Source: Acidobacteriota bacterium
GTDB taxonomy: Bacteria; Acidobacteriota; Polarisedimenticolia; J045
DNA: 64,000 nt
Direction: 5' to 3'
Assembly: GCA_030949985.1 (NCBI GenBank)
Contig: JAUZRX010000051.1
Location: 62,001 to 126,000, forward strand
The notes below the pieces were generated by a model. That model saw nothing but the letters and a program-made list of their open reading frames with translations, ran no database searches and was not told the origin of the DNA. Shown here in pieces: positions 1 to 64,000 of the stretch. Made by a program: the position numbers and the translations under genes. How positions within the stretch are numbered: position 1 is the first letter of the stretch; the number at the start of each line of letters is the position of its first letter.

Positions 1-1094
1 TGGTGCTCGTGCGCCGTTTCACCGGCGGCCTGGGAGCCGTTTCGAACCTCAGCGACGAAATGCCCTGGGGGCTGTGGATCGGCTTCGACCTGCTTTCCGG
101 CGTGGCTCTCGCGGCGGGAGGCTTTACGATCACCGCGATCGTCTACTTGTTGCACCTGGACCGCTATCGGCCCATCGTCCGTCCCGCCCTGCTGACGGCT
201 TTCCTGGGCTACCTGATGGTGATCGCGGCGCTGCTGGTGGATCTGGGGCGTCCCTGGAATATCTGGCATCCGCTGATCTTCTGGAATCCGCACTCGGTGA
301 TGTTCGAGGTGGGCTGGTGCGTGATGCTCTACACGACCGTGCTCTTCCTCGAGTTTCTGCCCCTGGTTTTCGAGCGCTTCCGCATCCAGCGCGCCCTGAC
401 TCTCTGGAGCCGCTACCTGACGCCGCCGCTGGTGATCGCCGGAGTGCTGCTTTCCACCCTGCACCAATCGTCCCTGGGTACGCTCTACGTCATCGTTCCC
501 GGGAAGCTGCACCCCCTTTGGTATTCACCGATCCTGCCGCTGCTTTTCTTCGTCTCCGCGATTTCCCTGGGCCTGGCGATGACCAGCGTGGAGTCGTTCC
601 TCTCCCTGCGCGCCTTCGGCAAACGCCTGGAGCCCGGGATCCTGCGGGGGCTCGGCCGGGCCACCGCGGTGACTTTGCTGCTCTACCTCACCTTGCGTTT
701 CGAAGATCTCTTCGTGCGTGGTGTGCTCGACCAGGCCTTCCGTTTCGACACGGCCTCGATCTTCTTCCTGCTGGAAGTCGGCCCGGGCGGCATGCTGCCC
801 ATGCTGCTGCTCTTCAGCAGCCGGGTGCGCCGCCGGCCGTTGGCGCTGCTGGGCGCGCAGCTGCTGGTCGTACTGGGTTTGATTTTTCAGCGCATGAACG
901 TTGCGATCACGGCCTTCCAGTTGGGTACGGGGGTGTCCTACGTACCTCACTGGCAGGAATTCGTCATCTCTCTCGGCCTGGTCGCCGTTGGTTTTGCTCT
1001 CTTCGCCCTGGCCGTGCGCTTCCTGCCCGTGTTCCCGGAAGGCCCCCTCGCGCGACCGCGCCCCACCGATCCCCTCTCCACGCTGGCGCCCTGA
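1..1094 (+). CDS. NrfD/HybB-type polytopic membrane subunit, 5'-truncated by window edge
   Basis: This is the quinone-interacting membrane subunit of a respiratory redox complex of the NrfD/PsrC/HybB family, which moves electrons between the quinone pool and periplasmic iron-sulfur or haem partners. The sequence opens with the family signature GLGAVSNLSD followed by PWGLWIGFD, then 'GVALAAGG' and a conserved 'LVDLGRPWNIWHP' stretch, and has about nine or ten hydrophobic segments. Family members normally have about 30-40 residues with one more helix before GLGAVSNL, so the in-frame GTG at base 3 is probably not the true start and the gene continues to the left. The partner Fe-S and cytochrome subunits are presumably encoded left of the window. 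The sensor kinase follows 33 bases downstream, which suggests that the two-component system controls this complex. Confidence 0.9.
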   Translation, partial: VLVRRFTGGLGAVSNLSDEMPWGLWIGFDLLSGVALAAGGFTITAIVYLLHLDRYRPIVRPALLTAFLGYLMVIAALLVDLGRPWNIWHPLIFWNPHSVMFEVGWCVMLYTTVLFLEFLPLVFERFRIQRALTLWSRYLTPPLVIAGVLLSTLHQSSLGTLYVIVPGKLHPLWYSPILPLLFFVSAISLGLAMTSVESFLSLRAFGKRLEPGILRGLGRATAVTLLLYLTLRFEDLFVRGVLDQAFRFDTASIFFLLEVGPGGMLPMLLLFSSRVRRRPLALLGAQLLVVLGLIFQRMNVAITAFQLGTGVSYVPHWQEFVISLGLVAVGFALFALAVRFLPVFPEGPLARPRPTDPLSTLAP

Positions 1095-1127
1095 ACCCGG
1101 GCGCCGGCGCGGTTCCCCGGAGGTGCC

Positions 1128-2720
1128 GTGATGCCGGGTACAGTCGCCGGAAAACTCACGATCCTCGTCACCGTCTCGCTGATCGTCGTCTTCGGCCTGG
1201 GAACCTGGCTCAACGTGATGATTCAGGAACGGGCCGCGCACACGATCTTGAGCCGGAACGGCGCCAGCATCGCCGACATGATCGCCGGCGCTACGCGGGA
1301 GTCGATGCTGCACAACGACCGGGAACGGATCGCGGCGATGGTCGACTCCCTCGCCCGTCAGCCCGATGTCGAACGCATCCGTATCTTGCGTAAGACCGGC
1401 GAGATCGCCTATTCCACCGTGGCCGAGGAACTCGGCTCCATCCTCGACAGCCGCCTCGAGCAGTGCATCACCTGTCACCAACAGCCCCAGCCCCCCGAGA
1501 TGCTGCCCGCCGCGGAAAGGGTCCGGGTGATCGAGTCCGGTGGTCGCCGGGCCCTGGGCATCACCCGCGTGATCTACAACGAGCCCGATTGCTCCACCGC
1601 CGCCTGCCACGAGCACCGGCCGGACGAAAGACTGCTGGGCATCCTGGACGTTCACCTGGCTCTCGGGCCGTACGATGAAGCCCGCGTGCGCAGCGCTCTG
1701 GAACTGGTGCTGACTTCGGCGGTCGCGATCTTCCTGGTGCTCGTCACCACCATCGTATCCGTGCAGAAAATGGTGCAAGCGCCCGTGCGGGCCCTGATCC
1801 GCGGAGCACGCAAGCTGGGCGACGGCGACCTTTCGGCGCGGGTTCCCGAAACGTCCGATGACGAGATCGGGGAGCTGGCCCGCACTTTCAACCAGCTCGC
1901 GCGGGATCTCGAGATTGCTCGGGGCGAGCTGATGGATTTGACCCAGACTCTCGAAGTGCGGGTCGAACAAAAGACCCGGGAGCTGAAAGAGGCCCAGGAC
2001 CAGGTCCTGCATGCGGAGAAGATGGCTTCGCTGGGCAAACTCGCCGCCGTGGTGGCTCACGAGATCAACAACCCCCTCTCCAGCGTCGTCACCTACGCCC
2101 GCACCCTCGTTCGACGCTTGCGTGAAGGGCGCACCGGGCCGAGCGCCGAGCAGAATCTCCAGTGTCTCGAATCGATCGCCTCCGAGGCGACCCGCTGTGG
2201 GGCCATCGTCAGTCAGTTGCTGGCCTTCGCCCGGCAAAGGGGCGGCCGCTTTACGGCGATGCGGATCAACGACGTGGTGGAAAAGGCGGTCTTTTTGTTG
2301 CAACACCAACTCGACATGAACGGGGTGACCGTGCGGCGCGAGTTGGCTCCGGACCTGCCGGTGATCGTCGCCGACCCCGACCAGGTGCAGCAGGCTTCGA
2401 TGGCCTTGCTGATCAACGCCAGCCAGGCGCTCGAAGGGGGCGGGACGGTCACGCTCCGCACGCGCTCCGAAGAGGCGTGGGTGGTGCTGGAGGTGGCCGA
2501 CGACGGCCCCGGTATGCCGCCGGAGGTGGCTGAGCGCGTCTTCGAGCCTTTCTTCACCACCCGTGAAGAGGACGGGGGGCTCGGCCTCGGGCTGTCGGTG
2601 GTCTACGGCATTCTCGAGCGGCACGGGGGCAGCGTCAGCCTGCAGACGGCGCCCGGTGACGGCTGCTGCTTTACGCTGCGCTTTCCCCTCGAGCCCCCGG
2701 ACCAGGAGAATTCGCGATGA
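1128..2720 (+). CDS. membrane sensor histidine kinase with periplasmic CxxCH-type motifs
   Basis: The 530-residue kinase has a first membrane helix at about residues 10-30 and a second at 188-210, enclosing a periplasmic sensor domain of about 155 residues. That domain contains CITCH (113-117), a classic haem-c motif, and CSTAACH (155-161), a CX4CH variant inside a conserved 'YNEPDCSTAACH' block. This pattern is known from kinases beside multihaem cytochrome gene clusters. A HAMP domain (about 212-265), a coiled stretch, the HisKA box HEINNPLSS (His311) and a C-terminal HATPase (DDGPGMPPE, GLGLGLSVVYG) follow. It overlaps the response regulator by four bases (ATGA). I infer that it senses redox state or a diffusible ligand through covalent haem. 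The ligand is unknown. Confidence 0.9.
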   Translation: MMPGTVAGKLTILVTVSLIVVFGLGTWLNVMIQERAAHTILSRNGASIADMIAGATRESMLHNDRERIAAMVDSLARQPDVERIRILRKTGEIAYSTVAEELGSILDSRLEQCITCHQQPQPPEMLPAAERVRVIESGGRRALGITRVIYNEPDCSTAACHEHRPDERLLGILDVHLALGPYDEARVRSALELVLTSAVAIFLVLVTTIVSVQKMVQAPVRALIRGARKLGDGDLSARVPETSDDEIGELARTFNQLARDLEIARGELMDLTQTLEVRVEQKTRELKEAQDQVLHAEKMASLGKLAAVVAHEINNPLSSVVTYARTLVRRLREGRTGPSAEQNLQCLESIASEATRCGAIVSQLLAFARQRGGRFTAMRINDVVEKAVFLLQHQLDMNGVTVRRELAPDLPVIVADPDQVQQASMALLINASQALEGGGTVTLRTRSEEAWVVLEVADDGPGMPPEVAERVFEPFFTTREEDGGLGLGLSVVYGILERHGGSVSLQTAPGDGCCFTLRFPLEPPDQENSR

Positions 2721-4072
2721 GTGCACGCAGGCCGAAACTGTTGATCGTCGACGACGAGGTGCACGTGCGGGAGTCACTCTCCAGCTGGTTCACCGACGAC
2801 GGTTACGAGGTCACCACGGCTCCCGGCGGCAAGGAGGCCCTGGCGCTGCTCGGCCGCGAGCATTTCGACATCATGATCAGCGACATCAAGATGCCGGGGA
2901 TGGACGGCCTGGAGCTGCAGCGCAGGGTGCGCCGGGTCGACGCCGATCTCGTGATCATTCTCGTCACCGCCTACGCCTCGGTGGCCACTGCCGTGCAGGG
3001 ACTCAAGGAAGGCGCCTACGACTACCTGGTCAAGCCCTTCGATCCCGCAGACATGTCCCGGGTCGTGGAGAAGGCTTGCGAGAAGATTCGACTGGAGGAG
3101 GAAAACCTGGCCCTTCGCAGACGCCTGGAGGAGCGCGAGGGGCCGGAGTTCGTGACCGGCGTCAGCCAGGAGATGCGCCGGGTGATCGAACTGGTGGATT
3201 CGGTCGCTCCGACGGACACGACCGTGCTGGTGCGGGGAGAGTCGGGCACGGGAAAGGAACTCATCGCTCGCATGATCCACTCCCGCAGCCAGAGGGCCTA
3301 CGGACCGCTGGTGGCGGTGAACTGCGGCGCGCTGTCGGAGACCCTGCTGGAGTCGGAGCTCTTCGGACACGAAAAGGGGTCGTTCACCGGGGCCAGCGCC
3401 CGTCGGCGGGGAAAACTGGAGCTGGCGGATGGGGGTACGCTCTTCCTCGACGAGGTCGGCGAAATGTCGCCCAAGGTGCAGGTGGAGTTGCTGCGGGCGC
3501 TGGAGGAAAAGCGTTTCACCCGCGTCGGCGGAACCCGGAGCATCCCGACGGATTTCCGCGTCGTCTGCGCCACCAACAGCGACCTCGAGCAAGCCGTGCG
3601 CGACAAGACCTTCCGGGAGGATCTTTACTACCGGATCCATGTCTTCCAGATTTTCATTCCCCCTCTCCGCGCGCGGCCGGAGGACGTGCTGCCCATCGCC
3701 GAGCATTTCCTCGCCCGCTTCTCGGCGTCCATGGGCCGTCGGGTCAAGGGCTTCTCCGAGGCATCCCGGGAGCTGCTGATGCGCTATCCGTGGCCGGGAA
3801 ACGTCCGGGAACTGGCCAACGCGGTGGAGCGCGCGCTGGTGGTCTGCCGCGGCGACACCATCGAATCCCACCACCTGCCGGTGGCGAGATCCGCCGACGG
3901 GGACAACGGGGAGGATCCCAGCGACCTCTCCCTCGAGAGCGTGGAGCGGCGGCAGGTGCGGCGGGTCCTCAAGCTCACGGGCTTCAACGTCACCCGTTCG
4001 GCCAAGTTGCTGGGAGTGGATCGCGTCACGCTCTACAACAAGATGCGCAAGTACCACATCGAGCGCCCATGA
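2717..4072 (+). CDS. sigma-54-dependent response regulator (NtrC family)
   Basis: The 451-residue activator has three domains. The receiver occupies about residues 5-120, with the acidic pair VDDE and phospho-acceptor Asp56 in ISDIKMPGMDG. The AAA+ domain has Walker A GESGTGKE at 174-181, the sigma-54 contact loop GSFTGA at 221-226 (the common form is GAFTGA) and LFLDEVGEM. The C-terminal Fis-type helix-turn-helix is in 'RSAKLLGVDRVTLYNKM'. It is the cognate partner of the upstream kinase, with ATGA stop/start overlap, and overlaps the downstream archaemetzincin in the same way. It should activate sigma-54 promoters, probably of the redox complex whose last subunit opens the window. I did not find a clear -24/-12 promoter inside the window for it to act on. 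Confidence 0.93.
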   Translation: MSARRPKLLIVDDEVHVRESLSSWFTDDGYEVTTAPGGKEALALLGREHFDIMISDIKMPGMDGLELQRRVRRVDADLVIILVTAYASVATAVQGLKEGAYDYLVKPFDPADMSRVVEKACEKIRLEEENLALRRRLEEREGPEFVTGVSQEMRRVIELVDSVAPTDTTVLVRGESGTGKELIARMIHSRSQRAYGPLVAVNCGALSETLLESELFGHEKGSFTGASARRRGKLELADGGTLFLDEVGEMSPKVQVELLRALEEKRFTRVGGTRSIPTDFRVVCATNSDLEQAVRDKTFREDLYYRIHVFQIFIPPLRARPEDVLPIAEHFLARFSASMGRRVKGFSEASRELLMRYPWPGNVRELANAVERALVVCRGDTIESHHLPVARSADGDNGEDPSDLSLESVERRQVRRVLKLTGFNVTRSAKLLGVDRVTLYNKMRKYHIERP

Positions 4073-4596
4073 GCTCGTGGGACGTGGAGATCGTGGCGCT
4101 GGGGCCCTTGCTTGCCGGAACCCTGCGGGAGCTGAGAGCGGACCTGGCCCGCGGCCTGGCCCGACCGGTGAGGATCGCGGCGAGTCCCCTGAGTCTCGAC
4201 GACGCCTTCGACCCGGCCCGGCGGCAGTATTCGGCCCAGGTGCTGCTCGAGCTTCTGCGCCGGCGGAGCCCGCCGCCGGGCTTGCGCCTGCTCGGTGTCA
4301 CCCGGGTGGACCTGTTCCTGCCGGTGTTCACCCACGTCTTCGGCGCAGCCCAGTTGGGAGGCCCGGCGGCGGTGGTCTCTTGCCACCGGCTGCGGGGGAC
4401 GGACGTGGATCCCGGAGGGAAGGCGACTGCCGGCCGACTGTTGAGAGAAGCGCTGCACGAACTCGGCCACACGGCCGGACTGATCCACTGCCGCTGCTCC
4501 TGGTGCTCGATGGCACCGTCGCGCACACCGGAGGAAGTCGACCTGAAGGATGCGGGCTACTGTCCGCAGTGTGCGCGGCGCCTGGGGATGACCTGA
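4069..4596 (+). CDS. amzA: archaemetzincin-type zinc metalloprotease
   Basis: The 175-residue protein carries the archaemetzincin zinc site HELGHTAGLIHC, followed by RCSWCSM and, 16 residues after the Met-turn methionine, CPQC. This matches the family pattern HExxHxxGx3Cx4CxM...CxxC with a spacing difference of about one residue. Three histidines would bind the catalytic zinc and the four cysteines a second structural zinc. There is no signal peptide, so it is likely cytoplasmic. The start is the ATG that overlaps the stop of the sigma-54 regulator (ATGA), so the two are translationally coupled. A longer reading frame extends upstream but only as antiparallel shadow of the regulator gene. Physiological substrates of this family are essentially unknown. 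The coupling to a redox two-component system is the only clue to its role here. Confidence 0.88.
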   Translation: MSSWDVEIVALGPLLAGTLRELRADLARGLARPVRIAASPLSLDDAFDPARRQYSAQVLLELLRRRSPPPGLRLLGVTRVDLFLPVFTHVFGAAQLGGPAAVVSCHRLRGTDVDPGGKATAGRLLREALHELGHTAGLIHCRCSWCSMAPSRTPEEVDLKDAGYCPQCARRLGMT

Positions 4597-4622
4597 GCCG
4601 CCGGACGCCGCGCCGGGGCCGG

Positions 4623-5288
4623 TCAGCGCATGTGGAGGAACTCCTCGCCGAAGGCTTCGAGCCCCGCATCGTCGAGCAGGCCGATGGCACCGAGGGCGGG
4701 CTGGGCGCCGTCGGCCAGCACGGGCGCCTCGCCCCGGGGAGCGCTGCGGCGGGAGAGAAAATCAGCCAGGCGTTGGACCTCGGAGCGCAGCCATGCGGCT
4801 GCCCGCTCGCCCACCTTCAACCCGGCAAGGGCTTCGGTGTGCTCGGCGGGCCAGATCCTGGCGAACCATCCGGCGCCGTAGGGATCGTCCTTCAGCGCGT
4901 CGGGAAGGCTCTCCGGGGCCGCGGGATTGACGGCCACGACAACCCCCGTGACCGGGGAACAGATCGCCAGCGTGCGACCTTTCTCTTGCAGGTGGGCGAG
5001 GGGGCGACCCCGCTCCACGTGGGTGCCGGCCTCGGGCAGTTCCACCCGATCGACCCGGCCCAGGGCCTGGGTCACCAACTCGTCGGCGCCGACGCGGATC
5101 TCTCCCACGTCGGTCAGGGAGGCCCAACTGTGGCCCGAGCTGAGAAAGATGCCTCGCGGATAGCGCAGCGGGGAGAAGGCCGCCACCGGCTGCGCCTGAT
5201 CGGCGCGCCGGCGCCGCTCGTAGCGCAGCCGGACCAGGTCGATGGCGATGAAGAGGACGATGGTCAAGATGACGAGGACGGCGGTCAT
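4623..5288 (-). CDS. membrane-anchored glycine cleavage H-protein-like domain protein
   Basis: The 221-residue protein starts with one membrane helix (residues 3-20, MTAVLVILTIVLFIAIDLV) and then a biotinyl/lipoyl-like barrel resembling GcvH: GHSWASL, 'GADELVTQALGRVDRVELPEAG', and 'SPVTGVVVAVN' followed by DPYGAGWFARI. In true GcvH the lipoyl lysine sits seven residues before the A/S-P-V-S/T-G motif. By hand alignment that place is Gly here, with Lys one residue earlier, so lipoylation is doubtful. The start ATG at 5288 has a good AGGGAG ribosome site; an upstream extension is in frame but lacks one. Similar anchored H-like proteins occur beside NrfD-type redox complexes, and the gene is convergent with that cluster here. 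Its role is unknown. Confidence 0.75.
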   Translation of the reverse strand: MTAVLVILTIVLFIAIDLVRLRYERRRRADQAQPVAAFSPLRYPRGIFLSSGHSWASLTDVGEIRVGADELVTQALGRVDRVELPEAGTHVERGRPLAHLQEKGRTLAICSPVTGVVVAVNPAAPESLPDALKDDPYGAGWFARIWPAEHTEALAGLKVGERAAAWLRSEVQRLADFLSRRSAPRGEAPVLADGAQPALGAIGLLDDAGLEAFGEEFLHMR

Positions 5289-5457
5289 GATCGACTCCCT
5301 TCGGGGCGCTCCATCTACGGCGCCGCACCCCGGTTCAAGCAAGATCTGTGCCGCCCTTGGGGCCGCCCCTAACGAGTTCATTTTTAAGGCGTTATGTGGC
5401 ATTCAACACCACCGCCGAGTCTCGCGTATGGAGTTTTTCTACAAGGGGCGGCCGCTG

Positions 5458-5475
5458 GCCGGCCCGGAGGCCGGC
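5458..5475. repeat. GC-rich inverted repeat in the 477-base intergenic region 5289-5765
   Basis: GCCGGCC and GGCCGGC face each other across a four-base loop. No T-tract follows, so it is not an obvious terminator. The rest of 5289-5765 separates two divergent genes. It holds an AT-rich patch near 5370-5400 flanked by TAACG/CGTTA and the promoter-like sequence listed separately. Open frames running through it lack ribosome sites and recognisable protein content, so I see no gene there. Confidence 0.3.
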
Positions 5476-5704
5476 AAGTCGCGGCGGCCCAGGGCCTTGG
5501 CCGTGTGGAGGATCCCAACGCCGGCTGTTGCGCTTTTCAGCGCCCGCTCTGCCAGGCCGCCTGCGAGCCACGTCCCTTCCCCCTGGCGACGTCCCTTTTC
5601 CTTCTCGACTCCCCGCCACGGCTCGCCGAGGCGGGGGCCGAAGAGGGCTGGACCCCCGGAAGGGCGCTGGGCCGGTTCCACCGGGGGTACCGTGCCAGGC
5701 CTCC

Positions 5705-5734
5705 TTACATCGCCGGCTCGGACCGCGGTATAGT
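5705..5734 (+). promoter_or_regulatory. candidate sigma-70-type promoter for the NSS transporter
   Basis: TTACAT (5705-5710) and TATAGT (5729-5734) are separated by 18 bases, with four of six and five of six matches to the -35 and -10 consensus. Transcription would begin near 5741, about 25 bases before the GTG start at 5766, leaving room for the GAGGAGAGGG ribosome site. Confidence 0.45.
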
Positions 5735-5765
5735 CCCCCGGTTGGGGGGCCGAGGAGAGGGATTC

Positions 5766-7100
5766 GTGGCAGCCATGACCAAGCGAGGGGCCTTCGGGTC
5801 ACGGATGGGCTTCATCCTGGCCGCTGCGGGGTCGGCGATCGGGTTGGGGAACATCTGGCGTTTTCCCTACTCCGCCGGTCAGCACGGAGGCGCGGCGTTC
5901 ATCCTGGTCTACCTCGTCTGCGTGGTCGTACTCTGCCTGCCGGTGCTCTTCGCCGAGTTGGCGATCGGCCGCGCGTCCCAGAAGAGCCCCGTCGGCGCCT
6001 TCGCCCGTCTCGCGCCCTCGAGCGCCTGGCCCCTGGTGGGGGCTTTGGGGGTGATCACGGGATTCGCGATTCTCGCTTTCTACGCCGTGGTGGCGGGCTG
6101 GACCCTGGGCTACCTGGGGCGGGCGCTGGCGGGTCGCTTTTCGGGAGCCCTGACGAACGAGGAAAGCCTGGCGGCCTTCCACGCCATTTCCCGGGCGCCG
6201 GTCGCCTCGATCGCCCTGACAGCGCTCTTCCTGGTGCTGACGGCCCTGGTGGTGCGCTCCGGCATCCAGGGCGGCATCGAGAAGGCTTCGAAGATCCTGA
6301 TGCCGATCTTCTTCGTCCTGCTCATGGGGCTGGCGTTGCGGGCGGTGACCTTGCCCGGCGCCGGTGCCGGGCTGCGCTTCCTCTTTCACGTGGACCTGTC
6401 GAAGATCACGCTCTCGGTGGTGGTGGGAGCCCTGGGACAGGCCTTCTTCTCCCTCAGCCTGGGAATGGGCGCGATGATCACCTACGGCTCGTACCTCTCC
6501 CACGACGAGCGACTTCCCGGAGCGGCGTTCTCCGTCGCGGCGGCGGACACGGCGATCGCCTTGCTGGCGGGGTTGATCATCTTCCCCGCGGTGTTCGCGG
6601 CGGGAGGGGATCCGGGAGGAGGCCCCGGACTGGTTTTCGTCACCCTCCCTTCGATCTTCCATCACTTGCCGCTCGGTGGCCTGTTCGCGGTGGCGTTCTA
6701 CGCGCTGCTGGCCATCGCGGCCCTGACCTCCACCATCAGCTTGCTCGAGGTGGTGGTTTCCTATTTCGTCGATGAAAAGGGCTGGTCGCGGGAGCGCACC
6801 ACCTGGCTGGTGACAGCCGCCTGTTTCTTGCTCGCGGTGCCCTCGGCCCTGTCGGAGACCTTTCTCGGTTGGCAGAATGTCATTTTCGGCAACTACGGCC
6901 TGACCGTGGGGGCCTTGCTGATCTGCCTTTTCGTCGGCTGGAAATGGGGGATCGCCTCGGCCCTCGAAGAGATCGCCCGGGGCGGGTCGCCCCTGCCCCT
7001 CGGATCTGTCTGGGGCCTGGTGATACGCTACGTGGCCCCCCTGGCCATCGCCGTGATCCTGGCGGGCGTCATCGGCTGGATTCCCGGCGTGGAGTTCTGA
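5766..7100 (+). CDS. sodium-dependent neurotransmitter-symporter (NSS/SNF) family transporter
   Basis: The 444-residue inner-membrane protein has about eleven or twelve hydrophobic segments and opens with the family signature GSAIGLGNIWRFPY, which forms the Na+ and substrate site in LeuT-like transporters, soon followed by NSS-type 'ELAIGRASQKSPVGAF'. Later segments include 'FFSLSLGMGAMITYGSYL' and 'TSTISLLEVVVSYFVDE', both typical. Bacterial NSS proteins import amino acids or related small molecules with Na+; the substrate cannot be told. The GTG at 5766 is preferred because GAGGAGAGGG lies at the right distance. An ATG three codons later (5775) is possible. The reading frame stays open for another 370 bases upstream without supporting signals. 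The ArsF-like gene follows after 13 bases, so they are probably co-transcribed. Confidence 0.92.
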   Translation: MAAMTKRGAFGSRMGFILAAAGSAIGLGNIWRFPYSAGQHGGAAFILVYLVCVVVLCLPVLFAELAIGRASQKSPVGAFARLAPSSAWPLVGALGVITGFAILAFYAVVAGWTLGYLGRALAGRFSGALTNEESLAAFHAISRAPVASIALTALFLVLTALVVRSGIQGGIEKASKILMPIFFVLLMGLALRAVTLPGAGAGLRFLFHVDLSKITLSVVVGALGQAFFSLSLGMGAMITYGSYLSHDERLPGAAFSVAAADTAIALLAGLIIFPAVFAAGGDPGGGPGLVFVTLPSIFHHLPLGGLFAVAFYALLAIAALTSTISLLEVVVSYFVDEKGWSRERTTWLVTAACFLLAVPSALSETFLGWQNVIFGNYGLTVGALLICLFVGWKWGIASALEEIARGGSPLPLGSVWGLVIRYVAPLAIAVILAGVIGWIPGVEF

Positions 7101-7113
7101 GGCAGGAGGAAGC

Positions 7114-7635
7114 ATGCCCCAGCGCCGACCGGTGGCTGTGGGATTGGTCGTGCTGGTCCTGGTCGTCGTCTCCCTGGTGGCGGCGAAATCCTGGTGGCCG
7201 CGGGCCCAGGCTCCGGCATCGTGGGCCCTGGAGCGCTTTGCGGGTCAGCCTCCGCGCTTCGTGGTCTATTACTTCTATTCCGGCTTTCGTTGCCGCACTT
7301 GTCGCAGGATCGAGGATACCGCCCAGTCCCTGCTCGAGGAGCATTTCCGCGCCCCACTCGACGGCGGGGTTCTGGCCTGGCTGCCGCTGAACATCGACGA
7401 ACCCCGGTACAGGCATTTCCACCGGGACTTCGAGATGCCCTCGCGCACCCTGGTGCTCGCCGAGTTCGCCGGTCAGCCGCCGCCCCGGCGCTACCGGCGC
7501 CTGGACCAGGCCTGGTCCCTGGCCCATCGACCCGAGCGGCTGGCAGCCTACATTCGCGAAGAGGTGGACGCTTTCCTGGCGGGGCGGGCTCCGCCGGGGG
7601 ACGGAGCCGGTACCCCGCGGGCAGGTCCCCCGTGA
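7114..7635 (+). CDS. ArsF-like membrane-anchored thioredoxin-fold protein
   Basis: The 173-residue protein has an N-terminal membrane helix (about 8-24) and a thioredoxin-like domain with 'VVYYFYSGFRCRTCRRIED', a CxxC motif at Cys60/Cys63. The pattern Y-F-x6-C-x-x-C-x-x-I-E is that of the family annotated as ArsF or 'nitrophenyl compound nitroreductase subunit ArsF'. The immediate neighbour, overlapping by four bases (GTGA), is the partner permease family ArsG, which supports the assignment. I infer a periplasmic thiol relay fed by the DsbD-like neighbour. No arsenic resistance genes (arsB, arsC, arsM, arsR) are visible nearby, so a function in arsenical efflux is only family-based naming. 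The tail after residue 155 is rich in Gly, Pro and Arg and probably disordered. Confidence 0.7.
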   Translation: MPQRRPVAVGLVVLVLVVVSLVAAKSWWPRAQAPASWALERFAGQPPRFVVYYFYSGFRCRTCRRIEDTAQSLLEEHFRAPLDGGVLAWLPLNIDEPRYRHFHRDFEMPSRTLVLAEFAGQPPPRRYRRLDQAWSLAHRPERLAAYIREEVDAFLAGRAPPGDGAGTPRAGPP

Positions 7636-8324
7636 TCGAACTGTTCTGGGCTTCGATGGCGGCGCTCTGGCTGGGCGTACTGGTCTCGATTTCGCCTTGC
7701 CCCCTGGCTTCCAACATCGCCGCGGTGGCCTACATCGGCCGGGAGTCTCACCGGCCGTGGCGGGTGCTGGCGGCGGGGCTTGCCTACGTGGCCGGTCGCG
7801 TGACGGCCTATACCTTGCTCGGAGCGCTGATCGCCGTCAGCGTGGTGTCGATGATCGACCTCTCCGGCTGGCTGGAGGGCGTGGCTTTCCAGTTGCTGGG
7901 ACCGGGGCTGATCGTCACCGGACTCTTTCTGCTGGGATGGCTCGGTACGGGGGGGGCGGGCAGCCGCTGGGCCGAGCGCCTGCGCCGGCGGGGCGCGGCC
8001 ATCGGCGGTATGGCTGGGGCCGTCGTGCTGGGTCTGCTGCTGGCCCTCTCCTTGTGCCCGGTATCGGCCGCGCTCTTCTTCGGCAGCCTGGTGCCCCTGA
8101 GCCTCAAGCACGGCTCGGCGGTGGTGGTGCCCGCCGTCTTCGGCGTCGGGACAGGTCTGCCCGCCTTCGTCTTCGCGCTGCTCTTCGCCGGTGGAGCGCG
8201 GGGTGTGGCGCGGGCCTATTCCCGTCTCGAAAGCCTCGACCGCGTCGGGCGCAGGTTCAGTGGCTGGGTCTTCATCGCCGCCGGGGTCTACGAGAGCGCC
8301 TGCGCCCTGGTGCGGTGGTGGTGA
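7632..8324 (+). CDS. ArsG-like/DsbD-type membrane thiol-electron transporter
   Basis: The 230-residue protein is hydrophobic throughout, with about six membrane helices. It carries the two Cys-Pro motifs of the CcdA/DsbD fold: SISPCPLASN near the N-terminus (Cys23) and 'LALSLCPVSAALFF' in the second half (Cys142). In DsbD and CcdA these cysteines pass electrons from cytoplasmic thioredoxin across the membrane. The start is a GTG overlapping the stop of the ArsF-like gene, which ties the two into one functional unit. The best fit is the 'ArsG family' permease paired with ArsF; the alternative is a CcdA-like protein serving cytochrome c or periplasmic thiol maturation. The last few codons run to within 25 bases of a terminator hairpin. 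Confidence 0.75.
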   Translation: MIELFWASMAALWLGVLVSISPCPLASNIAAVAYIGRESHRPWRVLAAGLAYVAGRVTAYTLLGALIAVSVVSMIDLSGWLEGVAFQLLGPGLIVTGLFLLGWLGTGGAGSRWAERLRRRGAAIGGMAGAVVLGLLLALSLCPVSAALFFGSLVPLSLKHGSAVVVPAVFGVGTGLPAFVFALLFAGGARGVARAYSRLESLDRVGRRFSGWVFIAAGVYESACALVRWW

Positions 8325-8347
8325 GAGCCCAGGGGTAGCGCCGGGTC

Positions 8348-8369
8348 GCGATCGCTGATCGCCGTTTTT
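8348..8369 (+). terminator. rho-independent terminator after the NSS/ArsFG unit
   Basis: GCGATC, loop GCT, GATCGC, then CG and five T residues. It lies 23 bases after the ArsG-like stop and closes the transcription unit that begins at 5766. The remaining intergenic DNA to 8568 contains a possible -10 element TATCAT at 8501-8506 for the next gene. Confidence 0.6.
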
Positions 8370-8568
8370 CCGGGGCGTCTCGTCCCGGGGCGACGGTCGG
8401 GCACGGTTGCGGCGGGGGCCTGGCGGCAGGCGGCGATGCCCGGGAAGCCGGTGGTTGCCAGCAGGCTGTGAGCGGTGGGCGCGGCGGTGGGAGGTGCGGC
8501 TATCATCGGCCGACCGTCCCGCTTCCGGCCGCACGCTCGGGCGGGCGGGTGACCGTGGAGGAAAGTCC

Positions 8569-11500
8569 GTGACGACGAAGTCGACGCTGTATCGTTTGCC
8601 GCCCATCCTGATCCTGCTCGTCCTGCTCGCCGGCTTGGCGATCCCGGCCTCCTCTGTCCTGGCCGAGGTGGCGCCCCATCCTGGAATGCTCCGTTCTCCG
8701 GATGTCTCGGCGGAGAGCATCGTCTTTCTCTATGCCGACGATCTCTGGCTCGTCTCCCGGGAGGGCGGCCTGGCCGTTCCCCTGGCCAGTCCCCCGGGAC
8801 CCGAATTGCGTCCCCGCTTCAGCCCGGACGGTCGGACGATCGCGTTCACGGGCAACTACGACGGTGACTCCGAGATCTACACCCTGCCGGTGGGGGGTGG
8901 TGTGGCTCCCTACCGGGTGACCCATCATCCCGGCAGGGAGACGCTGGCCGACTGGACGCCCGACGGCAGGCTGATGTTCTACACCGCCGCGATGAACCGC
9001 AGCAGCCGGATACCCCGGCTCTACACGGTCGATCCCGCCGGTGGCCTGCCCGAGGCGCTGCCTGTGCCCTACGGCACCAAGGCCTCGCTGACCCCCGACG
9101 GGCGGCTGCTGGCCTACACGCCTACCAATCGCGACGAGCGTTCCTGGAAGCGTTACCGCGGGGGTATGGCCTCCGATATCTGGATCTTCGACCTGGTCGA
9201 GCACAGTTCCCACCGCGCCACCCGCTGGGAGGGCACCGATACCGAGCCCATGTGGCATGGCGGCAAGCTCTATTATCTCTCCGACGCGGGACCGGCCCAC
9301 CGGCGCAACGTGTGGATCTACGATCCCGCCACCGGCCGGCGAGAGCAGATCACCTTTTTCGAGGAGTTCGACGTCCGTTACGCCGCTATCGGACCGGGAG
9401 AGGGGGGACGAGGCGAGATCGTTCTGCAAAACCGTGATGCCCTCTACCTGCTCGACCTGGGCAGTCGCCGCCTGCGTGAGGTGCCGGTGCGCATCCCCGG
9501 GGCCCGGCCCACCTTGCGGCGGCGTCACGTGGATGCCGCCAAGTTCGTCTCCAGCTGGGCCCTGTCTCCCTCGGCCAGGCGGGCGGTGGTCTCCGCCCGG
9601 GGTGACGTGTGGACCCTGCCCCGGGAGCATGGCTCGCCGCGGAATCTCACCCGTACCGGCGGCGTCGCCGAACGGCGGCCGGAGTGGAGCCCCGACGGCA
9701 AGTGGATCGCCTTCTTCTCCGACGCGAGCGGCGAGTACGAGTTGACCCTCGCTCCGGCCGACGGCCGGGGGGAGAGCCGGATCCTGGCCCGGGGACAAGC
9801 CACCTTCTACACCGGGATCGCCTGGGCTCCGGATTCGAAGAAGCTGCTGGTCACCGACAAGGCGGGCGCCCTGCTGCTGGTTGCGGTGGAAGACGGTGAA
9901 TTCCTCGAGATCGACCGCGACCCCCTGGCCGCTTCCCCCTCGGTGAGCTGGTCACCCGACAGCCGCTTTATCGCCTACGATCGCCGGGGCGAGGGCCTTG
10001 GCAACGCTTCGATCTGGATCTACGACGTGGAGAAGAACGAGAAGCACCAGGTCACGTCGGGGATGTTCAACGATTTCGGTCCCACCTTCGATCGCAAGGG
10101 CAAGTACCTGTTCTTCGCTTCCAGTCGCCACTTCTCACCCCTCTACGGTGAACTGGATACATCGTTCCTCTACGCCAAGACCGAGATGCTCTTCGTGGTG
10201 CCGCTCCAGGCCGACCAGGCTTCGCCCTTCGCGCCCAAGAGCGACGAGGAGAAGGTCGGCGAAGACGAGAAGGCCAAAAACGGCGACGAGGCCGAGGCGG
10301 AGACCGGTACGGCCGACAAGAAGAAGGGCAAGAAGGCGAAAAAGAAGAAGGGAAAGAAAGGCGACGGGGAGACGGACGTCGCTGACGCCGGGAGTGACAA
10401 GAAAATCGAGGTGGAGATCGATTTCGACGATTTCGAGCGTCGGGCGGTGGCCCTGCCGGTGGATCCCGGCGTTTTCGGACGCCTGGCCGTCAATGACAAG
10501 GGACACCTGGTCTACCTCCGGAGCGGTGTGCGGGGTAGCGGTGAGAAGCCCTCGATCATGATCTTCGACCTCGAAGACGACGAGCGGGAAGAAAAACTGG
10601 TTTCCAAGGGGGCCCACGGCTTCGATATTTCCGCCGACGGGAAATCGTTGCTGGTGATGCGGGCCGGCGCCGCCTTCATCCAGAAGGCGGCGGCGAAATC
10701 CGACAAGGACGCGAAAAAGGTGGTCACGGCGGGGATGGACATGTGGGTCGATCCCCGCGAGGAGTGGCCGCAGATCTTCAACGACGCCTGGCGCTTTCAG
10801 CGTGACTTCTTCTACGACCCCAACATGCACGGCGTCGACTGGCCCGCCATGCGTGAGCGCTACGGCGCGATGGTGGCCGACTGCGTCACCCGTGACGACC
10901 TCAGCTTCGTCATTCGGGAACTGATCGCGGAACTCAACGTGGGACATGCCTATTACTTCGGTGGTGACAGCGGTATCCACTCGCCTCGTCTGCAGGCGGG
11001 TCTGCTGGGAGCCGACTTCGAGCTTGAAAACGGCGCTTTTCGCATCCGTCACATCATCGAGGGCGGGCCCTGGGACGTGGACGGTCGCGGACCCCTCAGT
11101 CAGCCCGGGGTGAAGGTCGCCGTCGGCGACTACCTGCTGGCGATCAATGGCGAGCCTCTCGATCCGGCGGCCGATCCCTGGGCGCCGTTGATCGGCAAGA
11201 TCGGTCGCGCGGTGACCTTGACGGTCAGCGCCAAGCCGCGGCTCGATGACGACGCCCGGGAGATCGTCGTTGAACCGATCAGCCTCCGCGACGAGATGGG
11301 CCTGCGCTACAGGGAGTGGGTCGAGCGGAACCGGGCCTACGTGGCCGAGAAGAGCGGTGGCCGTATCGGCTATGTTCACGTGCCCTCGACGGGTATCGGT
11401 GGTCAGAACGAACTGGTGCGGGGTTACTTCAGCCAGCTCCGTCGAGAGGCCTTGATCATCGACGATCGCTGGAACTCCGGCGGCCAGATTCCCACCCGTT

Positions 11501-11988
11501 TCATCGAATTGCTCAACCGGCCGCGGACCAACTACTGGGCGCGGCGGGACGGCGAGGACTGGGTCTGGCCCCCGGATGCCCACGAGGGGCCGAAGGTGAT
11601 GCTGATCAACGGCCTGGCCGGTTCGGGAGGAGACGCCTTCCCCTGGTACTTCCGCCAGGCCGGGTTGGGCAAGTTGATCGGTACGCGCACATGGGGCGGC
11701 CTGGTGGGCATTTCGGGCAACCCGCCGCTGATCGACGGCGGTGCCGTGACCGTGCCGCGCTTCGCCTTTTACGAGAACGACGGTACGTGGGGGGTCGAGG
11801 GACACGGCGTCGATCCCGACATCGAGGTGATCGACGATCCGGCCCTGATGGTGGACGGCGGTGACCCGCAACTCGACCGGGCCATCGAGGAACTGCTGGC
11901 GGAACTCGAACGTTCGCCCCGCAAACCCGTCCAGCGGCCGCCTTATCCGAATCGCCGCGGCATGGGCATACCCGAGGCCGACCGCTAG
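8569..11988 (+). CDS. tricorn-type protease (S41 fold, propeller and PDZ domains), secreted
   Basis: The 1139-residue protein starts with a signal peptide (about 1-32). WD/TolB-like propeller repeats follow (PRFSPDGRTIAFTG, 'EWSPDGKWIAFFSDASGEYEL', 'WAPDSKKLLV', 'WSPDSRFIAYDR'). At about residues 562-617 is a low-complexity Lys/Glu/Asp insertion, then the core-1 helical part with NVGHAYYFGG (His near 792, equivalent to tricorn His746), a PDZ domain (about 824-885) and the S41 core with GSGGDAFPWYF, whose Ser is near 1019, and the terminal EGHGVDPDIEV carrying the charge-relay Glu. The GTG at 8569 has GGAGGA seven bases upstream. Archaeal tricorn trims proteasome peptides, while bacterial homologues like this one are exported. 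It is somewhat longer than usual because of the charged insertion and signal peptide. Confidence 0.92.
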   Translation: MTTKSTLYRLPPILILLVLLAGLAIPASSVLAEVAPHPGMLRSPDVSAESIVFLYADDLWLVSREGGLAVPLASPPGPELRPRFSPDGRTIAFTGNYDGDSEIYTLPVGGGVAPYRVTHHPGRETLADWTPDGRLMFYTAAMNRSSRIPRLYTVDPAGGLPEALPVPYGTKASLTPDGRLLAYTPTNRDERSWKRYRGGMASDIWIFDLVEHSSHRATRWEGTDTEPMWHGGKLYYLSDAGPAHRRNVWIYDPATGRREQITFFEEFDVRYAAIGPGEGGRGEIVLQNRDALYLLDLGSRRLREVPVRIPGARPTLRRRHVDAAKFVSSWALSPSARRAVVSARGDVWTLPREHGSPRNLTRTGGVAERRPEWSPDGKWIAFFSDASGEYELTLAPADGRGESRILARGQATFYTGIAWAPDSKKLLVTDKAGALLLVAVEDGEFLEIDRDPLAASPSVSWSPDSRFIAYDRRGEGLGNASIWIYDVEKNEKHQVTSGMFNDFGPTFDRKGKYLFFASSRHFSPLYGELDTSFLYAKTEMLFVVPLQADQASPFAPKSDEEKVGEDEKAKNGDEAEAETGTADKKKGKKAKKKKGKKGDGETDVADAGSDKKIEVEIDFDDFERRAVALPVDPGVFGRLAVNDKGHLVYLRSGVRGSGEKPSIMIFDLEDDEREEKLVSKGAHGFDISADGKSLLVMRAGAAFIQKAAAKSDKDAKKVVTAGMDMWVDPREEWPQIFNDAWRFQRDFFYDPNMHGVDWPAMRERYGAMVADCVTRDDLSFVIRELIAELNVGHAYYFGGDSGIHSPRLQAGLLGADFELENGAFRIRHIIEGGPWDVDGRGPLSQPGVKVAVGDYLLAINGEPLDPAADPWAPLIGKIGRAVTLTVSAKPRLDDDAREIVVEPISLRDEMGLRYREWVERNRAYVAEKSGGRIGYVHVPSTGIGGQNELVRGYFSQLRREALIIDDRWNSGGQIPTRFIELLNRPRTNYWARRDGEDWVWPPDAHEGPKVMLINGLAGSGGDAFPWYFRQAGLGKLIGTRTWGGLVGISGNPPLIDGGAVTVPRFAFYENDGTWGVEGHGVDPDIEVIDDPALMVDGGDPQLDRAIEELLAELERSPRKPVQRPPYPNRRGMGIPEADR

Positions 11989-12177
11989 CCGTTCGCCGGG
12001 TCTCCTCGATGCGGGGGCACCGAGCTTCCGCCGGAGGCTCGCTGCCTCGCTCGGGGAGACTTTCTCGGCGGACTGCCGGCCGGGCCTTCGGGTGCGTCGA
12101 AACAGGCGGCAGGCGTCGGTGGCGACCGGTCCTGCTGGCGAGGGTTCCCGGCCGGGGCGCCGTGACCCGCCGCCGCT

Positions 12178-12960
12178 TCAGGGCGTGACGCCCGGGAACT
12201 CCTTGTCGAGGCGTCGGCGGGCCGCCGCGGCCTCGTCCTCGTGACCCCGGGCGGCCTCGGCGTTGGCCAGGGCGAGCAGGGCCCGGGCGCGGATTGCGTC
12301 CGAAGAGGCCGCGTCCGCCAGCCGGCGCAGGATCTTCACCGCGGCCGCGTAGTTCTCCGCCGCGGCCTGGGCCCGCGCCAGGTCCAGTTCGAGGCCTTCG
12401 CGGACGGCATCGCGTTTCTTGTGGGCCTTGAGGGCGCGGCGCAGCACTCCGCAGGCCTCTTCCGGGTTGCCCACGTGGGCCAGGTAGCGCCCGACGCGGG
12501 CCAGGGCCCGGGGATCCCGCTTTTCGTCCCGCAGCTCCAGGTACTCCGCGTAGCCCTCCCGCACCGCGCCCAGCAGGGCGAGCATCTCGTCGGCCGAGAC
12601 GAAGCCGAGAGCCCGGCTGATCTCGTTGCCCTCGTCGTCGAGGACAAGCACCGTGGGGAAGGCCTCGACCCGGTAGCGCTCGATGAAGACCTTCTGCACG
12701 TCGGCGTCGACCTTGACGGGGATGAAATCTTCGATGGCCTCGACCACGTCGGCCCGGCGATAGGTGGTTTCATCCATTTCGCGGCAGGGTACGCACCAGA
12801 TGGCCCAGACGTCCACCAGCACCGGCTTGCCGGTCTTGCCGCTCTGTTCGAGGGCGCGGCCGACACTCTCGCCCCAGGCGATTTCTTCAGCGGGGCTGAC
12901 GGCTCCGGTCGCCATCAGGGCCAGCAGGCAGCCGGCCAGGGCCATCACTCGGCTTGTCAT
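12178..12960 (-). CDS. secreted thioredoxin-like protein with helical (TPR-like) tail
   Basis: The 260-residue protein has a signal peptide (MTSRVMALAGCLLALMATGA), a thioredoxin domain with 'VLVDVWAIWCVPCREMDETTY' (CxxC motif WCVPC) and the cis-proline loop VEAFPTVLV. From about residue 150 an alanine-rich helical region follows, with paired helices resembling tetratricopeptide repeats (GNPEEACGVLRRAL, AENYAAAVKILRRLADA). The thioredoxin part resembles the C-terminal gamma domain of DsbD. A periplasmic disulfide-reducing role or protein-scaffold role is inferred. The start ATG at 12960 has GAGGAG ten bases upstream on the minus strand; the long upstream extension overlaps the divergent gene and is not used. 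The gene is convergent with the tricorn gene; 11989-12177 holds no recognisable feature. Confidence 0.8.
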   Translation of the reverse strand: MTSRVMALAGCLLALMATGAVSPAEEIAWGESVGRALEQSGKTGKPVLVDVWAIWCVPCREMDETTYRRADVVEAIEDFIPVKVDADVQKVFIERYRVEAFPTVLVLDDEGNEISRALGFVSADEMLALLGAVREGYAEYLELRDEKRDPRALARVGRYLAHVGNPEEACGVLRRALKAHKKRDAVREGLELDLARAQAAAENYAAAVKILRRLADAASSDAIRARALLALANAEAARGHEDEAAAARRRLDKEFPGVTP

Positions 12961-13047
12961 CACTCGGGGTCTCCTCGGAAGGTCGATGCCGGGTTCTCCG
13001 GCGGCCCGTACCGCCGCCGGCCGGGGCTCGCGGCGGCCCAGGCCATG

Positions 13048-13057
13048 TATCATGATA
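13048..13057. promoter_or_regulatory. palindromic TATCATGATA, possible shared -10 of divergent promoters
   Basis: The ten-base palindrome reads TATCAT on both strands, a four-of-six match to TATAAT, in the 129-base gap between two divergent genes. It lies 33 bases before the plus-strand ATG at 13090 and 88 bases before the minus-strand start at 12960. No convincing -35 element is visible on either side. Confidence 0.25.
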
Positions 13058-13089
13058 GCCCGTCTACTGCGGGACGAGGAGGCAACGGT

Positions 13090-13767
13090 ATGCGTGGAGC
13101 CTGGCCGGTGGCGGCAGCGCTGGTCGTCGGGGCTTTTTTCACCGTTTCGGCCCGCCGGTCGACCCCGCCCGGGTCCGATGATCCGGCCCGGATTCCGGTG
13201 GCCGCCCAGCTTTCCACCACGCGCCTGCGCGCCGATCTCGACGGTGACGGTCGCCGGGAGGTCCTGCGGCTGGTCAACGCCTTGACCGGATCGGAAACAC
13301 CGGAGAAGGGCGTGGAGGTCGCCCTGGGGATCTACGACGAGGACGGCAAGACACTGCTCTGGAAACGTTACGTGATGCAAGAGACCGGCTCGCCGGCCCA
13401 CGACGGCGAGTTGACCGCTGTCGACCTCGACGGTGACGGCGGCAGCGAGCTGGTTCTCTCCTGGGACCGCTCCCTGGTCGCCGGGCGCGTGGACCGTTGG
13501 GCCGAAATCTACGCCGTGGACGATCCTCGCCGGCCGCGCCGCGTGTGGGAAGGTTCGTGGGAGCGGGACACCCGTCGGGATGTCACCACGCCGGAGGCAG
13601 AAAGGGAGTGGTTTCAGTGCGATATCGACTACGGGGCGACTCGGCGACAGGCCGGCCGCGCCATCGTGCTGCGCAAGAAGATCCGCGCCCGGGGGGGGAA
13701 GGTCCTCGATCCGCCCCAGGTTTCGCTCTCCACCGTCTCCTTGCGCTTGCGGCCCTCGGGACCCTGA
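13090..13767 (+). CDS. exported hypothetical protein with DxDxDG (FG-GAP-like) motifs
   Basis: The 225-residue protein has a hydrophobic N-terminus (residues 1-20, signal peptide or anchor) and two calcium-type motifs, RADLDGDGRREVL near residue 46 and VDLDGDGGSELVL near 115, each followed by beta-rich sequence as in FG-GAP/VCBS repeats. No catalytic motif is recognisable. The start has GAGGAGG seven bases upstream. Its 3' end is overlapped by the frame that encodes the next gene, so the two are probably one unit. I cannot assign a function. It is probably an outer-envelope or periplasmic protein. Confidence 0.65.
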   Translation: MRGAWPVAAALVVGAFFTVSARRSTPPGSDDPARIPVAAQLSTTRLRADLDGDGRREVLRLVNALTGSETPEKGVEVALGIYDEDGKTLLWKRYVMQETGSPAHDGELTAVDLDGDGGSELVLSWDRSLVAGRVDRWAEIYAVDDPRRPRRVWEGSWERDTRRDVTTPEAEREWFQCDIDYGATRRQAGRAIVLRKKIRARGGKVLDPPQVSLSTVSLRLRPSGP

Positions 13768-14546
13768 CCTTCGTTTTCGCACTGGGAGCCGAGGGAGGCG
13801 TGCGTCGCTACCGCCTCGACGCGGCTGATGGCCTGCCGGGGGCCTACCGGGTCTCGGTCCATCCCGACAAGGGCGGCGCATGGCATTTCATCGCCGACTG
13901 GGAGGGCCGTGCGGTGGCCGGCCTGTGGCTCGAGGACAAGCAGGGCAAGACCTTGATGCGCAAGGTCGGGGCCTCACCCCTGCGTCTCGATGCCCGGATC
14001 GAGCCCCCGGAGGGCAAGCGCGCCGAGAAACTCGTGCTGCGCTTCGCGCCCACCACCTCCCGGGGCGTACTCACCGGTGTGCTCGAGATCCACCCGCCCG
14101 GGAAGCCGCCGCAGCCCGCTGCTCGGGACGCCGAACCCGCGTCTCCAGCACGGCCCCTGGCCCTCGGCGCCTGCCTGCTGGAGCCGGGGCGGGAAGACGC
14201 CGCGGGGCGCGCTCTCGAGCGACTCGCCGTCGTGTTGGCCGAGGCCGACGCGTCCTCCCGCCGCTGGGTCCGGAGGCAGGCCGGCAAGCTGCGTGACCTC
14301 CTGGCCGAGGCTCTCGAGCCCCGGCGGCTGCGGCGGCGCCTCGACGAGTCGTGGGAGCGGCTCCGGCTCGATCCCCCTCCCGGGGAAGAGATCGGGCGGT
14401 CCTGGCGCGCCCTGCTGGCCTCGGTGGAAGACCTGGTGCGCCGCCAGTCGGCCCGTCGGAAGAACGGCGCCGGGCCGCGGTTGCAGCAGATCGGTGCGCT
14501 GCTCGGTTGCCTCGAGCCCCAGGCCGAGGAAGGAGGGTCTCCGTGA
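13617..14546 (+). CDS. hypothetical envelope protein, start uncertain
   Basis: I do not recognise this protein. A hydrophobic segment, LLALAALGTLTFVFALG, encoded at about 13737-13787 looks like a signal peptide. A beta-rich part follows (VRRYRLDAADGLPGAYRVSV, 'WHFIADWEGRAVAGLWLED'), then a Pro-rich linker and an Arg/Leu-rich helical region with likely coiled coils from about 14170 onward. The problem is the start: no ATG, GTG or TTG lies directly before the hydrophobic segment. The nearest candidate is GTG 13617 with AAGGGAG nine bases upstream. It adds 40 polar residues and overlaps the previous gene by 151 bases. A rare start codon or an indel is also possible. The end overlaps the M20 gene by four bases (GTGA). 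Confidence 0.5.
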   Translation: MRYRLRGDSATGRPRHRAAQEDPRPGGEGPRSAPGFALHRLLALAALGTLTFVFALGAEGGVRRYRLDAADGLPGAYRVSVHPDKGGAWHFIADWEGRAVAGLWLEDKQGKTLMRKVGASPLRLDARIEPPEGKRAEKLVLRFAPTTSRGVLTGVLEIHPPGKPPQPAARDAEPASPARPLALGACLLEPGREDAAGRALERLAVVLAEADASSRRWVRRQAGKLRDLLAEALEPRRLRRRLDESWERLRLDPPPGEEIGRSWRALLASVEDLVRRQSARRKNGAGPRLQQIGALLGCLEPQAEEGGSP

Positions 14547-15766
14547 GCGATGCGCGTTCTCCTCTCACCGACTGCCCCCTGCGTGGATGGCTGGCCGGGC
14601 GCCGGCAAGCCCTCGGCAAGGCCCTGGTCGAAGACTACCGGGCCCTGCACGAGATACCGGAACTGGCCTTCGAGGAGAAGGCCACGGCCCGCTACCTCGT
14701 CGAGCGTCTCGAGGCGCTGGGCCTGTCTCCGCGGACCGGTATCGAGGGAACCGGGGTGATCGTCGAACTCCCCGGGGGCGGGCCGGGGCCGACGGTGATG
14801 CTGCGGGCCGACATGGATGGCCTGCCCATCGAGGAACACCCCGAACACGATCCCCGTTCGCGTCATCCCGGCCGGATGCACGCCTGCGGTCACGACGGCC
14901 ACATGGCCATGGTCCTGGGAGCCGCCCGGGCCCTGGTCGGGGGGGGGCCGGCCCTGCCGGGCCGGCTGCTGCTGCTCTTTCAGCCCGCCGAAGAGGCTGG
15001 AGGCGGCGCGCGGCGCATCGTGGAGGCGGGTTGGCTCGATCGCCTGAAAGTCGATTTCGTTCTCGGGCTGCACCTGTGGTCCTTCGCTCCCCTGGGACAG
15101 GCGATCATTCCTGACGCGACGGTGCTCGCCTCCTCCGACGAGTTCCAGGTGCGCTTCGGCGGGCCCGGTGGACACGGAGCCCTGCCCCACGAGACCCAGG
15201 ACGTGGTGTTGGCCGCCGCCCACCTGGTGGTGGCGCTGCAGGGTGTCGTCTCCCGGGACGTGGACCCGGTGCGTCCCGCCGTGCTTACCGTCGGTCGGCT
15301 GGAGGCCGGACGGGCGCCCAACGTGATCCCCCGGCAGGCCCTGGTGGAGGGCACCTTCCGCGCCGGCGACGGCGAGACCCGAGCCCGGGTGCTCCACCGC
15401 ATCGGCGAGGTGGCCCACGCCATCGCCCGGGTCCACGGGGTCGATGCGGAGGTGGATTTCGGCACGGGCTACCCCGCGACGGTCAACGACGGGGCCGTGG
15501 CAGCGGTGTACCGCGCGGCGGCGGAGGAGGTCCTGGGCCGTTCGGGAGTGGCGGCGGGTCCGCCGACGATGGCCAGCGAGGACTTCGCCTTCTACCTGCA
15601 GCGCCGGCGGGGAGCCTTCTGCCTGTTGGGCATGGCCGACGAGGCCGGCGGTTCGCACCACCCCCACCACTCGCCGGCGTTCCGTGTCGCCGAGGCGGCG
15701 CTGCTCCCCGGTCTCGAGATCCTGCTGCTTGCCGCCTGGTCGCTGATGGCCGCCCCCCCGGAGTGA
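14543..15766 (+). CDS. M20D-family amidohydrolase / carboxypeptidase
   Basis: The 407-residue enzyme belongs to the M20 subfamily of N-acyl-amino-acid amidohydrolases (IAA-amino acid hydrolase, hippurate hydrolase). Visible features are 'VMLRADMDGLPIEE', the metal-binding HACGHDGH, the catalytic FQPAEEAGGGA, 'LHLW', the dimerisation-domain GGHGALPHETQD and the final 'TMASEDFAFYL' with HHPHHSPAF. These supply the Cys/His/Glu ligands of the two-metal site. There is no signal peptide, so it should be cytoplasmic, cleaving an acyl or aminoacyl amide. The exact substrate is not readable. The GTG start overlaps the stop of the preceding hypothetical, indicating translational coupling although the functional link is unclear. 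Confidence 0.9.
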   Translation: MSDARSPLTDCPLRGWLAGRRQALGKALVEDYRALHEIPELAFEEKATARYLVERLEALGLSPRTGIEGTGVIVELPGGGPGPTVMLRADMDGLPIEEHPEHDPRSRHPGRMHACGHDGHMAMVLGAARALVGGGPALPGRLLLLFQPAEEAGGGARRIVEAGWLDRLKVDFVLGLHLWSFAPLGQAIIPDATVLASSDEFQVRFGGPGGHGALPHETQDVVLAAAHLVVALQGVVSRDVDPVRPAVLTVGRLEAGRAPNVIPRQALVEGTFRAGDGETRARVLHRIGEVAHAIARVHGVDAEVDFGTGYPATVNDGAVAAVYRAAAEEVLGRSGVAAGPPTMASEDFAFYLQRRRGAFCLLGMADEAGGSHHPHHSPAFRVAEAALLPGLEILLLAAWSLMAAPPE

Positions 15767-15767
15767 G

Positions 15768-16163
15768 TCAGTCGGGAAACTGAATGTGCTGGATCGCCCC
15801 GTGGGAAACGAAGATCTTCTCGTTGTTGTCCGCGGGATCGGAGGGGATCAGGGTAAAGCCCGCCGACCCCTCCACGTAGTCCGGTGTGAAGCCGAAGATC
15901 ACCTCGCCGTCGGAGAAGGTCACCACGCACCTGCGTCCCGGCGCCTTGCCCGGGCCGAAGCCCGGGGGCGGATCATATTTTTTGTCGCCCAGGAAATCTT
16001 TGACGTAGAACAGGGCCTTGAGGCCCGACACCTGGAGCTGAAGGGGAATCCCACCCCCTTCGGCGGGCAGGACGTGGAAGTATTCCCGGCCGGGATCGAA
16101 ATCCCGGGTCACCCCCTTGTGCACCTGTCCGTCGAGGGTGTGGGCGACGACTTTTCTCTCCAC
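15768..16163 (-). CDS. small conserved hypothetical (DUF6982-like)
   Basis: The 131-residue soluble protein opens with 'KVVAHTLDGQVHKGVTRDFDPGREYFHVLP' style beta-strands, then KALFYVKDFLGDKKY, 'VTFSDGEVIFGFTPDY' and a C-terminal strand that ends the protein at IQFPD. From memory the arrangement resembles small proteins labelled DUF6982, which look like duplicated small beta-barrels. I could not check this. The strand order suggests a PilZ- or Sm-like barrel, but the RxxxR and DxSxxG motifs of PilZ are absent. The gene is convergent with the M20 gene, separated by one base. Confidence 0.6.
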   Translation of the reverse strand: MERKVVAHTLDGQVHKGVTRDFDPGREYFHVLPAEGGGIPLQLQVSGLKALFYVKDFLGDKKYDPPPGFGPGKAPGRRCVVTFSDGEVIFGFTPDYVEGSAGFTLIPSDPADNNEKIFVSHGAIQHIQFPD

Positions 16164-16315
16164 GATTTCGTCTCCTGCCGTTGATCGCTCCGGGCGATTC
16201 TACCCCCTCGGCGGAGCCCGCGTCTCATCGGGGCAAGGCGGGAACCCTGGGCGGGGTGCCGGGAGCGTGCGCCGGCCGCCGCGAGCCGGTAGATGGTGGG
16301 GGGAGGATCGCCGGG

Positions 16316-16606
16316 ATGACGCGTGGAGAGATGATTGCCGAGCTGGCTCGACGGGGTGGTGTGACGCGCCTGATGGCGCGCACTGTCTTCGACCTGCTCT
16401 TCGGGGTCGGTGATGACGATGGCCTGATGTTGGAGGGGCTGCAGAAGGACGGTCGAGTGGTCGTGCCGGGCTTCGGCACCTTCTACCTGCGGCGGCGCGG
16501 GGCGCGGGTGATGATCGATCCCCGGACGGGCCGACGCAGGACGCTCGATGCCGCCGACGTGCCGGCCTTTCGTCCGGCCCCCAGGCTGCGCAGTCGCCTG
16601 CGCTGA
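16316..16606 (+). CDS. HU/IHF-family DNA-binding protein
   Basis: The 96-residue protein has the two-helix N-terminus of HU (MTRGEMIAELARRGGVTRLMA), the conserved turn VVVPGFGTFYLRRRGARV, the beta-arm DPRTGRR and the C-terminal VPAFRPAPRLR. HU-type dimers bend and compact DNA. The N-terminal half is less typical: where HU has 'A...a.v.df...i...L..G..V', this protein has an insertion-like GVGDDDGLMLEGLQKDG. It may therefore be a specialised paralogue. GGGGAGG lies about nine bases before the ATG. It stands alone and ends 69 bases before a strong hairpin. Confidence 0.82.
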   Translation: MTRGEMIAELARRGGVTRLMARTVFDLLFGVGDDDGLMLEGLQKDGRVVVPGFGTFYLRRRGARVMIDPRTGRRRTLDAADVPAFRPAPRLRSRLR

Positions 16607-16674
16607 CCGTCCGGATGCCGCCCCCCCAGCCGGCCAGCTGGGAACGACATTTTTCGCTCCACGGTGAAAAGTAT

Positions 16675-16702
16675 GGGAGGCGCCGTTCGCACGGCGCCTC
16701 CC
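16675..16702 (-). terminator. strong stem-loop between convergent genes
   Basis: A perfect 12-base-pair stem, GGGAGGCGCCGT with ACGGCGCCTCCC, closes on the loop TCGC. Read on the minus strand it is followed by ATACTTTTCACC, a modest T-rich tail, so it fits best as terminator of the subtilase gene. It could also stop transcription of the HU-like gene from the other side. Confidence 0.65.
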
Positions 16703-16738
16703 TGGAGGAGGGTCATGCCCCGGAGCCGGGGAGGGACA

Positions 16739-18532
16739 TCAGTCGCCCCAGAGGATCCCGTCGGCCCAGAGAATGCCGTCGGCCCAGAGAATTCCATCGC
16801 TCCAGAGGATGCCGTCGGACCAGAGGATGCCCTGGCCGTCAAGGGTCCAGCGCATACCCTGGCTGCGGTAGAGCTGATTGCCGAAGTACCAGCCGTTGGC
16901 GAAGATCACGCTGCGGCCCCAGGGAACGTTCTCGCCCGCGATCGCGTCCACCGGAGCGAAGCGCAAGGCGAGATTGGGAGTGGCGCTCTCGCCGGGCAGC
17001 AGGTTCCCTGGGTTGGGTACGATCTGCTGAACCATCTCGAGAGCGCCGACGGCGTTGACCAGGCCGGCGCCCTGTTCGAGCGTGTTGAAGCCGGTCAGCT
17101 TCTGGGCCGTGTACATCAGGGTCGCCTTGACCAGCGACGGCGTCAGATCCGGTCTCTGGGCCAGCAGCCGCGCCGCGATGCCGGAGACGATCGGCGCCGC
17201 CATCGACGTGCCGGAGAGTTCGAGGTAGCTTTCACCGATCCGCAGCTCCGGGTGATCGATGACCAGGCGGCAGTCCGGGGAAAGGGTCGAGACGATCTTG
17301 TTGCCGGGGGCGACCAGGTCGGGCTTGATCAGGTTGTCATAGTCTTTCTCGTCTTCGGAGAGAGTGCCGTCACCATCGAGATCTTCACCGCGGAAAGAGC
17401 GGGTCGGTCCCCGTGACGAGTAGGTCGTCACGCCGTCGTCGGCGCGGGCGTCGGTCTGGAAGGTATTGGCCGCGCCCACGGTGATCACGCGCGGCGCGTT
17501 GGCCGGGGAGAGAATCCCGCCGTAGATCTTCTCGCCGTTCTGGGTCTTGCCCACGTTGCCGGCGGCCACGACCACCACCAGTCCGTTTTCGACGAGCTTG
17601 TCCACGGCCGCGCAGAGGGGGTCGTTCTCGTAGGACTCGTAGGGTGCGGTGCCTACCGAGAGGTTGACCACGCGAATGTTCTGGGCCGCGGCATTGTCGA
17701 GCAGCCAGTTCAAGGCTTGCAGCAGCCCATCCAGGGTGCCGGTGCCGGTGTCGTCGAGGACCCGCAGGTCGAGCAACTCCGCCTGCGGTTCGATGCCGCT
17801 GTAGGTGCGAAGTCCCGTGCCCCACATCAACGCGCCGTTACCGGCGATCAGGCCCGCCACGTGGGTCCCGTGTCCATAGGGATCCCAGGATCCGCTCGGC
17901 GCCTGGCCGGTGAAGTCCAGGTGACCGAGAATTCGGCTGGTTCCGGGCTGTCCGTCCCTGCTGAAGTCAGCGTGGTCGGCGATGCCCGAGTCCACCACTG
18001 CGACGCGCACGGCGGTGGGAGAAGGGCCTGTCACGGCCGCCATCGCCCTGACGCCGGTCGCCACGCGAACATGGCTGTCGAGGGCGGGGTCGGCTGCGAG
18101 GAGTGACCTGTCGTTCGACGCGGTGGGCAGCGCCGCCATCAACAGGGCACGATTGGGCGTGACGTATTCGACCGCCGCCGCGTTCAGGATTGCGGTCAGC
18201 CTGTCCACCTCGATCTCGACCACGGCCAGGCCGAACGCCTGGTGGTCGGCGACGACCGCCCCGCCGACCAGGGCCAGGTCTGCGACGAGATTCGCCGCCG
18301 TGTCGTAGCTGATCACGACACGAACCCGGTCGCTGGGGGTGTGGCCGTCGAGCGAGAGGGCCAGGTCGGGCGCCGACTTGACGTGGCCGTTGACGGCGAC
18401 CTGGATGGCCGTCAGGTCGGGCACGATGCCGGCGGGTGTTCCCACGGCCTGCTGCGCCATGACCGGCGCCACCAGGGCCAGCAGGGAGAGGAGCGAGGCG
18501 GTCCATGCTGCAAGCGATCGTCTGGTCATCAT
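16739..18532 (-). CDS. secreted subtilisin-like serine protease (S8) with GILWxD tail repeats
   Basis: The 597-residue precursor has a signal peptide (1-27), an I9-like propeptide (about 68-130, ending in VEYVTPN) and an S8 domain with Asp181 in AVVDSGIADH, His221 in GHGTHVAGL, Asn326 in VVAAGN and Ser443 in SGTSMAAP. A calcium-loop-like insertion DLDGDGTLSEDE sits at 385-396. After the protease domain, about residue 505, comes a tail that ends in five six-residue repeats GILWSD/GILWAD/GILWGD (568-597). The start is the first of two ATGs at 18532, with AGAGGG at the right distance; the longer upstream frame has no support. It is an extracellular or surface protease; the tail repeats could mark sorting, folding or attachment. 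That is inference. Confidence 0.92.
   Translation of the reverse strand: MMTRRSLAAWTASLLSLLALVAPVMAQQAVGTPAGIVPDLTAIQVAVNGHVKSAPDLALSLDGHTPSDRVRVVISYDTAANLVADLALVGGAVVADHQAFGLAVVEIEVDRLTAILNAAAVEYVTPNRALLMAALPTASNDRSLLAADPALDSHVRVATGVRAMAAVTGPSPTAVRVAVVDSGIADHADFSRDGQPGTSRILGHLDFTGQAPSGSWDPYGHGTHVAGLIAGNGALMWGTGLRTYSGIEPQAELLDLRVLDDTGTGTLDGLLQALNWLLDNAAAQNIRVVNLSVGTAPYESYENDPLCAAVDKLVENGLVVVVAAGNVGKTQNGEKIYGGILSPANAPRVITVGAANTFQTDARADDGVTTYSSRGPTRSFRGEDLDGDGTLSEDEKDYDNLIKPDLVAPGNKIVSTLSPDCRLVIDHPELRIGESYLELSGTSMAAPIVSGIAARLLAQRPDLTPSLVKATLMYTAQKLTGFNTLEQGAGLVNAVGALEMVQQIVPNPGNLLPGESATPNLALRFAPVDAIAGENVPWGRSVIFANGWYFGNQLYRSQGMRWTLDGQGILWSDGILWSDGILWADGILWADGILWGD
16742..16831 (-). repeat. five 18-base tandem repeats encoding GILWxD
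   Basis: The last 30 codons before the stop of the subtilase are five copies of an 18-base unit encoding Gly-Ile-Leu-Trp-(Ser/Ala/Gly)-Asp. Third-position differences between copies (for example GATGCC, GATTCC and GATTCT type changes seen on the opposite strand) show that the peptide, more than the DNA, has been kept. Confidence 0.85.
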
Positions 18533-18581
18533 CTTTACCCTCTTCTCTGCCACATGCTTGATGCTGGGTTTGTGGCGCCTG

Positions 18582-18602
18582 CGGGAGACAGTTGGTCTCC
18601 CG
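18582..18602. repeat. inverted repeat in the 343-base gap upstream of the subtilase
   Basis: CGGGAGAC and GTCTCCCG form a perfect eight-base-pair inverted repeat around AGTTG, 50 bases upstream of the subtilase start on the minus strand. It may be an operator or a leader hairpin. Apart from this and a weak -10-like TAGACT at 18804-18809 facing the glycosyltransferase, I see nothing in 18533-18875. Confidence 0.35.
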
Positions 18603-18875
18603 TCGGACAGGCACAGCGCGCGCCCACCGCAGGGCCTCCGTAGTGCAAGAGCCGCGCCAGCAACGAAATGCAAGGGGCAGGAAGTTCCCGGACGTTTTCG
18701 GTTCGGACGCGTCGTGCCCGGGGGGTGTCGAAATTGCCGAACAGCGGACAAAGCGCCCGGACACGTTCTCGCGCGGGCTGCTGCCGGAGTGGGTTCGAGG
18801 CGATAGACTGCGGGGCATGGCGAACCGCGGCGCGAGGTCGGAGGCCGGGGAAAGATACGACATGGGAGGTACGAG

Positions 18876-19679
18876 ATGGTGAAACCAGCGGCGCCGGAAG
18901 CTCCCCGTCTGAGTCTCGCCGTCATCACCTTCAACGAAGAGAAGCACTTGCCGCGGCTGCTCGAGGCCGCCCGGAACTTCGCCGACGAAGTGGTCGTCGT
19001 CGACAGCGGGTCGACGGACGCCACCGTCGCCATCGCCCGTTCCCATGGCGCCCGGGTGATCGAGAGCGACTGGCCCGGTTTCGGCCGACAGAAGCAGCGC
19101 GCCCTCGAAGAAGCCCGGGGCGAGTGGGTGCTCTCGCTCGATGCCGACGAGCTACCGGACGCGCAGCTCACCGAGAGCCTCGCCGCCGTGGCCCGGGGGG
19201 AGGGCGACGAGTTCGACGGCTACGCGATGGATCGGCTGACCGCCTACCAGGGCGAGTACATTCGTCATGCCTGGTCGCCGGACTGGGTGTTGCGGCTGGT
19301 GCGCCGCGGGCGAGGCCGCTGGACGGACCGGCCGGTTCACGAGGCGTTGGTGGTGGACGGCTCCGTGGGACGGCTGAAGGGCAAGCTGCTGCACGACTCC
19401 TACGAGAATCTCGCCGATCACTACACGCGCCTCGTGGCCTACTCCCGGCTGAGTGCCGAGAGCGCCTACGCCCGGGGGCGGCGCTTCCACTGGAGTCAGC
19501 TCCTGCTGCGGCCGCCGGCCGCTTTCCTGCGCCGTTTCCTGCTCAAGAGGGGCTTTCTGGACGGTGTGCGCGGCTTGCTCGTGGCGGGGGCCACGGCCGT
19601 GGGGGCCTTCATGAAGTACGCTTTTCTCTACGAGTATCAGCGCGAGCGGCGCATCGAACAGAAAGAAGGCGAGAGATGA
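18876..19679 (+). CDS. family 2 glycosyltransferase (WaaE/KdtX-like)
   Basis: The 267-residue enzyme has a GT-A fold with 'LSLAVITFNEEKHLPRLLEA', 'DEVVVVDSGSTDAT' and the nucleotide/metal motif LSLDADE, followed by 'WVLRLVRRGRGRWTDRPVHEAL', typical of lipopolysaccharide core glycosyltransferases of the WaaE/KdtX/LgtF type. A short hydrophobic stretch near residues 225-245 may contact the membrane. It should add a hexose or heptose to a lipid-linked acceptor on the cytoplasmic side. GGGAGG precedes the ATG at good spacing. It overlaps yhbY by four bases, a pairing with no obvious functional link. Confidence 0.87.
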   Translation: MVKPAAPEAPRLSLAVITFNEEKHLPRLLEAARNFADEVVVVDSGSTDATVAIARSHGARVIESDWPGFGRQKQRALEEARGEWVLSLDADELPDAQLTESLAAVARGEGDEFDGYAMDRLTAYQGEYIRHAWSPDWVLRLVRRGRGRWTDRPVHEALVVDGSVGRLKGKLLHDSYENLADHYTRLVAYSRLSAESAYARGRRFHWSQLLLRPPAAFLRRFLLKRGFLDGVRGLLVAGATAVGAFMKYAFLYEYQRERRIEQKEGER

Positions 19680-19981
19680 CCGACGAGACCCGCTTTACGG
19701 CCGGGGGCAAGCAGCGCCGGGCGATCCGGGCGGCCCTCCACGACGAGCGTGCCGTGGTCCAGGTGGGCAAGGCCGGACTCGAACCGGAGGTGATCGTTTC
19801 CGTGGAGCAGGCCCTCGCCGCCCGGGAGGCGATCAAGGTCGCCGTGGGCCGCTCGTGCCCCCTGGCGCCGGCGGAGGTGGCCGCGACACTGGCCCGGCGG
19901 GTCGGTGCAGAGGTCATCGAGCGCAAGGGAAGAGTGATCTCTCTCTACCGCCCCGCGGAGGAAAATCCGCCGGCCCGCTGA
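19676..19981 (+). CDS. yhbY: YhbY-type CRM-domain RNA-binding protein
   Basis: The 101-residue protein is a single CRS1-YhbY domain: AGGKQRRAIRAALHDERAVVQVGKAGLEPEVIVSVEQAL is interrupted here only for length, with the GxxG-type loop in VGKAGL and the C-terminal 'VIERKGRVISLYRP'. E. coli YhbY binds pre-50S ribosomal particles and rRNA. The length equals the usual 95-105 residues. The ATG overlaps the stop of the glycosyltransferase, so translation is coupled. It is convergent with the DUF481 gene, which ends only seven bases away. Confidence 0.92.
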   Translation: MTDETRFTAGGKQRRAIRAALHDERAVVQVGKAGLEPEVIVSVEQALAAREAIKVAVGRSCPLAPAEVAATLARRVGAEVIERKGRVISLYRPAEENPPAR

Positions 19982-19988
19982 GCGAGGC

Positions 19989-20912
19989 TCACCACTTCAT
20001 CACGAGGGATGTGGAGAACACCGAATCCAACGTGTCGAAAGTGAAGATCAAGTCGGGTCCGAGATCTCCCTGGGGGTTGGGGAAGACCTTGAACTGGGGC
20101 TGCCGGTCGTAGTTCAGCGTGTAGGAGACCTTGAGCGCCAGGTGATTGTTGATCGTGGTGCTCAGGGCTGTTTCGGCGTTGATGCGAAGGTCCTCGGTGT
20201 CGTTGAGGTTTTCGAGCACTTCGATCGAGCCATGGAGATCGGTGGTGTCGGTCAGCGCGCGACTGTACTTCATCGCCAGGCGAGTGCCGAAGTAGGATTT
20301 GTTGGTGCCGGTGACCGGCGTTTCCCGGGTGCCGTCGAAACCGGCTTCCATGCGCAGGGTGTTCTTCGGCCGGGCCTTGCCGCCGTCGACCAGCAGCAGG
20401 GACATGCCACCGCCCACGGCGGCCCGGGAGGACAGGCCCGCAGGCCGGTTCTGCTCCCAGCTCCCCGAGACGAACCACCCCAGCCTCCGGCTGACGGTTC
20501 GATTGAGTTGGGTGCGCAGGCCGTATTCTTCGGTGGTCAGGCCGCGGCTTCGCTCGAGTTGAAGGACGGGGTGCGCGGGGTCGCTGAAGTCGGCGCTGAC
20601 GTTGCGCTGCCTGGTTTCGACTCGAATCGCCTTCACTTTGAGTTCGAGCAGCGTGACGGCCCACTTGGCGCTGATGGTGCTGTTCAGGCTCAGGTTGGTG
20701 CTGCGGGAATTGCCCTCGACCGAGACCAGCCCCAGGGCGGTCACCACGTTCCACCGGGGGCGACCCGCGGCCTGTTCCTGCTGCGCCGCCGCCGGTGGCC
20801 GGGTCGGTGTTTCGGTCGCCCCGGCGCCGCTGCATGGGGGGATGAGCAGCAGCAGGGCCAGGCCTAGCCGGCTGCTCCGGATCCACAGCTGTCTCGGCCC
20901 CAGGCCGTCCAT
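19989..20912 (-). CDS. DUF481/YdiY-family outer-membrane beta-barrel protein
   Basis: The 307-residue protein has a signal peptide (about 1-32) and then alternating beta-strands throughout, typical of the DUF481 barrel: 'WNVVTALGLVSVEGNSRSTNLSL', 'EYGLRTQLNRTVSRRLGWFVSGSWEQN', 'SYFGTRLAMKYSRAL', and closing 'DTLDSVFSTSLVMKW' with a terminal aromatic residue, as outer-membrane proteins require for BAM recognition. Family members are salt- or stress-induced outer-membrane proteins of unknown transport specificity. The ATG at 20912 has GGGAGA seven bases upstream. The gene is divergent from the acylase gene with 94 bases between them. Confidence 0.82.
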   Translation of the reverse strand: MDGLGPRQLWIRSSRLGLALLLLIPPCSGAGATETPTRPPAAAQQEQAAGRPRWNVVTALGLVSVEGNSRSTNLSLNSTISAKWAVTLLELKVKAIRVETRQRNVSADFSDPAHPVLQLERSRGLTTEEYGLRTQLNRTVSRRLGWFVSGSWEQNRPAGLSSRAAVGGGMSLLLVDGGKARPKNTLRMEAGFDGTRETPVTGTNKSYFGTRLAMKYSRALTDTTDLHGSIEVLENLNDTEDLRINAETALSTTINNHLALKVSYTLNYDRQPQFKVFPNPQGDLGPDLIFTFDTLDSVFSTSLVMKW

Positions 20913-21006
20913 GCCCCGTCTCCCAAACGTGATTGTGCTGCGGGCGGGCCAAAGATCGTATCCTTGATCGCTCTCCGGCGCCGCCGGAGCGACTGGGAGA
21001 CTTTCC

Positions 21007-23415
21007 GTGCGATCCGAGACCCGCCCCCGATCCTCGCGTCTGCGGCGGCGCCTGCTGTCGGGTGCCGCCGTTCTGCTGCTCCTGGCGGCCCTGGTCGGCC
21101 TGGCGGGAGTCGTGGCCCTGCGCTCGAGCCTGCCCCGCCTCGACGGCGTCGTGGTCGCCCAGGGCCTCCATGCGGCAGTGAGCGTCGAGCGTGACGCCCT
21201 GGGGGCGGTGATCCTGCGTGGCGGGAGCCGAGACGACCTGGCCTTCGCCACCGGTTTCGTCCATGCCCAGGAACGTTTCTTCCAGATGGACCTGATGCGC
21301 CGCCGGGCGGCGGGCGAACTGGCGGCCCTGCTCGGTGAGGTTGCCGTGAGCGCCGACAGGCAAGCCCGGATCCACGGCTTCCGCCGGCTGGCGCGGCGGG
21401 TCGTGGCGGAGGCCTCTCCCCGCGAGCGCTCTCTGCTCGCGGCCTACACCCGGGGGGTGGGAGCGGGGCTCGCCGACCTGGGGGCACGGCCCTTCGAATA
21501 CCTGCTTTTGCGCCGGCAGCCGGCTCCCTGGCGGGAGGAGGACACCGTCCTGGTTCTCGCCTCCATGTTCCAGTTGCTCCAGGACGAGGGACGCCGGGAG
21601 GCCGCCCTGGCGACGATGGCGCAGACCCTGCCCGGGTCCCTGTTCGCCTTCCTCGCCGCGTCGGGGACCCGGTGGGACGCCGCCCTGGACGGAACCCGTG
21701 TGGCCGAACCGCCGCTGCCGGATCCGGCGACGATCGACCTGCGGAAGGTTGAGCCCACGGCCGCCCCCGCAGAGTCCGGCCTCGCGGCGTCTCCGGTGGC
21801 CGGCAGCAACAACTGGGCCGTGGCGGCCTCCCGCACGGTGAGCGGTGACGCCCTGCTGGCCAACGACATGCATCTCCCCCTGGGTGTACCGAATATCTGG
21901 TTCCGCATGCGCCTCGTCCTCGAGGGGGAGGCCCCGGACGCGCCCCGGCTGGACGTGGCGGGCCTGGGGCTGCCCGGCACCCCTGTCATGGTGGTGGGGA
22001 GCAACCGGCAGGTGGCCTGGGGCTTTACCAACGCCCAGGTGGACACCTCGGATCTGGTCGTGCTGGACCTGCCCGCCGACGGCAAGGAAGACCGCTACCT
22101 CGCTCCCGGGGGATGGCGCCCCTTCGAGGTGGTCCGGGAACGCATCGAGGTGGCCGGCGGCGACGGGGTGGACTTCGAATATCGGCGAACGATCTGGGGA
22201 CCGGTGGTCGGTCGCGATCCCCGGGGACGCCCCTGGGCCCTGCGCTGGGTGGCCCACGAGCCCGAGGCCCTCAACCTGGCGCTGCTCGGCCTCGAACAGG
22301 CCCACGACGTGCGGCAGGCGATTGCGGTCGCCCACCGTACGGGGATTCCGGCGCAGAATTTCCTGGTCGTCGACCGGGCCGGCTCCATCGCCTGGACGCT
22401 GATCGGGCGCTTGCCCCGCCGCCGGGGATTCGACGGGCTGCTGCCCGGGCGGTGGTGCGATGGGAGCCGGAGTTGGGAAGGGTGGATCGATCCCGCCGAG
22501 GTGCCGACGATCATCGATCCGGCCGACGGAGTGCTGTGGACCGCCAATAACCGTACGGTGGGGGGGGAGGCCCTGGCCCGGCTCGGAGACGGGGGGTACG
22601 ACCTCGGTGCCCGCGCCCGGCAGATCCGGGACGACCTGCAGGCTGTCGAGCGCCACGACGAACGGAGCCTGCTGGCCATTCAGCTCGACGACCGGGGCCT
22701 GCTGCTCGAGCCCTGGCGACGGCTCATGCTCGAGACGGTGAAGGCGGCGGGGGTCGGTGGCGAACGGGGCGCTCGCCTCGCGGATCTGCTGGGTGCCGGC
22801 CCCCTGCGGGCGCAGCCCGCCTCGGTGGCCTACCGGCTGGTTCGGGGCTTCCGGCTGCTGGTCATCGAGCGGGTGCTCGGGCCCCTGCTCGCTCCCTGCC
22901 GGGAGGCGGACCCGCGGTTGGGTGCCGGCTACCTGCGCCAGGTGGAAGGGCCGGTCTGGCGGCTGCTCACCCTCCGGCCGCCCCATCTGCTCGGTGCCGA
23001 CTACGACACGTGGGATGCCCTCCTCGAGCAGGCCCTCGACGATCTCCTCGACCAGGTCGACGATCGCGGCGGCCTGGCGGCCTTCACCTGGGGCCGCCGC
23101 AACGTGGTGCGGGTGCGGCACCCCTTTTCACGCTCTCTTCCCTGGCTGGCCCGCTGGCTCGACCTGCCGCCGGCGGCCCTGCCGGGAGACACCCACATGC
23201 CGCGCGTCCAGGGACCTGGTATGGGCGCGTCCGAGAGAATGGTGGTTTCCCCGGGGCACGAGGAGCGAGGGCTGCTGCACATGCCCGGTGGGCAGAGCGG
23301 CCACTTCCTGTCTCCTTTCTACGGCGCCGGGCAGCAAGCCTGGGAGCGGGGCGAGCCGACCCCTTTTCTGCCCGGTCCGGTCGAGTACCGGCTGCGACTC
23401 GAGCCCGCGCCGTGA
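21007..23415 (+). CDS. penicillin acylase family (Ntn-hydrolase) protein
   Basis: The 802-residue precursor has a membrane anchor or signal (about 14-40), an alpha chain with 'DDLAFATGFVHAQERFFQMDLMRRRAAGEL' split by the window of about 60-95, a spacer, and the beta chain beginning at the autoprocessing site GSNNWAV, whose Ser (residue 267) would become the N-terminal nucleophile. Also present are the 'LLANDMHLPLGVPNIWF' and 'AWGFTNAQVDTSDL' blocks that follow it in this family. The C-terminal 'GQSGHFLSPFY' is typical. Members cleave acyl groups from penicillins, acyl-homoserine lactones or other amides; the substrate here is unknown. The GTG start at 21007 is the only reasonable one. The next gene begins within its stop codon. 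Confidence 0.9.
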   Translation: MRSETRPRSSRLRRRLLSGAAVLLLLAALVGLAGVVALRSSLPRLDGVVVAQGLHAAVSVERDALGAVILRGGSRDDLAFATGFVHAQERFFQMDLMRRRAAGELAALLGEVAVSADRQARIHGFRRLARRVVAEASPRERSLLAAYTRGVGAGLADLGARPFEYLLLRRQPAPWREEDTVLVLASMFQLLQDEGRREAALATMAQTLPGSLFAFLAASGTRWDAALDGTRVAEPPLPDPATIDLRKVEPTAAPAESGLAASPVAGSNNWAVAASRTVSGDALLANDMHLPLGVPNIWFRMRLVLEGEAPDAPRLDVAGLGLPGTPVMVVGSNRQVAWGFTNAQVDTSDLVVLDLPADGKEDRYLAPGGWRPFEVVRERIEVAGGDGVDFEYRRTIWGPVVGRDPRGRPWALRWVAHEPEALNLALLGLEQAHDVRQAIAVAHRTGIPAQNFLVVDRAGSIAWTLIGRLPRRRGFDGLLPGRWCDGSRSWEGWIDPAEVPTIIDPADGVLWTANNRTVGGEALARLGDGGYDLGARARQIRDDLQAVERHDERSLLAIQLDDRGLLLEPWRRLMLETVKAAGVGGERGARLADLLGAGPLRAQPASVAYRLVRGFRLLVIERVLGPLLAPCREADPRLGAGYLRQVEGPVWRLLTLRPPHLLGADYDTWDALLEQALDDLLDQVDDRGGLAAFTWGRRNVVRVRHPFSRSLPWLARWLDLPPAALPGDTHMPRVQGPGMGASERMVVSPGHEERGLLHMPGGQSGHFLSPFYGAGQQAWERGEPTPFLPGPVEYRLRLEPAP

Positions 23416-25337
23416 TGTCCTTCGCACGGCGGATCGATCCCTCGATCGCGGGCCCTGCCGCCGTGGCCCTGGTGCTGCGGGGGCTGCACTTCGTCTTCCT
23501 GGCCCGGCGCGATCCCCTCTTCGCGATTCCCGTGGTGGATGCCTGGTTTCACTTCGGTCAGGCCCAGATCATCGTCAGCCAGGGCTGGCTGCTGCCCCAC
23601 TCGGGGGCCTTCTACAAGGGGCCCTTCTACTCCTACATGGCCGCGGTGCTGATCGCCGTGCTCGGTGACCACACCGCCGTGCTGGCGGCGCGGGTGGTCG
23701 CGCTGGTCTGCGGCGTGGCCTCGGTGGTTCTGGTGGCGCGGCTGGCCCGTCGTCTGGCCGGCCCGCGCGCCGCCTGGATCGCCGGCTGCGCCCTGGCCTG
23801 GTGGGGGACGGCGATCTACTTCGACGCCACGCTCCTGCTCACGCCACTGGTGACGCTGATGCTGTTGGCGACTGCCGACCGCCTGCTGGCGGCCCTGGAT
23901 GGACCGCCCCACGGTTTTCTGGCCGCCGCCGGCGCCCTGCTCGGACTGCTCAGCATCACCCGGGCCAACGGCCTGCTGGCCGTCGTCGCCGCCGCCTGCT
24001 GGGCCATGCTGGCGGCCCGGCGCGGGTGGCTGGGCGAGGTGACGATGGCCCGGGCCGCGGGATCGGTGCTGATTCCCGCCATCCTGGTGGTTTCGCCCGT
24101 GACCCTGCGCAACACCTTCTACGCCCACGACCCGGTGATCGTCTCCTGGAACGGGGGCATCAACCTCTTCATGGGCAACGACCCGGCCTTCGACCAGGGA
24201 TCGGGAAACTGGCACCCTGACCTGACCTGGACCCGACTGTACACGGCACCGGAAAAGCTCGGCCTGACCCGGGGCAGTGAACATCAGCGCTTTTTCCTGC
24301 GCCAGAGCGTGCAGCGATGGCTCCACGACCCCGCCGGTGGCGCCGCCCTGCTCGCCCGCAAGGCCCTGTTGCTGCTGACGGCCTACGAGATTCCCAACAA
24401 TCGGCGTTTCGATTCGGTGCGCGCCTACTCGCCGATCCTGAAGGTGTTGATGGCCCACGGTTCGTTCTGGGCCCTGCCACTGAGCCTCGGAGGGCCGTGG
24501 CTCGCCGCGGGCCTGGTGCTCGCCGCCGCCGGCGGGCGCCGGCGCGGGGGGCTGGCCCTGTTGCTGCTGGCGGTGGCCTGGGCCGCCGCCCCGGTGCTCT
24601 TCTTCAACACCGCTCGCTACCGGTTGCCCGCCCTGGTGTTGTTGATGCCGGTGGCGGCGGCCGGGTGGGTCGGGGGGCGGCGGGGCAGGGCGAGAGTCGT
24701 GGCGGCGGTGGTGGGTGGGACCATGCTGGTCGTGGGAGCCGTCACCATGCCCAAGGACTCCATGCTGCCGCCCCCGGACCCGGTGTTGCTCGGCGATGTG
24801 CTCGACCACGCCGGCCGCTCCGATCAGGCCCTCGAGGCCTATCGCCGGGCCTGGCAGGCCGAGCCGGACAATCCCTTCTCCCTGGCCCGGCTGGGCGATG
24901 CGCTGCAGAAGGCCGGGCAATGCGAGCAGGCGCTGCCGCTCTATGCGCGGATCGAGCACGACGCCGCCCTCGATCGACCGTGGCGACAGGCCGCCGTACG
25001 CTCTCGCGGGCGCTGCCTGGCGCTGTTGGGTCGCTTCGACGAGGCCGAGGCGGCCTATCGTGAATTTCTCGCCGACGACCCGGATCATCCGACAAGCGGT
25101 GAACGTCCCGAGTTCTTCCTCCGGGACATCCCGCCGATCACGGCCTGTGAGTACCGGGGAGAATTGGCCGATCTCCTCGTCCGGGCCGGTCGGCGAGAGC
25201 TGGCGGTGGTCGAACTGGGGCGAATCCTGACGGAGTGCGCCGAGGCCGAAGAGCTGAGCCGCCGGGCGCGCCAGGCCTTGCGCCGACTCTCGGGCGAGAC
25301 GATCTTCCGCCAGCGAGGGAGGAGGCCGTCACCATGA
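23415..25337 (+). CDS. GT-C-type membrane glycosyltransferase with C-terminal TPR region
   Basis: The 640-residue protein has about ten to twelve membrane helices in residues 10-460 and a soluble C-terminal part of about 170 residues with TPR-like helices (HAGRSDQALEAYRRAWQAEP, 'ARLGDALQKAGQCEQALPLYARI', GRFDEAEAAYREFLADDP). The first periplasmic loop contains VVDAWFHFGQA with an acidic residue where GT-C enzymes (ArnT/PMT type) have the catalytic Asp. It probably transfers a sugar from a polyprenyl-phosphate donor. Alternatively it is a TPR membrane protein without activity. TGATG overlap with the acylase stop supports ATG 23415; GTG 23412 is also in frame. Confidence 0.75.
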   Translation: MSFARRIDPSIAGPAAVALVLRGLHFVFLARRDPLFAIPVVDAWFHFGQAQIIVSQGWLLPHSGAFYKGPFYSYMAAVLIAVLGDHTAVLAARVVALVCGVASVVLVARLARRLAGPRAAWIAGCALAWWGTAIYFDATLLLTPLVTLMLLATADRLLAALDGPPHGFLAAAGALLGLLSITRANGLLAVVAAACWAMLAARRGWLGEVTMARAAGSVLIPAILVVSPVTLRNTFYAHDPVIVSWNGGINLFMGNDPAFDQGSGNWHPDLTWTRLYTAPEKLGLTRGSEHQRFFLRQSVQRWLHDPAGGAALLARKALLLLTAYEIPNNRRFDSVRAYSPILKVLMAHGSFWALPLSLGGPWLAAGLVLAAAGGRRRGGLALLLLAVAWAAAPVLFFNTARYRLPALVLLMPVAAAGWVGGRRGRARVVAAVVGGTMLVVGAVTMPKDSMLPPPDPVLLGDVLDHAGRSDQALEAYRRAWQAEPDNPFSLARLGDALQKAGQCEQALPLYARIEHDAALDRPWRQAAVRSRGRCLALLGRFDEAEAAYREFLADDPDHPTSGERPEFFLRDIPPITACEYRGELADLLVRAGRRELAVVELGRILTECAEAEELSRRARQALRRLSGETIFRQRGRRPSP

Positions 25338-25350
25338 GGAAAGGGGTTTG

Positions 25351-27153
25351 ATGACGCTGCGAGACCTGCTCTCCCTGGCGCTGGTCGGCTTGCTGTTGCC
25401 GGTGTTACCGGTCCTCGCCGCTCCTCCCCCGGACGCGCCCCCCGATGGGGCGGCGGCCTTCGGCCCCCTGCACAACTTCGGCCCCTACCGCTGCCTGGCC
25501 CGGTGGGACGAGGGCTCGTGGCTGCTGGGGACCCGCGGGCAGACCCTCCGCCTGGATGCCGCTTCGGGAGAGGTGATCGAAAAGTGGCCGGAGCGGTTGG
25601 ACCGCCTGGCCGAGGCGCGTGACGGTTCCCTGTGGGGCCTGAGCGACGGCCGGTTGGTGGTGTTCGACCGCGGAGCCGATCCGCCCTCGAAGCTCGTCGC
25701 CGAACGGGACTACGACCGCCTGGCCTGGTTGGCGGCGGTCTCGGCGCGGGAGGCGTGGGTGCTCGACCCCCCGGATCGGCTGGAGCGGATCCAGTTCGCG
25801 GGAGGGGAGCCGCGGATTCTCGCCCTGGAACTCTCCGCCCCGGCGACGGGGCCTGTGCTGGTCGACGGCCAGGGCCGGCTCTACTGGCTCGGGGCGTGCC
25901 TGGAGTCCCCGCCCGCGGCCCTCGGGCGTCCCCGGCGATCGCGCCGCTGCACTCTTTTCACACTGGGGGATCCGGGGGAAGCGCCCCGGGCGCTGGCCGA
26001 CGGCATCGATGATCTGGCGCTGCACCCCGACGGCCATCTGGCGGTGCTGACCAGCGAGGGCGGCGTGCGGCATCCCGACGGGAGTCGGGAAGATCTTCCC
26101 TCGCCTCGACCGGGTCCCGGGGCGGAGACCTTCCTGGCCTTCAGCCCGGGGGACACCCCCTGGCTGGTGGACAGTCTGCATGGCGAGATCTGGGCCTTCC
26201 AGGCGGGACAATGGCTTTCCCAGCCACCGTTGCCCCGGATCCTCGGCGGCGTGGAGGCCGTCGTCGCGGGCCGGGAAGACGGCGAGGTACTGGTTCTCGG
26301 GGTGGGCGCCCTGGCGGCCTGGCGCCCGGGCCGGCCCGCGACCTTCGTGATCCAGGCTCCGCTTCAAAGTCGCCTGCCGACAGTGATCTGGCTGGTGGCC
26401 CTGGCGGCGGTCATGGGCCTGGCGGCAGCCTTCGTCGGCGGTGTCCTGGTCTTCCAGCGGCTGCGGCGGGAGTCGGGTCGGCCCTGGTCGGCCCTCGATG
26501 GTCTGACCGGCGTGCTGGCCTTCATCGTCGGCCAGGTGGTGACGCAGTTGTCGCTCCTGGTGGGCCTCGGCTGGCGCCTCGAGGATCCCAGGGCGCTGCT
26601 GGCCGCCTTCGCGGGCGGTGCGGTGGCGGCGGGAGCCTGGCTCGGCGGCCGTCTGCGCGCGCGGGGCCGGCGCTGGAGCGAGATCGGCCTGGGTACCCGT
26701 CGGCTCCGGCGGGATGTTCTCTGGGGCCTGGTGGCGGCCCCGCCCGCCTGGCTTGCCGTGACCGCTGTGGGCCTGGCCGCCGAGCGTCTGGGGCTGCCGG
26801 AGTTTCTCTACAGGCAGAGCGGCGCGGCGCAGATCTTCGACGTGAGAACTCCGGCCGACATCGTCCTGGTGGCGCTTATCGGTGTCGTCCTGGCCCCCTT
26901 GTCCGAGGAGATCGTCTTCCGCGGTTTCCTGCTGACATCCCTTCGCCACCGCTGGGGGGACCTGGCCGCCCTGCTGGCAACGTCGGCGATCTTCGGCGCG
27001 ATCCATGGGGAAGGCGTGATGACCGTGGGGCTGCTGGGCCTGGCCTTCGGGTGGCTCACCCTCCGGCGCGCGAGCCTGTGGCCCGCGATCTGCGCCCATG
27101 CGCTGGTCAACGGCGTGTCCCTGGCGCTGCTGATCGCCGGCGTGGCCCGATAG
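25351..27153 (+). CDS. beta-propeller-like periplasmic domain fused to CPBP intramembrane protease
   Basis: The 600-residue protein has a signal peptide or first helix (1-25), then about 310 residues of short repeated strands resembling a propeller (RWDEGSWLLGTRGQTLRLD, 'DGSLWGLSDGRLVVFDRG', 'LHPDGHLAVLTSEGGVRHPDG'), a membrane segment near 340-365, and a C-terminal eight-helix CPBP (Abi/CAAX-like) domain. The CPBP motifs are EEIVFRGFLL (near 518), FGAIHGE (near 548) and HALVNGVSLAL (near 584), supplying the catalytic Glu-Glu-His-His set. CPBP enzymes cleave prenylated or membrane substrates. The extra sensor-like domain is unusual. ATG 25351 has AGGAAAGGGG upstream and starts 13 bases after the GT-C gene. 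Confidence 0.82.
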   Translation: MTLRDLLSLALVGLLLPVLPVLAAPPPDAPPDGAAAFGPLHNFGPYRCLARWDEGSWLLGTRGQTLRLDAASGEVIEKWPERLDRLAEARDGSLWGLSDGRLVVFDRGADPPSKLVAERDYDRLAWLAAVSAREAWVLDPPDRLERIQFAGGEPRILALELSAPATGPVLVDGQGRLYWLGACLESPPAALGRPRRSRRCTLFTLGDPGEAPRALADGIDDLALHPDGHLAVLTSEGGVRHPDGSREDLPSPRPGPGAETFLAFSPGDTPWLVDSLHGEIWAFQAGQWLSQPPLPRILGGVEAVVAGREDGEVLVLGVGALAAWRPGRPATFVIQAPLQSRLPTVIWLVALAAVMGLAAAFVGGVLVFQRLRRESGRPWSALDGLTGVLAFIVGQVVTQLSLLVGLGWRLEDPRALLAAFAGGAVAAGAWLGGRLRARGRRWSEIGLGTRRLRRDVLWGLVAAPPAWLAVTAVGLAAERLGLPEFLYRQSGAAQIFDVRTPADIVLVALIGVVLAPLSEEIVFRGFLLTSLRHRWGDLAALLATSAIFGAIHGEGVMTVGLLGLAFGWLTLRRASLWPAICAHALVNGVSLALLIAGVAR

Positions 27154-27167
27154 CCTCGAACCGTGCC

Positions 27168-29294
27168 TCAGGGGGCGACCTGGAAGTCGGCCCGTGCCCG
27201 CACGCCCCGGGGGAGGGGATGGTCGGGGTCGAAGGGGATCTCGCTGACCAGGGTCGGGTCGGCGGTCGCGTCGAGCACCGCGAAAGAGTAGGCGCCGGGT
27301 TCCAGGCTGTACTCCGGAAGGGTCAGCAGGGCCGGCGCGCAGAACGGTCCCCGGGCCCTGGTGGGGGCCACGTGGAGGGCGTCCGGCGAAAAGGCCTGGA
27401 CGACCTGGGCGCCCTGGCCTTCGACCCGTCGCAGCAGGAAGTGGCGCATGCGCGCCCCGGCGTCGGCAGGATCGGGCCCGCACAGCAGGTAGCGCAGAAA
27501 GATCCGATCGGCCACCGTGGCCGGCGCGTGGTCGTCCACCTGGCGGGCCACGGTTCTCGCCTTGTCACGCTCGATCGTTTTCGCGCCCGGTTGCCAGAGG
27601 AAGTCACGTCCCGAGGCGGCCTGGACCCGCGCTGCGTAGATCGTCCATTCCTTTTCACCCTTCTTCCGGATCATGGCCGCGCTCTGGCCGGCTCCCGAAA
27701 GGTCGGTCGCCATGTCGGTGATCACGCCGCGGGCGGTGTAGAGCCCGTCCTTCTTGAACAGGCAGGGGAGCTGCACGGCGATGCCGGCGGTGGAATCGGG
27801 GCGTGGCGGCCGCTTGAGACGGATCTCGAGCGGTCCCGTCTTCTCGGCCCCCAGTTCGCAGACCGGGAGCGCGCTGCGACCCGTGTCATGGAGCACGACC
27901 GCGTCGACGAGAATGCGTGCCCGGACGCCGCCTTCGGGGAGCGGCAGCCAGGTCAGATCCCGCAGCGGCGCGCGCACCCGGACCGGCAGGATTTCACGAT
28001 CGCCGATCTCCATCGGGTAGGCCAGGGTCGTCACCACGGCGGGATCGTTGAAGTCTTCGGGGGAGAAAAGGGCGGCGATCCGCCGATTGCGGCGCACGGC
28101 CTTGAGGCTGGGTAGGGTGATCTGGGACGGCGCGACGACCCGGTAGTTCCACATGTCGGGGTACTTGGTCGTGTCGATCTTGACGACCAGGTTGTGCCGT
28201 TCGGTGCGATCGGGATTCGATGGCACCGGAAGGCTGAGCAGGTAGTGGCAGGAAAGCTGCTCGGCGACCCCTTCGAAGACCTGGGTCAGTCGCCCGGTGC
28301 GGCGGATGGACTGGCCCCCCGTCTCTTGCGCCAGTAGCGATAGCAGCTCGGAGGCGCCGCTCTTGCGGCGCGAGAGACCTTCGACGTCCACCGTCCAGAT
28401 CCGGAAACCCAGCTTGGCCAGTTCCCGCAGGCCCTGGACCGCCTGGTCGAACCGCTCGACGCGTAACATGCGGAAGGCCTCGGAGGAGAAGAGAATGACG
28501 GCCTTGGCTCCCGGCATGCTGCTGTGAGCGCGCAGGATCGCCTCGAGGGCCGCCATGCCGGCCTCGGGGTCGACGGTGCGCTGGGCCTCGAAAAAGAGCG
28601 AGTTCATGGTGATCTCGGCTCCGGCGGCGCTCTGGTCGTCGGTGAAGAGCTGGATCGGCGAGGGGCCGAAGGACTCGAGGAGGCTGCCGAGGGTGACGCG
28701 TTTCATCTCCGGTACGTCTTCCGTACCGGGAGCAACGAACTCGCCACCGCGGAAACTCGTGCCCCGAACGATTTCCGCCGCGCGGTGCAGGGCCTGGGGG
28801 TCCTTGGTGAAGCCATCGGTCAGTTGTCGTACCTGGCGCGTCAGGCCGTAGATCTTGTAGACCTCCTGCCCCTCGGGGGCCTTGTCGGCGATCTGGTCGA
28901 TGGCCTCGGCGACGCGGAATCGCCCGCGGGCGTCGAGGTAGTTGAAATCGACGACCGTGATTACCGGCACCTGGGGCGGTGGGCCGGAGGTGGTGGCGTG
29001 CTCCTGCCGGCAGAAGACGTCGAACTTGACTTTCGACCGCTGCTGGTCGCTCAGCCGGCGACCGTCGAGACGCAGGTCGAAATGCTGGAGGGTCAGGCCC
29101 GGCACCGATGCGTAAGTCTTCGCGTTCGGGTCCAGTACCGAGACATCCACCTGCACCATGCGGATTTCGACCCGTTCTTCCTTGGTCGTCGCCAGGGGAC
29201 GGTCGTCCGCCGCGTCGGCGGGCGCCCCCGCCGCCATCAGGACGAGGCAAAAGAAGGGAAGAGCGGACATGATGGAAAGAACCGGTTTTTTCAC
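27168..29294 (-). CDS. secreted VWA-domain protein of acidobacterial type
   Basis: The 708-residue protein begins with a signal peptide (VKKPVLSIMSALPFFCLVLM), then 'VQVDVSVLDPNAKTYASVPGL' with an 'L..F.LRLDGRRL' block typical of the VWA-like proteins numerous in Acidobacteriota, followed by a von Willebrand A-like fold with 'VITVVDFNYLD', 'KAVILFSSEAFRML', 'LGFRIWTVDVEGLSRRKSG' and 'LLSLLAQETGGQSIRRTG'. The MIDAS DxSxS motif is not canonical (DFNYL), so metal binding may be lost. The C-terminal half is beta-rich and unassigned. GTG 29294 is chosen because AGGGGG lies five bases upstream and it gives a two-lysine signal peptide; ATG 29270 is the alternative. Function unknown. Confidence 0.75.
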   Translation of the reverse strand: MKKPVLSIMSALPFFCLVLMAAGAPADAADDRPLATTKEERVEIRMVQVDVSVLDPNAKTYASVPGLTLQHFDLRLDGRRLSDQQRSKVKFDVFCRQEHATTSGPPPQVPVITVVDFNYLDARGRFRVAEAIDQIADKAPEGQEVYKIYGLTRQVRQLTDGFTKDPQALHRAAEIVRGTSFRGGEFVAPGTEDVPEMKRVTLGSLLESFGPSPIQLFTDDQSAAGAEITMNSLFFEAQRTVDPEAGMAALEAILRAHSSMPGAKAVILFSSEAFRMLRVERFDQAVQGLRELAKLGFRIWTVDVEGLSRRKSGASELLSLLAQETGGQSIRRTGRLTQVFEGVAEQLSCHYLLSLPVPSNPDRTERHNLVVKIDTTKYPDMWNYRVVAPSQITLPSLKAVRRNRRIAALFSPEDFNDPAVVTTLAYPMEIGDREILPVRVRAPLRDLTWLPLPEGGVRARILVDAVVLHDTGRSALPVCELGAEKTGPLEIRLKRPPRPDSTAGIAVQLPCLFKKDGLYTARGVITDMATDLSGAGQSAAMIRKKGEKEWTIYAARVQAASGRDFLWQPGAKTIERDKARTVARQVDDHAPATVADRIFLRYLLCGPDPADAGARMRHFLLRRVEGQGAQVVQAFSPDALHVAPTRARGPFCAPALLTLPEYSLEPGAYSFAVLDATADPTLVSEIPFDPDHPLPRGVRARADFQVAP

Positions 29295-29513
29295 AAGAAC
29301 CCCCTGAACTCCCGATTCCGGGGAGAGACCGCGGCGCCGGGACGGCACAGGGAAAACGATATCACTTCCCCCGGCAACGTTGAAAAATCGCGAACAGTCC
29401 TGTTGCAGCGGCGGGATTTTCGGGGCCGGGCCCTCAAGTCGGCCCCCCTCCGGCCGATGAGTACGTAGACCGGGAGTGTGGCCTGCCGCCTCCGGGTCGG
29501 GAAAGGGGCGAAG

Positions 29514-29726
29514 ATGCTTGAAGTCAATCCGCTCAACTCGCTGCCCCAGCACAAGGGTGTCGCTCAGCCGACCAGCGCCGAAGTGGAGAAGAAAAAGGAA
29601 AAACAGACCCGGGCCAGGAGCCGGGTGGGCCAGCCGCCGGACACGCGAAAACCCCATGCGCCCAGCTCCGACGGCCATGCCGGCCCCGGCGGTCGTCCCG
29701 GGTCTCACCTCGACGTGAAGGGCTGA
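29514..29726 (+). CDS. possible small protein (70 residues)
   Basis: A small reading frame begins with ATG 29514, preceded by AAAGGGGCG, and encodes MLEVNPLNSLPQHKG followed by a Lys/Glu-rich stretch (EVEKKKEKQ) and a Pro/Gly/Arg-rich tail ending in HLDVKG. G or C at most third codon positions is consistent with coding, but the GC content makes chance frames common. I recognise no family. The 219 bases before it (29295-29513) hold the upstream region of the VWA gene, with no clear promoter. Confidence 0.35.
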   Translation: MLEVNPLNSLPQHKGVAQPTSAEVEKKKEKQTRARSRVGQPPDTRKPHAPSSDGHAGPGGRPGSHLDVKG

Positions 29727-29739
29727 ACGTCAGATCGGG

Positions 29740-29769
29740 TTGCGGGTTCCGGGCCGCTGCCCGTATATG
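29740..29769 (+). promoter_or_regulatory. candidate promoter of the VCBS/UnbV gene
   Basis: TTGCGG (29740-29745) and TATATG (29764-29769) are spaced by 18 bases, with three and four matches to consensus. Transcription would start near 29776, just inside or after the hairpin arm described next. Confidence 0.3.
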
Positions 29770-29770
29770 A

Positions 29771-29803
29771 GTCGACCCAGAGGAGGGCTTACCATGGGTC
29801 GAC
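29771..29803 (+). promoter_or_regulatory. inverted repeat enclosing ribosome site and start codon
   Basis: GTCGACCC (29771-29778) and GGGTCGAC (29796-29803) are perfect complements. The 17-base loop contains the AGGAGGG ribosome site (29780-29786), and the second arm begins with the G of the ATG (29794-29796). In RNA the stem would hide or present the start region. Confidence 0.45.
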
Positions 29804-31746
29804 CGGCGACGTCCCCGGCTTTTGCTGTATATTTGCTTATTGCCGCTTTCGCGGCCCTGCCGACGGCCGTGTGGGGCGCCGACCCCACGCCGCCCTACTT
29901 CACCAACGTGACGGCCGGATCGGGCCTCGAGGGCGTCCCCGCCTATCGTGTCTCCGTGGGCGACCTCAACGGAGACGGCTATCCGGACATCCTGATTCAC
30001 TTCGAGCCGAACCATGCCGCGGGAGACGTGGTCGACAAGCAGTGGCTCTATCTCAACGAGCCGGGCGACGATCCGAACGACCCGTTCAGCCGCAAGTTCG
30101 TCGATCACACCGCCGGCTCGGGGATCCGGGACAATCGGCAGGGCACGGCCGACGGCCGCCAGTCCGACGCCGCGATCTTCGCGGACGTGGACAACGACGG
30201 CGACCTCGATATCTTCACCAACGTCTATCTGCACCGCAGCTACGACCTGGACTTCGGTACCAACGACCTGCTGCTCAACGACGGCAACGCTCATTTCAGC
30301 CTGGCGCCGGATTCGCCGTTCCACCTCGAACCGACCTACAACACGCCGGCGGCGGTCTTTCTCGATTACGACAACGACTCGGCCATCGACCTGTTCATCG
30401 GCAACTGGTACAAGCCCGACAGTACGCTGACCCGGGACCAACTCTACAAGGGGAGCGGCGACGGCGGATTCAGCAACGTCACGGTGGGTACGGGTATCGA
30501 CCAGGTCAACACCTGTGTCTACGCGGTGGCGGCCTTCGATTCCAACGGTGACGGCCTGATGGATCTCTTCGCACCGCCATACAGTCGTACGGTGTTCGGC
30601 TCGATTCCGCGCCAGTACCAGAACAATGGAGACGGCACCTTCACCCAGGTTCAGGCCACCACGCACTACGACGAGTATCGCGGGATTTTCGGCCAGAAGG
30701 TTTCCTTCGGCAGCATGCCTCGAGATTACGACAACGACGGAGACGAAGACTTCTTCGAGATCATGACCCATGGAGAAGGCGACGGCGCGACGGGAGTTCA
30801 TTCGACGGTGGTGACCAACGACGGGGGGATCTTCTCCTGGGATTTCGACCGCGTTTCGGGGCGGGCCGCCGAGGATCCCGACACGACCCACCACGGAGAT
30901 CATTTCGCGAGCTGGATCGATTTCGACGGTGACATGCTGGTCGATTTCATTCTCACGGAAAGCGGCTACGGCAACAACCGTCTCTACCTCTTCAGGCAGG
31001 CCGCCGACCATACCTTCTCGCCGGTCACGGTGGATTCGGGGCTCAACGAGATCAACATCGACAATCTGCCGCCGGGCTACGTCACGCCGCTGGACTACGA
31101 CCGCGACGGTGACGAGGACCTGTTGATCACCTGTGGCGACACGGGTGTCCGGCTCTACCGCAACGACGTGGGCACCGACAACAACTGGCTCGCCATCAAG
31201 CTGGTGGGCGTCGGGGCGCCGGGATACGCCAACAAGAGCGCGATCGGAGCCCGCGTGGCGGTGACCGCCGGCGGCGTGACCCAGACGCAGACGGTCTACG
31301 CGGGCAACGGGCACGAAGGGCCGATGCGCCCCCTGACGCTGCACTTCGGCCTGGGCGGCGCGACGACGGTGGACAGCGTCCGGGTGCGCTGGCCCAACAC
31401 GGCCCTGGTCGAGCAGGAACTGACCGGGGTGGGCATCAACCAGTTCCTGACGATCCACGAACCCTGCGACGGCGCGACGGATCCCACGGGCTTGCTGATC
31501 AGCAAGCAGGGGAGCGACCTGTTGCTCGAGTGGGACGACCCGGCGGATCCGGGCGTGAGCTGGAACGTCTATCGCGACGGCGATCCGGACCCCTCCACCT
31601 GGGGGGCGGCGCACGCCGCCGGCGTGGGGGACGAGGATCCCGGGACGCCCGGTATCCAGTACACGGATGTGGGCGCGGCATCCGACGGCGCACGGTGGTT
31701 CTACCTGGTCACGGCCACCAACGTGTGCGGCGAGACCCCGCTGTAG
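29794..31746 (+). CDS. secreted FG-GAP/VCBS repeat protein with ASPIC/UnbV domain
   Basis: The 650-residue protein has a signal peptide (about 1-28) and then a propeller of FG-GAP-like repeats with calcium loops: VGDLNGDGYPDILIHF, 'FADVDNDGDLDIFTN', 'FLDYDNDSAIDLFIGN', 'AFDSNGDGLMDLFAP', 'DYDNDGDEDFFEI', 'DYDRDGDEDLLITC'. An ASPIC/UnbV segment follows (NNWLAIKLVG...'GARVAVTAGG', 'LHFGLGGATTVDSVRVRWP'), then a short fibronectin-like C-terminus. Such proteins are surface or secreted and probably bind carbohydrates or proteins. It ends in ETPL* right after a Cys-containing strand; no sorting signal is evident. The ATG has AGGAGGG upstream. It is convergent with the CBM9/DUF5916 gene. Confidence 0.88.
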   Translation: MGRPATSPAFAVYLLIAAFAALPTAVWGADPTPPYFTNVTAGSGLEGVPAYRVSVGDLNGDGYPDILIHFEPNHAAGDVVDKQWLYLNEPGDDPNDPFSRKFVDHTAGSGIRDNRQGTADGRQSDAAIFADVDNDGDLDIFTNVYLHRSYDLDFGTNDLLLNDGNAHFSLAPDSPFHLEPTYNTPAAVFLDYDNDSAIDLFIGNWYKPDSTLTRDQLYKGSGDGGFSNVTVGTGIDQVNTCVYAVAAFDSNGDGLMDLFAPPYSRTVFGSIPRQYQNNGDGTFTQVQATTHYDEYRGIFGQKVSFGSMPRDYDNDGDEDFFEIMTHGEGDGATGVHSTVVTNDGGIFSWDFDRVSGRAAEDPDTTHHGDHFASWIDFDGDMLVDFILTESGYGNNRLYLFRQAADHTFSPVTVDSGLNEINIDNLPPGYVTPLDYDRDGDEDLLITCGDTGVRLYRNDVGTDNNWLAIKLVGVGAPGYANKSAIGARVAVTAGGVTQTQTVYAGNGHEGPMRPLTLHFGLGGATTVDSVRVRWPNTALVEQELTGVGINQFLTIHEPCDGATDPTGLLISKQGSDLLLEWDDPADPGVSWNVYRDGDPDPSTWGAAHAAGVGDEDPGTPGIQYTDVGAASDGARWFYLVTATNVCGETPL

Positions 31747-31757
31747 GCCCGCGATTC

Positions 31758-31785
31758 CGGCGGCGGCCCCCGGGAGGCGCCGCCG
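31758..31785. terminator. GC-rich hairpin between convergent genes (no T-tail)
   Basis: CGGCGGCG and CGCCGCCG form an eight-base-pair stem around a 12-base loop in the 52-base gap between two converging genes. There is no T-tract on either side, so it is at best a weak or factor-assisted terminator. Confidence 0.3.
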
Positions 31786-31798
31786 CGGGATGGGGGGC

Positions 31799-34033
31799 TC
31801 ACAGCAGCCAGGCGTAGCCCAGCTTGACGAAGAACGTGCGGTCGGCGCGGAGCTGGTCGACGGAATCATCGCCGAGTCGGGTGTCGCTGTAGCCGGCGAA
31901 AACCACTGTCTGGGGATTGACCTTGTAGGAAAACAGGTACTGAACGAAGAGTCGGCGTGAGCGCGCGTCCACCGGGAAGGTGTAGAGCCGGGGTTCTCGC
32001 GTGATGGCGGTGCGCTGGACGATGGCCCGGACAAAGGTGCGCAGGCCCAGGTGATAGACGACGCGGGCGTTGGTCAGATGGGCCTGGAAGAGGGTCTCGC
32101 CATGGACTTCGAGCTGCTGGAGAGTGTGGTCCAGTTGAAGGAAGAAGCGGCGCCCCAGGTTCCAGGTGATGCCGGGAGAGATCTCCCGAATTCGCCCCTG
32201 CCGGAGATTGGCCACGTCGATCTCGTCGCCGACGGACAGCCTGAAAGATGATGTGAAGGCGCCGCTGGGGCGGATGTTGAAGAAAGCCGTCGTCCGGTCC
32301 TGGTCGAAGAGAGCGTTCCCCAATCGGGACTGGCGGCGGGAGGCGCGGAGGATCAACAGCGACTGGTAGGGGCCTTCGAAACGGGAGCTGAGCGCGATCT
32401 CGCGGTCGGTGACCTGGCCGGCGAAGTTCTCGGTACGGCTCGCGTCCAGGTTGAACCGGCTGCGGTTCAGCACGCTGCCGTCGCGGCCCCAGAGGGTGCG
32501 CCGCAGGCCGGCTCCCACGGTGCGGGTGTCGACGCGTGGCATGAAGCCGGTGTCGGCGCGGAAGTCGGGACTGACACGGGAGCCCCAGGCCCACCAGCCC
32601 CAGTTCCGGGCGTCGTGGGAATAGCTGAAAGTCAGCGCATGTCCGCGGATCTTCTCCTCGGGGCGGGCAAGGATCGGAGCGTAGTAGGTGGCGGCCGTCA
32701 GAGCCTGGAAGTGGATCGCGTCGACCGGGCTGAGTGCGATGCGGCCGTCGAAGCCGCCCAGGCGGGAGTGGTAGTGCTCGCCCTCCCGCCCGGTGACCAG
32801 CACGCCGAGCTGGGATGACGTACCCACGTCGCGCCGATAGCGCAGCACGTAGGTATCGTTGCCCTCCGCCAGGCTGGTGGAGGTCGAGCCCTGGTTTCCG
32901 GGGAAGACGAGGTTCGTGACCCGGTCGTGAGCCACGTAGGCGCCGATGGCGTGGGGGCCTTCCTTGCCGGTCAGCTTGATGCCCCAGGAGGGATCGGCCA
33001 CGGCCCGCGTGTGGACGGTGCGAAAGCGCGTCCCGAAGAGATCGGCTCCCTCGAGGAAGAAGGGGCGCTTTTCGGGGTAGAAGAGCGCGAACCGGCGGTT
33101 GATTTCGAGCTGGGCCACGTCGGCTTCGACCTGGGAGAAGTCGGGATTGAGAGCCAGGTTCAAGCTGAGATTCGGCGTGATGCCCCACCGCGCCGACAGG
33201 CCCGTGTCGGTCTCTGAAGCCTGGGGCTCGAGGGGCCCGGCGGGGAAGTCGCTGCGTTCTTCCCGCCTCGACCAGGTCGCCGTCGGCGTGAACTCCAGGC
33301 CCCGACCGGGCGTCATGCGCTCGAGCCCGGAGATCTTCCCGGCCTGGCAGAGAAAACAGGTGTCGTTGCGGTCGATGGGCACCGAGTGCAGTCGGCGCCG
33401 CTGGGTGCGGGGCCAGGAACGGAAGGCGATCACGCCCCATGTCTGCTCTGCGGTGCCGCGAGGAAAGCGGAGCGCCGTCCAGGGGATGGCCAACTCCACC
33501 GTGAATCCCCCGGTGGAGATCGTGCCGGCGCTTTCCCAGATCGCGTCCCAGGAGAAGTCGTCTCCCGGGGCTCCGGTCAGGCTGCCGTATCCGCCGGTAC
33601 CTCCGATACCCGCCACGGCGGCGTCCATCTGGACGCCGAGAGGATTGGCCATGAAGGCGAAGGCGCGCCGGCCGTCGAGAAAGGGGTCGATCATGATCCC
33701 CACGATGTCGTCCCGGAAGGCCAGGTCGCGGTCGCTGTAGTGGGCACGGATCGACGCCGGCTGGGGATCGGCGGCGAGGAAGGCGACGTAGAGGCGCTGG
33801 TCGTCATAGAGCAGCAGGCAGCGGGTGGAAACCGGCGCGGGAATGTTGTCACCGGGATAGGTCTCGAAGGCCAGGTCGAGGCCCAGGGCCCCTTGCCAGG
33901 CCGGCTCGTCGAGCTTCCCGTCGATGGTGATCGGTTTTCCGCCTTCCGCGAGCCGCGGGACGTCGCCGGCGAGGGTGGTTCCGGCGGCGAGAAACGCGAA
34001 GGCGAGCAGGAGGAAGCGGCAGGGTGGGGGCAT
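31799..34033 (-). CDS. CBM9-like plus DUF5916 outer-membrane protein
   Basis: The 744-residue protein starts with a signal peptide (1-22). A family-9 carbohydrate-binding-like domain follows (about 30-215): ITIDGKLDEPAWQGA, 'LLYDDQRLYVAFLAADP', 'RDDIVGIMIDPFLDGRRAFAFMANPLG', then a DUF5916 beta-barrel with repeated amphipathic strands ('FFLEGADLFGTRFRTVHTRAV', 'LSRWGITPNLSLNLALNPDFSQVEADVAQLEIN' shortened here) to the end at KLGYAWLL. The block NPDFSQVEAD is a strong marker of the family. Such proteins are predicted outer-membrane barrels with an external or periplasmic sugar-binding-like domain; their substrate is unknown. The upstream 362 bases (34034-34395) contain the promoter-like element for the divergent ATPase gene. 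Confidence 0.85.
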   Translation of the reverse strand: MPPPCRFLLLAFAFLAAGTTLAGDVPRLAEGGKPITIDGKLDEPAWQGALGLDLAFETYPGDNIPAPVSTRCLLLYDDQRLYVAFLAADPQPASIRAHYSDRDLAFRDDIVGIMIDPFLDGRRAFAFMANPLGVQMDAAVAGIGGTGGYGSLTGAPGDDFSWDAIWESAGTISTGGFTVELAIPWTALRFPRGTAEQTWGVIAFRSWPRTQRRRLHSVPIDRNDTCFLCQAGKISGLERMTPGRGLEFTPTATWSRREERSDFPAGPLEPQASETDTGLSARWGITPNLSLNLALNPDFSQVEADVAQLEINRRFALFYPEKRPFFLEGADLFGTRFRTVHTRAVADPSWGIKLTGKEGPHAIGAYVAHDRVTNLVFPGNQGSTSTSLAEGNDTYVLRYRRDVGTSSQLGVLVTGREGEHYHSRLGGFDGRIALSPVDAIHFQALTAATYYAPILARPEEKIRGHALTFSYSHDARNWGWWAWGSRVSPDFRADTGFMPRVDTRTVGAGLRRTLWGRDGSVLNRSRFNLDASRTENFAGQVTDREIALSSRFEGPYQSLLILRASRRQSRLGNALFDQDRTTAFFNIRPSGAFTSSFRLSVGDEIDVANLRQGRIREISPGITWNLGRRFFLQLDHTLQQLEVHGETLFQAHLTNARVVYHLGLRTFVRAIVQRTAITREPRLYTFPVDARSRRLFVQYLFSYKVNPQTVVFAGYSDTRLGDDSVDQLRADRTFFVKLGYAWLL

Positions 34034-34170
34034 CGGCGGTCCTGGTCGGGGGTTGGACGAACAAGCATGCCGACAGCTTCCATCCCGCGCCAGAGGGGAA
34101 CGGCGCCGAACGGCGACGCTGCCGGGGGGGGCTGGGTAAACGCGCCGCTGGACCGTTTATTCGCCCCGGG

Positions 34171-34200
34171 TTGACCGATTGTTCGTTCCCGCGATAGGCT
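34171..34200 (+). promoter_or_regulatory. candidate promoter of the ParA/glycogen-binding fusion gene
   Basis: TTGACC (34171-34176), five of six matches, is followed after 18 bases by TAGGCT (34195-34200), three of six. A start near 34207 would give a leader of about 190 bases before ATG 34396. Open frames run through this leader but have no ribosome site or recognisable content. Confidence 0.4.
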
Positions 34201-34395
34201 GCGGGCCTGGTGGATGGAGGCCCAGTCGATGGACGCCTTCCCGGCCCGATGTCTCGCTGGTTGTCGCCGGCCCTCCTGCCGTCCCGGGGCAGCGCGTCGC
34301 CTTCACCCCCTGTCCGCTCGGCCCTTCCTTTTTCCCCGGCGTCCGGCTCCCGTGGACCGCCGGCCGCAGTCTCCCCCCCTGCAAGGAGGTTCGCA

Positions 34396-35616
34396 ATGAG
34401 CGTCACCCTGGCCCTGGTCAACCAAAAAGGCGGTTGCGGCAAGACCACCTCCGCGATTCACCTGGCCGCAGCCTTCGCCGCGGCGGACTGCCGGGTGCTC
34501 CTGGTCGATCTCGATCCCCAGGGCCACGCCACGCTGGGCCTCGGACAGGCGCCGCCCGACGAGGGGCGGGTCCTGGCCGACTTGTTGCGCAGTCCCGGAA
34601 CGCCGCGCGAGGGTGCCGTCGACGAGATCGCAGTGGAGGCGCGTGACGGCCTGTTCCTGGTTCCGAGCACCCTGGGCCTGGCCGGCCTGGAAGTGGAACT
34701 GGCCGGGCGCGAACAGCCCGAACAACGGCTGGCTGCCGTGTTGAGCCGTGGCCGGCGCCGCTGGGACCTGGTGGTCATCGACTGCCCCCCGAACCTGGGG
34801 CTGCTGACACTCAATGCACTGGCCGCTTCCCGGCAGGTCGTGATTCCGTTCGAGGCGTCGCCCTTTGCGCTGCAGGGTGTCGAGCGTGCCGAGCAGACCC
34901 TGGAGGCCCTGAAGGACCTCACCGGGCATCGCCTGGAGAGCTGGTACCTGCCCACGCTGACGGCGGCCAGGGATCGGCTGGGGCGGGCCGTCATCGCCGA
35001 GATGCTGGCGGGGCATCCCGGGTGGGTGCTCGCCCCCGGTATCCGCCGCAGTGTCGTTTTTCCCCAGGCGGCGAGCGTCGGGAAGACCGTGATGGAGTAC
35101 CGACCGAAATGCCGGGCCGCGATGGACTATCCGAGGGTGGCGGAGCGGCTGCTGGGCGAGTGGCGCAAGGCCGGCTGGCTCGAGGAGGACGATTTCACGG
35201 GTCTCGTTCAGCGGGGCGGCGACCTGGTCTTCTCTCACCGCCGCCTGCCCCCCGTCCAGGTCCGCCTGGCCGGAGATTTCAACGACTGGGTGCCCGACGG
35301 CGGCGTTCGCCTGGTCCAGGTGGAGGGGGGCTGGGAAAAGCGCCTGACCGTCCCGCCGGGTCGTTACGAGTACAAGTTCATCCTGGCCGGCCGGTGGTCG
35401 ATCGACAGCGCCAATCCCGTCGAGGTGCCCAATCCGCGGGGGACGACCAACTCGGTGATCGTCGTGACACCGGTGGCGCGGGAGCCGGTTCGGGGAGTCC
35501 GGGTGCCTGCCGGTCCCTCCACGCCCGAGGCCGCCAAGGTGCGCCAGGCGAGCCTCCTGTCCGCCCGGCAGCGAGCCCGGATGGTGCGCCGTCATTTCCG
35601 CCCCAGCACCCGCTAG
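34396..35616 (+). CDS. ParA/Soj-like ATPase fused to an AMPK/CBM48-type glycogen-binding domain
   Basis: The 406-residue protein begins with a complete ParA-type ATPase: deviant Walker A NQKGGCGKTTSAIHLA (about 9-24), Walker A' VLLVDLDPQGHATLG, Walker B WDLVVIDCPPNLGLLTLNAL, and later 'IPFEASPFALQGVERAEQTL'. From about residue 287 to 358 it carries a domain with VRLAGDFNDWVPDG, 'GGWEKRLTVPPGRYEYKFIL', GRWSIDSANP and GTTNSVIVV, which is the pattern of the isoamylase-N/AMPK-beta glycogen-binding module (CBM48/CBM20-like), including the Trp residues that stack on glucose. A basic tail ends the protein. AAGGAGG lies seven bases before ATG 34396. No parB partner is adjacent. I infer positioning of glycogen or another polysaccharide body, or a regulator using the domain as a protein interface. 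Confidence 0.85.
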   Translation: MSVTLALVNQKGGCGKTTSAIHLAAAFAAADCRVLLVDLDPQGHATLGLGQAPPDEGRVLADLLRSPGTPREGAVDEIAVEARDGLFLVPSTLGLAGLEVELAGREQPEQRLAAVLSRGRRRWDLVVIDCPPNLGLLTLNALAASRQVVIPFEASPFALQGVERAEQTLEALKDLTGHRLESWYLPTLTAARDRLGRAVIAEMLAGHPGWVLAPGIRRSVVFPQAASVGKTVMEYRPKCRAAMDYPRVAERLLGEWRKAGWLEEDDFTGLVQRGGDLVFSHRRLPPVQVRLAGDFNDWVPDGGVRLVQVEGGWEKRLTVPPGRYEYKFILAGRWSIDSANPVEVPNPRGTTNSVIVVTPVAREPVRGVRVPAGPSTPEAAKVRQASLLSARQRARMVRRHFRPSTR

Positions 35617-35710
35617 CGGCCTGGCCGGAGGGCGGAGGTCAGCGCCCGGTTGCGGCCGGTGCCGGGATGCCCATATTCGACCCTGACGGGCTTGGGGCGG
35701 GTGTGAGCGC

Positions 35711-38003
<2,293 letters not shown>

Positions 38004-38017
<14 letters not shown>

Positions 38018-39413
38018 GAGCTGCGATCAGCTCGACGATCGCCTTCTTGCCGTCCCCAAACATCATCAGCGTGTTGTCCATGGCGAACAGCGGGTTGGGG
38101 ATGCCCGCAAAGCCGGGCGAGAGGGAACGCTTGACCACGACCACGGTCCGGGCCTTGTCGACGTCGATGATCGGCATGCCGGCGATCGGGCTGGATGGAT
38201 CGGTGCGCGCCACGGGGTTGACCACGTCGTTGGCGCCGATGACGAGGGCCACGTCGGCCTGTTCGAGAGTCGGGTTGATTTCGTCCATCTCTTTGAGCTT
38301 GTCGTACTCGATGTCCGCCTCGGCGAGCAGCACGTTCATGTGCCCGGGCATGCGGCCGGCTACCGGATGGATCGCGAATTCGACGCTGCACCCGCGGGAT
38401 TCCAGCAGGTTCGTCAGATCCCGGACGGCATGCTGGGCCTGGGCGACGGCCATGCCGTAGCCGGGCACGATGACCGCGCGCTGGGCGCTGTCGAAGAGCA
38501 TCGCGACTTCCTCGGGGCTGGCCGACTTGACGTTGCCGCCGTAGACATCGTCGGCGGAAGGGCCGTCGGCGGCGGGGCCGAGGACGCCGAAGAGAACGTG
38601 GGTCAGCGATCGGTTCATCGCCTTACACATGATGCTGGTCAGGATCACTCCCGACGCGCCGACCAGTGAGCCCGAGATGATCAACACGTTGTTGTTCAGC
38701 ACGAAACCCGTGGCGGCGGCCGCCAGGCCCGAGTAGGAGTTGAGCAGGGCGATGACCACCGGCATGTCGGCGCCACCGATGGGGATCACGAGCAGGATAC
38801 CGAGCAGGGCCGAGACGCCGCAGATCACCCAGTAGGCCGTCAGGTTGGTCGGATCCGTGACCAGCCAGACCGAGGCGCCCAGCGTGGCGAGGGCGACCAG
38901 GGCGTTGAGCGGCTTCTGGCCGGGAAAGATCACCTGGCCGCTGGGGAAAAGCTTGAGGCCCTGGAGCTTGCCGAAAGCCACGACGCTGCCGGTGAAGGTC
39001 ACCGCTCCGATCAGGCCGGATGCCGCGGTGGCGATGATCATCTGCAGGTTGGGAGGCAACTCGCCACGCAGGGTGATGGCCAGCGCGCCTCCCGCCACCA
39101 GCATCGAGGCGATGCCGCCGAAACCGTTGAAGATGGCCACCATCTGCGGCATCGCGGTCATCTGGACGCGGGCCGCGGAGACGGCGCCGATCGCTCCGCC
39201 GACCACGATACCGGCCAGGATCACGCGGAAATCCAGGCCCCGGGCCAGCAGCGTGGCCAGGGCGGCGAGCAGCATGCCCATGGCGCCGAGGAAGTTGCCG
39301 CGGACGGCGGTGCGCGGGTGGGTCAATCCCTTGATACCCAGGATGAAGAGGATCGAGGCCACCAGGTAGGCCAGGTTGACCAGTCCCGTGTCGATCAAGA
39401 ACTCGTTGCCCAT
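38004..39413 (-). CDS. pntB: NAD(P) transhydrogenase subunit beta
   Basis: The 469-residue protein is the PntB subunit of the proton-translocating transhydrogenase, which reduces NADP+ with NADH at the expense of the proton gradient. Its first part has about eight or nine membrane helices ('[15 protein letters not shown]', '[29 protein letters not shown]'). The C-terminal dIII domain binds NADP(H): '[17 protein letters not shown]', '[18 protein letters not shown]', '[12 protein letters not shown]', '[19 protein letters not shown]', '[10 protein letters not shown]'. It is the last gene of a minus-strand operon with the split alpha subunit. Length is normal for the family. The stop lies inside the 3' end of the convergent histidine kinase gene. 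Confidence 0.97.
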
Positions 39414-39418
39414 GGCTC

Positions 39419-39700
39419 TCAGCCCTTCTTCCGGAACATGTCCAGCATGCGGTGGGTGACGAGGAAGCCGCCGACCACGTTGATCGTGGCGAACACCAGC
39501 GCCAGGAAGGCCAGCACGGTGGTGATCGTGTCGTTGCTGGTGGAAGCGGAGAGAATCGCGCCCACGATGGCGATCCCGGAAATCGCGTTGGAGCCCGACA
39601 TCAGCGGCGTATGCAGCGTCGGCGGCACCTTGGTGATGATCTCGAAACCGACGAAGATCGCCAGCGCAAAGATCGTCAGCAGCAGGATCAGCAGTTCCAT
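39419..39700 (-). CDS. pntAB: NAD(P) transhydrogenase subunit alpha, membrane part (dII)
   Basis: The 93-residue protein is the separate membrane portion of the alpha subunit, with three hydrophobic segments and the conserved 'EIITKVPPTLHTPLMSGSNAISGI' stretch (shown here in part) that lines the proton path together with PntB. It ends in HRMLDMFRKKG. In many bacteria alpha is one polypeptide; here, as in Rhodospirillum and other bacteria, it is split in two. AGGAGG lies just before ATG 39700. It sits eight bases downstream of the dI gene and five bases upstream of pntB. Confidence 0.96.
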   Translation of the reverse strand: MELLILLLTIFALAIFVGFEIITKVPPTLHTPLMSGSNAISGIAIVGAILSASTSNDTITTVLAFLALVFATINVVGGFLVTHRMLDMFRKKG

Positions 39701-39708
39701 GGAGCCTC

Positions 39709-40884
39709 CTATTCCTTGTCGTCGTTCGTGGGGGGAGCGAGGAGTCCTTCGAGGCGGGCGTTGACGAGCCGTCCGTCCCGGGTCAGCAGGGTGTCGCGGA
39801 TCACTTCGTCTTCGGTGTCGATCTTCAGCGCGCCTTCCTTGTCCAGCAAAGTGCGGAAGAAGGTGACCAGGTTCTTGCCGTACATCTGGCTGGCGTGGTA
39901 GGCCATTTCCGAGGGGAGATTCGTCGGGCCGTAGATCGTGACCGAGTGTACTTCCCGGACCTCGTCCGGACGGGTCAATTCGCAGTTCCCGCCCCGTTCG
40001 GCGGCCAGGTCGACGATGATCGAGGCGGGACTCATCTGCCGCACCATCTCTTCGGTGACCAGCACCGGGGACTTCTTGCCGGGAATGGCCGCGGTCGTGA
40101 TCACGACCTGGCACTCGGCGACGACCCGGGTCATCACCTCGCGCTGCCTGCGGTAGAATTCTTCACCGAGTTCCTTGGCGTAACCGCCCTTGTCTTCGGC
40201 GGCGGTGGGCTCCAGCTCCAGCTCGACGAACTTCCCACCGAGGCTCTCCACCTGTTCCTTGACCGCGGGGCGGACATCGTAGGCATGGACCACTGCGCCC
40301 AGGCGCTTGGCGGTGGCGATCGCCTTGAGTCCGGCGACGCCGGCGCCGATGACGAAGACATGGGCCGGCGCGAGGGTGCCGGCCGCGGTCATTTCCATGG
40401 AGAACAGCCGGGGCAGGGCGTTGGCCGCCAGCAGCACCGCCTTGTAGCCCGCCACCATCGCCTGGGACGAGAGGACGTCCATGCTCTGGGCGCGGGTGAT
40501 GCGGGGGAGGAGTTCGAGGCCGAAGAGCGTGATGCCGCGGCCGGCGAAGGCCTGGATCCGTTCGGCATGCGACAGCGGGTCGGCCAGGCCGATGACGACT
40601 TGACCCGCGTGCATCAGCTCCAGGTCCTGGTCACCGGTCGCCGCATTCGCACCCGGCGTGCGGACCTGGAAGATCACCTCGCAGTCGGCGAAGAGCTGCG
40701 CCCGGTCTTCGACGATGGTGGCGCCTTTTTCGGCGTAGTCCTCGTCCGTGTAGCCGGCCGCCATGCCGGCGCCGCGTTCCACGCAGACCTCGACGCCCGC
40801 CTTGAGCAGGGGCGCCAGCACTCCGGGAACGAGAGCCACGCGCTTTTCTCCAGGGCAGGTTTCCTTGGGTACTCCAGCTTTCAT
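39709..40884 (-). CDS. pntAA: NAD(P) transhydrogenase subunit alpha, NAD-binding part (dI)
   Basis: The 391-residue soluble protein is the NAD(H)-binding dI domain, similar to alanine dehydrogenase: 'GVPKETCPGEKRVALVPG', 'RITRAQSMDVLSSQAMVAGYKAVL' and the Rossmann motif 'VFVIGAGVAGLKAIATAKRLGA' followed by 'VHAYDVRPAVKEQVESLGGKFVEL' (each shown in part), then 'ITTAAIPGKKSPVLVTEEMV' and 'YGPTNLPSEMAYHAS'. It is the first gene of the minus-strand pnt operon, with AGGAAGG before the ATG. The operon supplies NADPH. Its upstream region (40885-41342, 458 bases) is shared with the divergent respiratory operon and contains the FNR-type box and inverted repeat described separately; no gene is visible in it. 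Confidence 0.97.
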   Translation of the reverse strand: MKAGVPKETCPGEKRVALVPGVLAPLLKAGVEVCVERGAGMAAGYTDEDYAEKGATIVEDRAQLFADCEVIFQVRTPGANAATGDQDLELMHAGQVVIGLADPLSHAERIQAFAGRGITLFGLELLPRITRAQSMDVLSSQAMVAGYKAVLLAANALPRLFSMEMTAAGTLAPAHVFVIGAGVAGLKAIATAKRLGAVVHAYDVRPAVKEQVESLGGKFVELELEPTAAEDKGGYAKELGEEFYRRQREVMTRVVAECQVVITTAAIPGKKSPVLVTEEMVRQMSPASIIVDLAAERGGNCELTRPDEVREVHSVTIYGPTNLPSEMAYHASQMYGKNLVTFFRTLLDKEGALKIDTEDEVIRDTLLTRDGRLVNARLEGLLAPPTNDDKE

Positions 40885-41126
40885 CGGGGTTCCTTCCTCG
40901 GGCCGGGCGGCCCCTGCTGAGCACTCGCGACTTCTTCTTCGGGCCCCTGACGGGGTTTCACGCAGCCCCTTTTTACTCCATTTTCAGCCAGGGGCGAAAG
41001 CCGTCGCCCATCATGCAGGACCCGGGGGCGCTTCAAAAGGGGGGTGGCTGACCGATTATTCAGCCGCCGCCGTGCTCCGCCGGGTTTCTCTCCGCTGCCG
41101 GCGCCCCGTCGCCGGCAGCGGCGGGC

Positions 41127-41140
41127 TTGATCTGGATCAA
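41127..41140. promoter_or_regulatory. perfect FNR/CRP-family box upstream of the respiratory operon
   Basis: TTGATCTGGATCAA matches the FNR/ANR consensus TTGAT-N4-ATCAA at all ten fixed positions. It lies 202 bases before actA and 242 bases from pntAA. If it acted from the usual -41.5 position, transcription of the act operon would start near 41175, with GTTATCCA at 41163-41170 as a weak -10. It is flanked by GGCGCCCC (41100-41107) and GGGGCGCC (41141-41148). Confidence 0.6.
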
Positions 41141-41173
41141 GGGGCGCCTCTTGTCTGCCCCGGTTATCCATGC

Positions 41174-41202
41174 ATGATTAGGCCCCTTGAGCGGGTAATC
41201 AT
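41174..41202 (+). repeat. inverted repeat in the act operon leader
   Basis: ATGATTA (41174-41180) and TAATCAT (41196-41202) are perfect complements across 15 bases. The arms are AT-rich in a GC-rich region. It would lie at or just after the transcription start predicted from the FNR-type box, so it may be an operator for a second regulator or a 5'-end stem-loop. Confidence 0.4.
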
Positions 41203-41342
41203 TTCGACCAAGCCGTCATCTACCTCCCTGCGACGCGGGAACGAAGCGAAAGAAGCGGGTGATCGACTTTCGCCGAGGATCTGTTTTGCGATGGAAGGGC
41301 GGGGCGGCGCGCGCTGGGTGAAAACCCCGGGGCCTGGAAACC

Positions 41343-42002
41343 ATGGAATCTGATCGCCGTTTCGTATTCCCCAAGTGGGCCAACCATATCAGGACGATCA
41401 TCGGCCTGGCCCTGGTGGGCGGGCCGGTCTATCTCGTCGTGGTCGTCTGGCTGGGCTTTTCGCCGAAGACGATCAATGCCGGGTATCAGCCGGTCCAGCC
41501 GGTGCCCTACTCCCACGCCCTCCATGTGGGCAAGCTGGGTATCGACTGCCGCTACTGCCACAACACCGTCGAGGTGGGGGCCAAGGCCGCGATCCCCCCG
41601 ACCCAGACCTGCATGAACTGCCACCAGCGGGTCCGGGCGACCAGCGACAAGCTGGCTCTCGTCCGCCAGAGCCACGCCACGGGCGAGCCGATCCCCTGGG
41701 TCAGGGTGCACGACCTGCCCGACTACGTCTATTTCAACCACTCGGCTCACGTGACCCGCGGTGTGGGATGCGTGGAGTGCCACGGCCGTGTGGATCGCAT
41801 GGAAGAGGTCCGGCAGGTGGCTCCGCTGAGCATGGGCTGGTGCCTGGACTGTCACCGCAATCCCGATGTCCACCTGCGCCCCCCCCAGTACGTGACCCAG
41901 CTCGACTGGGCGCCTGAGGAGGATCGTGCCGAGGTCGGTCGCCAGGTGCGGGAGAAGCGTAACCTTCAACCCTCCACGGACTGCTCGACATGTCATCGAT
42001 GA
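41343..42002 (+). CDS. actA: alternative complex III subunit A, pentahaem cytochrome c
   Basis: The 219-residue protein is the periplasmic multihaem cytochrome of alternative complex III (ACIII), which oxidises menaquinol and passes electrons to cytochrome c or directly to an oxidase. After one N-terminal membrane helix (about 16-38) it has five CxxCH haem sites: CRYCH, CMNCH, CVECH, CLDCH and CSTCH, with 'PVPYSHALHVGKLGIDC' and 'YVYFNHSAHV' providing distal histidines. This is the expected haem number for ActA. It is the first gene of the long act-cox operon. No strong ribosome site is visible before the ATG. Its end overlaps actB by 13 bases. Confidence 0.95.
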   Translation: MESDRRFVFPKWANHIRTIIGLALVGGPVYLVVVVWLGFSPKTINAGYQPVQPVPYSHALHVGKLGIDCRYCHNTVEVGAKAAIPPTQTCMNCHQRVRATSDKLALVRQSHATGEPIPWVRVHDLPDYVYFNHSAHVTRGVGCVECHGRVDRMEEVRQVAPLSMGWCLDCHRNPDVHLRPPQYVTQLDWAPEEDRAEVGRQVREKRNLQPSTDCSTCHR

Positions 42003-45000
42003 AGAACCCGGTGCCCGACAAGAAGTACTGGCGCTCTCTCGGAGAGCTCGGAGAGACCGCAGAGTTCCGCCGCTGGCTGGAGAGCGAGTTCCCGGCCGCC
42101 ATGCCGGAGCTTTCCGGCTCTTCCCGCCGTTCTTTCCTGCGACTGATGGGGGCCTCGATGGCCCTGGCGGGGCTGACGGCCTGCCGCTGGCCGAAGGAGA
42201 CCATCCTGCCCTTCGCCCGCCGGCCGGAAGGACATGTCCCCGGTGTGCCCGAGCGTTACGCCACGGCGATGGACGTGGGCGGCGCGGCCTCGGGCCTGCT
42301 GGTCACGAGCTACGACGGGCGCCCGGTCAAGGTGGAAGGCAATCCGCGCCATCCCGCCTCGCGGGGGGCCACCGACGCGCTGGCCCAGGCGGCGGTGCTC
42401 GAGCTCTACGACCCCGACCGGTCGACGCGGCTGGTGCGGCGGGAAGGGGGCCAGCAGGTACACCCGGCGTGGAGCGATTTCGACGGCTTCGCCGCCGCCG
42501 CCTTCGGCGATCTGCGTGCCCGGGGCGGCCGGGGGCTGCATGTGCTCACCGCCGCCTCCTCTTCGCCCAGCTTCCGGCGGATGGCTGCCGAGTTCCGCCA
42601 GGCCTTTCCCCAGGCCCGGTGGCACGAGTACGAGGCGCTTTCCCGGGACAGCGAGCGCGAGGGGATCCGCATGGCCTTCGGGCGCCCGCTGCGCAGCCAC
42701 TTGCGGCTGGCCCGGGCGGCGGTGATCGCCTGTTTCGACGCGGACCCGATCTTCGATCACCCCGCGGCGCTGGCCCAGGCCAGGGACTTCGCCGATTCCC
42801 GCCGGCGGGTGGACGAGGCGGACCCCAGCCGGCTCTACGCCGTGGAGAGCGCCTACTCCCTGACGGGCGCGGTCGCCGATCAGCGGTTGCCGGTCGCTCC
42901 CGCCGAGGTGGGGCGCGTGCTGATCGCCGTGGCCGGCGAGCTGGCGCGCCGGGGCCTTTTCCCCGGGGGAGCCGGGCTGGCGGCCGATGGCCTCGAGCCC
43001 CGCGCGGCGGCGTTTGCGGCGGGCCTGGCCGAGGACCTGGCGGCTCACGCTCCCGACGTGGTGCTTGCCGTCGGCCCCCGGCAGCCGGCCGTGCTCCATG
43101 CCCTGGCCCATCTGATCAACGCCGCTCTCGGTGCTGGAGGCGCGACCGTTTCCTACACCGCCGATCCGGACGGCGATCGTCCGTCCCACTTCCAGGCCGT
43201 CACCGAGCTGGCCGCCGCCATCGACGCCGGTTCCGTGGACACACTGCTGATCATCGGCGGCAACCCGGCCTACGACGCTCCGGCGGAACTCGGCCTGGCG
43301 GAGAAGCTGGGCCGGGTGCGGCAGAGCATCCGGTTGGGGCTCTACGAGGACGAGACCTCCGAACTCTGCTCCTGGCATCTGCCGATGGCTCATTTCCTCG
43401 AGACCTGGGGCGATGCGCGGGCCTGGGACGGCACGGTGAGCGTGGCCCAGCCGCTGATCGCGCCGCTCTACGATGGGCGCAGCGCCATCGAACTGCTCTC
43501 CCTGCTGACGACGGGGGTCTTGACGTCCGGTCACCAGATCGTGCGCCGCACCCTCCGCCACTGGCTCGGCGAGGTCGGTTTCGAGAAGGCCTGGCGCCGC
43601 AGCGTTCACGACGGCGTGGTCGCCGGCTCGGCCCTCGAGCCCATCACCGTCCGCCCCTCCGCCTCGGCCATGGATCGTTTGCGGCCGGAGCTGGCGGCTC
43701 TCGCGGGTTCCGCCGCGGTCAAGGGAGCCGTCGACCTGGTCTTCACCCGGGGGGCCACCTACGACGGTCGCTATGCCAACAACGCCTGGCTCCAGGAACT
43801 GCCGGACCCCCTGACCAAGCTGACCTGGGACAATGCGCTGATGGTCGGGCCTTCCACCGCCGAGGCGCTGGGGGCCGAGCATGGCGAGCTGGTCGCTCTC
43901 GAGGTCGACGGGCGTCGTCTCGAGGTTCCGGTCTTCGTCGCGCCGGGCCAGGCCCGCGGCACCGCTTCCCTGGCCCTGGGTTACGGTCGCCGTCGGGCGG
44001 GGCGGGTCGGCACTTCGGTGGGGGTCGACGCCTACACCTTGCGTACGGTGGCCGGTGCCGGCTGGATCGAGGGGGTTCGCGTCACTCCCCTCGGTCGCAG
44101 CTATCCCCTTTCCTGCACCCAGGACCACTTCGCCATCGACCAGCTCGGCCGGGACGAGACCGGTCGACGGGCCGGCGAGCTGGTGCGGGAGGCGGACCTG
44201 GCCGAATACCGCGAGCAGCCTGATTTCGTTCGGCACCGGGTCCACGAGATGGAGCCGATGTCGATGTGGAAAGAGTGGGAGTACGACGGCCACAAGTGGG
44301 GCATGGCCATCGACCTCAACACCTGCATCGGTTGCAGTGCCTGTGTCGTGGCTTGCCAGGCGGAGAACAACACTCCCGTGGTGGGCAAGGAGCGGGTCGG
44401 CGAGGGGCGGGAGATGCACTGGCTGCGGGTCGACCGGTACTACAAGGGCGAGCCGGACGAGGCGGGTATCGCTTTCCAGCCCGTGGCCTGCCACCACTGC
44501 GAAGACGCTCCCTGCGAATCGGTCTGCCCGGTGGCGGCGACCGTCCATGACAGCGAAGGGCTCAACGTGATGGTCTACAACCGTTGCGTGGGCACGCGCT
44601 ACTGCTCGAACAACTGTCCCTACAAGGTGCGGCACTTCAATTACTTCAATTACCACAAGAACTTGACCGAGCTCGAATCGCTGGTTCACAACCCGGAGGT
44701 GACGGTCCGTTCCCGTGGTGTGATGGAAAAGTGCACCTACTGCACCCAGCGTATCCAGGCGGTGAAGATCCAGGCCGCCAACGAGCAGCGGCCGATCGCC
44801 GACGGCGAGATCGTTCCGGCCTGCGCCCAGGTCTGCCCGACCCAGGCCATCGTCTTCGGCGACCTGAACGATCCGGAGAGTCGGGTCGCCCGGGCCCATG
44901 CGCACCGGCGGGCCTACGGCATGCTCGAGGAACTGAACGTCAAGCCGCGTACCCGCTACCTGGGGAAGGTTCGCAATCCTCCCCCCGGTGGCGGTGGGCA

Positions 45001-45022
45001 TGGATCCAAGGAGCACCACTGA
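41990..45022 (+). CDS. actB: alternative complex III subunit B, molybdopterin-oxidoreductase-like iron-sulfur protein
   Basis: The 1010-residue protein joins a molybdopterin-oxidoreductase-like N-terminal domain to a four-cluster ferredoxin domain. It begins with 'KKYWRSLGELGETAEFRRWLESEFP' (shown here as a family marker) and a twin-arginine signal SSRRSFLRLMGAS (Arg46-Arg47). The C-terminal Fe-S part has CIGCSACVVACQ, CHHCEDAPCESVCP, CVGTRYCSNNCPYKVRHF and CTYCTQ...CAQVCPTQAI, expected to hold three 4Fe-4S and one 3Fe-4S cluster. In structurally known ACIII the first domain has no molybdenum cofactor. ATG 41990 overlaps actA; ATG 41999, forming ATGA with the actA stop, is an equally likely start. 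Three bases separate it from actC. Confidence 0.95.
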   Translation: MSSMKNPVPDKKYWRSLGELGETAEFRRWLESEFPAAMPELSGSSRRSFLRLMGASMALAGLTACRWPKETILPFARRPEGHVPGVPERYATAMDVGGAASGLLVTSYDGRPVKVEGNPRHPASRGATDALAQAAVLELYDPDRSTRLVRREGGQQVHPAWSDFDGFAAAAFGDLRARGGRGLHVLTAASSSPSFRRMAAEFRQAFPQARWHEYEALSRDSEREGIRMAFGRPLRSHLRLARAAVIACFDADPIFDHPAALAQARDFADSRRRVDEADPSRLYAVESAYSLTGAVADQRLPVAPAEVGRVLIAVAGELARRGLFPGGAGLAADGLEPRAAAFAAGLAEDLAAHAPDVVLAVGPRQPAVLHALAHLINAALGAGGATVSYTADPDGDRPSHFQAVTELAAAIDAGSVDTLLIIGGNPAYDAPAELGLAEKLGRVRQSIRLGLYEDETSELCSWHLPMAHFLETWGDARAWDGTVSVAQPLIAPLYDGRSAIELLSLLTTGVLTSGHQIVRRTLRHWLGEVGFEKAWRRSVHDGVVAGSALEPITVRPSASAMDRLRPELAALAGSAAVKGAVDLVFTRGATYDGRYANNAWLQELPDPLTKLTWDNALMVGPSTAEALGAEHGELVALEVDGRRLEVPVFVAPGQARGTASLALGYGRRRAGRVGTSVGVDAYTLRTVAGAGWIEGVRVTPLGRSYPLSCTQDHFAIDQLGRDETGRRAGELVREADLAEYREQPDFVRHRVHEMEPMSMWKEWEYDGHKWGMAIDLNTCIGCSACVVACQAENNTPVVGKERVGEGREMHWLRVDRYYKGEPDEAGIAFQPVACHHCEDAPCESVCPVAATVHDSEGLNVMVYNRCVGTRYCSNNCPYKVRHFNYFNYHKNLTELESLVHNPEVTVRSRGVMEKCTYCTQRIQAVKIQAANEQRPIADGEIVPACAQVCPTQAIVFGDLNDPESRVARAHAHRRAYGMLEELNVKPRTRYLGKVRNPPPGGGGHGSKEHH

Positions 45023-45025
45023 CCC

Positions 45026-46492
45026 ATGAGTACGGCACCGATCGACAATCTGGGGCAGGATCCCCGGCAGCGGGCACCGCTGGTTCTCGGGGGCAAGGGC
45101 TTTACCGAGGTCACCGAGACGGTCTGCGCGGTCGCCGAGCGCAAGCGCTGGCCCCTGGGATGGTGGGCCTCGTTCGGGGTGGCCCTGACGCTGCTCCTGA
45201 TCCTCAAGGCCTGCATCGTCTACCTCATCACCACCGGTGTCGGCGTGTGGGGCAACCAGGTGCCCGTGGCCTGGGGCTTCCCCATCGTCAACTTCGTCTT
45301 CTGGGTCGGCATCGGCCACGCGGGGACGCTGATTTCGGCGGTGCTCTTTCTCTTCCGTCAGAAGTGGCGGACGAGCATCAACCGCTCCGCGGAGGCCATG
45401 ACGATCTTCGCGGTCGCCTGCGCCGGGACGTTCCCGGCGATTCACATCGGTCGTGTCTGGCTGGCGTACTGGCTCTTCCCGCTGCCCAACCAGATGGCCA
45501 TGTGGCCCAACTTCCGCAGTCCCCTGCTGTGGGACGTCTTCGCCGTGAGCACCTACGCGCTGGTTTCCACCATGTTCTGGTTCATGGGTATGGTGCCCGA
45601 TCTGGCGACTCTGCGTGACCGGGCGACGGGCAAGATCCGGCAGATCGCCTACGGCATCGCCAGCCTGGGGTGGACCGGGTCGAATCGTCACTGGCTTCGC
45701 TTCGAGCGGGCCTACCTGATTCTCGCCGCCCTCGCCACGCCGCTGGTGCTCAGCGTGCATTCCATCGTCAGCTTCGACTTCGCGGTTTCCATCCTGCCTG
45801 GATGGCATACGACCATCTTCCCGCCCTACTTCGTGGCCGGAGCGATTTTCAGCGGCTTCGGCATGGTGGCGACGATTCTGATCCCCTGTCGCCGCTTCCT
45901 CGGACTCGAAGACCTGATCACGCGGCGGCACATCGAGAACATGGCCAAGATCATTCTCGTCACGGGTTCGATGGTCGGCTACGCCTATTCCGTCGAGTTC
46001 TTCATCGCCTGGTACAGCGGGAATCTGGCCGAACAGTTCACCTTCATCAATCGGGCCTTCGGCCCGTACAAGGTGGGCTACTGGATCATGTTCACCTGCA
46101 ACGCCTTCATCCCGCAGCTCTTCTGGTTCCGCAAGGTTCGGACCAGCGCGCTGGGGGTCTGGATCATCAGCATTTTCGTCAATATCGGCATGTGGTTCGA
46201 GCGATTCGTGATCGTGATGAGCTCGCTCAGCCGCGACTACCTGCCCTCGAGCTGGGGGCACTTCACGCCGACACTGATCGACATTCTCACACTTGTGGGC
46301 AGTTTCGGGCTTTTCTTCACGCTCTTCCTGCTCTTCATCCGCTTCCTGCCGATCGTGGCCATGGCGGAGGTCAAGAGCGTGATGCCGCAGGCGCTCGTCT
46401 CCCACGACGGACACCGGCCCTTCGGCGATTACTGGCCCGACGCTCCGCATCCGGATCGCCAGCGACCGCGGCACGGGGAGGATGCATCGTGA
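45026..46492 (+). CDS. actC: alternative complex III subunit C, NrfD-type quinol-oxidising membrane protein
   Basis: The 488-residue protein has about ten membrane helices and belongs to the NrfD family. It holds the menaquinol site facing the first Fe-S cluster of ActB. Family marks visible are '[30 protein letters not shown]', '[22 protein letters not shown]' and '[25 protein letters not shown]' (each abbreviated to the recognisable part). Conserved His and Asp residues in these loops are candidates for proton handling. The stop overlaps actD by four bases (GTGA). Confidence 0.95.
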
Positions 46493-47031
46493 GCGGACAG
46501 GAACCCCGGATCTGGGGGATGATGACCGAGTTCGACGACGTGGCGAAAGCTGTCCACGCGGCCGAGAAGGTGCGGGACGCCGGCTACGAGTACTGGGACA
46601 CCCACACCCCCTTCCCGGTACACGGCCTGAGCGACGCGATGGGGATGCGGGACACCCGGCTGCCCTGGCTCGTGCTCGCCTGCGGAGCGACGGGCGCCAC
46701 CCTGGGCCTGGCCATGCAGTTGTGGATGAACGGGGTGGACTATCCGTTGAACATCGCCGGCAAGCCGCTGTTCGGCATCCCGGCCAACATTCCGATCGTC
46801 TTCGAATCGACCGTCCTCTTCGCGGCGATCTCCGCGTTCGTGGGCATGCTGATTGCCAACGGCCTGCCGCGCTGGTATCAGCCGGTGCTTCGCAGTGAAC
46901 GCTTCCGGCGGGTGACCAACGACCGCTTCTTCATCGTCATCGAGGCGCGGGATCCCAGCTTCGATCCGGAGAAAACCCGCGCTTTCCTCGAGTCCTTGGG
47001 AGGACTCGGCGTCGAAGTCGTGGAGGACTGA
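46489..47031 (+). CDS. actD: alternative complex III subunit D (DUF3341)
   Basis: The 180-residue protein belongs to DUF3341, the ActD subunit. It has an N-terminal soluble part with '[25 protein letters not shown]' and '[16 protein letters not shown]', then two membrane helices (about 55-80 and 100-125), and a C-terminal ferredoxin-like fold with '[16 protein letters not shown]' and '[11 protein letters not shown]'. In ACIII structures it packs against ActC and ActF on the cytoplasmic side. The GTG start overlaps the actC stop. Confidence 0.94.
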
Positions 47032-47035
47032 GGCG

Positions 47036-47683
47036 ATGCCGAGACCGATGGTCTACCTGTTGATCCTGCTGGTTTGCCTGTCGTTCGTTCCCCTGGCGTG
47101 GATCGCCCGGGCGCGGACCCGCGTGTCCTCCCAGCCCCGTATCCACATCGTTCCGGATATGGATTCCCAGGAAAAGTTCAAGGCCCAGTCCGCGAGTTTG
47201 CTTTTTTCGGACGGAAGGGCGATGAGGCTGCCCGTCGATGGCACCATCGCCCAGGGTGAGCTGCAAGAGGACGACCACTACTACCGGGGCAAGGTCGGCG
47301 AGGCCTTCGCGACGACTTTCCCCGGGCAGGTGCGGGTCGACCGCGCCCTGCTCGAACGGGGAAGAGAGCGCTACGGTATCTACTGCGCCCCGTGCCACGG
47401 CCAGGCCGGTGACGGCGACGGCATGGTCGCCCGTCGCGCCGAAGAACTCGGGGAGGGCACCTGGACGCCGCCGTCGAACCTGCACGACCAGACGGTGGTC
47501 GAGCGACCCGTGGGGCACATCTACAACACGATCGCCAACGGAATCCGGAACATGCCCGCCTACGGTTCGCAGGTTCCAGTGGCCGATCGCTGGGCCATCG
47601 TGGCCTACGTTCGCGCGCTTCAGCGGAGCCGGCGCGCGAGCATCGACGAGGTTCCGGCGGACAAGCGGTCGACTCTCCGCTGA
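47036..47683 (+). CDS. actE: alternative complex III subunit E, monohaem cytochrome c
   Basis: The 215-residue protein has one N-terminal membrane anchor (about 5-24), a linker with 'SQPRIHIVPDMDSQEKFKAQ' typical of ActE, and a cytochrome c domain with GIYCAPCHGQAGDGDG and the distal methionine in NGIRNMPAYGSQV. It hands electrons from ActA to the terminal acceptor. GGAGG within the end of actD serves as ribosome site, and four bases separate the genes. Confidence 0.94.
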   Translation: MPRPMVYLLILLVCLSFVPLAWIARARTRVSSQPRIHIVPDMDSQEKFKAQSASLLFSDGRAMRLPVDGTIAQGELQEDDHYYRGKVGEAFATTFPGQVRVDRALLERGRERYGIYCAPCHGQAGDGDGMVARRAEELGEGTWTPPSNLHDQTVVERPVGHIYNTIANGIRNMPAYGSQVPVADRWAIVAYVRALQRSRRASIDEVPADKRSTLR

Positions 47684-47696
47684 GGCGAGGTGGGTG

Positions 47697-48911
47697 ATGC
47701 AGCAGATCACGGACATCAGCCGGGAAAACCGCTTTCTCGAGGGCTTGTCGGCCCGGCTGACCCTTGTTGGACTGGTTCTCGGCGTGCTGGGCCTGGGGGC
47801 GGCGTTCGGCCTGGCCCAGGGCGCTGAAGGGGGGATGCACCGCCTGTGGTGGTCCTACCTGGTGAACTGGGTTTTCTTTCTCAGCATTTCGTTGGGAGCG
47901 CTGGGCTTCGTCCTGATCCAGCACCTGGCCAAGGCCGGCTGGTCGGTGGTGCTCCGGAGGATCGCCGAGGGCTTGGCGGCCAATACGTTGATCTGCGGCC
48001 TGCTGTTCGTGCCCCTCTACTTCGGGCTTCACGATCTCTATCACTGGCTCGATGCCGAAGCCGTGGCCCACGATCATATCCTGCAGCACAAGGCGGGGTA
48101 TCTGAACCTGGACTTCTTCCTCGTCCGCGTGGCGCTCTACTTCATCGCCTGGGTCGGTGGGAGTCTCTTCCTGTTGCGGACATCCATCAAGCAGGACCGG
48201 ACCGGTGACTATCGCTTGACCCAGCGCATGGAGAAGGTATCGGCCCCGCTGATGTTCGTCTACGCCCTGACCGTCACCCTGGCCGCTTTCGATCTGTTGA
48301 TGTCCCTCGATCCCCACTGGTTCAGCACGATCTTCGGCGTGTACTTCTTCGCCGGCGGATTCCTGGCCTTTTTCGCGCTTCTGCCGGGAATCGTCTGGTG
48401 GCTGCAAGGCCGTGGCCGCCTGGAGCGGGCCATTACCCCCGAGCACTTCCAGGACATGGGCAAGTTCATGTTCGCCTTCCTCGTCTTCTGGGGTTACATC
48501 GCCTTTTCCCAGTTCATGCTGATCTGGTACGGCAACCTCCCCGAGGAGATCGGCTGGTACCTTCGCCGGGAAGCGGGGACCTGGTCCGACGTGGCGTGGT
48601 TGATCGTCGTGGGGCATTTCATGCTGCCCTTCGTGTTCCTGATGTCCAAGCACGTCAAGCGCAGGCTGCCGATCCTGGTCCTGGCCGGACTGTGGCTGCT
48701 GGCGATGCATTGGATCGAGCTTTACTGGATCGTGCTGCCGGAGATGAACCACGAGGCGGCGGAGGTGCCCTGGAGCCTGTTCGACCTGCTGTGCCTGGTA
48801 GGCATCGGCGGTTTCTACCTGGCGGGCTGGTCCCGGTTGATCGGCAAGGCGGCGCTGGTGCCTGAGAAGGATCCCCGCCTCGGCGAGTCGCTGAGTTTCG
48901 AAAATGTCTGA
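47697..48911 (+). CDS. actF: alternative complex III subunit F, membrane protein
   Basis: The 404-residue protein has about ten membrane helices and resembles ActC in fold but without a quinone site next to an Fe-S cluster. Typical stretches are 'WWSYLVNWVFFLSISLGALGFVLIQHL', 'AFDLLMSLDPHWFSTIFGVYFFAGGFL' and 'FWGYIAFSQFMLIWYGNLPEEIGWYL' (only the recognisable parts quoted). The ACIII structure places ActF in a half-channel proposed to take part in proton movement. ATG 47697 is preferred; GTG 47694 is in frame directly before it. Confidence 0.94.
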   Translation: MQQITDISRENRFLEGLSARLTLVGLVLGVLGLGAAFGLAQGAEGGMHRLWWSYLVNWVFFLSISLGALGFVLIQHLAKAGWSVVLRRIAEGLAANTLICGLLFVPLYFGLHDLYHWLDAEAVAHDHILQHKAGYLNLDFFLVRVALYFIAWVGGSLFLLRTSIKQDRTGDYRLTQRMEKVSAPLMFVYALTVTLAAFDLLMSLDPHWFSTIFGVYFFAGGFLAFFALLPGIVWWLQGRGRLERAITPEHFQDMGKFMFAFLVFWGYIAFSQFMLIWYGNLPEEIGWYLRREAGTWSDVAWLIVVGHFMLPFVFLMSKHVKRRLPILVLAGLWLLAMHWIELYWIVLPEMNHEAAEVPWSLFDLLCLVGIGGFYLAGWSRLIGKAALVPEKDPRLGESLSFENV

Positions 48912-48979
48912 TCCCGTGGCAAGCCGGGCGTCCGGCGACGCCCGCGCCGGGTCCGCGGCGGCGGGATGAGGAGAGCGTG

Positions 48980-49288
48980 ATGTGGAGCAAGGGACAAGGC
49001 GATCCTGACCCCCTGGCCCTGGGTTTCGTCCTGGCCGCCGGGTGCATCATCGTCATTGCGACCGTGCTGGCCCTGGAGGGCTTCTACAACTTTGCGGAGC
49101 GGCGGATGCTCGAACAGAGAGTCGTGGCCGTCGAGGATACGACCCTCGCCCGCGTCCGTGCCGAGCAACTCGAGAAACTGACGGAATATCGCTGGATCGA
49201 CCAGCAGGCGGGCCGGGTGCAGGTGCCCATCGAGCGGGCCATGGAGCTCGTGATCGAGGATGAGGCACGGGGTGGGGGGGGACGGTGA
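48980..49288 (+). CDS. small single-helix membrane protein of ACIII-oxidase operons
   Basis: The 102-residue protein has one membrane helix (about 14-34) and a periplasmic coiled segment ending in 'LTEYRWIDQQAGRVQVPIERAMELVI'. The tail pattern YxWxDxxxGxxxIPIxxAMxLV is familiar from small proteins beside SCO and cytochrome oxidase genes in several phyla. No function has been assigned to my knowledge; it may act in oxidase assembly. GAGGAG lies six bases before ATG 48980. The stop overlaps the SCO start (GTGA). Confidence 0.75.
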   Translation: MWSKGQGDPDPLALGFVLAAGCIIVIATVLALEGFYNFAERRMLEQRVVAVEDTTLARVRAEQLEKLTEYRWIDQQAGRVQVPIERAMELVIEDEARGGGGR

Positions 49289-50112
49289 AGCCGTCGCTGC
49301 CCATCGCCTTGCTGGCGCTGCTCGTCGCGGGACCGGCGGCGGCCCAGACCGTCAAGGCGGTACCCGACGAACTCCAGGGAGTGGGCGTGACCGAGCACCT
49401 GGGCCGCAGGCTTCCCGCGGACCTGGAACTGGTCGACGAAAACGGGCGGCGGGTGGTCCTGGGCGACTACTTCGATGGCCGCCGACCGGTGATCCTCAGT
49501 CTCGGCTATTTTCGTTGCCCGATGCTCTGCAACCTGATCTGGAACAGCCTGGTCGATACGCTGCGTGAACTGGAGTGGACCGCGGGCCAGGAATTCACGA
49601 TCCTGACCGTCAGCATCGATCCCGATGAAACCGCGGCCCTCGCGGCGGCCAAGAAAGAAAACTACATCCGCAGCTACCAGCGGCCTTCGGCGGCGGCGGG
49701 CTGGCATTTTCTGACCGCCGAGCAGCCGGTGATCACCGAATTGGCGACTCAAGTCGGATTCGATTACCGCTATCTCCGGGAGCAGGACGAGTTCGCCCAC
49801 ACGGCCGTGCTCTTCATGCTCTCGCCCGAAGGGAAGATCGTACGCTATCTCTATGGAGTCTCGCAGGAGCCCAAGACCCTTCGCCTGGCCCTGGTCGAGG
49901 CCTCGGAGGGTACGATCGGTACGACTCTCGATCGGGTGATTCTCTACTGCTTTCACTACGACGCGAAGGAAAGACGCTACACCCCCGCGGCGATGGCGCT
50001 GATGCGGGTGATGGGGGCGATCACGATCGCGGCACTCGGATCGGTCCTCTTGGTGCTTTGGCGGGTTGACAGGCGCCGAAAAAAGAAGATGGCCGCGACG
50101 GAAGCACGATGA
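49285..50112 (+). CDS. sco: SCO-family copper chaperone, membrane-anchored
   Basis: The 275-residue protein has a signal peptide (1-21) and a thioredoxin-fold SCO domain with the copper-binding GYFRCPMLC (Cys78, Cys82) and the third ligand His172 in FAHTAVLF. A C-terminal helix (about 234-258) followed by a basic tail RRRKKK anchors it. SCO proteins deliver copper to, or reduce, the CuA site of oxidase subunit II, which is encoded directly downstream. The C-terminal anchor, instead of the more common N-terminal one, is typical for SCO genes in ACIII-oxidase operons. Overlaps at both ends are four bases. Confidence 0.93.
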   Translation: MKPSLPIALLALLVAGPAAAQTVKAVPDELQGVGVTEHLGRRLPADLELVDENGRRVVLGDYFDGRRPVILSLGYFRCPMLCNLIWNSLVDTLRELEWTAGQEFTILTVSIDPDETAALAAAKKENYIRSYQRPSAAAGWHFLTAEQPVITELATQVGFDYRYLREQDEFAHTAVLFMLSPEGKIVRYLYGVSQEPKTLRLALVEASEGTIGTTLDRVILYCFHYDAKERRYTPAAMALMRVMGAITIAALGSVLLVLWRVDRRRKKKMAATEAR

Positions 50113-51125
50113 TGAGCCTGTTCGATCACCTCCTCGGCGCGGTGGCGCTGGCGGGGCCCGGCGATGGTTTGAGCCTGCCCGTTCGGGCGGCCGACGTGGC
50201 CGACTCGGTGGATTGGACCTTCAACTACATTTTCTATGTCAGCGTTTTCTTTTTCGTGCTGATCACGGCGCTGGCGGTGATTTTCGTGGTGAAGTTCCGC
50301 TACCGCGGCGATCGCGAACTCGGCCAGGGGCCTTCCCACAGCACCGCTCTCGAGCTGACCTGGACGATCATCCCCAGCATCCTGGTGATCGTGATGTTCT
50401 ACTCCGGCTTCAAGGGTTACATGCAGATGAACCTGCCGCAGCAGAACGCCTACGAGATCCTGGTCAACGCCCAGAAGTGGTCCTGGGAGTTCACCTATCC
50501 CAACGGTTATGTCGACAAGGATCTGCACCTTCCGGTCGATCGTGAAATCCGCCTCGTGCTTTCCTCCAACGACGTGATTCACAGCCTCTTCATCCCGGCC
50601 TTCCGGGTCAAGAAAGACGTCGTTCCCGGGCGCTACAACAAGCTGTGGTTCAAGGCCAATCGGCCGGGAACCTACACGCTGCTGTGCGCCGAGTACTGCG
50701 GGACCAGTCACTCGGACATGCTGGCCCAGGTGATCGTCCATCCCGCCGGTGAGTTCGATCAGTGGTTGACCCTGGCCTCGGATTTCATCGCGGCGATGCC
50801 TCCCGTGGAGGCCGGCGAGCGCGTGTTCAAGACCCGGGGCTGCACCCAGTGCCATACGGTCGATGGCAACCGGGGCATCGGACCGACTCTCAAGGGTGTC
50901 TTCGGGCACGAGGTGACGATGAAGGACGGCACCAGGGTGTTGGTCGACGAAGACTACATTCGCGAATCGATCCTCAATCCGCAGGCCAAGGTGGTCGAAG
51001 GATACGAACCGGTGATGCCTACCTTCCAGGGAAGAATCAAGGACAAAGAGATCACGGTCCTGATCGAGTACATCAAGAGCCTCAGCTCGGGCGGCCCCGA
51101 GGCGGCCCCGGAGGAGAAGCCATGA
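50109..51125 (+). CDS. coxB: cytochrome c oxidase subunit II with C-terminal haem c
   Basis: The 338-residue protein has two membrane helices (about 39-62 and 82-100), the CuA cupredoxin domain with '[10 protein letters not shown]', [12 protein letters not shown] and the ligands [13 protein letters not shown] (Cys193, Cys197, His201, Met204), and a fused cytochrome c domain with CTQCH (245-249) and PVMPTFQG supplying the distal Met. This is a caa3-type subunit II, so electrons can enter through the haem c domain from ActE or ActA without a soluble cytochrome. It overlaps coxA by four bases. Confidence 0.96.
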
Positions 51126-52789
51126 CCGCCATCGATGCCGGCGCGCAGGCGGAGACGAACTACCTCGGCGCCTCCCGCGGGATTCTCTCGTGGATTTTCA
51201 CCCTCGACCACAAGCGGGTCGGCGTGATGTATCTGGTCTCGACGCTGACCATGTTCGCGCTCGGGGGCTTTTTCGCGATGCTCGTGCGTACGGAGCTGCT
51301 CACGCCCGAGCGTACGATCATGGGGCCCGATACCTACAACAAGATGTTCACCCTCCATGGAGCGGTGATGATCTTCCTCTTCCTGATCCCGGCGATTCCA
51401 GCGGCCCTGGGCAATTTCGTCCTGCCCCTGCAGCTCGGTGCCCGGGACGTGGCCTTTCCCCGGCTCAACCTGGCCAGCTACCACATCTACATGTTCGGCG
51501 CGTTCTTCGCGATCTGGACCCTGGCCACCGGCGGGGTCGACACCGGCTGGACCTTTTACACGCCCTACAGCACGACGACCAACACCAGCGTGGTGTCGAT
51601 GACCCTCGCGGCGTTCATCCTGGGTTTTTCCTCGATCTTCACGGGACTGAACTTCATTGTCACGGTGCACAAGATGCGTGCGCCGGGCATGACCTGGTTC
51701 AAGCTTCCGCTCAACGTTTGGGCGCTCTATGCCACCTCTGTGATCCAGATCCTCGCCACCCCGGTGCTGGCCATCACCCTCCTGCTGCTGGCCCTCGAGA
51801 GGGTCTTCGGCATCGGGATCTTCGACCCCAACCTCGGTGGTGACCCGGTGCTCTTCCAGCACTTCTTCTGGTTCTACTCCCACCCGGCGGTCTACATCAT
51901 GGTGCTGCCGGCGATGGGGATCATGTCGGAGACGATCTCGGTCTTCTCGCGCAAGCATATTTTCGGCTACAAGTTCATCGCCTTCTCCTCGGTGGCCATT
52001 GCCCTGATCGGTTTCTTCGTCTGGGGACACCACATGTACACCTCGGGGCAGTCGAACCTGGCCAGTACGATCTTCTCGTTCCTGACCTTTGCCGTGGCGA
52101 TTCCGTCCGCGATCAAGGTTTTCAACTGGCTGGCGACGCTCTACGGCGGCTCGATTCGGCTCGACACGCCGATGATCTATGCCTTGTCTTTCATGTTCCT
52201 CTTCCTGATCGGCGGGCTGACCGGCCTCTTTCTCGGCACGCTTTCGGTCGACGTCCACCTGCACGACACGTACTTCGTCGTGGCCCACTTTCACTATGTG
52301 ATGGTTTGTGGGACCGTGACGGCGTTTCTCGCCGGCCTGCACTATTGGTGGCCCAAGATCACGGGCCGGATGTACAACGAGAAACTGGGGCGGATCGCCG
52401 CGGTTCTCGTCTTCCTGGGCTTCAACCTGAGCTTCTTCGTGCAGTTCCTGATGGGCTACAACGGTATGCCCCGGCGCTATTACAACTACCTGCCCAAGTA
52501 TCACTCCGGGCACGTGATTTCGACCGTCGGGGCCTACCTGACGGGCATCGCCCTGGTCATGGTGCTCTTCTACCTGCTCGCCTCGTTGCGCAACGGCAGA
52601 AAGGCTCCGGCCAATCCGTGGGGTGGTGCGACGCTGGAGTGGGAGACGGCCTCACCGCCCCCTCCGACGAACTTCGAGTCGACCCCGGACGGTTCGCGGG
52701 ATCCCTACGATTTCACGGATTTGACCTGGAAGGGCGAGGCGGAAGGCTGGGTCCATCGATCTGCGGCTGCGGCCGAGGGGAGGGCATAG
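51122..52789 (+). CDS. coxA: cytochrome c oxidase subunit I (A2-type haem-copper oxidase)
   Basis: The 555-residue subunit has twelve membrane helices and the haem and CuB ligands: TLHGAVMIF (low-spin haem His), [16 protein letters not shown] (CuB His and cross-linked Tyr), WGHHMYTSG (two CuB His) and [14 protein letters not shown] (haem ligands). At the end of the D-channel it has Tyr-Ser-His-Pro in place of the Gly-His-Pro-Glu of mitochondrial-type enzymes, which marks the A2 subfamily of oxygen reductases. It pumps protons while reducing oxygen to water. The C-terminus carries an acidic extension. Four bases separate it from coxC. Confidence 0.97.
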
Positions 52790-52793
52790 TTTC

Positions 52794-53621
52794 ATGAGCG
52801 AGGCGGCGAGAGCGCCGGGCGGGGTGAGCCACGAACATCCCCGGAACCTGGCCCACCACTTCGATGACCCCGCGCAGCAGGTCGAGGCCGGCAAGCTGGG
52901 GATGTGGCTGTTCCTGGCCCAGGAAGTGCTCTTCTTCGGGGGGCTCTTCGCGGCCTACGCGTATTTTCGGGCTCACGATCCGGAGATGTTCCACTACGCC
53001 CACAAGATGCTGAACTGGAAACTGGGCGCCTTCAATACCCTGGTTCTGATCTGCTCGAGCTTGACGATGGCCTGGGGTGTGCGGCTGGCCCAGCTCGGCA
53101 AGCGGCGGGGGCTGGTCTGGATGCTGATCCTGACCCTCGTCTTCGCCACGGTCTTCCTCGGCGTCAAGTACGTGGAGTACAAGGAAAAGTTCGAGCATCA
53201 GCTGCTGTGGGGGCGCAGCTACAACCCCGACCCCCACGTGCTCGAGGAGCATGGCATTCCCGAGGAGGTGGCCGTCGCCTCGCTGCCTTCGGGGCCGGCG
53301 GCGGATGCTCCTGTCGCGCCCGCTTCGGATGCGGCCCCGGTCGCCGGGGACGCCGGCGCCGGGCAGCCGGAGCCGGTGGAGGTGATACCCCGGCCTCCCC
53401 AGAACCTGCACATCTTCTTCGGCATCTACTTCGCGTTGACGGGGCTGCACGGCCTGCACGTGTTGATCGGCATGGGCGTCATCGGCTGGGTCCTGATGCG
53501 TGCTGCGCGCGGCGACTTCGGTCCCGATTACTTCACGCCGGTGGACATGGTGGGGCTCTACTGGCACCTGGTGGACCTGATCTGGATCTTCCTCTTCCCG
53601 CTGCTTTACCTGATCAGCTAG
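52794..53621 (+). CDS. coxC: cytochrome c oxidase subunit III with a periplasmic-loop insertion
   Basis: The 275-residue protein has the subunit III pattern: 'GKLGMWLFLAQEVLFFGGLFAAYAYFR', 'LNWKLGAFNTLVLICSSLTMAWG', 'VFLGVKYVEYKEKF', 'LHIFFGIYFALTGLHGLHVLIGM' and 'VGLYWHLVDLIWIFLFPLLYLI' (abbreviated), about five to seven helices. Between helices, at about residues 155-202, it has a poorly conserved Ala/Pro/Asp-rich insertion (about 45 residues) that most subunit III proteins lack. The same place in other ACIII-linked operons often has a loop of variable length. Subunit III stabilises subunit I. Confidence 0.93.
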   Translation: MSEAARAPGGVSHEHPRNLAHHFDDPAQQVEAGKLGMWLFLAQEVLFFGGLFAAYAYFRAHDPEMFHYAHKMLNWKLGAFNTLVLICSSLTMAWGVRLAQLGKRRGLVWMLILTLVFATVFLGVKYVEYKEKFEHQLLWGRSYNPDPHVLEEHGIPEEVAVASLPSGPAADAPVAPASDAAPVAGDAGAGQPEPVEVIPRPPQNLHIFFGIYFALTGLHGLHVLIGMGVIGWVLMRAARGDFGPDYFTPVDMVGLYWHLVDLIWIFLFPLLYLIS

Positions 53622-53633
53622 ACGAGGCCGACG

Positions 53634-53972
53634 ATGTCCAAACACGATAGTTCCAGCCCCCACGTGGTGCCCGTGAGACTGCTTCTGGCGGTCTGGGGCG
53701 CGCTCGTCGCGCTGACGGTCGTCACGGTGGGCGTGGCGCAGTTCGATTTCGGCGAATTGAACATCGTCATCGCCATGGCGATCGCGGCGGTCAAGGGATC
53801 GCTGGTGGTGCTCTACTTCATGCACATGCGATGGGAACGGCCGTTCAACGCGGTGGTCTTCATCGCCTCGCTGTTCTTTCTCGCGTTGCTGATCGGCATC
53901 ACCCTTCTCGACAGCACGGCCTACCAGCCGGAATTGATTCCCCGCTACGCCCCGGCGATGCATTCCCAGTGA
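53634..53972 (+). CDS. coxD: cytochrome c oxidase subunit IV-type protein
   Basis: The 112-residue protein has three membrane helices and the motif 'MAIAAVKGSLVVLYFMHMRWE', characteristic of the prokaryotic subunit IV (COX4_pro) family of caa3/aa3 oxidases. It helps assembly or stability of the CuB site. It starts 12 bases after coxC, and its stop overlaps the next gene by four bases (GTGA). Confidence 0.93.
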   Translation: MSKHDSSSPHVVPVRLLLAVWGALVALTVVTVGVAQFDFGELNIVIAMAIAAVKGSLVVLYFMHMRWERPFNAVVFIASLFFLALLIGITLLDSTAYQPELIPRYAPAMHSQ

Positions 53973-54574
53973 GATCGCGCCCCAGGTCCGCCCGGCTCGA
54001 GAGGTGGATCACGGGGCCCGCACTGGCCGCTACCGCCAGGGGCCGGCTGGGCCTGGCCCTGTTTCTGCTGTCCGGGAGCATGCTTTTCGGCGCGGTCATG
54101 GTGGCCTACGTCTCGATCCGGCTGGGCGCCGGTACGTGGCCGCCCGCTCTCGCTCCACCGATCCCCCGCAGCACCTGGCTGAGCACAGCGCTGGCCGTCG
54201 GGGCGAGCGTGCTCATGGCGCGCGCTCTCCGCGCGGCGAGAGCGGGAGACCGGGTTCGGCTGGCCGGCCGGCTTCGCGGCGCCCTGGCGCTGGCCGTGGC
54301 TTTTCTCGGCAGCCAGGCTGCGGTGTGGGTCCAGCTCCAGGCGACGGGGGGCGGGGTCCGGTCGAGTCTCTACGGTTTTACCTTCCATGTCTTCAGTGCG
54401 CTCCACGCCGTCCACGTCGTCGGCGGTGCCGTTCCGCTGGTTTTCGTCCTGTGGAGAGCCGGGCGGGGCGCCTACGATGCGCACCATTGCGGGGCCGTGG
54501 AATACCTCGCCGCCTACTGGCACTTTCTCACGGCCGTGTGGCTGCTGCTCTTCGTCCTGATGGTGCTCTGGTAG
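53969..54574 (+). CDS. second subunit III-like oxidase-associated membrane protein
   Basis: The 201-residue protein has five hydrophobic segments with a reduced version of the subunit III signature: 'LALFLLSGSMLFGAVMVAYVSIR', 'FHVFSALHAVHVVGGAVPL' and 'EYLAAYWHFLTAVWLLLFVLMVLW' (quoted in part), where true subunit III has ALTGLHGLHV and YWHLVDLIW. It is therefore probably a diverged paralogue of subunit III in the same oxidase. The GTG start overlaps the subunit IV stop. Its last 47 bases overlap head-on with the 3' end of the DUF3179 gene. Confidence 0.8.
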   Translation: MRSRPRSARLERWITGPALAATARGRLGLALFLLSGSMLFGAVMVAYVSIRLGAGTWPPALAPPIPRSTWLSTALAVGASVLMARALRAARAGDRVRLAGRLRGALALAVAFLGSQAAVWVQLQATGGGVRSSLYGFTFHVFSALHAVHVVGGAVPLVFVLWRAGRGAYDAHHCGAVEYLAAYWHFLTAVWLLLFVLMVLW

Positions 54575-55622
54575 CCCTGCCGGCCGCCTCCGGTGCGGAG
54601 TGGAAGGCATACCAGGCGAAGTAGAAGGCGTGGACGACACCGATGCCTGATTCCGGGGCGAGATCCTCGACAAGGACGGTGGGTGGCTCCGGGTTCCAGC
54701 GGGCACGAACGGTCCGCCCGCGGAAGGGGAGCCGCAAGACGCCGTCGGCCGCCGCCATGGTTGCCAGTTCCCCGTGGGTCCAGACCCGCGTCTGTTCGTC
54801 GCTGACCAGCGCAACCACGCCCTCCTTGCGTCGTCGATGGGGTTCGGGCAGCGGACGAACCGGGAAACGCAGCCGCTCGTCGCCGAAGTACGGGGCGTAG
54901 GGATCGCGCTTGTAAAGGCGCACCAGGTTGGGGTCGGGTTCGAGGACGGTGGTGTCGGGGTGGGCCCGTCGCCAATCGCCCCAGCGCGCCAGGCTGGCGG
55001 GCAGCACCTTCAGACGGCGGCCCGCCCGGGGGCCGCTGACGGCACGAAACAGGAGCTGGCTCCAGAGACTCCGGCGACCGCGTTCCGGCTGGACGTCGTA
55101 GGCCAGCAGGTTGGAGTTGTAGAGCAGGCCGCTGAAGGCCAGGTCGATCACGTCGCCGTCCACCCGCCGGTCGAAGACCACCGCGGCGTCACAGAGGGGG
55201 TTGTAGGTCACAGCCACGGGAATTCCGCCCAGGGTGTCATTGGCGATTTCGTGCCAGTTGAGCACGCGCAGGGGATAGGCCCGGGCTTGGCCGCCCCAGG
55301 CCAGGCCGATCACCCTGTCGGAGCCGACCAGGTACTTGCCCCGGTGCTCGGTGTTCCACCGGTCCGCCAGGGAGGCGCTGAAGTGGGGCGGGGCGTGGAG
55401 GGCCAGCAGGCCGTCGGGGGGTTGTCCCGAGGCGGCCAGCAAGGTGCGATCGAGTTGAAAGCCGGCGAGGTCGAAGCCGTGGGCGGCGACGTCCAGGCCC
55501 TCGCCCGCCTGCGTGTGCCTGGGGTGGAGCAGGCGCGGCCCGCCGAGCCAGGCCGCGGTGGCCAGGGCCGCGGCCAGCAAGCCGAACACCGGCCAGAGAG
55601 CGGAACGGTAGCCGAGGCTCAT
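54528..55622 (-). CDS. DUF3179 domain-containing protein, membrane-anchored
   Basis: The 364-residue protein has an N-terminal helix (about 8-27) and then the DUF3179 domain: 'RVIGLAWGGQARAYPLRVLNWHEIANDTLGG', 'PVAVTYNPLCDAAVVFDRRVDG', 'FSGLLYNSNLLAYD', 'SLWSQLLFRAVSGPRAG' and 'YAPYFG' (each quoted in part). The conserved Cys and His suggest a metal- or thiol-related role, but function is unknown. The C-terminus RATRAPSGRRAAATRP is low-complexity and lies in the overlap with the convergent subunit III-like gene. It follows ctaB by four bases in the same direction. The ATG at 55622 is used; an in-frame extension overlaps ctaB. Confidence 0.82.
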   Translation of the reverse strand: MSLGYRSALWPVFGLLAAALATAAWLGGPRLLHPRHTQAGEGLDVAAHGFDLAGFQLDRTLLAASGQPPDGLLALHAPPHFSASLADRWNTEHRGKYLVGSDRVIGLAWGGQARAYPLRVLNWHEIANDTLGGIPVAVTYNPLCDAAVVFDRRVDGDVIDLAFSGLLYNSNLLAYDVQPERGRRSLWSQLLFRAVSGPRAGRRLKVLPASLARWGDWRRAHPDTTVLEPDPNLVRLYKRDPYAPYFGDERLRFPVRPLPEPHRRRKEGVVALVSDEQTRVWTHGELATMAAADGVLRLPFRGRTVRARWNPEPPTVLVEDLAPESGIGVVHAFYFAWYAFHSAPEAAGRATRAPSGRRAAATRP

Positions 55623-55626
55623 CGTC

Positions 55627-56586
55627 TCAGCGGAAGAACAGGGTGGCGGCGCTGCGGGTGGCCGGCGGGGCATCGGCCCGCGGGGACGCCGGATGGGCGT
55701 CGATGACCATCAGCCCCAGCAGCAGCGGCAGGTAGGCCAGGGAAGCCCAGAACACGTGGCGCGCGGCGCGGTCGGTGCGGCGGCGGAGCAGGCGCACGGT
55801 CCGTTCAATCATCAGGCCGCCGAGCACGACGGCGCCGATGGCGTAGACCCAGCCCGCCATGCCCGCCGCGGTGGCCGCCAGGCCGACGGGCACCAGGGCC
55901 AGCGAGTAGAGCAGGGCCATCCAGCAGGTGACCGCGCCGCTGGGGTCGCTGATCGGAAGCATACGGTAGCCGCCCCGAACGTAGTCTTCGCGATACAGCC
56001 AGGCCAGGGCGAGGAAGTGGGGGATTTGCCAGACGAAGAGGGTCGCGGCCAGAACCCACGCTCCCGCATCGAGGCTGCCCCGGGCGGCGGCCCAGCCCAT
56101 CATGGGCGGCACCGCGCCGCAGACGGCGCCGACCAGGGTGTTGAGGGAACTCCGCGGTTTGAGAGGGGTGTAGACCAGGGCGTAGAGCAGGATCACCGCC
56201 AGGGCCAGCACGGCCGTCAGCAGGTTGCAGGCCAGGGCGAGCAGCAGCGTGCCCAGAACGCTCTCGCCCAGGGCCGCGGCCACGGCGTGACGGCGGGTGA
56301 TCCGGCCGGTGGGCAGCGGACGGGTACGGGTGCGGTGCATGCGGGCGTCGCGCTCGACTTCCAGCCACTGGTTGAGGGTGTTGGCGCCGGCCGCGGCCAG
56401 CAGAGTGCCCAGGGCCAGGGCCAGGGCCGTCAGCCAGGAAAAGCCCTCCCGGACGCCGAGGGCGTAGCCGACGATGGCCGTGAGAACCACCAGCGAGCCG
56501 AGGCGCAGCTTGCCCAGCTCGGCGTAGACGGCCAGCCAGCTCGTGGTGCGTTTCGGTGGGAGAGCCTGGGGGGATCGTGTCTGCAT
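55627..56586 (-). CDS. ctaB: haem O synthase (protohaem IX farnesyltransferase)
   Basis: The 319-residue UbiA-family prenyltransferase attaches a farnesyl group to haem b, the first step to haem A needed by the aa3-type oxidase encoded convergently next to it. It has about eight or nine membrane helices and the conserved 'ANTLNQWLEVERDARMHRTRTRPLP' prenyl-diphosphate motif (quoted for location, residues about 70-95) and 'QIPHFLALAWLYREDYVRGGYRMLP'. Haem A synthase (ctaA) is not in the window. ATG 56586 has AAGGG at good distance; ATG 56610 would have none. DUF3179 follows after four bases. Confidence 0.95.
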   Translation of the reverse strand: MQTRSPQALPPKRTTSWLAVYAELGKLRLGSLVVLTAIVGYALGVREGFSWLTALALALGTLLAAAGANTLNQWLEVERDARMHRTRTRPLPTGRITRRHAVAAALGESVLGTLLLALACNLLTAVLALAVILLYALVYTPLKPRSSLNTLVGAVCGAVPPMMGWAAARGSLDAGAWVLAATLFVWQIPHFLALAWLYREDYVRGGYRMLPISDPSGAVTCWMALLYSLALVPVGLAATAAGMAGWVYAIGAVVLGGLMIERTVRLLRRRTDRAARHVFWASLAYLPLLLGLMVIDAHPASPRADAPPATRSAATLFFR

Positions 56587-56608
56587 GGGACCCTTCGGAA
56601 AACGCCGC

Positions 56609-56614
56609 ATTCTA
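56609..56614 (-). promoter_or_regulatory. candidate -10 element for ctaB
   Basis: On the minus strand TAGAAT, five of six matches to TATAAT, lies 22 bases upstream of the ctaB ATG at 56586. Transcription would begin near 56602. No convincing -35 is visible. Confidence 0.3.
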
Positions 56615-56770
56615 GCAGCTATCGCGGCTTTCCGCGCGGGGAACCCCGAGGCTTATCATTGAGTTAGCGTGAGCTTCCGCATCGTCACCGGGTCAGGGCG
56701 GGTGGTGATGCGTCATCGGGGTTCGGCACGGTCCTTCCGTGGTGTCGCTATCTCGATCGTGGGGGAGGGG

Positions 56771-57318
56771 ATGCCGCGGGACAAGCGGGGAAGGGGAGGA
56801 TGCGGTGCCCCCCATCCTGAGTGTCCGCACCGCGGAAGTACGGAGCGTGCTGCGGAGTTTCGCGAGGGGGTTGCGGCGTGCTCCGACTGCGGGAGCGCTC
56901 TGGTTGACGGGGACCCCAGCGAGGAACACAGACCGGAGTTCATTCCCCTCGTGACAGTGGCCCGGGGCCTCGACGTGGAGTCAGCCCATCTGTTCAGGGG
57001 AGCGCTCGACTGGCGGGGGGGCGCGTGGGCGTCCGTCCGTCAGATCTGCCAAGGACGCGAGAGGCGATCGGCGGGGAGTGGAACGCCCAGCCGGAGGAGC
57101 CGGAAACCGGTCGATGGGAACCGTGTCATCCTCCCTGCCCGCAGTGCGAGAGCCTGGATGTCGACCGGCTCCGCCTGGCGGTGGAGATCGTCGTGATGGC
57201 GATCTTCGCTCTCCTCCTGGCGCCCTGGGGTGGGGCTGTCTTCCTCTGGCCGGGTTCTCGCCTTGTTTGTCGCGACTGTGGGCGCAGCGGGTGCACGGCA
57301 CAGGAGGAGTACGACTGA
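56771..57318 (+). pseudogene. zinc-ribbon membrane protein gene broken by a one-base shift in a G-run
   Basis: Two neighbouring frames carry halves of what looks like one protein. The first frame has 'EFREGVAACSDCGSALVDG' and then PEFIPLVTVARGLDVESAHLF, the usual zinc-ribbon plus DUF2007-like beginning. The second frame, which is open up to 57318, has 'LPRTREAIGGEWNAQPEEPE', CPQCESLDV, a membrane helix (AVEIVVMAIFALLLAPW) and CRDCGRSGC, a split zinc ribbon. A seven-G run at 57015-57021 lies at the junction; one more G would join the frames into a protein of about 180 residues. The indel may be real or an assembly error. The N-terminal start (56771, or GTG 56759) is uncertain. If both halves are genuine, the last part could also be translated alone from GTG 57025. 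Confidence 0.5.
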
Positions 57319-57405
57319 ATCCGGAGAAGGCCTGTCCTGCTGAAGTCGGGTTTCGAGCTTTTCCGGTTGACGGGAAGGGAGGGAGGGAGTACTTGTTGGG
57401 GCGCG

Positions 57406-57501
57406 ATGACGATTTACCGTGACGCTGCCCGCCGACTGCCCACCACCGGATGGTGGTTCTGGTCCGTCGACTGTACGGAGGTGACTCCGGCGGGAAGTTG
57501 A
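57406..57501 (+). CDS. trpL: trp operon leader peptide (31 residues, contains WWFW)
   Basis: A short frame encodes MTIYRDAARRLPTTG then WWFW then SVDCTEVTPAGS and a stop. Three tryptophan codons (57451-57456 and 57460-57462) in four positions are highly improbable by chance and are the hallmark of a ribosome-mediated attenuator. It lies 94 bases before trpE and directly upstream of the hairpins described next. A ribosome stalled at the Trp codons for lack of charged tRNA-Trp would cover the segment just upstream of them. No good ribosome site at normal spacing is visible; GGAGGGAGGGAG lies about 17-30 bases upstream. Confidence 0.85.
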   Translation: MTIYRDAARRLPTTGWWFWSVDCTEVTPAGS

Positions 57502-57551
57502 TCGCGGCTTGCGACGGCGGCACCCACCGAGCCCACCTCCACGGAGGTGGG
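57441..57551 (+). promoter_or_regulatory. trp attenuator: mutually exclusive RNA segments 1-4
   Basis: Segment 1, CACCACC (57441-57447), just before the Trp codons, can pair with segment 2, GGAGGTG (57477-57483), with one mismatch. Segment 2 is a perfect complement of segment 3, CACCTCC (57534-57540), which makes the antiterminator. Segment 3 is also a perfect complement of segment 4, GGAGGTG (57543-57549), the terminator. Segments 2 and 4 are copies of the same sequence ACGGAGGTG. A further small hairpin, ACCACC-GGAT-GGTGGT (57442-57457), includes the first two Trp codons. This reproduces the classical four-segment logic of enterobacterial trp attenuators. Confidence 0.8.
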
Positions 57552-57564
57552 TTTTCGTTTGTTC
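57532..57564 (+). terminator. intrinsic terminator of the trp attenuator
   Basis: CCCACCTC, loop CACG, GAGGTGGG, then TTTTCGTTTGTTC. The stem has eight GC-rich pairs and the tail is T-rich. It lies 32 bases before trpE and between leader peptide and structural genes, so it would cut off transcription when tryptophan is plentiful. Confidence 0.85.
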
Positions 57565-57595
57565 AGAGTGGGCCACGGGGCCCGGAGGATGCGGC

Positions 57596-58981
57596 ATGAA
57601 GCCACCATTCGACATTGCAGCCGATCTCGACACGCCCGTGTCGGCCTACCTCAAGCTGCAGCCCCTGCAGCCGCGTTTTCTACTCGAGAGCGTGGAGGGC
57701 GGCGAACGCCAGGCCCGCTACTCGTTCATCGGCTTCGGTGGCGGCGAGGACCTGCTGCTCGACGGCGCAGGGCTGCAGATGGGCGGCAAACGTCAGCCCC
57801 GTCCGAACAGCCGCGAAGCCGTTCTCGATGCCCTGCGCGGAGCCCTCGAGCGTGCGCCGCAGCCCCGGGCCGAGGGCGGGGCCTGCCCCTTTGCCGGCGG
57901 GCTGGTGTCGGTGGCTTCCTATGACCTGGTGCGCGACTTCGAAGGTCAGTCCTTGCCGCCTCTGCCGCCGGGCGCTGGACCCGAGTTGATGGCCACCGCG
58001 CCGCGCTCCCTGCTCGTCTTCGACCACCTGACCCGGCGCGCGGCGGTATTCCACGATGGCAGCGAGGCCGAACGGCGCTCACTGCGGCGGGAGGTGGAGA
58101 CGGCGCTGCGCTCGACGACCGTGCGCACCCGGGCCGGCCGTCCTCCTTCGCCGGTTGAGGCCAGCTTCACCCCCGGTGCCTTCGAAGCCGCCGTACGGCG
58201 AGTGCAAGGGGAGATCACTGCGGGAGAGGTCTACCAACTCGTGCTCTCGATCCGCTTTTCCGGGCGCTGTGACGTGGACCCTTTCCAGGTCTACCGGGCC
58301 CTGCGCCTGTTCAATCCCTCGCCCTACATGTACACCTGCACGTTCGGTGAGCGAACGGTGATCGGCTCGTCCCCGGAAGCCCTGGTGCGTCTCGATGGCC
58401 GTCGAGCCACCTTGTGTCCGATCGCCGGCACGCGGCCCCGAGGCGCGGACGAGGCGGAGGATCGGCGGCTGGAGGAAGAACTGCTCGCTGACCCCAAGGA
58501 GGCTGCCGAGCACGTGATGCTGGTCGATCTGGCCCGCAACGATTTGGGCCGCGTGGCCGTGCCGGGAACGGTGCGGGTCGATCCCTCGCGTATCATCGAG
58601 CGCTACTCTCACGTGATGCACCTGGTCAGCGGCGTGGAGGGTGTGCTGTTGCCCGATGCCGACGCCTTCGACCTCTTCGCCGCGGCCTTCCCGGCTGGAA
58701 CGGTCGTCGGAGCGCCCAAGATCCGCGCGATGGAACTGATCGACGAGCTGGAGCCTGTCCCGCGTGGCGTCTACGCGGGCACGGTGGGCTACTTCGGCCA
58801 CCAGGGAAAGATGGACCAGGCCATCGCCATCCGGACTCTGGTTCTCGAGGGCGATACTTATACCTTCCAGGCGGGCGCCGGAATCGTGGCCGACTCCGTT
58901 CCCCGTCGCGAGTACGAAGAGGTGCTGGCCAAGAGCGCAGTGCTGCGGCGAGCGATGGAAGTGGCGGGAGGTGAGATGTGA
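57596..58981 (+). CDS. trpE: anthranilate synthase component I
   Basis: The 461-residue subunit converts chorismate to anthranilate using ammonia from TrpG. The tryptophan feedback site LLES (29-32) followed by Ser43 in ARYSFIGFG is intact, so the enzyme should be inhibited by tryptophan. The catalytic half has 'GEVYQLVLSIRFSG', 'LFNPSPYMYTCTFGERTVIGSSPEALV', 'PIAGTRPRGADEAED', 'HVMLVDLARNDLGRV', 'FPAGTVVGAPKIRAMELIDELE' and 'AIRTLVLEGDTYTFQAGAGIVADS' (quoted in part). The ATG has GGAGG eight bases upstream. It is the first structural gene after the attenuator and overlaps trpG by four bases. Confidence 0.97.
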   Translation: MKPPFDIAADLDTPVSAYLKLQPLQPRFLLESVEGGERQARYSFIGFGGGEDLLLDGAGLQMGGKRQPRPNSREAVLDALRGALERAPQPRAEGGACPFAGGLVSVASYDLVRDFEGQSLPPLPPGAGPELMATAPRSLLVFDHLTRRAAVFHDGSEAERRSLRREVETALRSTTVRTRAGRPPSPVEASFTPGAFEAAVRRVQGEITAGEVYQLVLSIRFSGRCDVDPFQVYRALRLFNPSPYMYTCTFGERTVIGSSPEALVRLDGRRATLCPIAGTRPRGADEAEDRRLEEELLADPKEAAEHVMLVDLARNDLGRVAVPGTVRVDPSRIIERYSHVMHLVSGVEGVLLPDADAFDLFAAAFPAGTVVGAPKIRAMELIDELEPVPRGVYAGTVGYFGHQGKMDQAIAIRTLVLEGDTYTFQAGAGIVADSVPRREYEEVLAKSAVLRRAMEVAGGEM

Positions 58982-59568
58982 GCTGCCGCGTGCTGCTGAT
59001 CGACAATTACGACTCGTTCACCTTCAATCTGGTCCAGGCTCTGCGCATACTGGGCGCGGAAGTGCTCGTACAGCGCAACGACGCCATCGACCTGGCGGCC
59101 GCCCGGGCCCTCGAGCCGACGCACCTGCTGGTCTCCCCGGGCCCGGGACGTCCCGAGACGGCCGGCATCAGCGTCGAAGCGATTCGTGCTTTCGCCGGCA
59201 AGGTCCCGGTGCTGGGGGTCTGTCTCGGCCACCAGGCCCTGGCGGCCGCCTTCGGGGGAAGTGTCGGCCCGGCCCGCAGCCTGATGCACGGCAAGCCTTC
59301 GGAGGTCTACCACGACGGCCGCACCCTCTACCAGGGTTTGCCCAACCCCTTCACCGCGGGCCGCTATCACTCCCTGGCGGTGCTCGAAGACGATCTGCCC
59401 GGCGAGTTGAGCGTCAGCGCCTACACTTCCGACGGAGAGATCATGGGTCTGCGCCACACCTCGCTGCCTGTCGAAGGCGTGCAATTCCACCCGGAGAGCG
59501 TTCTCACGCCCCGGGGTGAGAGCCTGCTGCGCAACTTCCTCGACCAGGACGCGGAGGAAGAGCTGTGA
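58978..59568 (+). CDS. trpG: anthranilate synthase component II (glutamine amidotransferase)
   Basis: The 196-residue subunit frees ammonia from glutamine for TrpE. It has IDNYDSFTFNLVQ, SPGPGRPE, the nucleophile Cys82 in LGVCLGHQAL and the His-Glu pair in GVQFHPES. It is not fused to trpD, unlike in enterobacteria. The GTG start overlaps the trpE stop. In some bacteria the same subunit serves 4-amino-4-deoxychorismate synthase (PabA); no pabB gene is in the window. Confidence 0.96.
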   Translation: MSCRVLLIDNYDSFTFNLVQALRILGAEVLVQRNDAIDLAAARALEPTHLLVSPGPGRPETAGISVEAIRAFAGKVPVLGVCLGHQALAAAFGGSVGPARSLMHGKPSEVYHDGRTLYQGLPNPFTAGRYHSLAVLEDDLPGELSVSAYTSDGEIMGLRHTSLPVEGVQFHPESVLTPRGESLLRNFLDQDAEEEL

Positions 59569-60590
59569 CAGAACTTCTCGAGCAACTCCTTGGCGGCCGC
59601 GATCTGGGCGAGTCCCAGGCCACAGCCCTGATGAAGGCGCTGGCCTCGGGCGAGTTGGAGCCGGCCCTGGCGGGGGCGCTGCTGGCGGCTTTGCGCCTCA
59701 AGGGCGAGTCTGCCGAGGAAGTTCGCGGTTTCTCCCGGGCTCTGCGCGAACTGGCCCGCCGACCCGAGGTGGAAAGGGGCGAGGGCCTGGTGGACGTGGT
59801 GGGCACCGGAGGCGATGGGTCGGGCTCGTTCAACATCTCCACGGGTACGGCCCTGCTGGCCGCCGCCTGCTCGCTACGGGTGGTCAAGCACGGCAACCGG
59901 GCCGTTTCCAGCCGCTCGGGCAGCGCCGACCTGCTCGAAGCCCTCGGTCTGCGCCTGCCCCTCGATGCCGCCGCTGCCGGTCGCTGCCTGGAGCAGGCGG
60001 GCTTCACTTTCCTCTTCGCTCCCTGGTATCACCCGGCGATGAGAAGCGTCGTGCCCATCCGCCGCGCCATGGGCGTGCGCACGGTGTTCAACATCCTCGG
60101 CCCGTTGGTCAATCCTGCCGAGCCCGACTTCGCCCTGGTCGGCGCCTGGTCCCCGGAAGTGGCCCGGCTGATGGCCCAGTGCCTGGCCGGTGACACGAGC
60201 CTGCGCCGGGCCTTCGTCGTCCACGGCGAGCCGGGCTGGGACGAGGCCACGCCCTGCGGAGAGTTCCTGCTGCTCGACGTGCGTCCCGGCGTGGTCAGCG
60301 AGCGCCGCTGCGATCCCCTGGACTGGGGTCTGGCTCGCTGCCGCCCCGAAGATCTGGCGGGTGGGGACAGTCAGGCCAACGCGGCGGCCCTCGAGCGGGT
60401 CTTCGATGGCGAGACCGGTGCCCACCGGGACGCATTGGTGCTCGGTGCGGCTCTCGTCCTCGAGCTGACGGGCCGGGAGAACGACGGCCGAAGCGCCGTG
60501 GCGCGGGCTGCGGAGGCCATCGACTCCGGCGCCGCCCGGCGGGTCCTGGCCCGCTTGCGGGCCTTTGCCGCCGGGAAGAGCGGGCCATGA
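59565..60590 (+). CDS. trpD: anthranilate phosphoribosyltransferase
   Basis: The 341-residue enzyme joins anthranilate to phosphoribosyl pyrophosphate. The substrate loops VDVVGTGGDGSGSFNIST and KHGNRAVSSRSGSADLLEALG are complete, as are 'FLFAPWYHPAMRSVVPIRR' and 'RTVFNILGPLVNPAEP'. The C-terminal half includes a regular 'VVHGEPGWDEATPCGEF'. Length is normal. GTG start and stop each overlap the neighbouring trp gene by four bases. Confidence 0.97.
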   Translation: MTELLEQLLGGRDLGESQATALMKALASGELEPALAGALLAALRLKGESAEEVRGFSRALRELARRPEVERGEGLVDVVGTGGDGSGSFNISTGTALLAAACSLRVVKHGNRAVSSRSGSADLLEALGLRLPLDAAAAGRCLEQAGFTFLFAPWYHPAMRSVVPIRRAMGVRTVFNILGPLVNPAEPDFALVGAWSPEVARLMAQCLAGDTSLRRAFVVHGEPGWDEATPCGEFLLLDVRPGVVSERRCDPLDWGLARCRPEDLAGGDSQANAAALERVFDGETGAHRDALVLGAALVLELTGRENDGRSAVARAAEAIDSGAARRVLARLRAFAAGKSGP

Positions 60591-61402
60591 GCGGTTTTCT
60601 GGCTCGTATGGCCGAAAGTGCCCGCCGGCGGGCCCGGCGCCTGCACGCGGGGGGCGACCGGGGTTCGCTGGAGGCGCGGGCCCTCGGGACGAAGGTGCCG
60701 CCCCCGCCGGACCTCGGGGGCGGGGGCTTCGACCTGGTCGCCGAGATCAAGCCCCGGTCGCCGTCGGAGGGTTCTCTGGCCGCCACGCTTTCCGTCAGCC
60801 GGGCCGCCGCCCGGGCCCGGCTCTACGAAGGCGCGGGGGCGGTGGCGATCTCGGTGCTCACCGAACCCGAGAGTTTCGGCGGGAGTCTCGAAATGCTTGG
60901 GGGCGTGGCGGCGGCGACGGCTCTGCCGGTGATGCGCAAGGACTTCCTGGTGGATCCTCTGCAAGTCCTCGAGGCCCGCGCCTGGGGTGCGGCGGGCGTG
61001 CTGCTGATCGTGCGGATGCTGCCGGGCGACCTGTTCGGCGAAATGCTCGATGCCGCCGATCGCGTGGGCCTGTTCTGTCTGGTCGAGGCCTTCGACGAAC
61101 AGGACCTCGAGCGCGTCGCGGCGTTGACGGCCCATGTCGGCACGCTGCTGGTGGGCATCAACTGCCGCAACCTGGAGACCCTCGCCGTGGAGCCGACGCG
61201 CTTCGAGCGGCTGGCTCCCCGGGCGCCGGGTTCGTGGCCCCTGGTGGCGGAGAGCGGCGTGAGCGATGCCGGGGGTGCGGCCGCCGTGGCCCGGATGGGT
61301 TACAGGGGCCTGCTGGCCGGCACCGCCCTGATGCGGGCGGTGGACCCCGCCGTCCTGATCGAAGACATGCTCGCCGCCGGCCGGCGGGAGGCGAGGGGAT
61401 GA
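60587..61402 (+). CDS. trpC: indole-3-glycerol phosphate synthase
   Basis: The 271-residue TIM-barrel enzyme closes the indole ring of carboxyphenylamino-deoxyribulose phosphate. Active-site segments are [13 protein letters not shown], '[13 protein letters not shown]', '[21 protein letters not shown]', '[16 protein letters not shown]' and '[30 protein letters not shown]' (quoted in part). It is not fused to trpF. ATG overlaps the trpD stop by four bases. Confidence 0.97.
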
Positions 61403-62007
61403 GGGTGCGGATCAAGATCTGCGGCCTGCGCACGGTGGAGGCGATCGAAGCCGCGGCGGAGGCCGGTGCCGACGCGGTGGGCCTGGTCTTCGCCGACTCG
61501 CCGCGGCGGGTCGATCCCGCCGCCGCGGCGCGCCTGGCGGCCGCTGTCCCCGCCCCCGTGGCGCGGGTCGCGGTGTTTCGCCGGCCCGCGCCGAAGCTCG
61601 TCGCCGAGGTGCTGTCCGCCCTGCGCCCGGATTGGGTGCAGGCCGACATGGCCGACCAGGCGCTCTTTTCCGCCCTGCCGCCACGCTGCCTGCTGCCGGT
61701 CTGTCGCAACGAGGAGGAACTCGCCGCCACCACGGAGGGTCAGAGCCTGCTCTTCGAAGGTCCCTGCAGCGGCGTGGGCCGGCCGGCGGACTGGGAACAG
61801 GCCGCGCGCTGGGCCCGCCGTCGCCGGCTGTTTCTGGCGGGAGGCCTCGACCCGGAGAACGTGGCCCGGGCGATCGCCGTGGTAAGGCCCTGGGGCGTCG
61901 ATGTGAGCAGCGGGGTGGAGCGGGAGCGGGGCGAGAAGGATCCGGCGCGCATCCGCGCCTTCGTCAGGGCGGTGCGGCAGGCCGAACGCACCGTGGGAGA
62001 GGAATGA
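61399..62007 (+). CDS. trpF: phosphoribosylanthranilate isomerase
   Basis: The 202-residue TIM-barrel enzyme carries out the Amadori rearrangement before TrpC. It has [20 protein letters not shown] with the catalytic Cys, '[13 protein letters not shown]', '[29 protein letters not shown]' (quoted in part) with the phosphate-binding Gly residues and catalytic Asp. ATG 61399 overlaps the trpC stop; the same frame runs open upstream through trpC without meaning. Confidence 0.96.
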
Positions 62008-63245
62008 TGCAGGAAAGGCATGGCGCCGCCTTGGACGGCGACGAGGTCCTCGAGGCCCTGATTCGGGGCGAATGGCCCGACGCGCGAGGTCGCTACGGTC
62101 CTTTCGGCGGCTGCTACGTTCCCGAGCTGCTGGCGGGTGTCCTGGCCCGGCTCCAGGAAAGGTCCCGGGCGTTGCTCGTCGACCCCACCTTCGTCGGTCG
62201 CCTGGAGGCGGAACTGGCGAGCTGGGCGGGGCGCCCCACGCCCCTGACCGAAGCCCGCGGCCTGGGTCGGCGCTGGGGGGCCCGGGTCTTTCTCAAGCGG
62301 GAAGACCTGGCCCACACCGGGGCCCACAAGATCAACAACGCCCTGGGGCAGGCCCTGCTGGCCCAGGCCATGGGAGCCCGGCGCGTGATCGCCGAGACCG
62401 GCGCCGGCCAGCACGGGGTGGCGGCGGCCGCCGCCTGCGCCCGGGTGGGCTTGCCGGTGACCGTCTACATGGGCGCGGTGGACGTGGAGCGCCAGGCTCC
62501 CAACGTGGATCGCATGCAGCGCCTGGGAGCCGAAGTGGTGCCGGTGACTTCCGGCGATCGCACGTTGCGCGCCGCCATCGACGAGGCGCTGCGGGCCTGG
62601 GTCGCGGATCCGGAGGAGAGCTACTACCTGCTGGGTTCGGCGGTGGGGCCCCATCCGTATCCATGGATCGTCCAGCGCCTGCAAGCGGTGATCGGTGAAG
62701 AGGCCCGCCGGCAGATCCTCGAGCACCAGGGCGCGTTGCCGGACGTGGCGGTGGCCTGTGTGGGCGGAGGCTCCAACGCCATCGGCCTGTTCCATCCCCT
62801 GCTGGCCGATCGCCGGGTGCGCCTGCTGGGGGTGGAAGCCGGGGGGAGGGGTACCGCGGTGGGGGACAACGCCGCCACCCTGGCCCGGGGCACGCCGGGC
62901 GTGCTGCACGGCGCCTACTCCCTGTTGCTTCAGGATCGCCACGGCCAGGTGATCGAGACCCACTCGGTTTCCGCGGGTCTCGACTACCCCGGGGTGGGAC
63001 CGGAACACGCCCTGCTCGTGGCCATCGGCCGGGTGGAGGTCACCACGGCCAGCGACGAGGAGGCCCTCGAAGCTCTCGATGAGTGCTGTGCGGCGGAAGG
63101 CATTCTGCCCGCCCTCGAATCGGCCCACGCGCTGGCGGGGGCGCGGCGCTGGGCGGCGAAGCATCCCGGGGCCCGGGTGTTGATCTGCCTGTCGGGGCGA
63201 GGGGACAAGGACCTGCCGGCCCTCGCCGGGAGCCAGGGCCGATGA
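62004..63245 (+). CDS. trpB: tryptophan synthase beta subunit
   Basis: The 413-residue PLP enzyme joins indole and serine. It has [15 protein letters not shown], the PLP lysine Lys109 in [31 protein letters not shown], the phosphate cup [10 protein letters not shown] and '[19 protein letters not shown]'. The sequence is of the standard TrpB1 type that works with TrpA. ATG 62004 overlaps the trpF stop; a second ATG follows at 62007. The stop overlaps trpA by four bases. Confidence 0.97.
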
Positions 63246-64000
63246 AGGGCGCCCAGGCCTTGACCACGGCCCTGGGTCGGGCGAGACCACCCGCCCTGGT
63301 GGCCTATCTCACGGCGGGTTTTCCCTCCCTCGAGGCCTTTCGGCCGGCGTTGCTGGCCACCGCGGCGCGGGCGGCGGTGGTGGAGGTGGGGGTGCCTTTC
63401 TCGGACCCGATGGCCGACGGCGCCACCATTCAGCGGGCCAGTCGGCGGGCTCTCGAGGCCGGGGTCACGCTGGAGTGGATCCTTGAACAGCTCGAGGCGT
63501 TGCGGGAGGAACTGGCCGCGCCGGTGGTGTTGATGAGCTATCTCAACCCCCTGCTGGCCGGGGGGCTCGAGCGCTGCGTGAGGCGGGCGGCCGCCGCCGG
63601 CGTGGCGGGGATGATCGTCCCCGACCTGCCCCTCGAAGAGGCGGGCCTGTTGCGCGAACTGCTGCAGCGGGAATCGATGGCCCTGGTGCAACTGGTTACT
63701 CCGGTCACCGCGCCCGGGCGCCTCGATCGTCTGGTGCGGGCCAGCGCGGGTTTCGTCTACGCGGTGACCACCACCGGCATCACCGGGGGCCAGGTCAGCG
63801 TTTCCCCGGCGGTGCGGGAGTACCTGGGACGCGTTCGATCCGCGGCCGCCTTGCCGGTCTGTGCCGGTTTCGGCATCCGTTCGGCGGCTCAGGTCGCCGC
63901 CCTGGCGGGTGAGGTGGATGGCGTGATCGTGGGATCGGCGCTGGTGGAGGCTCTCGAACGGGGAGACGATCCCGGCGCCTTTCTCGAGGCGCTGATCGCC
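63242..64000 (+). CDS. trpA: tryptophan synthase alpha subunit, 3'-truncated by window edge
   Basis: The gene begins with ATG 63242, overlapping the trpB stop, and stays open for 253 codons to the end of the window. It has '[16 protein letters not shown]', the catalytic Glu48 in [14 protein letters not shown], 'MSYLNPLL', the catalytic Asp in [12 protein letters not shown], '[12 protein letters not shown]' and [15 protein letters not shown]. Family proteins have about 260-270 residues, so only the last few codons are missing. It releases indole from indole-glycerol phosphate to TrpB through the inter-subunit tunnel. Confidence 0.97.

Follow-up and report, generated by a model that had tools for sequence, protein, structure and literature searches.

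The window analysed here is the whole 64,000-nucleotide stretch of DNA, located on contig C51 of genome G000, and it carries a trp operon in the order trpE-G-D-C-F-B. The trpE start codon is the ATG at 57596, and the remaining genes extend from 58978 to 63245. The best NCBIfam match for the window TrpE is trpE_most, although the score is below the cut-off for that family. The element described below lies directly 5' of these cognate biosynthetic genes. The features are, by position in the window:

57367..57395, forward strand: predicted sigma-70-type promoter, TTGACG (57367-57372), 17 nt, TACTTG (57390-57395)
57406..57501, forward strand: trpL leader ORF, 31 codons, MTIYRDAARRLPTTGWWFWSVDCTEVTPAGS, from ATG at 57406 to the stop codon TGA at 57499-57501; probably leaderless or nearly so
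57451..57462, forward strand: regulatory codons TGG TGG TTC TGG (WWFW), with Trp codons at 57451, 57454 and 57460
57475..57483, forward strand: segment 2, the 5' arm of the predicted antiterminator, within the leader ORF, ACGGAGGTG; pairs with segment 3 better than shuffled sequences do (p = 0.03)
57476..57489, forward strand: predicted self-hairpin CGGAG-GUGA-CUCCG, holding segment 2 in ribosome-free RNA (from MFE and base-pair probabilities)
57529..57540, forward strand: segment 3, the arm common to antiterminator and terminator, GAGCCCACCTCC
57541..57554, forward strand: segment 4, the 3' arm of the terminator, ACGGAGGTGGGTTT, whose first nine bases repeat segment 2
57552..57564, forward strand: T-rich tail of the intrinsic terminator, as read in the sequence
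57596..58981, forward strand: trpE, anthranilate synthase component I, first gene of the operon (Pfam Chorismate_bind and Anth_synt_I_N)
58978..59568, forward strand: trpG (Pfam GATase)
59565..60590, forward strand: trpD (Pfam Glycos_transf_3)
60587..61402, forward strand: trpC (Pfam IGPS)
ending at 62007, forward strand: trpF (Pfam PRAI)
ending at 63245, forward strand: trpB (Pfam PALP)

The leader ORF and its alternative pairings

The first-pass annotation of this DNA had described a 31-codon leader frame with three Trp codons in four positions, followed by duplicated segments 2 and 4 and a terminator with a T-rich tail just 5' of trpE, and all of these are present where listed above. In the 64 kb, read on both strands, there are two ATG-initiated ORFs of 10–60 codons with at least three Trp in four codons, and the second is not 5' of trp genes. 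Furthermore, when the 277-nt intergenic region was shuffled 2000 times with dinucleotides preserved, such an ORF arose just twice. The Trp-rich leader ORF upstream of trpE is thus more than a chance occurrence.

The two copies of ACGGAGGTG are at 57475-57483 and 57541-57549, and their complement, CCCACCTCC, lies between them at 57532-57540. The terminator stem is formed by 57529-57539 and 57544-57554, with the tail TTTTCGTTTGTTC, and the folding free energy of the leader has z = −2.1. Segment 2 starts 12 nt past the last Trp codon, and 15 nt lie between its end and the stop codon. This spacing, which is comparable in the homologues, permits segment 2 to be free under a ribosome stalled on the Trp codons and hidden under a terminating one. 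It had been proposed that the segments can pair as 1:2, 2:3 or 3:4, and the last two pairings hold up well. A 1:2 hairpin can be drawn in the window (UCCGU at 57463-57467 with ACGGA at 57475-57479), but it has only five pairs and is weak, and the dominant protector is predicted to be the self-hairpin, which sits within a larger clamp in the predicted fold. The 1:2 hairpin is clear in most relatives, where segment 2 is held in the untranslated RNA by an upstream segment 1, usually inside the footprint of the stalled ribosome.

Conservation upstream of trpE

TrpE relatives were gathered, and the regions upstream of trpE were inspected for Trp-rich leader ORFs. Besides the window, 28 loci have such an ORF in the corresponding position, with 2–4 clustered Trp codons in each leader. 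Sixteen of these loci are from Acidobacteriota (L002-L008, which are close and of the same family or class, and the more distant L009, L010 and L131-L137). The others (L051-L058, L060-L062 and L068) comprise 11 titled Proteobacteria or Gammaproteobacteria, including Woeseia, and 1 titled Acidimicrobiia. Automatic search found an intrinsic hairpin at 27 of the 29 loci, and that of L133 was found by eye. Terminators with U tracts are conserved at nearly all loci; L131 has no U tract. The element is not universal even in close relatives of this TrpE, as L059 has no clear element. Most Acidobacteriota with a different TrpE lack a leader of this kind in the roughly 450 nt before the gene; one exception is L160, in which a leader with a GTG start is present. 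The element had initially been described as following the enterobacterial logic with an unrelated sequence. The logic is borne out, but the sequence is not isolated, since it belongs to a recognisable family that is also found in records titled Gammaproteobacteria. The host belongs to Acidobacteriota, as had been suggested, since genomes of its phylum have TrpE sequences sharing 73–92% identity with the TrpE of a named Acidobacteriaceae record.

In the stretch from the last Trp codon to the terminator, the sequence that pairs best with segment 3 starts 1–14 nt, typically 9–13 nt, past that codon. Of 28 loci, 23 have a 2:3 pairing better than that of dinucleotide shuffles (p < 0.05), and the mean z is −2.7. 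In L004, a G in segment 3 is matched by a C in both segments 2 and 4, and in L009, four columns have changed jointly across segments 2, 3 and 4. When the arms were exchanged among sequence groups, the 2:3 pairing became weaker in 6 of 7 groups and the 3:4 pairing in all 7. In alignment A3, 92.3% of the cells for 2:3 and 97.6% of those for 3:4 are paired, compared with 44–63% in slid versions, but related sequences inflate such counts. For this reason, we lean more on the divergent cases, L004 and L009, than on the pair counts. The covariation supports an antiterminator that would exclude the terminator through the common arm, segment 3. Hence, a lack of conservation of the Trp codons or of the alternative pairings in close relatives, which would have spoken against an attenuator, is not what we see; the leaders are conserved in position, and segments 2, 3 and 4 co-vary.

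Start of the leader RNA

The predicted promoter matches the consensus at 7 of 12 positions, and its −10 hexamer is weak. A strict sigma-70 scan found no promoter here, and the site became visible only through comparison with the homologues. In 21 of 29 loci, a TTGAC precedes the leader start codon by 30–46 nt, while about 0.5 would be expected. Most homologous leaders have TTGAC, 16–18 nt, a −10-like hexamer, and then 6–10 nt to the ATG, and the corresponding layout in the window is TTGACG-17-TACTTG-10-ATG. On the basis of this spacing in most homologues, the leader ORF is predicted to be leaderless or nearly leaderless. Since no clear Shine-Dalgarno sequence precedes the leader ORF at the usual spacing, translation probably occurs by leaderless initiation. 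The RNA of the window element probably starts at the AUG or a few nucleotides before it.

It is also conceivable that the hairpin is a constitutive intrinsic terminator of an upstream transcript, accompanied by a chance Trp-rich ORF, and that trpE has its own promoter. The terminator by itself is indeed a strong hairpin, and its stem is only 41 nt from trpE. However, the promoter scan found no sigma-70-like site between the end of the terminator (57564) and trpE, while 21 of 29 loci have TTGAC ahead of the leader ORF, so transcription of trpE from a start downstream of 57564 has no support in the sequence. Furthermore, the leader ORF, the Trp codons, segment 2 and the terminator have been retained as a set in over 20 other loci of differing sequence, and segments 2, 3 and 4 show three-way covariation. 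We consider this explanation very unlikely.

Folding with and without a ribosome

In the calculations, folding the window with a stalled ribosome, before segment 4 is transcribed, gives about 6.9 pairs of 2:3, and a ribosome placed at the stop codon leaves none. Across the loci, 2:3 is almost fully formed in nearly all cases when the ribosome is stalled on a Trp codon without segment 4, and a ribosome at the stop codon mostly prevents it. At equilibrium, however, once the hairpin is complete, 3:4 is favoured over 2:3 in the window even under a stalled ribosome (−45.0 vs −38.5 kcal/mol). The same kind of calculation for E. coli trpL, with a comparison sequence checked against E. coli genomes, gives the same sign (−20.3 vs −16.4), so 3:4 is favoured there as well. 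In the comparison of the 2:3 and 3:4 forms that had been suggested as a check, 2:3 forms under a stalled ribosome before segment 4 is made, and 3:4 wins when the hairpin is whole. Given that 3:4 is the more stable form even with the ribosome stalled, antitermination must be kinetic.

Proposed mechanism

We conclude that the element is very probably a ribosome-mediated transcription attenuator of the trp operon, and we infer from its layout that the leader is translated and that it responds to tryptophan. Transcription would begin at the leader AUG or a few nucleotides upstream. A shortage of charged tRNA-Trp would make the ribosome stall on W16, W17 or W19, with its 3' edge just before segment 2. 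Segment 2 would then pair with segment 3 as soon as the latter emerges, no terminator would form, and RNA polymerase would enter trpE. When tryptophan is plentiful, the ribosome would reach the stop codon at 57499, where it covers segment 2 or has just disrupted it, and 3:4 would terminate transcription before trpE. In untranslated RNA, segment 2 would be locked in the self-hairpin, or in the 1:2 hairpin in most relatives, which would also favour termination.

Could the attenuator instead act mainly through Rho, or through translational coupling or reinitiation, with the hairpin being secondary? Leader genes near structural genes have been proposed to boost translation by reinitiation, with a reported peak of distances at 10–13 nt (PMC4833913). 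In the window, 94 nt separate the leader stop codon from trpE, which is well outside that peak, and intrinsic terminators with U tracts are present at nearly all loci, together with co-varying antiterminators. We give this possibility very little weight. Transcription attenuation by the translating ribosome is thus the preferred reading. A scan of the window found no Rfam family at gathering score, and a scan of 18 loci that carry the element found none at E ≤ 1, Trp_leader (RF00513) and T-box included. A search of the genome for TRAP (PF02081) was negative, and the control search recovered TRAP in B. subtilis. Although trp genes are also controlled by TRAP and T-boxes through alternative hairpins, a switch sensed by TRAP, a T-box or a tryptophan riboswitch rather than by the ribosome is very unlikely, given these negative searches and the conserved in-frame Trp codons at a near-fixed distance from segment 2, which it leaves unexplained.

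Related elements at other loci

Further copies were sought by sequence pattern and with a covariance model, R1, built from the element. Genome G000 has a second complete Trp attenuator on contig C119 at 49749-49916 (1444-1610 of L149, and about 7752-7920 of L152). It has a promoter-like TTGACC, a WWWW leader, MAEMLIATQILVTGLAAAGWWWWTRRATEVTPEGI, and the same segment 2 and terminator, and it is 72% identical to the window element over 127 nt. There is no downstream gene on the same strand, the next gene, DUF2231, being on the opposite strand, and no remnants of trp genes were found nearby in the 16 kb read. This orphan copy is a candidate for a stand-alone small RNA or a leftover duplicate. It seems doubtful that the copy is a small RNA or peptide under tryptophan control that acts in trans; if it is, this acidobacterium would have converted an attenuator into an independent regulator. 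Matches to the loose pattern in this same genome were no better than the reversed control and were dropped.

In a genome of the same family (G009, L161), the same layout is seen upstream of trpB, but it is weak, with a single Trp codon, MTTTANFAARNWRRGVHRGVAS, and this is possibly a decaying or relocated copy. Poly-Cys leader ORFs, for example MVSPATCCCCCCCRPTRPTGGSGPGG, precede cysH in all seven genomes of family f6 for which the region upstream of cysH was read (L182-L188, from G034, G016, G030, G039, G024, G040 and G028, respectively). A terminator resembling CCCACTGCC...GGCAGTGGGTTTTTT comes after each of them, and these leaders are likely a cysteine attenuator before the PAPS/APS reductase gene. 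Both genes downstream of these model matches, cysH and trpB, have NCBIfam matches.

Three other leaders precede genes whose names are taken from our own reading of the sequences. A Cys-rich leader, MCCCPWPRSGSPAVAFVS, and a terminator are found at about 1440-1600 of L193 (G334), before what we take to be a cysteine-synthase-like gene. At about 1440-1600 of L198 (G159), a Cys-rich leader, MIAYRSECVCCCRIQ..., and a terminator precede a presumed YeeE/YedE-like transporter gene. L194 (G067, about 1438-1610) has a TTGACA-type promoter near the ATG of a His-rich leader, MNLRTSARHHHRHHHLV, then a terminator and a gene that is presumably hisZ-like. In L205 (G107, of the Acidobacteriaceae-like family f18), a homoserine-dehydrogenase-like gene is preceded by a short Thr/Ser-rich ORF, MSYIVSTSGVTTSATAGTGISRLTVEDG, and a terminator, which together are a possible thr-type attenuator. 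Many weak R1 matches (L163-L167, L179, L199-L204 and L209) resemble ordinary terminators after other ORFs and were set aside. Because the covariance model led to leaders with the same arrangement that are rich in Cys or His, ribosome-mediated attenuation is probably common in Acidobacteriota rather than exceptional.

Phylogeny of TrpE

A quick tree of TrpE with 113 rows contains a clade of 24 rows (SH-aLRT 98), of which 23 have the attenuator, L059 being the exception. Within it, a subclade of 19 rows (support 100) is common to Acidobacteriota and records titled Gammaproteobacteria, although the titles of MAGs can be wrong. The loci concerned in this comparison of TrpE types are L001-L010, L033, L034, L036, L051-L062 and L068. 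Other members and families of the window's class have different TrpE types. Since the clade joins records of the two phyla while families of the same class differ in TrpE, the simplest reading is that the attenuator and trpE have been inherited together and have passed from one phylum to another at least once. This would provide a usable case for asking whether regulators cross phyla together with the operon that they control.

The first-pass annotation considered trp control to be little described in acidobacteria, and we likewise found no earlier description in Acidobacteriota in the open-access literature, to which our search was confined. The mechanism is a known one, but it is apparently undescribed so far in this phylum. 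Acidobacteriota thereby gain an attenuator with an assigned function, backed by covariation, together with natural variants for testing.

Comparison with known attenuators

A close parallel in layout is with E. coli trpL (Rfam Trp_leader, RF00513), which also has a leader ORF with tandem Trp codons, a 2:3 antiterminator and a 3:4 intrinsic terminator before trpE, and which behaves in the same way in the same kind of folding calculation. However, segment 2 is inside the leader ORF in the window but after the stop codon in E. coli, and the leader has 31 codons in the window but 14 in E. coli. In addition, the window element is probably leaderless, has a predicted self-hairpin in place of the 1:2 protector, and does not match RF00513.

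The trpLE(G) attenuator of Sinorhizobium meliloti (rnTrpL/peTrpL) has a leaderless trpL ORF at the 5' end of the RNA (PMC7298713), and a leaderless or nearly leaderless ORF is predicted for the window element. It differs in that its peptide has 14 amino acids and in that it belongs to an alphaproteobacterium and has been studied experimentally, whereas the window element is predicted. The attenuated RNA and the peptide of S. meliloti act in trans (PMC7298713), with which the orphan copy in G000 may be compared.

The mycobacterial polycysteine attenuators with leaderless ORFs (Canestrari et al. 2020, cited in PMC9031893) have poly-Cys leaders before sulfur genes, as do the acidobacterial cysH loci, so this parallel concerns relatives of the trp element and not the element itself. 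They belong to another phylum, and the acidobacterial cysH leaders have an intrinsic terminator.

The trp attenuators of Corynebacterium and Streptomyces have double or triple UGG codons, a competing GC-rich antiterminator and terminator, and a conserved complementary triple (PMC1262725). The actinobacterial core triple is gGCC-rGCy-GGCC (PMC1262725), and that of the window is GGAGGTGGG-CCCACCTCC-GGAGGTGGG. As far as can be judged from the DNA, the window element has the defining features of the trp attenuators from E. coli, S. meliloti and actinobacteria, and it is predicted to work as they do.
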